This document shows, one piece after another, positions 1-24,006 of a stretch of 24,006 nucleotides of DNA (position 1 is its first letter; each line of letters starts with the position of its first letter). The translations under genes and the position numbers were made by a program. Origin of the DNA: a virus; IMG/VR virus record IMGVR_UViG_3300044726_000165, positions 1-24,006 of that record; one strand, written 5' to 3'. The notes beneath the pieces are model-generated. The model was not told the DNA's origin. It worked only from the letters and a program-made list of their open reading frames with translations, and did no database searches.

Positions 1-29
1 CACATATAGATCCTTTGCCTAGTTGAACT

Positions 30-1643
30 ATGCCTGACGCCGTCGTCGTCCCAGCCAAACGTGACCGGCGAGGCGGGTGGAACCGCAACGCACCAACTCG
101 TGATGCGGGCGTGTTGGTCGCGCCCGATCCCCCGCAAGACCCGATCACGTTCATCAACCGGCTGACGCATACGAAGGGCAAGTTCGCTGGGCAGCGGTTC
201 AACTTACGCCCCTGGCAGCTCCGCATCATCAAGCAGCTCTTCAAGAAGCGGCCAGATGGGCGGCGCCAGTACCGGACGTGCCTGTTGATGCTGCCGCGCA
301 AGAACGGCAAGACGGAGCTCGCGGCGGCGATTGCGCTCTATGGGCTCCTGGCCGATGGCGAGGCGGGCGGCGAGGTGTACTCGGCGGCGAGTGATCGCGA
401 TCAGGCCGGCCTTGTCTTCGGGGTGTCCGCCCAGATGATCCGGAACGACCAGGCGCTTAATGAGGCGTGCTACATCGTCGAGTCCCAGAAGCGGATCGTC
501 CATGCGTCGACCGGCAGTGTGTATCGCGCGATCTCGGCCGACGCGTACAGCAAGCACGGGTTCAATGCGTCGATGGTCATCTACGACGAGCTCCATGCCG
601 CGCCTGATCGCCGGCTGTACGATGTGCTCTCGACGTCGATGGGCGCGCGGGAGCAGCCGCTGCTCCTCGTGATTTCAACGGCTGGGTACGATCGCCACTC
701 GATCCTCTGGGAGCTGTACTCGCACGCGAAGAAGGTGCAGGAGCGGCCCGCGCTCGATCCGTCGTTTCTCCCGATCCTGTACGAAGCGCCGGAGGGAGCC
801 GACTGGACGAAGCGCCGGGTCTGGAAGAAGGCGAACCCCGCCCTCGGCGATTTTCGCTCACTCGAGGAGATGCAGATTCTGGCGGCGCGGGCAAAAGAGA
901 TTCCCGCGCAGGAGAACAACTTCCGCCGGCTGTACCTGAACCAGTGGACCGAGCAGGCGTCCCGGTGGCTGTCGATGCCGGCCTGGGACGGCTGCCTGGC
1001 GCCGGTCGCGCGCGCGCAGCTCGCCGGCCGCCGATGCTACGTCGGGATGGACCTGAGCTCGACGACCGACCTGACCGCGATCGTGGCGGTCTTTCCCGAC
1101 GAGCGCGGGTTCGATGTCCTCGCCGAGTTCTTCGTCCCGAAAGAGCGGATCGTGGAACGGTCGCGCCGGGATCACGTCCCGTACGACGAGTGGGCGCGCC
1201 AGGGCGTGTTGACCGCGACGCCCGGCGCGGTCGTCGACTATGACGCCTTGCGGCACGTCCTGCGACAATGGGCCGCGGAGTTCTCGATGCAGATGGTCGC
1301 CTTCGATCCCTGGAACGCCACCGACCTGGTCTCACGGCTCCAGCAGCAGGACGGGCTCCCGTGCGTCTCGATGCGTCAGGGCTTCGCGTCGCTCTCGGCG
1401 CCGACCAAGTCGCTCGAGCAGGCCATCCTGAGCCACCGGCTGCGCCAGGCCGGGCATCCGGTCCTCCGGTGGAATGTCAGCAACGTCGCCGTTGAGACCG
1501 ATTCCACGGGCAACCTGCGCCCGTCGAAGGTGCTCTCAACCGAACGCATCGATGGCGTCGTCGCGCTCATCATGGCCGTCGACGTGATGAACCGCCAACC
1601 GACCGCGGCGCCGCCGAGCTACCAGATGCTGGTGGTCGGGTGA
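30..1643 (+). CDS. terL: Terminase large subunit (packaging ATPase/nuclease)
   Basis: Packages phage DNA into the prohead as the motor ATPase and cuts it with its C-terminal nuclease. The 537-residue length is normal for the HK97/P2-type large terminase family. Visible motifs are a Walker A-like loop PRKNGKT (residues 89-95), a Walker B MVIYDELH (182-189, with D186 and E187) and an RNase H-like nuclease: D341 in CYVGMDLSSTTDLT, D426 in MVAFDPWN and D509 in RIDGVVALIMA. The ATG at 30 is the first possible start, because an in-frame TGA lies at 24-26. There is no clear Shine-Dalgarno sequence in the 29 bases available. It is followed by a small gene overlapping its stop (GTGA), then the capsid cluster. 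The small subunit, usually just upstream, is not seen and may lie across the window edge. Confidence 0.95.
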   Translation: MPDAVVVPAKRDRRGGWNRNAPTRDAGVLVAPDPPQDPITFINRLTHTKGKFAGQRFNLRPWQLRIIKQLFKKRPDGRRQYRTCLLMLPRKNGKTELAAAIALYGLLADGEAGGEVYSAASDRDQAGLVFGVSAQMIRNDQALNEACYIVESQKRIVHASTGSVYRAISADAYSKHGFNASMVIYDELHAAPDRRLYDVLSTSMGAREQPLLLVISTAGYDRHSILWELYSHAKKVQERPALDPSFLPILYEAPEGADWTKRRVWKKANPALGDFRSLEEMQILAARAKEIPAQENNFRRLYLNQWTEQASRWLSMPAWDGCLAPVARAQLAGRRCYVGMDLSSTTDLTAIVAVFPDERGFDVLAEFFVPKERIVERSRRDHVPYDEWARQGVLTATPGAVVDYDALRHVLRQWAAEFSMQMVAFDPWNATDLVSRLQQQDGLPCVSMRQGFASLSAPTKSLEQAILSHRLRQAGHPVLRWNVSNVAVETDSTGNLRPSKVLSTERIDGVVALIMAVDVMNRQPTAAPPSYQMLVVG

Positions 1644-1816
1644 AGCCCCGCGGCGGCCGCCCGCGCCTGGCCGCGGACGATTCCTCGGTCAATGTCCACT
1701 TCCGGCTGACGTCGAAGCAATACGACCGGGCGTATCAGCAGGCCGCCGAGGCGCGCCTCCCGCTCGGCGAGTGGCTCCGGCGGATCGTCGCCTCGCGTGC
1801 GAAACCGAAGGTGTGA
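1640..1816 (+). CDS. Small ribbon-helix-helix-like protein
   Basis: A 58-residue protein starting with GTG that overlaps the terminase stop by 4 bases (GTGA), so translation is probably coupled. The sequence has a basic N-terminus (KPRGGRPRL), then a short strand VNVHFRLT followed by two predicted helices (SKQYDRAYQQAAEARL and LGEWLRRIVASR). This is the order of a ribbon-helix-helix DNA-binding fold, as in Arc/MobC-like proteins. The function is not known. Its place between terminase and protease/capsid suggests a packaging accessory or a regulator of late genes, but that is inference. Its stop codon lies inside an 8-bp inverted repeat. Confidence 0.7.
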   Translation: MKPRGGRPRLAADDSSVNVHFRLTSKQYDRAYQQAAEARLPLGEWLRRIVASRAKPKV

Positions 1817-1832
1817 CCCGCCCTGTCACACC
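1810..1832 (+). terminator. Stem-loop between terminase and capsid genes
   Basis: A perfect 8-bp inverted repeat GGTGTGAC / GTCACACC with a 7-base loop spans the stop codon of the small RHH-like gene. A four-T run follows six bases later (1838-1841). This could be a weak intrinsic terminator or an mRNA-stabilising or processing hairpin that separates packaging from capsid expression. The T-run is short and displaced from the stem, so strong termination is doubtful. Confidence 0.35.
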
Positions 1833-1890
1833 GGAGGTTTTGTCGCCGTAACTCAGCCCGGCCGCGGTCGGCGTGATTCACTCGTGAACC

Positions 1891-3744
1891 GTGGACCGTG
1901 CGTACGCCCTGCTCGAGGTGAAGACGGTCGAGCCGTCGCGCCGGATGATCAGCGGCATCGCGTCCACGCCCGAGCTCGACCGCCAGGGCGACATCCTCGA
2001 CCCGGCCGGCGCCACCTTCCGGAATCCTGTCCCGCTCCTGCTCCATCACGATGACCGGCACCCGATCGGGACGGCCTATCTGGCGGTCACCGCCGCCGGC
2101 ATCACGTTCGACGCGACATTCCCGAGCATCGAGGAGCCCGGCCCGCTCAAGGCGCGCATTGACGACGCCTGGCAGTGTCTGAAAGCCGGCGTCATCTCCG
2201 GCGCCTCGATTGGCTATCGCGTCCTCGACGGCGGCGTGCAGTACCTGAAGGGCGGCGCGCGCAAGCTCGTGAAAACGGAAATTTGCGAACTCTCCCTCGT
2301 GACGATTCCCGCGAACGCGAGCGCCACGATCCGACTGGTGAAATCACTCGCGGCGCCACGCCGCACGGAGAAGCCTCCCATGAAGCAGACGATCTCGGAA
2401 CACATTCAGAATCTGGAAAACAAGCGCGCCGCGCTGGCCGCGAATATGACCGAGATCATGGAAGGCGCCGCCGGCGAGAACAAGACGCTGGAGCCCGCCC
2501 AGGCCGAGGAGCACGACGGCCTGGCCGTTCAGGTCAGGTCCATCGATGCCGACCTGGGCCGGTGGCGTGAGCACGAGAAGCTTCAGATCGCGGCCGCGAT
2601 TCCCGCTCCATCCATCCCGGCGCCGAAGCCGTCGTACCAGTCGATCTCGGTCAAGGCCAACGTGCCGCTCGGGACCGCGTTCGTCCGCGCCGCCTGCGCG
2701 CAGCTCGTCTGCAAGGGCAACGTCCGCGACGCCATCGAGTACGCCGAGACGCGCTGGAAGGACTCGACGCCCGAAGTGGCGCTGTACCTCAAGGCCGCGG
2801 TCGCGCCTGGCACGGTGACCGACGCGACCTGGGCGCAGCCGCTCGTGAACCAGAACATCGCGAACGAGTTCATCGAGCTGCTGCGTCCGGCGACGATCCT
2901 CGGCAAGATTCCCGGCCTGCGCAACGTGCCCTTCAACACGAAGGTCCCGACGCAGACCGCGGGCGGGACCTACGGCTGGGTCGGTGAAGCGAAACCGAAG
3001 CCCGTCACGAAGCTCGCGTTCTCGTCGACGTCACTCTCCGTCGCGAAGGCCGCCGGCATCATCGTGCTGACCAAAGAGCTCGTGATGCTCAGCAACCCGA
3101 GCGCCGAAGCACTCGTGCGCGCCGACATGGTCGCCGGGATTGCGCAGTTCCTCGATTCGCAGTTCATCGATCCGGCCGTGGCGGCCGTCGCTGGCGTCAA
3201 CCCGGCCTCGATCACCAACGGCGCGCCGACCGCGACCGCGAGCACCAATCCGATCGCCGACATCATGGGCCTGATCAACCACTTCGCGACCAACAACATC
3301 GCGGTCGGCGGCGTCACGTTCATCATGTCGGCGGCGAACGCCTTGTCGCTGACCTTCCGGACCAACCTGGACGGCTCGCCCGAGTTCCCCGGCGTCACGG
3401 TCAACGGCGGGTCGTACAAGGGCCTGACGTTCATCACCAGCCAGGCCGCCGGCACCAACGTGATCGCGCTCCAGCCGTCGCTCGTGCTCTACGCCGACGA
3501 TGGCGGTGTGACGATCGACGCCTCGCAGGAGGCCTCGTTGCAGATGGACAGCGCGCCGGTCTCCCCCGCCGATGCGACGACCGTCTACGTGTCGCTCTGG
3601 CAGACCAACACGATCGGCCTGCGCGCGGAGCGGTTCGTCAACTGGGCGAAGGCCAACGCGAACGCGGTCAAGTACCTGACGGCGACCGCCTGGCCGGCGC
3701 CGACCGGCGCGATGGCCGAGGGCACCAGCCGCGCGAAGGGCTGA
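1891..3744 (+). CDS. Prohead protease - major capsid protein fusion (HK97-like)
   Basis: A single 617-residue ORF carries two functions that are usually separate genes. Residues 1 to about 150 match the HK97-type (U35) prohead protease: the histidine region LLLHHDDRHPIG (H53), the serine region SGASIGYR (S106) and the conserved tail CELSLVTIPANAS. Residues about 164-617 are an HK97-fold capsid protein, beginning with a helical delta-like scaffold segment (about 166-235) and continuing through a typical core (TKVPTQTAGGTYGWVGE, LSKEL-like ITLTKELV, C-terminal QTNTIGLRAE). The GTG at 1891 is chosen because an in-frame TGA sits at 1885-1887; no good ribosome site precedes it. An internal ATG (codon 164) with a strong ribosome site lies exactly at the domain junction. 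The protein assembles the head shell; the protease would remove the delta region. Confidence 0.9.
   Translation: MDRAYALLEVKTVEPSRRMISGIASTPELDRQGDILDPAGATFRNPVPLLLHHDDRHPIGTAYLAVTAAGITFDATFPSIEEPGPLKARIDDAWQCLKAGVISGASIGYRVLDGGVQYLKGGARKLVKTEICELSLVTIPANASATIRLVKSLAAPRRTEKPPMKQTISEHIQNLENKRAALAANMTEIMEGAAGENKTLEPAQAEEHDGLAVQVRSIDADLGRWREHEKLQIAAAIPAPSIPAPKPSYQSISVKANVPLGTAFVRAACAQLVCKGNVRDAIEYAETRWKDSTPEVALYLKAAVAPGTVTDATWAQPLVNQNIANEFIELLRPATILGKIPGLRNVPFNTKVPTQTAGGTYGWVGEAKPKPVTKLAFSSTSLSVAKAAGIIVLTKELVMLSNPSAEALVRADMVAGIAQFLDSQFIDPAVAAVAGVNPASITNGAPTATASTNPIADIMGLINHFATNNIAVGGVTFIMSAANALSLTFRTNLDGSPEFPGVTVNGGSYKGLTFITSQAAGTNVIALQPSLVLYADDGGVTIDASQEASLQMDSAPVSPADATTVYVSLWQTNTIGLRAERFVNWAKANANAVKYLTATAWPAPTGAMAEGTSRAKG
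2367..2382 (+). promoter_or_regulatory. Internal ribosome site and ATG for separate capsid protein
   Basis: GGAGAAG (2367-2373) lies six bases before an in-frame ATG (2380-2382) that encodes M164 of the protease-capsid fusion. Starting here would give a 454-residue capsid protein beginning MKQTISEHIQ, the normal start of an HK97-type delta domain. The site is a far better initiation signal than that of the long ORF. Confidence 0.7.
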
Positions 3745-3748
3745 GCCC

Positions 3749-5053
3749 GTGGGCGTGCTCGCGTCGATCCGCTCGTCGCTACGCTCGGTATTCGCTCCGA
3801 GCACGGCGGCGCCAGGCACCGGCGCCTGGGCGCCGATCGTGCGCGAGCCCTACACGGGCGCCTGGCAGAAGGACGACGAGCTCCGTCTCGAGACGGCGCT
3901 CGCGAACCCGGTCGTCTTTCGCTGCGTCTCGCTCATCGCTTCCGATATCGGGAAGCTACCGCTGCGGCTCGTCGCCGTCGATGCCAACGGGATCTGGCAC
4001 GAGACGACGAGCCCGTCGTTCTCGCCCGTGCTGCGCGTGCCGAACCGGTACCAGACGCCGGCCCAGTTCTTCGAGGCCTGGATGTTCTCGAAGCTCCTCT
4101 GGGGCAACACCTACGTCCTCAAGGATCGGGATGCGCGCGGTGTCGTGACGACGCTCGACGTCCTCGACCCGTGCCGCGTGAAGCCGCTCGTCGCGCCCGA
4201 TGGCAGCGTCTACTACGAGCTCCAGACCAACGACCTGGCGGGCCTGCCGGCCGGCACGTCGCCGCTCGTGGTCCCGGCGAAGGAGATCATCCACGACCGC
4301 TGGAACTGTGCCTTTCATCCGCTCGTGGGCCTCTCGCCGCTCTACGCCTGCGGCGGGGCGGCGCGTCAGGGCCTCGCGATGCAGGCGGCCAGTACCTCGT
4401 TCTTCTCCGCCGGTGGCCGGCCCAGCGGGATGCTGATCGCGCCGACCGAGATCGATCCGCTCACCGCCCAGCGGCTCTCGGACACCTGGCACAACCTCGG
4501 CGCCGGCAAGACCGCCATCGTCGGCAACGGCATGAAGTACGAAGCGGTCGGCGCCTCGGCGGAGGAGTCCCAGTGGATCGAGCAGGCCGGCTGGACGGCG
4601 AAAACGATCGCCGGCTGTTTCGGCGTGCCGATCTCGATGGTCGATTCGAGCCAGCAGCCGCCGTACGCGAACAATGAAGCGTCGACGCTCCAGTACCACT
4701 CGCAGTGCCTCCAGACGCATCTGACGGCCATCGAGGCCGCGCTCGATGCCGGCCTCGAGCTGCCGGCCCCGTACGGGACGGAGTTCGATCTCGACGACCT
4801 GATCTGGATGGACACGGCGACCAAGACCAAGGCCGCGCATGATGCGATCAGCGCCGGGGCCATGTCGCCCAACGAAGCGCGCCGGAAGTACTTCGGCCTG
4901 GGCCCGGTGCCCGGCGGCGACACGCCGTACCTCCAGCAGCAGTACTACTCGCTCGAATCACTCGCCATGCGGGATCTGAATGTGCCGGCGCCGGCCGCGC
5001 CCACGACGGCCCCCCCCGTCGAGGAGCCGGCGCCGGCCGAGGTCGCGCCGTGA
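3749..5053 (+). CDS. Portal protein (HK97 family)
   Basis: Forms the dodecameric ring at one capsid vertex through which DNA enters and leaves, and to which the connector attaches. The 434-residue length and the sequence fit the HK97-type portal family: FRCVSLIASDIGKLPLRL near residue 60, FFEAWMFSKLLWGNTYVLKDRD near 110, a crown/stem region with ISMVDSSQQPPYANNEAS near 300, and a proline/alanine-rich tail. It starts with GTG four bases after the capsid stop, and its own stop overlaps the GTG of the connector gene (GTGA). Gene order protease-capsid-portal differs from the classical portal-protease-capsid order. Confidence 0.93.
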   Translation: MGVLASIRSSLRSVFAPSTAAPGTGAWAPIVREPYTGAWQKDDELRLETALANPVVFRCVSLIASDIGKLPLRLVAVDANGIWHETTSPSFSPVLRVPNRYQTPAQFFEAWMFSKLLWGNTYVLKDRDARGVVTTLDVLDPCRVKPLVAPDGSVYYELQTNDLAGLPAGTSPLVVPAKEIIHDRWNCAFHPLVGLSPLYACGGAARQGLAMQAASTSFFSAGGRPSGMLIAPTEIDPLTAQRLSDTWHNLGAGKTAIVGNGMKYEAVGASAEESQWIEQAGWTAKTIAGCFGVPISMVDSSQQPPYANNEASTLQYHSQCLQTHLTAIEAALDAGLELPAPYGTEFDLDDLIWMDTATKTKAAHDAISAGAMSPNEARRKYFGLGPVPGGDTPYLQQQYYSLESLAMRDLNVPAPAAPTTAPPVEEPAPAEVAP

Positions 5054-5394
5054 CGCTCACCTACTCGCGCGTCACGCTCCCCGGTCCGCTCTGGACGGTG
5101 GCCGAAGTCAAGGCGCTCCAGTTGCGGATCACCGACGCGGCGCACGATGCGGACGTGGACGAGAAGCTCGCGACTGCGCAGGAAGCGGTGCTCGCGTACC
5201 TGGGGCCGGCGGCCGATGCGACCTGGACGCCGGCGACCGCGCCCAAGGCCGTCAAGCACGCGATCCTGCTCCTGACGGTGCACTACTACGAGCATCGCGG
5301 CGACGACCTCGGCGTGCTGCGGCCTGATGAGGCCGTCATCTGGAAGGAACTCCGGAACCTGCTCGCGATGTATCGCGATCCGGCGCTGGCGTAG
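5050..5394 (+). CDS. Head-tail connector (gp6-like adaptor)
   Basis: A 114-residue mostly helical protein of the HK97 gp6 / SPP1 gp15 adaptor type, which binds beneath the portal. Features seen are the opening WTVAEVKALQLRIT, a helix DEKLATAQEAVLAYLG and the segment PKAVKHAILLLTVHYYEHRGD, where a helix ends in the common HYYEHRG-type stretch. The GTG start overlaps the portal stop by 4 bases. The head-closure gene follows after three bases, consistent with the usual portal-adaptor-stopper order. Confidence 0.85.
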   Translation: MTLTYSRVTLPGPLWTVAEVKALQLRITDAAHDADVDEKLATAQEAVLAYLGPAADATWTPATAPKAVKHAILLLTVHYYEHRGDDLGVLRPDEAVIWKELRNLLAMYRDPALA

Positions 5395-5397
5395 CAC

Positions 5398-6600
5398 ATG
5401 GGCATCGGGGCATATCGGCATCTGGTGACGCTCGCGCATCCGGCCGTGGTGCTCGATCCACCCACGTGGTACTGCTCGTTGCAGTCGGCGGCCAGCCAGG
5501 TCATCGACGGCCAGGCGGCCTACTTCGTCCGTGGGCGCTATCATCCGGGCCTCACGCTCGAAACCCAGATCCACTTCGAGGGGCGCACGTTTCAAGTGCA
5601 GGGCGTGACGGACCTCGACGAGCGGCATGTGGACGTGCAGTTACTCTGCGTGGAAGTCGTCGGTCGTGGCACCACGCCAGGCGTCACGGCGCCGACCATC
5701 ACGACCCAGCCGCAGGACGCCACCGCCTTCTCCGGTGAGAGTGTCACGCTGACGGTCGTCGCCGCCGGCACGCCGCCCCTCGCATATCAGTGGATAAAAG
5801 CGGGGGTGGACATTGACGGCGCGACCAATGCGAGTTACAACACGGGGCCGCTCTCCTCGACGGCCAGTTACGCCGTCGTCGTCTCGAATCCCTACGGCTC
5901 GGTGACGTCGACGTCCGCGACTGTGACCGTCGAACTGAGCTATCAACAACAGATCCTGGCCGATGGCGCGGTCGCCTATTGGCCGCTCGATGATGCCGCC
6001 GGAAGCACCGAGGCGCGAGATGCCGCGGGGGCACGCACGGGCACGCTCTACGGCGCGACGAGCGGCGTGGCGGGCCTTGGGGGTGAGACGGCGGTGAGGT
6101 TTACTGGCATAAATAGCGGCCTACTGGTGCCACCCCTGCCCTCTCAATATCCGACCTACAGCTATGAGATCTGGGCACGCCCCACGGCCGCGACGGGACC
6201 CAACTACTCGCTGCTTATGCGCGGGCCGCAGTTCGCGTACGGGTTGTTCGCCTGGCAGTTAGTACGTAATCCGCAGGTGCAATATGCCCTCAATGAAGTG
6301 TCAAGCCAATCGGTCGAAAGTCCGACGCCGACGCCTCAAGCGGTCTGGAACCATCTGGCGCTGACCTTCGATGGGACCGTGCTGCGTCTGTATCTGAACG
6401 GGGTGCTGGATACGTCCGGGGCCTTCACCGCCCACCCGCAAGATGGCGGGACGTTAGGTACCGGGATCGGCTGTCGACCGGTGACGTCTGGGCCTCCCGC
6501 TGAGTTCTGCTACATGGGCGACCTGCAAGACGTGGCCATCTATGCGCGCGTGCTCACGCCAGCGGAGATCGCGGCACACTACACGCTCCGGACAAGCTAA
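5398..6600 (+). CDS. Head-closure protein with Ig-like and LamG-like extensions
   Basis: The N-terminal about 90 residues (IGAYRHLVTLAHP ... GRYHPGLTLETQIHFEGRTFQVQGVTDLDERHVDVQLLCVEV) are a stopper/head-tail joining protein that closes the connector channel. This family is normally about 100-115 residues. Here a linker leads into an Ig-like domain (about 98-179; key W132 in YQWIKAG and SYAVVVSNPYGS, without the disulfide cysteines) and then a concanavalin/LamG-like domain (about 188-396; VAYWPLDDAAGS, WNHLALTFDGTVLRLYLNGVLD, GDLQDVAIYARVLTPAEIAAHY). The extension would sit on the virion neck and could bind carbohydrate. Codons in the LamG part are visibly less GC-biased (ATA, TTA, GTA) than the neighbours, suggesting later acquisition. 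The stop overlaps the next ATG (TAATG). Confidence 0.88.
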   Translation: MGIGAYRHLVTLAHPAVVLDPPTWYCSLQSAASQVIDGQAAYFVRGRYHPGLTLETQIHFEGRTFQVQGVTDLDERHVDVQLLCVEVVGRGTTPGVTAPTITTQPQDATAFSGESVTLTVVAAGTPPLAYQWIKAGVDIDGATNASYNTGPLSSTASYAVVVSNPYGSVTSTSATVTVELSYQQQILADGAVAYWPLDDAAGSTEARDAAGARTGTLYGATSGVAGLGGETAVRFTGINSGLLVPPLPSQYPTYSYEIWARPTAATGPNYSLLMRGPQFAYGLFAWQLVRNPQVQYALNEVSSQSVESPTPTPQAVWNHLALTFDGTVLRLYLNGVLDTSGAFTAHPQDGGTLGTGIGCRPVTSGPPAEFCYMGDLQDVAIYARVLTPAEIAAHYTLRTS

Positions 6601-7019
6601 TGGCCGAGAACCAGCTACGCATCAACGGCCTCGACGATCTGCGGAAGGCGCTCAAGGCGCTCCCGCCCGAGCTCGTGCGCGAGGCCGGCGTGATTGTGCA
6701 TGCGCAGGCGGAGGCGGCGGCGCGTGAGATCGCCGGCGCCTATCCGGTCCACACCGGCAACCTGCGCAGCCATCTCCAGGTCGAGGTCGCCGGCGACGCG
6801 GTGAGCGCGACCGCGCGGGTCAAGAACACGGCCAAGCACGCCTACATTTTCGAGCAGGGCACGGGGACGCGCCGCTGGGCGAGCGGCAAGAGTACCGGGT
6901 CCATGCCGGCCGGCGGCGTGTTCATCCCGATCGCGATCCAACGGCGTCGGATCATGCTCGGCGCGCTCATCGATCTCGTTGAACGTTCTGGCCTGCACGT
7001 CAGCGGCGCATCCGTCTGA
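6600..7019 (+). CDS. HK97 gp10-like tail-completion protein
   Basis: A 139-residue protein of the HK97 gp10 / tail terminator-side family, acting at the head-proximal end of the tail. Diagnostic stretches are LDDLRKALKALPPELVREAG at the start, the helix AEAAAREIAGAYPVHTGNLRSHLQVEV with the conserved VxTGxLR motif, and AKHAYIFEQGTGTRRW, the usual A-x-x-x-E-xGT motif. The start ATG overlaps the head-closure stop by one base. It sits directly before the tail tube gene, its usual place. No separate tail terminator (gpU-like) gene is seen, so this protein may cover that role. Confidence 0.85.
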   Translation: MAENQLRINGLDDLRKALKALPPELVREAGVIVHAQAEAAAREIAGAYPVHTGNLRSHLQVEVAGDAVSATARVKNTAKHAYIFEQGTGTRRWASGKSTGSMPAGGVFIPIAIQRRRIMLGALIDLVERSGLHVSGASV

Positions 7020-7059
7020 TCGTGTTCACGTTGACTTCCCGTCTGAAGGAGTTCCGCAC

Positions 7060-7686
7060 ATGGCTGCACCCGCTGCTCCCGTCAACAATCCCGGTACCCA
7101 CGGCAAGGAAGGTATCGTCGCGATGAAGCTCACCAGTGGCGGCGCCTACGTCGCCATCGGCAACATCTCCGAGTGGACGCTCAACATGGCGACCGACAAG
7201 GTCGAGACGACCTCGCTCGGCGACTCGAACAAGCGGTACGTCGTCGGGCTCAAGGATCTGAGCGGCAGCTTCACGGCGTTCTGGGATCGGTTGACCGATG
7301 TCATCTTCGATGGCGCCGACTCGCCGACCGGCTGCTTCCTGGCCTTCTATCCGAGCGCGACCTCGGCCCAGTCGTGGGAAGGCCCCGCCTGGCTCGATGC
7401 CTCCATCAAGGGCGGCGTGTCGAGCGCGGTGACGATCGACGCGACGTTTGTCGCGAACGGCGCCTGGGCCAGGGCCTCGCAGGTCGCCGCCACCGGCGCG
7501 ACCGGCATCACGAGCCCCGGGTCCTTCACGCCGCCGGGCGCGATGGCGCCGGCCAATCTCGCCGGGATGTCGAGCGTCACGGCGAGCCCCAACACCGCCT
7601 GGACGGCCGGGCAGCACGTCACCCTCGGCGACGGGAGCAAGGCGTACTGGAACGGCACGGCCTGGACGGCCGGCATCGCCCCCTGA
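7060..7686 (+). CDS. Major tail (tube) protein
   Basis: Polymerises into the tail tube. The 208-residue protein has the typical tail-tube pattern: AMKLTSGGAYVAIGNISEWTL, TDKVETTSLGDSNKRYVVGLKDLSGSFTAFWD, and a beta-rich core with DASIKGGVSSAVTIDATFV. The ATG at 7060 is preferred over an upstream frame opening at 6979 because GAAGGAG (7045-7051) sits correctly before it and the upstream start overlaps the previous gene. The C-terminal about 35 residues contain a tandem W-containing motif (NTAWTAGQ ... GTAWTAG) after an alanine/proline-rich linker, probably a small surface hairpin domain on the tube. Confidence 0.88.
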   Translation: MAAPAAPVNNPGTHGKEGIVAMKLTSGGAYVAIGNISEWTLNMATDKVETTSLGDSNKRYVVGLKDLSGSFTAFWDRLTDVIFDGADSPTGCFLAFYPSATSAQSWEGPAWLDASIKGGVSSAVTIDATFVANGAWARASQVAATGATGITSPGSFTPPGAMAPANLAGMSSVTASPNTAWTAGQHVTLGDGSKAYWNGTAWTAGIAP

Positions 7687-7693
7687 ACTCGTC

Positions 7694-7975
7694 ATGGCGA
7701 TTACCGGCCAGCGGCATCGGATCGTCATCGAAGGCGTGGCGGCCACGGTGAGGCTCGGCTATCACCAGGCCGCCACGCTCGGGGCCTGGCGGGTCGATGG
7801 CGATTTCTTCGTCGCCGCGGTCGAGTCGGTCGACGGCTTCCGGATCACGCAGTCGCCGCTGACGCTCGAGATCCAGAACGCGGACGGCATCCCGACCCGT
7901 CGGCCGCTCGGCGATGTCACCGTCTACCAGGGGCAACTGTCGGCCCGGTTGCTCCCCAAACGTCAGGAGCCCTAA
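7694..7975 (+). CDS. Hypothetical tail protein
   Basis: A 93-residue protein between the tail tube and the chaperone. It starts at ATG 7694, seven bases after the tube stop, and its TAA overlaps the next ATG by one base. The sequence looks beta-rich (HRIVIEGVAATVRLGYHQ, GDFFVAAVESVDGFRITQSPLTLEIQNADG, LGDVTVYQGQLSARLL) with no signal peptide or cysteine. I do not recognise the family. Position suggests a tail assembly or tube-associated role. A longer frame upstream (from 7448) only shadows the tube gene. Confidence 0.75.
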   Translation: MAITGQRHRIVIEGVAATVRLGYHQAATLGAWRVDGDFFVAAVESVDGFRITQSPLTLEIQNADGIPTRRPLGDVTVYQGQLSARLLPKRQEP

Positions 7976-8400
7976 TGGGATCGCGCTATCGCCGACAGGA
8001 AGAACATCGCCTCGACATCTCCGACGGGGACTGGCTGCTCGTGCGCAAGCACTTGACGGCCGGCGAGGAGCGGGACGCCCAGGCGCGCGTCATCAAGTCT
8101 GGCTCGTTCAAGCAGGGCGAGAAGCCGGAACTCGACCTCGAGCATCTGGGCATCAGCCAGGCCGTGAGCTATCTCATCGACTGGTCAATCACCGACGCCG
8201 ACGACAAACCGATCCGGATTCGGGATCAGTCGTATGCGTTCGTGGCGGCGGCGCTCCGGAACCAGACGCCGGAAAGCCTGCGCGAGATTCTCGACGCCAT
8301 CCAGGCGCATGACGGCGCGATGACCGCCGAGCGGGAGATCCAAAAAAAAGACCGGGCTGGCGCGACCGCACCCTCTCTGACCTCCACATCTGTCGGGTGA
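7975..8400 (+). CDS. Tail assembly chaperone (G-like product)
   Basis: A 141-residue protein in the position of lambda gpG, just before the tape measure, which it would coat and keep soluble during tail assembly. The sequence is helical and charged (GDWLLVRKHLTAGEERDAQARVI, SQAVSYLIDWSITDADDKPIRIRDQSYAFVAAALRNQTPESLREILDAIQAH). Near its 3' end, codons CAA AAA AAA GAC form an A-rich slip site; a -1 shift there joins it to a second short frame (see the separate entry). The zero-frame product continues 16 residues beyond the slip and ends at TGA 8398-8400. Confidence 0.85.
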   Translation: MGSRYRRQEEHRLDISDGDWLLVRKHLTAGEERDAQARVIKSGSFKQGEKPELDLEHLGISQAVSYLIDWSITDADDKPIRIRDQSYAFVAAALRNQTPESLREILDAIQAHDGAMTAEREIQKKDRAGATAPSLTSTSVG

Positions 8401-8498
8401 TGGGCTGGACGTACGACGAGGTGCTCGATCTGCCCGTCGACGTCTACAGCGTGCTCGTCGACGCCTTGAACCAGGAAGCCGCGCGCAGCCGAAAGTAA
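7975..8498 (+). CDS. Tail chaperone -1 frameshift fusion (GT-like)
   Basis: Reading zero frame to 8349 (125 codons), then slipping back one base, continues AGA CCG GGC TGG ... through GTG ATG GGC TGG to TAA 8496-8498, adding 49 residues for a 174-residue fusion. The added part contains RDRTLSDLHICRVMGWTY and then DEVLDLPVDVYSVLVDALNQ, which looks like the T domains of other phages that recruit the tail tube protein. The -1 frame is open across the whole overlap. The same frame also has an ATG at 8400, so a free 32-residue peptide is possible, but it has no good ribosome site. This organisation matches lambda G/GT. Confidence 0.8.
8343..8349 (+). promoter_or_regulatory. Programmed -1 ribosomal frameshift site
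   Basis: The heptamer A AAA AAA, in phase with the zero frame (CAA AAA AAA G), is a classical X XXY YYZ slip site. The run is eight A in an otherwise GC-rich gene, where such a run is unlikely by chance. GC-rich sequence that may pair follows. It lies where tail chaperone genes of siphophages and myophages carry their shift. Confidence 0.8.
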
Positions 8499-8499
8499 C

Positions 8500-11394
8500 A
8501 TGGCCCTTTCTGCGACCTTTACCGCGAACTTCGCCAGCTTCTACGACGCGGTCGACAAGGCCGACGCGAAGCTGAAGGACTTCGGCCAGGGCGCCGACAA
8601 GGTCGGCACCCGCCTCAACACCCTCGCCAATCAGTTCTCCGGCCAGAAGATCGTCCAGGAAGCGACGATCATGGCCAAAGCCGTCGAGGAGATCGGCGGC
8701 ACGTCGAAGCTCACCGAAAAGGAACTGGCGCGGCTCGGCTCGACGGCGAGCGAGGCGGTCGCGAAGATGAAGGCGCTCGGGATGGAAGTCCCGAAGAACC
8801 TGCAAGAGATTGCGGACAAGACCAAGGGCGCCCAGAAGGCCACGACCGACTGGATGGGATCAGTCACGAAGATCGCGGGCGCGATCGGGATCGCGTTCTC
8901 GGTCGATGCGATCAAGAGCTTTATCGGGAGCGTGTTTGACGCCGCGAGCGCGGTCAAAGATCTCTCTGACCAATGGGGCGTCTCGACGACCGCGGTGCAG
9001 CAGTGGACCGGCGCCGCGAAGGCGAGCGGCATCGGGGCCGAGACGGTGGGCAAGTCCGTCCAGTTCCTGACCGAGCAACTCGGCGAGGGCTCCGACGCCT
9101 ACAAAGCGCTTCTGAAAAATGTTGGCCTCTCCTACGACGAGCTCCGCAAGATGCCGCTCGAGGACGCCTACAGGAAAGTCGTCGAAGCCATCGGCGGCAT
9201 CAAGGACCAAACGCTGCAACTCGACGTGGCGCAGGGCCTGCTCGGCGCGAGCTCGAAGAAGATGGCCGGCGCGATTGCCAACGGCTTCCTCGAGGCGGCC
9301 GAGGCGCAGAAGGTGATGAGCGACGAGACGATCAAGCGGCTCGCCGACGCGCAGTCGGCGTGGGGGAAGTTCGCCGACGCCGTCGTCATCTACTCGGGCG
9401 AGATGCTCGCGTCCACCATCAATGACACGAAACGGATGACGAGCTCGTGGGGGACCTTCTTCCGGTACCTCGGCGCCGCGGCCCAGGGCGCCGGGGTCCT
9501 GGACATGATGATCCAACAGGACAAGAAGCTCGAGGAGCTGAATAAGACCATGAAGGCCACGGTCACGACGACCGAGAGCTTCACGGTCGCCGGGGCGAAG
9601 ATGGACAGCGGCCTGAAGACGACGGCCCAGGTGCTCGAGGAGGGCCGAAAGAAGACCGAGGCCTTGAAGACGGCGGAGCAGGCGCGGACCAAGGCGCAGG
9701 AGGCGGCCAAGCAGGCGCAGGAGGACTACACCAAAGGGCTCGCCGCGCAGAACCAAAAGCTCCTCGACCTGGTGAACACGTTCGAGGGGCGTGACCTGAT
9801 CGGGAAGGCGAACCTCTACATCGAGGCCCTCAAAGACTCCATTCCCGTGCAGTCGATGACGGCCACGCAGCAGGCCAACATCAACAAGGTGATGGTCGAC
9901 GCCATCAAGGTGTACGACGCGGCCGGCGAAGAAGCGCCGCAGGCACTGTATGACATCTGGGCGGCGACTCTGAAAGCCGACGAGGCCACGGTCAAATACA
10001 CCACGGAACTCGAGGAGATGTCGGCCGCCTTCCAGAAGTTGATCACCAACAAGATCACCCTCGGCCCGACGATCGAGATCGGCGACGCGCCGAAAGCGGT
10101 CGAAACCTTGGAGCAATCCATCCATAATCTCGCCGGCGCGTTCGCGCAGCTCGCGCAAATCAGCGACGGGGCGTTTGGCGAGGTCACGCAGGACATCGCG
10201 ACCCTCGTCGGCGCCCTGGATCTGGCGGGCAAGTCGACCAAGACCTTCACGACCGGCCTGGCCTCGTTCAAGGCGGGGAATCTCACGCAGGGCTTCGCGC
10301 AGACGTCGGCGGGGGCGCTCGGGGCCGTCTCGGCGTTCCAGAGCGCGACGAAGGAAACGGGCAAGCTCCAGAGCACGCTGAACGGCGCGGCGATTGGCTT
10401 CTCTGTCGCCGGCCCCTGGGGCGCGGCCGTCGGCGCCGGTATTGGGCTGCTTAAGGGCTTCTTGAATGCCGCGAAGGCGGCGAAAGAAGTCCGGAACCTC
10501 CGCGACGACTTCCTCGCGGCGGCCGGCGGCGCCGAGGAATTGCGGGACCGCGCCTATCAGGCCGGCGTGAGTCTCGACGACCTCTTCGCGGCGAAGAAGA
10601 AGGGCGACCTGGAAGCGGCGATCAACGACATCAACAAGGCGTTCAAGTACCAAGAGGACGCCTTGAACATGGTCACCGAGGCCGCGCAGCGGTACGGGTT
10701 CACGCTCGAGGAGCTCGGGCCGGCGCTCCAGCGCCAGGAGCTCGACAAGCAGGCGCAGCAACTCTACAAAGACTTCGAGCTGCTCACGAGCGCCGGCCTT
10801 GACTCGATCGCCGTCAACGAACGGATGAGCGAGGCGGTGAGCCAGTACGTGCAGCAGGCGCAGGCGATGGGCATCGAGGTGCCCGCGGCCATGCGCCCGA
10901 TGCTGGAGGCCTTCGCGAAGTCCGGGACGCTGCTCGACGAAAATGGGAACGCCATCACCGACCTCGAGGACGCGGGGCTGTCGTTTTCGATGACGATGTC
11001 GGACGGCTTCAAGAAGCTCATCGAGCAGGTCGAGAAGCTCACCGACGTCATCTCGAAAACCCTGACGGATGCGATCAACGACGTCCCGCCGGTCCAGGTG
11101 CCCGTCGGGTATACCAGCGACCCGCACAACTACAATTACCGGTCGCCGAAGGCGCTCCCGGGATTTGCGGAGGGGACCAACGGGTATCAGAACTTCGGCA
11201 CCGGCACGCCGGTCATGCTGCACGGCTGGGAAGCGGTCGTGCCGCGCGGCGAGGCGGCGCCCGGCACGACGATTGTCATCAATGCCCAGGGCGCGCTCTT
11301 CGATTCGCCCAGCGACTTGCAGCGGCTGGCCGATCGCGTGAATGAGGCGCTCACCGCGAAGTACGGCATCCGGAACGCCATGCGGGCGGGGTAG
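8500..11394 (+). CDS. Tape measure protein
   Basis: Sets tail length and is ejected at infection. The 964-residue protein is largely helical with coiled-coil stretches (KKTEALKTAEQARTKAQEAA and following). Hydrophobic segments lie near residues 125-150 (VTKIAGAIGIAFSVDAIKSFIG) and about 630-660 (GAAIGFSVAGPWGAAVGAGI), as expected for membrane insertion during ejection. The C-terminus has the frequent tape-measure ending FAEGTNGYQNFGTGTPVMLHG-like stretch followed by EAVVPRGE and TTIVINAQGA. At about 1.5 angstrom per residue the tail would be roughly 140 nm. Start ATG 8500 follows the frameshift product's TAA by one base; its stop abuts the next ATG. Confidence 0.93.
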   Translation: MALSATFTANFASFYDAVDKADAKLKDFGQGADKVGTRLNTLANQFSGQKIVQEATIMAKAVEEIGGTSKLTEKELARLGSTASEAVAKMKALGMEVPKNLQEIADKTKGAQKATTDWMGSVTKIAGAIGIAFSVDAIKSFIGSVFDAASAVKDLSDQWGVSTTAVQQWTGAAKASGIGAETVGKSVQFLTEQLGEGSDAYKALLKNVGLSYDELRKMPLEDAYRKVVEAIGGIKDQTLQLDVAQGLLGASSKKMAGAIANGFLEAAEAQKVMSDETIKRLADAQSAWGKFADAVVIYSGEMLASTINDTKRMTSSWGTFFRYLGAAAQGAGVLDMMIQQDKKLEELNKTMKATVTTTESFTVAGAKMDSGLKTTAQVLEEGRKKTEALKTAEQARTKAQEAAKQAQEDYTKGLAAQNQKLLDLVNTFEGRDLIGKANLYIEALKDSIPVQSMTATQQANINKVMVDAIKVYDAAGEEAPQALYDIWAATLKADEATVKYTTELEEMSAAFQKLITNKITLGPTIEIGDAPKAVETLEQSIHNLAGAFAQLAQISDGAFGEVTQDIATLVGALDLAGKSTKTFTTGLASFKAGNLTQGFAQTSAGALGAVSAFQSATKETGKLQSTLNGAAIGFSVAGPWGAAVGAGIGLLKGFLNAAKAAKEVRNLRDDFLAAAGGAEELRDRAYQAGVSLDDLFAAKKKGDLEAAINDINKAFKYQEDALNMVTEAAQRYGFTLEELGPALQRQELDKQAQQLYKDFELLTSAGLDSIAVNERMSEAVSQYVQQAQAMGIEVPAAMRPMLEAFAKSGTLLDENGNAITDLEDAGLSFSMTMSDGFKKLIEQVEKLTDVISKTLTDAINDVPPVQVPVGYTSDPHNYNYRSPKALPGFAEGTNGYQNFGTGTPVMLHGWEAVVPRGEAAPGTTIVINAQGALFDSPSDLQRLADRVNEALTAKYGIRNAMRAG

Positions 11395-13059
11395 ATGGCG
11401 CTCACCGGCTCGCAGAAGGCGTACACCTGGGCGCGATCGGGCCTGGCGCGATCGGGCGCCACGAGATCCGGCTACGTCATGCCCTGGACGGCCGTCGATC
11501 TCATCGTGCGCGACGGCAACGGGAACATCATCAGCCGGACCGACATCGTCCCGTACATTCGCTTCGGGTCGCTCTCCGTGTCGCAAGCGCTCAACGATGA
11601 ACCGGACACCTGTAGCTTTCAGATCGTCCCGACGGCGCCCGCCTCCGCGGTTCCGCAAGTCGGGCAGGAGATCGTCGTCGGGTGGGCGCCTGGCGCCGTC
11701 GAGTTCCGGGGGTATGCGCTCGTGATCCAGTTCACGCGCCGGGTCCGCAACGACCCGCCCTGGGTCGATGTGCAATGTGTCGATCCGATGTGGCGCTTCG
11801 ACGCGCGCCTGGTGACCTATCGCTTCCCCGCCCAGTCGATCACGGCGTCGATCGCGTTTCTCGTGCAGTGGTTCGTCAATATCCCGTCGCAGCCGAGCGC
11901 GGCGAACATCACGACGACCTTTGTCGCCGCTGGGATGCCCAGCCTCCCCGCCTTCGATGTCGTGAATCAGCGGCCGTCGACGGTGATGCGCACGCTCCTG
12001 GCCACGGTCCAGGGGGGCTTCTACCTGGACGGGCTCGAGCTCCACGCCTGGGCAGGGTCGCTGACCGAACCCGGCTCGACGGCGCCGACGCCGCTGACCA
12101 ACGACCTGGACACGCTGAAGGCGTTTCAGTTGACCCAGGACGCGACGCAACTGCGGAACTGGGTCACGGTGGAAGGCCGGCGCACGGCGACGCTCGTGGA
12201 CCGCGGCGCGTTCGACACCACGACGCTGCTGCCGATCGGGCTCCCGCTCGAGGACGCCTCGATGTTTGATGCGACCCTGGGCATCGACTACCAGCATGTG
12301 GTCCGTGTCGGCAGCCAGTGGATGCAGTTTCAATCACCGGTGAGTGCGGCGCCGGGGACCAACCCCATCCAAACGGTGCTCGTGTCCGCGTACACCCCTG
12401 GCGACGCCGGGCTGGCCTGTCAAGCGCTGACCCCGGCGCCGCCGCCCCAGGGCTGGGTCAAGATCGGCGGGCAGTTTGCGGGCTATCAGGGGACGACGAC
12501 CGGCGGGGCCGGCGGCCTGACGCTGACGCTCGCGTCACCGGCCCACAGCTTCGGCCAGTTGAATGTGCCGATCGCGACGGGCACGCTCGTCGAGTGGGTC
12601 GATTGCGTGATGGAAGATTATCCGCTCTCGATCAATCGGTTGGACCCCGTGACGAGCGGCGTGATCTGGGCGCAGCCGACCGAGACGCCCGTCGTGCTCA
12701 TCGGGTCGGCGATCGCGTCGAACACCTTCGGCTGGCCGCGGCTGGAAGGCTTCGTCCAGGACGGCCGCTACAGCTACGTGGGCGCCCAGGCGCGCGCGGA
12801 GGCCGACCTGGCCGCCTTTCAAGAGCCGCTCGTCACGGCGACCTGGGAGACCGACGATCTGAACGCCGCGCCGGGCCGCCCGCAAGTGATCAACCTCTCA
12901 GGGACGTCCGTGCTGGACGCCCGCGCGCCGACGACGATCACGATCACGAAGGTCGACGTCACCTTCCCGCTCCGAACCCAGCCGCCGCGGCGCCGCTGCA
13001 CGGGCGGCGAGCTGAAACAAAGTACCTTCCTCGATGTGGTCGTGACCGACCTGAGCTGA
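11395..13059 (+). CDS. Large tail-tip / baseplate hub protein
   Basis: A 554-residue protein starting immediately after the tape measure stop, the place of distal tail and tail-associated (hub) proteins. The N-terminus carries a short 5-residue repeat (ARSGL ARSGA TRSGY). The region from about 23 to 140 (AVDLIVRDGNGNIISRTDIVPYIRFGSLSVSQALNDEPDTC ... VQCVDPMWRFDARLVTYRF) resembles hub proteins of the gp27-like fold, with barrel domains that form the tail channel end. A beta-rich C-terminal half follows. There is only this one large tip gene, so it may combine several roles. No enzymatic motif is evident. The assignment rests mainly on position and fold-like pattern. Confidence 0.7.
   Translation: MALTGSQKAYTWARSGLARSGATRSGYVMPWTAVDLIVRDGNGNIISRTDIVPYIRFGSLSVSQALNDEPDTCSFQIVPTAPASAVPQVGQEIVVGWAPGAVEFRGYALVIQFTRRVRNDPPWVDVQCVDPMWRFDARLVTYRFPAQSITASIAFLVQWFVNIPSQPSAANITTTFVAAGMPSLPAFDVVNQRPSTVMRTLLATVQGGFYLDGLELHAWAGSLTEPGSTAPTPLTNDLDTLKAFQLTQDATQLRNWVTVEGRRTATLVDRGAFDTTTLLPIGLPLEDASMFDATLGIDYQHVVRVGSQWMQFQSPVSAAPGTNPIQTVLVSAYTPGDAGLACQALTPAPPPQGWVKIGGQFAGYQGTTTGGAGGLTLTLASPAHSFGQLNVPIATGTLVEWVDCVMEDYPLSINRLDPVTSGVIWAQPTETPVVLIGSAIASNTFGWPRLEGFVQDGRYSYVGAQARAEADLAAFQEPLVTATWETDDLNAAPGRPQVINLSGTSVLDARAPTTITITKVDVTFPLRTQPPRRRCTGGELKQSTFLDVVVTDLS
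11430..11457 (+). repeat. 13-bp direct repeat in tail-tip gene start
   Basis: GGCGCGATCGGGC occurs twice with a 15-bp period (11430-11442 and 11445-11457), encoding ARSGL ARSGA and followed by a degenerate third unit TRSGY. It is a short in-frame tandem duplication near the N-terminus of the tail-tip protein. Confidence 0.7.
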
Positions 13060-13063
13060 CCTT

Positions 13064-13516
13064 ATGCCTATTACCCGCACCGCGATGATCGACGATGACG
13101 GCTCCGGCACGACCGGGACGATCATCAACAACGCCTGGAAGCAGGAGCTCTACAACCAAATCGATCCTGGCGTCGGGGTGTGGACGCCTGTCGATGTGAG
13201 CGGCGCGGGGTTGGTCCTGACGTTATCAGGCGCCCGGTATTGTCACGTACAGGGTGGTTTGGTGGCCATCTTTGCCAATGTGATCTATCCCGCGACCAGT
13301 AACGTACAACCGGCGATGATTGGGGGGCTGCCCTTTCCCAACAGCAGTTTTTGCCCAGCTGGCTTTTATCCCTGTATCGGCATGGCGAACATCTTCCATG
13401 TCACGTCGGGCGGGAACCAGATCTACATCTTCAATCCGGCCACGGGGACGCAGCGCACGAATGCGGAACTGAGCGGCGCCGTGATCAATCTTGCCGGCGT
13501 CTATCGGCCGGCGTAA
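13064..13516 (+). CDS. Small tail fibre / tip-associated protein
   Basis: A 150-residue protein starting four bases after the tail-tip stop. The N-terminus TRTAMIDDDGSGTTGTIINNAWK has the look of a phage fibre attachment segment. The rest is beta-rich and glycine-rich (SGAGLVLTLSGARYCHVQGGLVAIFANVIYP ... ATGTQRTNAELSGAVINLAGVYRPA), as in trimeric fibre tips that touch the receptor. Codons in the middle are less GC-biased (TTA, GTA, TAT, TTT), which is typical of fast-changing receptor-binding genes. The receptor is unknown. An alternative is a minor head or tail decoration protein. Confidence 0.6.
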   Translation: MPITRTAMIDDDGSGTTGTIINNAWKQELYNQIDPGVGVWTPVDVSGAGLVLTLSGARYCHVQGGLVAIFANVIYPATSNVQPAMIGGLPFPNSSFCPAGFYPCIGMANIFHVTSGGNQIYIFNPATGTQRTNAELSGAVINLAGVYRPA

Positions 13517-13529
13517 CCGAGGGACTCAC

Positions 13530-13832
13530 ATGGCTGCACCGTTTCCGCCACAAGGCGCGCAAACGCCACGTACAGAACGGCCGCTGAAGATTTACGGGGA
13601 GCAATACCTCGAGGGCCAGGCCCTGCCGATCGGCGCGGTGATCGATCCGCTCCCGGCCCCTGGGTTCCCGCCGCTCTACGCGGACGGGCAGCCGCGCGTG
13701 CCGCTCTCGACCGGGTGGGTCGTCGTGCACGTCACCGACTGGGTGATCTCGAACCGCTACACCGGCCGGCCGATCGAAGTCATCTCAGCGGAAGAGTTTG
13801 CGGAACGCTTCGGCCCGTCCGAGGACGCCTAA
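13530..13832 (+). CDS. Hypothetical virion/lysis-region protein
   Basis: A 100-residue protein beginning MAAPFPPQGAQTPRTERP. The ATG at 13530 is chosen because GAGGGAC precedes it and an upstream in-frame start overlaps the fibre gene. The body has KIYGEQYLEGQALPIGAVIDP, a proline-rich stretch, VVVHVTDWVISNRYTGRPIEVISAEEFAERFG and an acidic end. I do not recognise a family and see no lysozyme or amidase motif. It shares the 14-bp initiation context CACATGGCTGCACC with the tail tube gene. It lies between the fibre and holin-like genes. Confidence 0.7.
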   Translation: MAAPFPPQGAQTPRTERPLKIYGEQYLEGQALPIGAVIDPLPAPGFPPLYADGQPRVPLSTGWVVVHVTDWVISNRYTGRPIEVISAEEFAERFGPSEDA

Positions 13833-13844
13833 AGAGGAGGCTCT

Positions 13845-14027
13845 GTGGATTTGGTCATCTTAGTCTTGGTCGTCGCGCTGATTGGGTTTTTGGTCTGGAT
13901 TATCACGAACAAGGTGCCGATGCCGAGCGGCTGGGCGACGGCGCTCCAGGTGCTCGCGCTCGTCGTGCTGGTGCTCTGGCTCTTGTCGCAGTTCGTGGCG
14001 CTGCCGAACGTGCTGCCGCGGCGATGA
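13845..14027 (+). CDS. Two-TM holin-like small membrane protein
   Basis: A 60-residue protein with GTG start preceded by a strong ribosome site AGAGGAGG (13833-13840). Two hydrophobic segments (about 3-20 and 31-48) are joined by a short turn TNKVPMPSGW, and the C-terminus is basic (PRR). Size, topology and position at the end of the late operon fit a holin that would open the inner membrane. The pattern also resembles small two-helix membrane proteins of the Thivi_2564 type found in chromosomes, so holin function is inferred. No endolysin accompanies it. Confidence 0.65.
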   Translation: MDLVILVLVVALIGFLVWIITNKVPMPSGWATALQVLALVVLVLWLLSQFVALPNVLPRR

Positions 14028-14044
14028 AATCAGCGTGTCTATTA

Positions 14045-14094
14045 CGTGAATGGAGGGTGCCGAAACGTGGCGAAAGGTGGCGTTTGGTGACGGT
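14045..14094 (+). repeat. Short repeats left of attP core (possible arm sites)
   Basis: CGTGAATGG lies at 14045-14053 and recurs on the other side of the tRNA-like core (14274-14282, with CGTGAATAG at 14263-14271). Next to it are three near-identical 10-bp tandem units at 14061-14090 (CGAAACGTGG, CGAAAGGTGG, CGTTTGGTGA), spaced about one helical turn. Such repeats flanking a core are what tyrosine integrases or their bending partners bind. A 44-codon open frame across this stretch (14024-14158) is not convincing as a gene. Confidence 0.45.
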
Positions 14095-14167
14095 TCAGAC
14101 TCGTCCGGGCGCGCAGGGCCGACCCTCGATTGAGGCCCGTATTCATTGGTTTATTTAGGGATTTGAG

Positions 14168-14214
14168 TGGTGGACGGCGCGAGGATCGAACTCGCGACCT
14201 CTGCGTTGCGAACG
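14168..14214 (-). other. attP: attP core: 3' half of tRNA-Ala(CGC)
   Basis: On the minus strand this reads as the 3' part of a tRNA: anticodon loop TTCGCAA (anticodon CGC, at 14206-14212), stem CGCAG, variable loop AGGTC, T stem-loop GCGAG TTCGATC CTCGC, acceptor strand GCCGTCC, discriminator A and CCA (14168-14170). U at position 70 and A73 fit alanine identity. The 5' strand of the anticodon stem is matched for only two bases (14213-14214) and then diverges, so the tRNA homology stops there and no 5' half exists. This is the typical phage core that rebuilds a host tRNA 3' end on integration, and the integrase lies on the same side. Confidence 0.85.
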
Positions 14215-14225
14215 GGATGCTAATT

Positions 14226-14282
14226 ACGTTTTCCTTAACGTTTTGAGCGGCTTTTGAGGTCGCGTGAATAGATCGTGAATGG
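14226..14282 (+). repeat. Short repeats right of attP core (possible arm sites)
   Basis: Two copies of ACGTTTT (14226-14232 and 14238-14244, 12 bp apart) and two of CGTGAAT(A/G)G (14263-14271 and 14274-14282, 11 bp apart) lie in an AT-richer stretch between the tRNA-like core and the nearest gene. The second motif matches one on the left side. They may be arm-type integrase or IHF-like sites; this is inferred from position. Confidence 0.45.
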
Positions 14283-14305
14283 GATCAGGCCTTTTTGATG
14301 GCAGG

Positions 14306-14557
14306 TCACGGATGGGGGCTGCCCACGCCGAACTCCTGGATCTGCTCCTCACCGAGAGAGCAGCCGCGCCGCAACACATCGATCGCTTCCGTCTCCGTCT
14401 CTGCCGCGCTGGCGATCAGGCTCACCAGTTCGTACATTAGGGCCAGCATAATGGCCGCGGGCGGCTGCTGCCCGTGCACGTCGAGGAGGTAGGCGCGCAG
14501 TTGTTCGTGGATGTCGAGGCCGACCGCGGCCTCCATTTCTTCTCGTGGATCAGGCAT
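14306..14557 (-). CDS. Hypothetical protein, last gene of integrase operon
   Basis: An 83-residue acidic, helical protein starting at ATG 14557 directly after the TAG of the upstream gene; CGGAG sits about five bases before that ATG. Sequence features are MPDPREEMEAAVGLDIHEQLRAYLLDV-type helices, a hydrophobic helix AAIMLALMYELVSLIASAA and an acidic ending. No membrane span or catalytic motif stands out. It is the gene closest to attP and is translated together with two other unknown genes after the integrase, so it is probably made in the lysogen. I do not recognise it. Confidence 0.65.
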   Translation of the reverse strand: MPDPREEMEAAVGLDIHEQLRAYLLDVHGQQPPAAIMLALMYELVSLIASAAETETEAIDVLRRGCSLGEEQIQEFGVGSPHP

Positions 14558-14938
14558 CTATCGCTCCGCGTCGGGTTCGCTTGAAAAAGACAGGTCCAAC
14601 ACTTGTACCTTGGTGCGATGCGGTTTTGTCATCGTGAGAGACGCATGCTTCAGCATTCCTCCGGTCGCGAGAACCCAGGCTCTGTCGAAGTCACGCGCTG
14701 GGAGCCTGACCTCAACGTTGAAGTTCGAACGCCAGAGGTGCGCCACGACGATCGTCGCTGAGGGACCGACGTCCTCCTCGCGCGCGTCCCGCAGAGATAT
14801 ATTGATTTCGTAAATCTTCCTGATCGGTTCGTCCAGCCGTCCGCGACATTCAATTACGCTTACCGAGTCGTGGAACTCCAGCTTGACCGCCAGAATCTGG
14901 ACCAGCCGGACTAGGTGGGTGGGTTGGCGCTTCGCCAT
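14558..14938 (-). CDS. Hypothetical protein downstream of integrase
   Basis: A 126-residue protein with mixed alpha/beta character: VRLVQILAVKLEFHDSVSVIECRG, KIYEINISLRDAREEDVG, TIVVAHLWRSNFNVEVRLPARDFDRAWVLATGG, KVQVLDLSFSS. The ATG at 14938 overlaps the previous stop (TGATG); a GTG one codon upstream (14941) is also possible. No known family is recognised. The codon mix is less GC-rich than in the structural genes, as often seen in accessory genes carried near attachment sites. A lysogenic conversion or defence role is possible but unsupported. Confidence 0.65.
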   Translation of the reverse strand: MAKRQPTHLVRLVQILAVKLEFHDSVSVIECRGRLDEPIRKIYEINISLRDAREEDVGPSATIVVAHLWRSNFNVEVRLPARDFDRAWVLATGGMLKHASLTMTKPHRTKVQVLDLSFSSEPDAER

Positions 14939-15150
14939 CACGCTGGCGTGGAGAATGACACTTCCCCGTTCTTTAGAGACACCTGACAGTCACCAGAGAG
15001 GCAACGCTCCAGGAGGACGGCATTGAGACGAGCTTCCGTGGCCCAGGCGAGTACCAGTTCGAGCTGTTCAGTCGTAAGCCCTTCAGGTGCATGTGACATC
15101 GCTTGCTGCAGGAGGACTGCCAGCTCGTCGTCTGAAATGATCTGGTTCAT
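14938..15150 (-). CDS. Small hypothetical protein coupled to integrase
   Basis: A 70-residue protein with ATG at 15150 overlapping the integrase stop by one base (TAATG) and AGAGGG as ribosome site. It is helical and acidic: SDDELAVLLQQAMSHAPEGLTTEQLELVLAWATEARLNAVLLERCL, then a short beta hairpin GDCQVSLKNGEVSF. A longer frame to 15564 merely shadows the integrase. The helical part could be a small dimerisation or partner-binding module. Function unknown. Confidence 0.7.
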   Translation of the reverse strand: MNQIISDDELAVLLQQAMSHAPEGLTTEQLELVLAWATEARLNAVLLERCLSGDCQVSLKNGEVSFSTPA

Positions 15151-16226
15151 TACGCCCTCTTTCTGAGTCGTGGTGCCCCGACCATCGCGAGCTGATCGTC
15201 TTGCCGGGCCTCGGCGTAGATCCGGAGCAGCATCTCCGGGTGTTTCCAATTGCCCTGCTTCTGGACGGCGCTGATCGGCGCGCCCTTCTGGAGCAGGTAC
15301 CGCGTGGCGCCCGTGCGGCGCGTCGCCCAGTGAAACGTCAGGCCGCCCTGCGCGCGGCCGTAGCGGAGGCCGGCCTTCTTGCAGAGGTATTCGAAGCGCT
15401 GGCGCACGGAGCCGACCCAGTCCCGCGGGTTTCTGGCGCGTCGGAACTTCGCGAAGTAGTACCGCTCCTCCGTCCGCTCGATCACCTTCAGGACGGCCAG
15501 GGCGCGGGGCGACAGGGCCGTCTCGTACGCCTCCCCGCTTTTCGCGTGCTTGACATACAGCCACTGGCCGTCGTGCTCGCTCCGCTCGAGGTCGAGCAGG
15601 TCCCCGAGGCGGATCATGGTATCGATCCCGAGGATGATGATCGCCTTGTCCTGGGCATCCTCCGCGACCTCGAGCAGCTTGTGCTCTTCGGCCGGCTGCA
15701 GCAGGCGCCGTTTGATGGGCGGCGCTTTCAGGCGCTTCAGGCCGACGATCGGCGAGGCCGCGAGGTACGGGCCGACCGCATCGCGCAGCATCCCTTTGAG
15801 GATGTCGATCTCCCGATTGATGGTCCGCGGGCCGCAGCCGTCGGCGGTCCGGTCGGCCATGTAGGCCCGGACGCGATCGGCGTCGATGGCCGAGAGCAGC
15901 TCGGCGTCGAACGCCCGCCGGAGCGGCTTCAGCGCCTCGACTTCGCGCAGGGCGCCACGGCGGAGCGCGATGACGTCGCGGGCGTACCGCTCGGCATAGA
16001 CGGCAAAGCGCACCATCGGCGGGCCGTTGGGTAGTCGCCGCACCTTCCGCTCCGCGATCTCGAGCATCCGGCGCTGATACTTCTCGACCGCGAGCGCCTT
16101 ATTGTCTTTCTTTTGGGTCGTCGTCTCGCCGATAAGAATCTTGCTGCTCTCGCGCTGCTGCCCTTTCGGCGCGCTCTCGAGATGCAGCCAGTAGTACGGC
16201 GAGTCGTCGCGGGTGAAGACGCCCAT
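15150..16226 (-). CDS. int: Tyrosine-type integrase
   Basis: A 358-residue site-specific recombinase expected to join attP to the host tRNA-Ala gene and, with a directionality factor, excise. An N-terminal arm-binding part (about 1-70), a core-binding SAM-like domain (about 71-165) and a catalytic domain (about 175-345) are visible. Catalytic residues by motif are R206 (DTMIRLGDLLDL), K229 (KHAKSGEAYET), H299/R303 (TFHWATRRTGAT), W327 in QGNWKHPEM and Y337 (LLRIYAEA). The H-to-R spacing is one residue longer than the usual HxxR, and tryptophan replaces the second histidine as in Cre. Its ATG directly follows the TAG of an 82-residue gene. It reads toward the attP core. Confidence 0.93.
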   Translation of the reverse strand: MGVFTRDDSPYYWLHLESAPKGQQRESSKILIGETTTQKKDNKALAVEKYQRRMLEIAERKVRRLPNGPPMVRFAVYAERYARDVIALRRGALREVEALKPLRRAFDAELLSAIDADRVRAYMADRTADGCGPRTINREIDILKGMLRDAVGPYLAASPIVGLKRLKAPPIKRRLLQPAEEHKLLEVAEDAQDKAIIILGIDTMIRLGDLLDLERSEHDGQWLYVKHAKSGEAYETALSPRALAVLKVIERTEERYYFAKFRRARNPRDWVGSVRQRFEYLCKKAGLRYGRAQGGLTFHWATRRTGATRYLLQKGAPISAVQKQGNWKHPEMLLRIYAEARQDDQLAMVGAPRLRKRA

Positions 16227-16475
16227 CTAGCGCCGGCGGCCTGGTTGGACCCGACGCTGGCGACACTGCTGGGCCGCCAACTTCGTGGTGTCGAGAATCC
16301 CTTGCATCACCCCGGCTCGCTCCTCGGCGAGTACGTACAGGTCGTTGAGGTGTTCGCTGAAGGCCTTCGCCAGGGGCACGCCTCGGATCGTCGCTGGCGT
16401 GGGACGGGGAATGAGGACCCCGCGCTGCGTGTGTGGGAGGACGAGATACAAACACGGAGGACGCACTCTAGCCAT
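16227..16475 (-). CDS. Hypothetical protein between repressor and integrase
   Basis: An 82-residue basic protein. The ATG at 16475 is preferred because AGGTGGG lies just before it; a longer frame to 16625 shadows the repressor gene. The N-terminal part is hydrophobic and arginine-rich (MARVRPPCLYLVLPHTQRGVLIPRP). Then comes a helix VPLAKAFSEHLNDLYVLAEERAGVMQGILDTTKLAAQQ and a basic tail QRRVQPGRRR. Its TAG abuts the integrase ATG, so the two are co-translated. It could be a recombination partner, but no excisionase-type winged helix is evident. Confidence 0.65.
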   Translation of the reverse strand: MARVRPPCLYLVLPHTQRGVLIPRPTPATIRGVPLAKAFSEHLNDLYVLAEERAGVMQGILDTTKLAAQQCRQRRVQPGRRR

Positions 16476-16503
16476 AACCCACCTCGCCGCTGTCCTGAAT
16501 GGA

Positions 16504-17025
16504 TCAAGATTTCTTCTTGAGCTGTGGCGCGACGATGGGGAGCGTCGGCGCCTGGGTCGCGGGCGATTGGCCGTCGTTATTGAGCGAGGCCAGCATCGTT
16601 TCCACGAGGGCGATCTGCGACTCATCGAGGCGGATCAGGGCGCCCAAGATGAGGGCGATGTGTTCCCGTTGGTCTTCTGACAAGTCAGCCGTGAATAACG
16701 CCTTGATGGCGTGTTTGACTTCCGCCCCCGCGTGATGAAAGCGCTGCGCGAGCCGCAAGTCCTCTTGCAATAAATCCTTCAAGAGCGGATCGGGGGTCTG
16801 GCCCGCCTCCGCATCATCGGCGAGGAGTTGATCCAGGGTCAGATCCATCGCCACGGCGATCCGTGCCACCTGCTTCTCTCTCGTGTGGCGCATGCCCGTC
16901 TCGAAACCTTGGAGACAGCCCACCGAAATCCCGGCGTTGGCCGCGAATTGGACTTGACTCATGGCGCCATGCTCCCGGCGCCATGCGATCACGCGTGCGG
17001 CCGCCTGGTGATAGCGCCGATACAT
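16504..17025 (-). CDS. XRE-family repressor (CI-like)
   Basis: Likely the lysogeny repressor, transcribed divergently from the early operon. From ATG 17025 it has 173 residues. An XRE helix-turn-helix occupies about 20-65 (SQVQFAANAGISVGCLQGFETGMRHTREKQVARIAVAMDLTLDQLLAD). A helical C-terminal part follows (LLKDLLQEDLRLAQRFHHAG ... SEDQREHIALILGALIRLDESQIALVETMLASL) that probably oligomerises; there is no LexA-type serine/lysine peptidase, so RecA-driven self-cleavage is not expected. A GTG at 17088 would add 21 residues and lies about where its own transcript might begin. The start is therefore uncertain. Confidence 0.8.
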   Translation of the reverse strand: MYRRYHQAAARVIAWRREHGAMSQVQFAANAGISVGCLQGFETGMRHTREKQVARIAVAMDLTLDQLLADDAEAGQTPDPLLKDLLQEDLRLAQRFHHAGAEVKHAIKALFTADLSEDQREHIALILGALIRLDESQIALVETMLASLNNDGQSPATQAPTLPIVAPQLKKKS

Positions 17026-17110
17026 CGCCTCATTGTCTGTGTCGTTCACGGCACGGTCAACGATCAGAAGGGGGTGGGTCCCGAGCACGATAGCAAGCGT
17101 AAATTAACTG

Positions 17111-17126
17111 GTTGACACAAGTCAAC
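17111..17126 (+). promoter_or_regulatory. Operator palindrome GTTGAC-N4-GTCAAC
   Basis: A perfect 6-bp inverted repeat with a 4-bp spacer overlaps the -35 box of the early promoter and contains an oppositely oriented TTGACT that could serve the repressor promoter. Related half-sites are GTTAAC at 17150-17155 and GTCAAC at 17056-17061. A dimeric XRE protein bound here would block the early promoter. Confidence 0.7.
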
Positions 17127-17139
17127 TTAGTTGTATATT
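17112..17139 (+). promoter_or_regulatory. Early rightward promoter
   Basis: TTGACA (17112-17117), a 16-bp spacer and TATATT (17134-17139) form a near-consensus sigma-70 promoter in an AT-rich island within GC-rich DNA. Transcription would begin near 17146, leaving only about 11 bases before the ATG of the Cro-like gene and no Shine-Dalgarno sequence. Confidence 0.75.
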
Positions 17140-17156
17140 GTGTCGAAAAGTTAACT

Positions 17157-17384
17157 ATGTTCCTCAAATTGGCGCGCAAAGTCGCCGGGCTCACCCAGGG
17201 CGAGCTCGCCAAACAGGCGGGCGTCACCAAGTCATTTATTTCGCTGCTCGAGAGCGGCAAGCGCGACATCCGGTCCGTGGGCTACGAAACGGTCGCGCGC
17301 ATTGCCGAGGCGCTCGGCGTGAGCCCGCAGGAGTTGTTCCCGCTGGACATCCGGAAATCTCAGCGCACGAAGAGGCCAGCATGA
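17157..17384 (+). CDS. Cro-like XRE transcription regulator
   Basis: A 75-residue single-domain helix-turn-helix protein and first gene of the early operon. The motif LARKVAGLTQGELAKQAGVTKSFISLLESGKRDIRSVGYETVARIAEALGVSPQELFPLD is a textbook XRE domain (residues about 4-60), with a short basic tail. ATG 17157 is chosen: the alternative TTG at 17112 coincides with the -35 box. It probably binds the same operator as the divergent repressor and controls the lysis-lysogeny switch. The stop overlaps the next ATG (ATGA). Confidence 0.85.
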   Translation: MFLKLARKVAGLTQGELAKQAGVTKSFISLLESGKRDIRSVGYETVARIAEALGVSPQELFPLDIRKSQRTKRPA

Positions 17385-17593
17385 TGTCGCCCAGTCCCTA
17401 TCTCACCGCCCATGAAGCCATGGCGTACCTCCGGCTCGGCTCGCTGAACATGCTGTACCGCCTCGTGAAGCAACACCACTTACCGTTCTGCCGCCGCGGG
17501 CGCCTGTACCTCTTCGATCAGCGCGAGATCGATGTCTGGCTGCACGGCTTCAACAGTGAGATTGAGTTCCATCGCGCGCGGCGCCGCGCGTGA
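17381..17593 (+). CDS. Excisionase-family HTH protein
   Basis: A 70-residue protein with a MerR/AlpA-like helix-turn-helix (HTH_17 type): YLTAHEAMAYLRLGSLNMLYRLVKQHHLPFCRRGRLYLFDQREIDVWLHG. This family includes phage recombination directionality factors and small transcription activators. ATG 17381 overlaps the Cro-like stop by four bases. Because it is separated from the integrase and expressed with early genes, it is a candidate excision factor; a role as early activator is equally possible. Confidence 0.8.
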   Translation: MMSPSPYLTAHEAMAYLRLGSLNMLYRLVKQHHLPFCRRGRLYLFDQREIDVWLHGFNSEIEFHRARRRA

Positions 17594-17627
17594 GCGCCGG
17601 CGCCTGGGCAGCAGGAGGAGGGGGAGG

Positions 17628-17894
17628 ATGGTGAAGCGTAGGACACGTGGCGGCGATCGGGTGGTCAATCAGCGCAGCGGCGAGGTGGACACGGCCTCGG
17701 AGTATCTCGAGAATCTGCGCGCGCTCGAACGTGCGGTGCAGCGGCTCGACGATGATCTCGCGGTGCTGCACGCGGACCTGAAGGCCGCGAGGGAAGCCCG
17801 AGAAAAGGCCGTCGCGCAGATACGGGCGGCCATCCGCGAAGGGGCGGTCTTGCCGCTGCTCGAGCTCGGCGACGAGACGCGGTTGAAGGCGTGA
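17628..17894 (+). CDS. Coiled-coil hypothetical protein
   Basis: An 88-residue protein with a basic N-terminus (MVKRRTRGGDRVVNQRSGEV) followed by a long heptad-like helix (SEYLENLRALERAVQRLDDDLAVLHADLKAAREAREKAVAQIRAAIREG) and a short acidic tail. ATG 17628 is chosen because AGGAGG (17613-17618) lies nine bases upstream in a purine-rich stretch; an upstream frame opening at 17532 overlaps the HTH gene. Likely dimeric. The function is unknown; being just before the replication initiator, it may act in early regulation or replication. Confidence 0.7.
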   Translation: MVKRRTRGGDRVVNQRSGEVDTASEYLENLRALERAVQRLDDDLAVLHADLKAAREAREKAVAQIRAAIREGAVLPLLELGDETRLKA

Positions 17895-17898
17895 TCCG

Positions 17899-18603
17899 AT
17901 GTGGGTGAAAGTCGACGACGGCTTCGTGGAACATCCCAAAGTGACGGCCGCCGCGGGTCATCTCGGCCCGAATAGCGTGGGACGGGTCGTCGCGGTGTGG
18001 CTCGAGGCGATCTGCTACGCGGCCCGGAATCTCACCGACGGGCTCGTGCCGCTGGCGGTCGCGCGCCGGTTCTTTACCGATCGGCGTCCACTGGAGGTGC
18101 TCGACGTGATGGCGCTCCCCGACGTTCGGTTGATGACGAAGACGGAGGCCGGGTACCGGTTTCACGACTTCGATCACTATCAACCCTCCGCGGCGTCGAT
18201 CAAGGCTAAGCGCCACCGCGATCGGGCGCGCAAATTCCACGCGGATTCCACGCGGAATCCAGACGGAATCCAGACGGAATCCACGCGGAATCGCGGCGGA
18301 ATCCACGCGGATTCCGCGCGGAATCCAGAGCGCTCGCGCGCGCGCGATCCCGTCCCGTCCCCAAGATCAAGAAAGAAAGAGCAGTGCGCTGACGCGCACG
18401 CCGCGTGTGCGCGTGTGCTCGTCAAACTCGCCCACCAGGTGCTCGACCGGCTGAGCGACGACGCAGACGCCCCACCCATGAGCGAACTCTGCGCCACGTT
18501 GAAAGACCTGGCGGCCGTGCACAAGGTCCCGTACGCCACCGGGCGGGACGTCACCAAGGCGATGGACTCGGCCCTCGCCCAACGACACGGGCGGGTCTCG
18601 TGA
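17899..18603 (+). CDS. Phage replication initiator (O-like)
   Basis: A 234-residue protein. The N-terminal domain (about 1-95: WVKVDDGFVEHPKVTAAAG ... VWLEAICYAARNLTDGLVPLAVARRFF ... YRFHDFDHYQPS) is the winged-helix-like start common to phage replication proteins. A basic hinge (KAKRHRDRARK) leads to three 11-residue repeats (114-146: HADSTRNPDGI, QTESTRNRGGI, HADSARNPERS), then a basic linker and a helical C-terminal part (ARVLVKLAHQVLDRLSDD ... ATGRDVTKAMDSALAQRHG). The DNA under the repeats is an array of 11-bp iterons, so the gene probably contains its own origin. No helicase or polymerase is encoded nearby; host DnaB would be recruited. Confidence 0.8.
   Translation: MWVKVDDGFVEHPKVTAAAGHLGPNSVGRVVAVWLEAICYAARNLTDGLVPLAVARRFFTDRRPLEVLDVMALPDVRLMTKTEAGYRFHDFDHYQPSAASIKAKRHRDRARKFHADSTRNPDGIQTESTRNRGGIHADSARNPERSRARDPVPSPRSRKKEQCADAHAACARVLVKLAHQVLDRLSDDADAPPMSELCATLKDLAAVHKVPYATGRDVTKAMDSALAQRHGRVS
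18233..18331 (+). repeat. Nine 11-bp iterons: probable replication origin
   Basis: Nine head-to-tail 11-bp units (consensus GAATCCACGCG; variants GATTCCACGCG, GAATCCAGACG, GAATCGCGGCG, GATTCCGCGCG) run without gaps inside the replication initiator gene. The period is close to one DNA turn, placing sites on one face. A purine-rich, AT-richer run follows at 18362-18383. This is the layout of lambda ori inside gene O. Confidence 0.75.
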
Positions 18604-18959
18604 TGGCGGCCACCTGGACGCTCGCCCGGATCGAGACGCTGTGCGGCTGCTGCGGCGATGACCAGCACGGCCCGACCAGGATTCCCGCAGGCGCGCTCGT
18701 GCTCGAGCTGCGCCTACCAGGCGTCTCGCGGCCGAAGTACCGCTGCCAGGTGTGCGGTAAACACTACCGGCCGTTTACCGACGCGGACCTGCGGCAACTG
18801 CCGGCGCCGCCCATTGAAAGCCCCGCGCCGCGGGTGGCCGCGCCGGTGCGCCGGCTGCGCCTGGTCCGCGCGCCGCAGTCCTGGGCCTCGCTCGCCGAGT
18901 CCACCACGGGGCTCTTCGACCACGCGAAAGCGGCCGCCGGCGATCGGGAGGAGACATGA
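18603..18959 (+). CDS. Zn-ribbon-like hypothetical protein
   Basis: A 118-residue protein whose ATG overlaps the initiator stop by one base (TGATG). Cysteines occur as ETLCGCCGDD near residue 14 and as YRCQVCGKHYR near 48-51, giving a probable zinc ribbon. The C-terminal half is proline/alanine/arginine-rich and probably flexible, ending in a short helix SLAESTTGLFDHAKAAAG. The function is not known; similar small zinc-binding proteins are frequent in phage early operons. Its last codons overlap the PEP-CTERM gene. Confidence 0.7.
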   Translation: MAATWTLARIETLCGCCGDDQHGPTRIPAGALVLELRLPGVSRPKYRCQVCGKHYRPFTDADLRQLPAPPIESPAPRVAAPVRRLRLVRAPQSWASLAESTTGLFDHAKAAAGDREET

Positions 18960-19705
18960 AAACACTCGGGTTCACGCTCATCGTCATCGGCCTGGCCGCC
19001 CACGCGGAGGCATCGGCTTTGCTCAATTTTCGCTCTGGCGCGGCCGCGGTGCTGTGCGATACCCGCGTCGCCTTCTCGGCGGTCAACTGCGGCGCCGGCT
19101 TCACCGTCGTCGGCGACACGATCGGGTACGTCGGCCCGATCGGCGGCTGGTCGATCGACACCCTGGCTATTACTTCAAGTAACACACCGGGAATCACGCC
19201 GATCGGGAAGATCAATCTCGGCCTGGCGGATCTGCGTCACCTGAGCGGGACGGACGATCTGACGGTGGACTTCGGCCACGACTTCTTCGCCGCCCCGACG
19301 GGAAGTGATCGGGTGTTGACGTCCACCGGGGCGGCCGCGTACGACACCGCGGCGGGCGGGGACGCCTCCTCCCTGACCGGGTATGCGCGGACCGCGAACG
19401 ACATGGGCCTGGCCGCGCCGACGGCGGCCACGGCGCTGGACGTGCTCACGCTCACGCCCGGCTGTTTCCCGGCGGCCGGCTTCACGAAGAGCTGCGCGAT
19501 GGTGTCGCCTGAAGTGCCGTTTACGAACGTTGGCCCGTTCTACTCGCTGGCTGCGCGCGTCGAGATCCACCAACACACGAGCGCGACCGACCAGGTGAGC
19601 TACCTCGAGAAAGCCGCGGTCCAGCCCGTGCCGGAACCGGGAACGTGGCTCTTGATCGGGACGGGGCTGCTCCTCATGGGAATGCGCAAAAAGGTAAGCA
19701 GATGA
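18956..19705 (+). CDS. PEP-CTERM exported surface protein
   Basis: A 249-residue secreted protein. It has an N-terminal signal peptide ([21 protein letters not shown]) and a complete PEP-CTERM tail: VPEPGT at 225-230, a hydrophobic span [13 protein letters not shown] and a basic end RKKVSR. Exosortase (EpsH/Xrt) recognises such tails and processes the protein for the cell surface or extracellular matrix. The middle is beta-rich ([20 protein letters not shown] ... [20 protein letters not shown]), a pattern I recall from chromosomal PEP-CTERM proteins. Four cysteines (34, 45, 170, 180) could pair in the periplasm. ATG 18956 follows GGGAGGAG and overlaps the upstream stop (ATGA); its own stop overlaps the recombinase ATG (ATGA). 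Role inferred: it alters the lysogen or infected-cell surface. Confidence 0.85.
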
Positions 19706-20574
19706 CACCGAACCTTGCCACCGTGCCGCAGGCGCTCGCGCTCTCGCCCGCCCTCTACACGCGCGACCAGATCGAGCTCATCAAGCGCCAGGTCGCCGTC
19801 GGCGTCACCGACGACGAGCTGAAGCTCTTTCTCTACCAGTGCCAGCGGACCGGCCTCGACGCGCTCACGCGCCAGATCTACGCCATCAAGCGGGGCGGGA
19901 AGCTCACCATCCAGACCGCGATCGATGGCTTCCGGCTCATCGCGCAACGGACCGGCGAGTATCGCGGCCAGGTGGGGCCGTTCTGGTGCGGGGAGTCGGG
20001 CGCCTGGGCGGACGTCTGGCTCTCGAGCGAACCGCCGGTGGCGGCCAAGATCGGTGTGTGGCGGCAAAACTTCGCCGAGCCAGTCTGGGGCGTGGCACGC
20101 ACCGACGCCTACGCCGCCCGGAACGACCGCGGCCAATTCGCCGGCCTCTGGCGCACGATGGCCGACACGATGATCGCGAAGTGTGCCGAGGCGCTCGCCT
20201 TGCGGAAGGCGTTCCCGCACGAGCTCAGCGGCGTCTACACCGGTGACGAGATGGCCCAGAGCGCCGGCGATGTCGATCAGGCCACCGGCGAGATCGTCGC
20301 CGACACGACGCCGGCGGTCGCGCGTCCCGAGACGATTGAGGTCAAGATCCTCGGCATCGTCAAGCGCCAGGTGAAGGACGGCCTCCAGAAGTTTGTCATC
20401 ACCGCGGACAATCAGCAGACGTACCACACGTTCTCGCTGACGCACGCGACGACGGCGAAAGACGCGCAGGCGGCCGGCCTGCCCGTCGAGATCACCTACC
20501 TCGACACGAAGTACGGCCGGTCGATTCAACACCTGCGCGAGCGCGACGATCCGCGCCCGGAGCCACCGCTCTAA
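19702..20574 (+). CDS. bet: Phage recombination protein Bet (RecT family)
   Basis: A 290-residue single-strand annealing recombinase of the Bet/RecT type, which pairs complementary strands during phage recombination and replication. Matches to the family pattern are [77 protein letters not shown] and [30 protein letters not shown]. The C-terminal about 80 residues are a variable domain ([32 protein letters not shown]). The ATG at 19702 overlaps the PEP-CTERM stop. The usual partner exonuclease (Exo/YqaJ type) and SSB are not seen in the window. Confidence 0.93.
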
Positions 20575-20585
20575 AGGGGAACCCC

Positions 20586-20999
20586 ATGCGATCGTGTCTT
20601 GTCGTCCTCGTCGCGCTCCTCTTCGCCGGTTGCCGGCCGGTCCAGATCGTCAACAATCTCCCGACGCAGCCCTCGACGACGCCGGCGGCGCCGGCCGTCG
20701 TGAAACATACGATCCAGTTCCGCGTCCTCGGGAACGCCTCGAGTGCCCGGGTCCGGTACTCGACGCCGGTCGATGGGCTCGGGCAAGTCGTGACGTCGCT
20801 CCCGTACTTCAACACGTTCACGGTTGCCGGCGAGTCGCTCTTCCTCTCGCTCGAAGCGACGCCGATCGGGTACGGCTATGGCGTGCTGTACCCGTTCCTG
20901 TCGGTGCAAATCGCCGTCGACAATACGGTCTTTCGTGAAGCAACGACGCAGGATTTCCTGCTGGCGCCGTTGTCGACCAGCGGGCAGTGGCGGCAATGA
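20586..20999 (+). CDS. MmpS-like lipoprotein
   Basis: A 137-residue predicted lipoprotein. A signal sequence ends in a lipobox FAGC (residues 13-16, lipid on C16). A proline/threonine-rich linker follows, and then an Ig-like beta domain (KHTIQFRVLGNASSARVRYSTPVDGLGQVVTSLPYFNTFTVAGESLFLSLEA ... VQIAVDNTVFREATTQDF) that resembles MmpS-type domains. AAAGGGGA precedes the ATG. It would sit in the cell envelope facing the periplasm or surface. Phage lipoproteins of this kind sometimes block superinfection, but no direct evidence exists here. Its stop overlaps the next ATG (ATGA). Confidence 0.75.
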   Translation: MRSCLVVLVALLFAGCRPVQIVNNLPTQPSTTPAAPAVVKHTIQFRVLGNASSARVRYSTPVDGLGQVVTSLPYFNTFTVAGESLFLSLEATPIGYGYGVLYPFLSVQIAVDNTVFREATTQDFLLAPLSTSGQWRQ

Positions 21000-21235
21000 C
21001 GGGGCCGATCCTTCCGCCTCCGATCCCGTCGTTCCTGCTTGACGATGTACGCGAGGCCGCGCAGTACCTCGAGGAGCTCGGCGAGGCGCCCGACACGCGC
21101 GTCCGCGATATCCACATGGCCCACAAACATTCGCGCCGGCTGTGGTCCGCCGCCCAGGCCGTCGAGCGGCTGCTCTTCGCCGTGGAGCAGATGAAGGGCG
21201 AGCGCCCGCGCCGGACGGGCAACGGCAATACCTGA
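20996..21235 (+). CDS. Small helical hypothetical protein
   Basis: A 79-residue protein starting at ATG 20996, which overlaps the lipoprotein stop by four bases; a GTG three codons upstream is possible. It has a proline-rich start (TGPILPPPIPSF) and two helices (LLDDVREAAQYLEELGE and SRRLWSAAQAVERLLFAVEQMKG). No signal peptide or metal site is seen. Not recognised. Confidence 0.65.
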   Translation: MTGPILPPPIPSFLLDDVREAAQYLEELGEAPDTRVRDIHMAHKHSRRLWSAAQAVERLLFAVEQMKGERPRRTGNGNT

Positions 21236-21265
21236 ACTATTCATCGACTGCATAAGGAGAGACCC

Positions 21266-21541
21266 ATGGCCGAACCTACCGAAGAGATCGACGTCCAGAC
21301 GACGCTCGACACCTGGCTCGCGGAGCACACCGACGTCCAGCAGTACGTGATGAAGCTGTACTACGTGCCTGACGGCGCGGAGATTCCGCTCCCCGTGACG
21401 CACATGGTCCGGTGCACGGCCGTCGACGAGCCCCAGCTCGAGCTGCGCGTGGGCGTCGTCGCCACGCCGAACACGGCCGCGGTCGCGAACGTCATCCTGC
21501 GGATGATCGAACACGCCGCCGGAGACCCGAAAGTGATGTGA
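21266..21541 (+). CDS. Hypothetical protein
   Basis: A 91-residue acidic protein with a clear ribosome site AAGGAGAG ahead of ATG 21266. It reads EEIDVQTTLDTWLAEHTDVQQYVMKLYYVPDGAEIPLPVTHMVRCTAVDEPQLELRVGVVATPNTAAVANVILRMIEHAAG, suggesting a small alpha/beta fold. The 30-bp gap before it is the widest between 17628 and 22673 apart from the 34-bp gap at 17594-17627. No family recognised. Confidence 0.65.
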   Translation: MAEPTEEIDVQTTLDTWLAEHTDVQQYVMKLYYVPDGAEIPLPVTHMVRCTAVDEPQLELRVGVVATPNTAAVANVILRMIEHAAGDPKVM

Positions 21542-21544
21542 CGT

Positions 21545-21802
21545 ATGGCCAATCACGACGGCATCGCACGGATCGTGGTCTGTGCCCCCGCGAAGCTCCC
21601 CAGCTTCTTCACCGATGATCTGGACGGGACCTGCGCGATCTGTCAGCGGCCGGTCCGGTTCCGGCCGCATGTGCCGGCCGTGCGGGTCCTCGTGTGCCTC
21701 GAGTGCTACCTCATCCACGCCGAGCCCGGCGCCAACTGCGAGATCCTCAGCGAAGCGGCGAAGGAGCTCGCGGCGCTGGGCGTCCCCGTGCCGAAGTGGT
21801 GA
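21545..21802 (+). CDS. Small zinc-finger hypothetical protein
   Basis: An 85-residue protein with two CxxC pairs (GTCAICQRPVRF near residue 30 and LVCLECYLIH near 50), a typical four-cysteine zinc site, followed by a C-terminal helix CEILSEAAKELAALG. It starts three bases after the previous stop. First of three consecutive short genes with CxxC pairs in this operon. Nucleic acid or protein binding is likely; exact role unknown. Confidence 0.65.
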   Translation: MANHDGIARIVVCAPAKLPSFFTDDLDGTCAICQRPVRFRPHVPAVRVLVCLECYLIHAEPGANCEILSEAAKELAALGVPVPKW

Positions 21803-21806
21803 CCCG

Positions 21807-22001
21807 ATGCGCACCTGGCAGATCTGGTGTGATCACCCGCACACGTTCCGCGAGCGGCTGCCGGATGGCCAGGTGATCCTGGTCTGTCATACCTGCGGCC
21901 GCCGCGCGCCGGCGATTGCCAGGACCGACGACGAACGGGCGGCCATGCGGGCGAGGTTCCCAGATCCCCCGTCGCTCTCGGCGCGCAAGGAGCCGCGGTG
22001 A
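21807..22001 (+). CDS. Small zinc-ribbon hypothetical protein
   Basis: A 64-residue protein: WQIWCDHPHTFRERLPDGQVILVCHTCGRRAP with one C/H pair and one CxxC pair that could form a zinc ribbon, then a basic helix. ATG 21807 lies four bases after the upstream stop; its TGA overlaps the next GTG (GTGA). A longer frame from 21582 shadows the preceding gene. Confidence 0.6.
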   Translation: MRTWQIWCDHPHTFRERLPDGQVILVCHTCGRRAPAIARTDDERAAMRARFPDPPSLSARKEPR

Positions 22002-22165
22002 GAACCGCCCTCCAGCACTACTACGGGCGCCTGAAGGCGCAGCACCAGAAGGCGAGCGAGGAGCCCAAGTGCCCAGGCTGCGGGGAAACACGCCTGATCG
22101 ATCTCGACGTCCCGCGCCGCCGGTACGTCTGTGACGTGTGCAGCCGGCAATGGCCGAAAACGTGA
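21998..22165 (+). CDS. Small zinc-ribbon hypothetical protein
   Basis: A 55-residue protein with GTG start overlapping the previous stop by four bases. It has a helical basic start (ALQHYYGRLKAQHQKASEEP) followed by KCPGCGETRLIDLDVPRRRYVCDVCSRQW, a compact zinc ribbon with two CxxC knuckles about 20 residues apart. This resembles short zinc ribbons of transcription or replication accessory proteins. The next gene's ATG lies 16 bases inside it. Confidence 0.65.
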   Translation: MRTALQHYYGRLKAQHQKASEEPKCPGCGETRLIDLDVPRRRYVCDVCSRQWPKT

Positions 22166-22341
22166 GCGACTTGGAGATCATCCTCACGATGGCGACATTC
22201 GGCGGCAGTTTCGCCCGGGCGCTGGCGCAGGCGGCGATGACGGCCGACCCGGTCAACCTCCGCCGCTTGCGCGACGCCTTCCCCGAGATGTGGGCGCAGT
22301 ACGCCGAGTTGGCGATGTTGAAGCGGCGTGAGCCAGACTGA
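22150..22341 (+). CDS. Small hypothetical protein
   Basis: A 63-residue helical protein (ENVSDLEIILTMATFGGSFARALAQAAMTADPVNLRRLRDAFPEMWAQYAELAMLKRREPD). ATG 22150 is preferred to a GTG at 22138, though both overlap the preceding gene. Its stop overlaps the HNH gene ATG by one base (TGATG). The middle is moderately hydrophobic but not a clear membrane span. Unknown role. Confidence 0.6.
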   Translation: MAENVSDLEIILTMATFGGSFARALAQAAMTADPVNLRRLRDAFPEMWAQYAELAMLKRREPD

Positions 22342-22673
22342 TGCCCCCACGCGCGCCCCACTTCTGCGCCGTCCCCAACTGCGCCACGCTCACCACCAGG
22401 CGCCGCTGTCTCGCCCATGCCGTCGAGACCGAACATCAACGCCCAAACTACGCGCTCCGGCGCTGGTACCGCACCCCCCACTGGAAGGCGCTCCGTGCCC
22501 AGATCCTGCGCGACGCGATGTACACCTGCGCCGTTTGCAGCAAGGTCGGCATCCGTCTCGAGGTCGACCACATCACCAAGCACGAGGGGGATTCCCGCCG
22601 GTTCTGGAACCGGGCGAACCTCCAAGCGCTCTGTCGTCGCTGCCATCAGCAGAAGACCGCACGTGGGGAGTAA
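22341..22673 (+). CDS. HNH endonuclease
   Basis: A 110-residue nuclease with the HNH core LEVDHITKHEGD (catalytic DH), WNRANLQALCRRCHQQKT (N and H) and structural zinc cysteines in YTCAVCSKVG and LCRRCH. An extra N-terminal cysteine/histidine cluster (HFCAVPNCATLTTRRRCLAH) may bind a second zinc. In many HK97-like phages such a protein is encoded beside the terminase genes and is needed for cos cleavage during packaging. Here it lies at the right end of the early operon, close to the terminase if the genome is circular. Confidence 0.88.
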   Translation: MPPRAPHFCAVPNCATLTTRRRCLAHAVETEHQRPNYALRRWYRTPHWKALRAQILRDAMYTCAVCSKVGIRLEVDHITKHEGDSRRFWNRANLQALCRRCHQQKTARGE

Positions 22674-22676
22674 CCC

Positions 22677-22757
22677 ATGAGTAAACGCCCCGCTGACTTG
22701 GTGCAGGCGCTGGCGCTCATCGCCCTGGGTCTCTGGCTCCTCGTGGTGATCTGGTGA
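22677..22757 (+). CDS. 26-residue single-TM peptide
   Basis: A short frame starting three bases after the HNH stop: a basic N-terminus MSKRPADL followed by one hydrophobic helix ALALIALGLWLLVVIW running to the end. It looks like a small inner-membrane peptide. The frame is too short for composition to prove coding, but the start, charge distribution and clean transmembrane pattern support it. It could contribute to lysis, though nothing shows this. Confidence 0.5.
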   Translation: MSKRPADLVQALALIALGLWLLVVIW

Positions 22758-22822
22758 ACCCTTGACCGCTTTCTGTCACTAAAACTCACGGACCTTAAGA
22801 CGAGAGAAGGAGACTGAAACCT

Positions 22823-23143
22823 ATGGCAAGACGAACTACGGAAGCACTGCATGAAGCACTTGAAGAAGCGGCGTTCGCTGGCGCCAAGGAGATCACCGAG
22901 TTCCTCGGCACGTATCGCGGGAAAGATCCTGATCGGCTGCGGCGGGTGCAGATTGCGATCGGCGCGGTCGGCGGGTACACGCGCTGGCGTGCGAGTCACA
23001 ACAACATGATTTCGATGATGCTGATCGCTGCACGGCAGACCGGTATCGGACCGCAACAGACGCTGGACATCGCCAAGTCTGCCGGCCTGCTTCCCGAGAC
23101 GATCGTCTCAGGTGAAGTCGTGGCGCTTAAGGCAGCGAAGTGA
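22823..23143 (+). CDS. Hypothetical 106-residue protein
   Basis: Starts at ATG 22823 after AAGGAG, following a 65-bp AT-richer gap that may hold a new transcription start. Helical N-terminus with a short repeat (EALHEALEEAAFAG), then KEITEFLGTYRGKDPDRLRRVQIAIGAVGGYTRWRASHNNMISMMLIAARQTGIGPQQTLDIAKSAG. The last part could be a small DNA-binding helical unit. It has the size and position of a terminase small subunit but no diagnostic sequence. Base composition is less GC-rich than in the early operon. Confidence 0.7.
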   Translation: MARRTTEALHEALEEAAFAGAKEITEFLGTYRGKDPDRLRRVQIAIGAVGGYTRWRASHNNMISMMLIAARQTGIGPQQTLDIAKSAGLLPETIVSGEVVALKAAK

Positions 23144-23913
23144 TGGTCTGTGCGGATTGCGGCGTGGGGGTCCACCGTCCAATGCGGGGACCATCACGCC
23201 GCCGATGTGATGCCTGTCGATGTGAGCACGCCAAGGCTTGGCCATCACGCGCCAAGGTGCGCTCACGCTGCCAGTGCGGTAAGCCGAAAGCAGTCAACGC
23301 GGCGCACTGTCTCGAGTGCTACCGGGCCGAGAACCGGCGAGAGATTCAGATCTGCCAACATTGCCAAGAGTCCTTCCATCCGAAACGGAGCCTGTCGGAG
23401 GCTAACTTTCAACGTAACAAATACTGCTCACGGAAGTGCTACTTCAAATGGAAACAGCAGTACGCGTCCGAGCGCCTGTCAGAGCGCGACATCAAACAAT
23501 TCGGCATTACTTTCCGCCGGGAATTACGTGCGCGCCTCCAGACGGCCAGATTGAGCCTCGCGCCAGTTGTGCGCCAATGTCGTGGGTGTGGCAAGCTCAT
23601 CACCGACAAGGTCACGGCTGAACTTTGTGACGTGTGCTTTGTCTCGATGATTTCGATCGGTGTCAGGGCGAGCCACGCGGCCGCCAAGTTAGAGGGGCAC
23701 GAGCACATCTGTCCCCAGTGCGGTCGGACGTTTAGAGGCTACGCCCGCACTGTCTGGTGCTCGTTTCAGTGCGGTCATGCGATGGCACGCGCGACTGCCA
23801 GGGGACACTATCCAAGCCTCACACACCTCCCTTTATCCGTACGGAATCAGCTTGCCGGGATGATTGCACTCATGCGCCAGGCCAATCAACGCATCTCACA
23901 CGTGGGGAGATGA
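23143..23913 (+). CDS. Multi-zinc-ribbon protein
   Basis: A 256-residue protein whose ATG overlaps the previous stop by one base. At least four zinc-ribbon modules are visible: CADCGVG / CDACRCEH, CQCGKPK / CLECYR, ICQHCQESFHP / YCSRKCYFKW, QCRGCGK / LCDVCF and a C-terminal ICPQCGRTF / WCSFQCGH. The CxxC...F-x-x...CS-x-xC pattern is the same as in short zinc fingers fused to HNH or homing nucleases, but no HNH core is seen. It may bind nucleic acid. Codons are noticeably more AT-rich than the operon to its left, consistent with separate acquisition. Confidence 0.7.
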   Translation: MVCADCGVGVHRPMRGPSRRRCDACRCEHAKAWPSRAKVRSRCQCGKPKAVNAAHCLECYRAENRREIQICQHCQESFHPKRSLSEANFQRNKYCSRKCYFKWKQQYASERLSERDIKQFGITFRRELRARLQTARLSLAPVVRQCRGCGKLITDKVTAELCDVCFVSMISIGVRASHAAAKLEGHEHICPQCGRTFRGYARTVWCSFQCGHAMARATARGHYPSLTHLPLSVRNQLAGMIALMRQANQRISHVGR

Positions 23914-23927
23914 CGGGAGATTGAAAC

Positions 23928-24006
23928 ATGGGTAGATCTGCGAGATGGGGAGAAAGGGAAATAGGTGGGGGGTGCCGCGCAAGTGTGTTGTCCTACCCCC
24001 GGAAAC
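23928..24006 (+). CDS. Open frame running off the window end (unassigned)
   Basis: An ATG at 23928 after ACGGGAGATT is open for 26 codons to the window edge (MGRSARWGEREIGGG ...). Position would suit a terminase small subunit, but the residues do not identify it. The DNA around 23955-24000 is low-complexity G-rich then C-rich and may instead be non-coding. Confidence 0.25.
   Translation, partial: MGRSARWGEREIGGGCRASVLSYPRK

Follow-up and report, generated by a model that had tools for sequence, protein, structure and literature searches.

A PEP-CTERM protein gene in a variable slot of the early operon of a temperate phage, and its relatives in other viral contigs

Few roles are known for exosortase and its many substrates. 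A PEP-CTERM protein is defined by a PEP motif, a helix and a basic end, as a rule accompanied by a signal peptide; in the model, EpsH cuts it at the periplasmic face (PMC1569441). The phage protein described here has a predicted signal peptide, VPEP, hydrophobic helix and basic C-terminal end like the substrates of the exosortase (EpsH/Xrt) system and, as is usual there (PMC1569441), an ectodomain of no known family. However, the known PEP-CTERM proteins were described from cellular genomes, usually many in each, whereas this one is encoded in the early operon of a temperate phage and its gene is mobile among phages. PepA, a host PEP-CTERM protein, moves exopolysaccharide from the soluble to the bound form and restores flocs (PMC9850573). 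The tail is common to PepA (NF033554) and the phage family, and a weak match of one phage homologue reaches the PepA ectodomain, but at 17–27 bits against a cut-off of 80 the phage family is not a member.

Phage-made envelope proteins provide the other comparison. T5 Llp, a lipoprotein termed a 'lytic conversion protein', blocks the phage's own receptor (PMC9586334), and Ltp of TP-J34, cited here as an analogue, is a superinfection exclusion lipoprotein (PMC3952083). The Llp and Cor-type exclusion lipoproteins change the host surface, as is proposed below for the phage PEP-CTERM protein, but they are small and take the lipoprotein route, whereas the latter carries an exosortase tag on an ectodomain of 200 aa. 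SasX, an LPXTG protein of an SPbeta-like prophage, is also a phage-encoded substrate of a host surface-sorting enzyme, though there it is a matter of Gram-positive cell-wall anchoring and a prophage accessory gene, while here the gene is probably an early lytic one; no sequence relation is claimed. Has a phage PEP-CTERM protein been described already? Judged by titles, abstracts and word counts, no such description was found in the literature searched, where a paper with both terms in it reported expression of a bacterium's own PEP-CTERM gene; the tag is known, and its repeated use by phages appears not to be described in those sources.

The window, i.e., the whole stretch of DNA analysed, is 24,006 nt long and is the entire IMG/VR record IMGVR_UViG_3300044726_000165. 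Genes for terminase, integrase, HTH and replication-initiation proteins (PHROG / Pfam), together with further structural genes common to relatives, make the setting that of a temperate phage. With its two ends joined, the record has the terminase gene of its start following its last gene at about the spacing of the relative L004, and is thus a nearly complete genome. No attachment-site trace (tRNA or T-arm) was found for the phage. The features of concern are as follows.

16504–17088, minus strand: divergent HTH protein, probably the lysogeny repressor (HTH-like sequence by eye, divergent position; homologues 79–89% in L004, L007, L009 and L010)
17112–17139, plus strand: promoter-like site heading the rightward operon (TTGACA-16-TATATT, 11/12; consensus match only)
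17899–18603, plus strand: replication initiation protein, upstream in the same operon (phrog_2447, 3.4e-24)
18603–18959, plus strand: 118-aa CxxC protein, lineage-specific, left border of the variable slot (80–89% conserved in L002, L004, L005 and L007–L010)
18956–19705, plus strand: PEP-CTERM protein gene, family A, 249 aa (TIGR02595 and PF07589 above curated cut-offs; four phage homologues)
18956–19012, plus strand: signal-peptide-like N-terminus, residues 1–19 (by eye and hydropathy; N-terminal K, hydrophobic core, AEA/ASA before the mature part)
19625–19702, plus strand: PEP-CTERM sorting tail of VPEP motif, hydrophobic span and RKK (PF07589 match at 19625–19693 in a genome scan; residues 224–246 by hmmscan)
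19702–20574, plus strand: RecT/Bet single-strand annealing protein, bounding the slot on the right (PF03837, 1.9e-31; phrog_2780, 5e-65)
20586–20999, plus strand: small lipoprotein, lipobox LFAGC (56–84% identity across nearly all close relatives and L100–L102)

An initial annotation had taken the 249-aa product to be a PEP-CTERM protein with a signal peptide and a full tail and had suggested a comparison with profiles; the tail is borne out by this comparison and the N-terminus by hydropathy. TIGR02595 matches residues 225–246 with 22.8 bits (cut-off 16) and PF07589 residues 224–246 with 24.7 bits (cut-off 20.7); the PEP motif, hydrophobic helix and basic cluster are at the extreme C-terminus and the tail runs to the stop codon. 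A hydropathy scan has one strongly hydrophobic 17-mer region (residues 1–25) besides the milder C-terminal span, and on hydropathy a signal peptide is predicted, with no further membrane span before the tail. The collections of named PEP-CTERM families, against which a comparison had also been suggested, gave only scores below their full-length cut-offs, the best being NF038129 (32.4 bits against 65), with PepA at 17.2 against 80. The protein has no PHROG match and no lipobox. Structure prediction from five family A sequences gave a mean pLDDT of 30 and no usable fold, and as there is neither a predicted fold nor a known ectodomain family, nothing points to a particular target. The GC content of the gene (0.665) and its GC3 (0.85) are like those of the neighbouring phage genes, so that it did not come in very recently from a genome of other composition.

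At both of its ends the gene is joined by ATGA to a neighbour within the early operon, at 18956–18959 to the 118-aa gene and at 19702–19705 to bet, and the gene that follows is indeed that for RecT/Bet, as initially annotated. Within 16900–21300 the site at 17112, divergent from the probable repressor gene, is the only strong promoter-like site on the plus strand, and a consensus scan of that strand found none between 17714 and the PEP-CTERM gene. Given the overlaps and this consensus promoter layout, the PEP-CTERM protein is likely made early in the lytic programme. The replication-initiation gene upstream has, at 18239–18330, GGAATCCACGCGGAATCC-type repeat units in a repetitive N/R/G-rich stretch. 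Neither the 118-aa protein nor the small lipoprotein encoded after bet has a PHROG or Pfam family. The lipoprotein is a core envelope protein of the lineage and a possible functional partner of the PEP-CTERM protein; perhaps it is itself the real exclusion factor.

The joins to both neighbours had been taken to mean that this is 'not a loose cargo gene', and here the initial annotation does not stand. Bet as query gave 80 viral loci among the matches listed, with identity of at least 80% in nine (L002–L010), of which the longer ones share much gene order with the window. Four of these close relatives have nothing in the slot before bet, the 118-aa gene overlapping bet by ATGA in L007 and L009 and ending a few bases before it in L004 and L010; in three others (L002, L005, L008) other ORFs fill it, and L006 has a different gene before bet. 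(The ORFs between the 118-aa gene and bet in L002, at 4408–4757, are of low complexity, MAGHGGAWLAAAWWGRARRGKARRG....) With the slot empty or otherwise filled in relatives, the PEP-CTERM gene of the window is an insertion in a variable slot, one which left both neighbouring genes unbroken. Judged by this comparison of gene order, the gene is accessory, and the translational coupling is a feature of one insertion and not of the PEP-CTERM gene. When the window and the 80 Bet-related records were scanned with PF07589, three were above cut-off (the window, L004 and L010), all within the closest ten-record cluster, and the gene is absent from most Bet-related phages.

A look at related phages had been proposed at the outset, and it led to the same gene in four other viral contigs, possibly fragments (L010, L100, L101 and L102; 68–72% identical), at another site of the early region, which is further evidence against the gene being tied to its present neighbours. 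A viral scan with P0001 alone gave nothing, its peptide patterns being too specific, and the homologues came via synteny and the PF07589 scan; L100, L101 and L102 were found by a viral scan with a two-sequence alignment, to which repeat scans added none. The L010 homologue, 68% identical over the length of the window protein, sits downstream of bet and the lipoprotein gene. In L100–L102 the replication region is a different one, the structural genes compared match poorly (25–43%) and no bet match was found within the stretches examined, but a cassette in which the lipoprotein gene is followed by the PEP-CTERM gene and then by small genes is shared. Isolated phages have no relative of family A or of family B described below, the one family A match at E = 4 being noise, and neither 396 Acidobacteriota genomes nor 248 genomes of the class of G486 contained a cellular homologue of family A at full length.

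The family A gene is under purifying selection. Pairwise dN/dS (Nei-Gojobori, five genes) is about 0.23–0.33 for the whole gene and 0.12–0.28 for the ectodomain; the tail is more relaxed, at 0.28–0.78, with the motif kept. All five tails are above the PF07589 cut-off, the four homologues at 22.4–31.4 bits, and the alignment has invariant cysteines at positions 34, 45, 170 and 180, which would fit a protein folded outside the cytoplasm. The occurrence of selected homologues with intact tails in four more phage contigs means that this is a real, selected phage gene, the product neither of chance nor of chimerism. L101 and L102 are 92–100% identical in most of the ectodomain and 75% in the last window compared, that of the tail; the L102 tail is closer to that of L010 than is the region just before it, and the downstream gene is also common to L010 and L102. 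This is best read as recombination at the tail in two of the five genes, by which the tail would have been swapped and yet remained functional in form.

The tail is not confined to this family. L004, of the same lineage, encodes a family B protein whose ectodomain is unrelated to that of family A; family B also occurs in the related fragments L121 and L123, the latter of which breaks off short of its tail, and again in L168, from a 64.7-kb record whose phage-like gene content is different; there (4592–6672) the gene is directly downstream of a glycosidase-like ORF. Over columns 97–222 the family B ectodomain resembles Acidobacteriota proteins in part (E 2.6e-8). A third family, C, is in L133–L137, which are almost the same sequence throughout, with a weak match to terminase adjoining. 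The viral record L130 (3522–4376) has a PEP-CTERM protein that belongs to yet another family; a proline-rich stretch precedes its tail, and it scores 29.2 bits to PF07589. A DNA pattern scan of viral contigs for VPEPGTLLL found 18 stretches, more than half of them antisense or in chance frames. As the ectodomains of families A, B and C are unrelated and their tails of the same kind, the tail is what the proteins share, and viruses seem to use the exosortase sorting route repeatedly, whether through the same gene or through other tagged proteins in relatives.

Whose exosortase would be used? It had been claimed initially that the phage encodes none, and a profile search agrees, there being no exosortase match in the window record or in 13 other phage records. 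PF09721 (exosortase) matches in 46 of 149 sampled Acidobacteriota genomes, about half of the matches being full length and strong. The closest terminase in any genome searched, at 55%, is in G110, an exosortase-bearing Acidobacteriota genome; elsewhere, isolated phages reach 47% at best, and the class of G486 (248 genomes) 37%. A genome scan with Bet gave matches of 45–62% only, spread over several phyla. From the G110 terminase and the occurrence of exosortase an acidobacterial host is plausible, no more.

What we propose is that, after infection or induction, the PEP-CTERM protein would be made from the rightward early operon and exported by its signal peptide, with the C-terminal helix holding it in the inner membrane until the host exosortase recognises VPEP and the protein is passed to the outer surface or the extracellular polymer. 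From what is known of the family, processing by the host exosortase is likely. The surface of the infected cell would then most likely be changed, for instance such that adsorption of further or released phage is blocked, or such that the polysaccharide matrix is altered. It is the early timing and the conserved lipoprotein near bet that lead to the likeness drawn to Llp and Ltp. Taken as a whole, lytic conversion by an early-made envelope protein that uses the host sorting route, and probably alters adsorption or the matrix, falls just short of an even chance; that the benefit to the phage is adsorption control or exclusion is by analogy a tentative suggestion, which we would nonetheless place first, with a matrix effect second.

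A matrix effect could also be the whole point, with the surface protein binding exopolysaccharide so that infected or lysogenic cells are held in flocs, or the permeability of the matrix is changed, and progeny are helped to find hosts, exclusion being beside the point. PepA shows what such a protein can do, and residues 122–253 of the L010 homologue match its model with 27.4 bits; that score is far under the cut-off of 80, however, and early lytic timing leaves little time for matrix building, so we consider this unlikely. Slightly less likely again is expression mainly from the prophage as a lysogenic conversion moron that helps the lysogen, for instance in attachment or phage resistance. 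The phage is temperate, with an integrase and HTH regulators, prophage-encoded surface proteins such as SasX exist (PMC10232760), and the gene is accessory and mobile, all of which would suit a moron; a position in the rightward operon, opposite the probable repressor and overlapping replication genes, with no promoter-like site of its own found, would not.

That the gene is a passenger captured from a host's genome, of no benefit to the phage and caught before its loss, is disfavoured as improbable. Some bacterial genomes encode PEP-CTERM proteins in large numbers (PMC1569441) and the family B ectodomain is partly like Acidobacteriota proteins, but the five phage copies have the low dN/dS given above and all tails intact, base composition is phage-like and the cellular genomes searched lack a full-length family A homologue. 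An assembly chimera at 18956–19705 we reject as most improbable: beyond the absence of the gene at the same site in relatives no support for it was found, both ATGA joins keep the neighbours intact, and of the four other viral contigs with homologues three differ in the replication region and match poorly in their structural genes. Neither a profile mismatch nor a chimera, two of the three grounds on which the initial annotation was to be abandoned, was found; the third would be a host lineage that lacks any exosortase.

To return to lytic conversion through the host sorting route, a wider but doubtful extension is that this group of temperate phages keeps an accessory early 'surface-protein' position with changing cargo sorted by the host exosortase, the tail being swapped through recombination to fit the exosortase of whichever host the phage is in. 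If true, viruses would be described as users of the exosortase route for the first time, and the strategy would be a general one among phages of exosortase-bearing bacteria. That phages repeatedly carry and preserve an exosortase substrate suggests that the route leads somewhere important for phage-host contact, and the phage protein is a small, testable one with which to ask what exosortase sorting does at the surface.

Elsewhere in the window, the protein encoded at 5398–6600 is head-completion-like at its N-terminus, after which come Ig and LamG_3 domains; in most relatives just its first quarter is shared, and its lectin-like part is thus variable.
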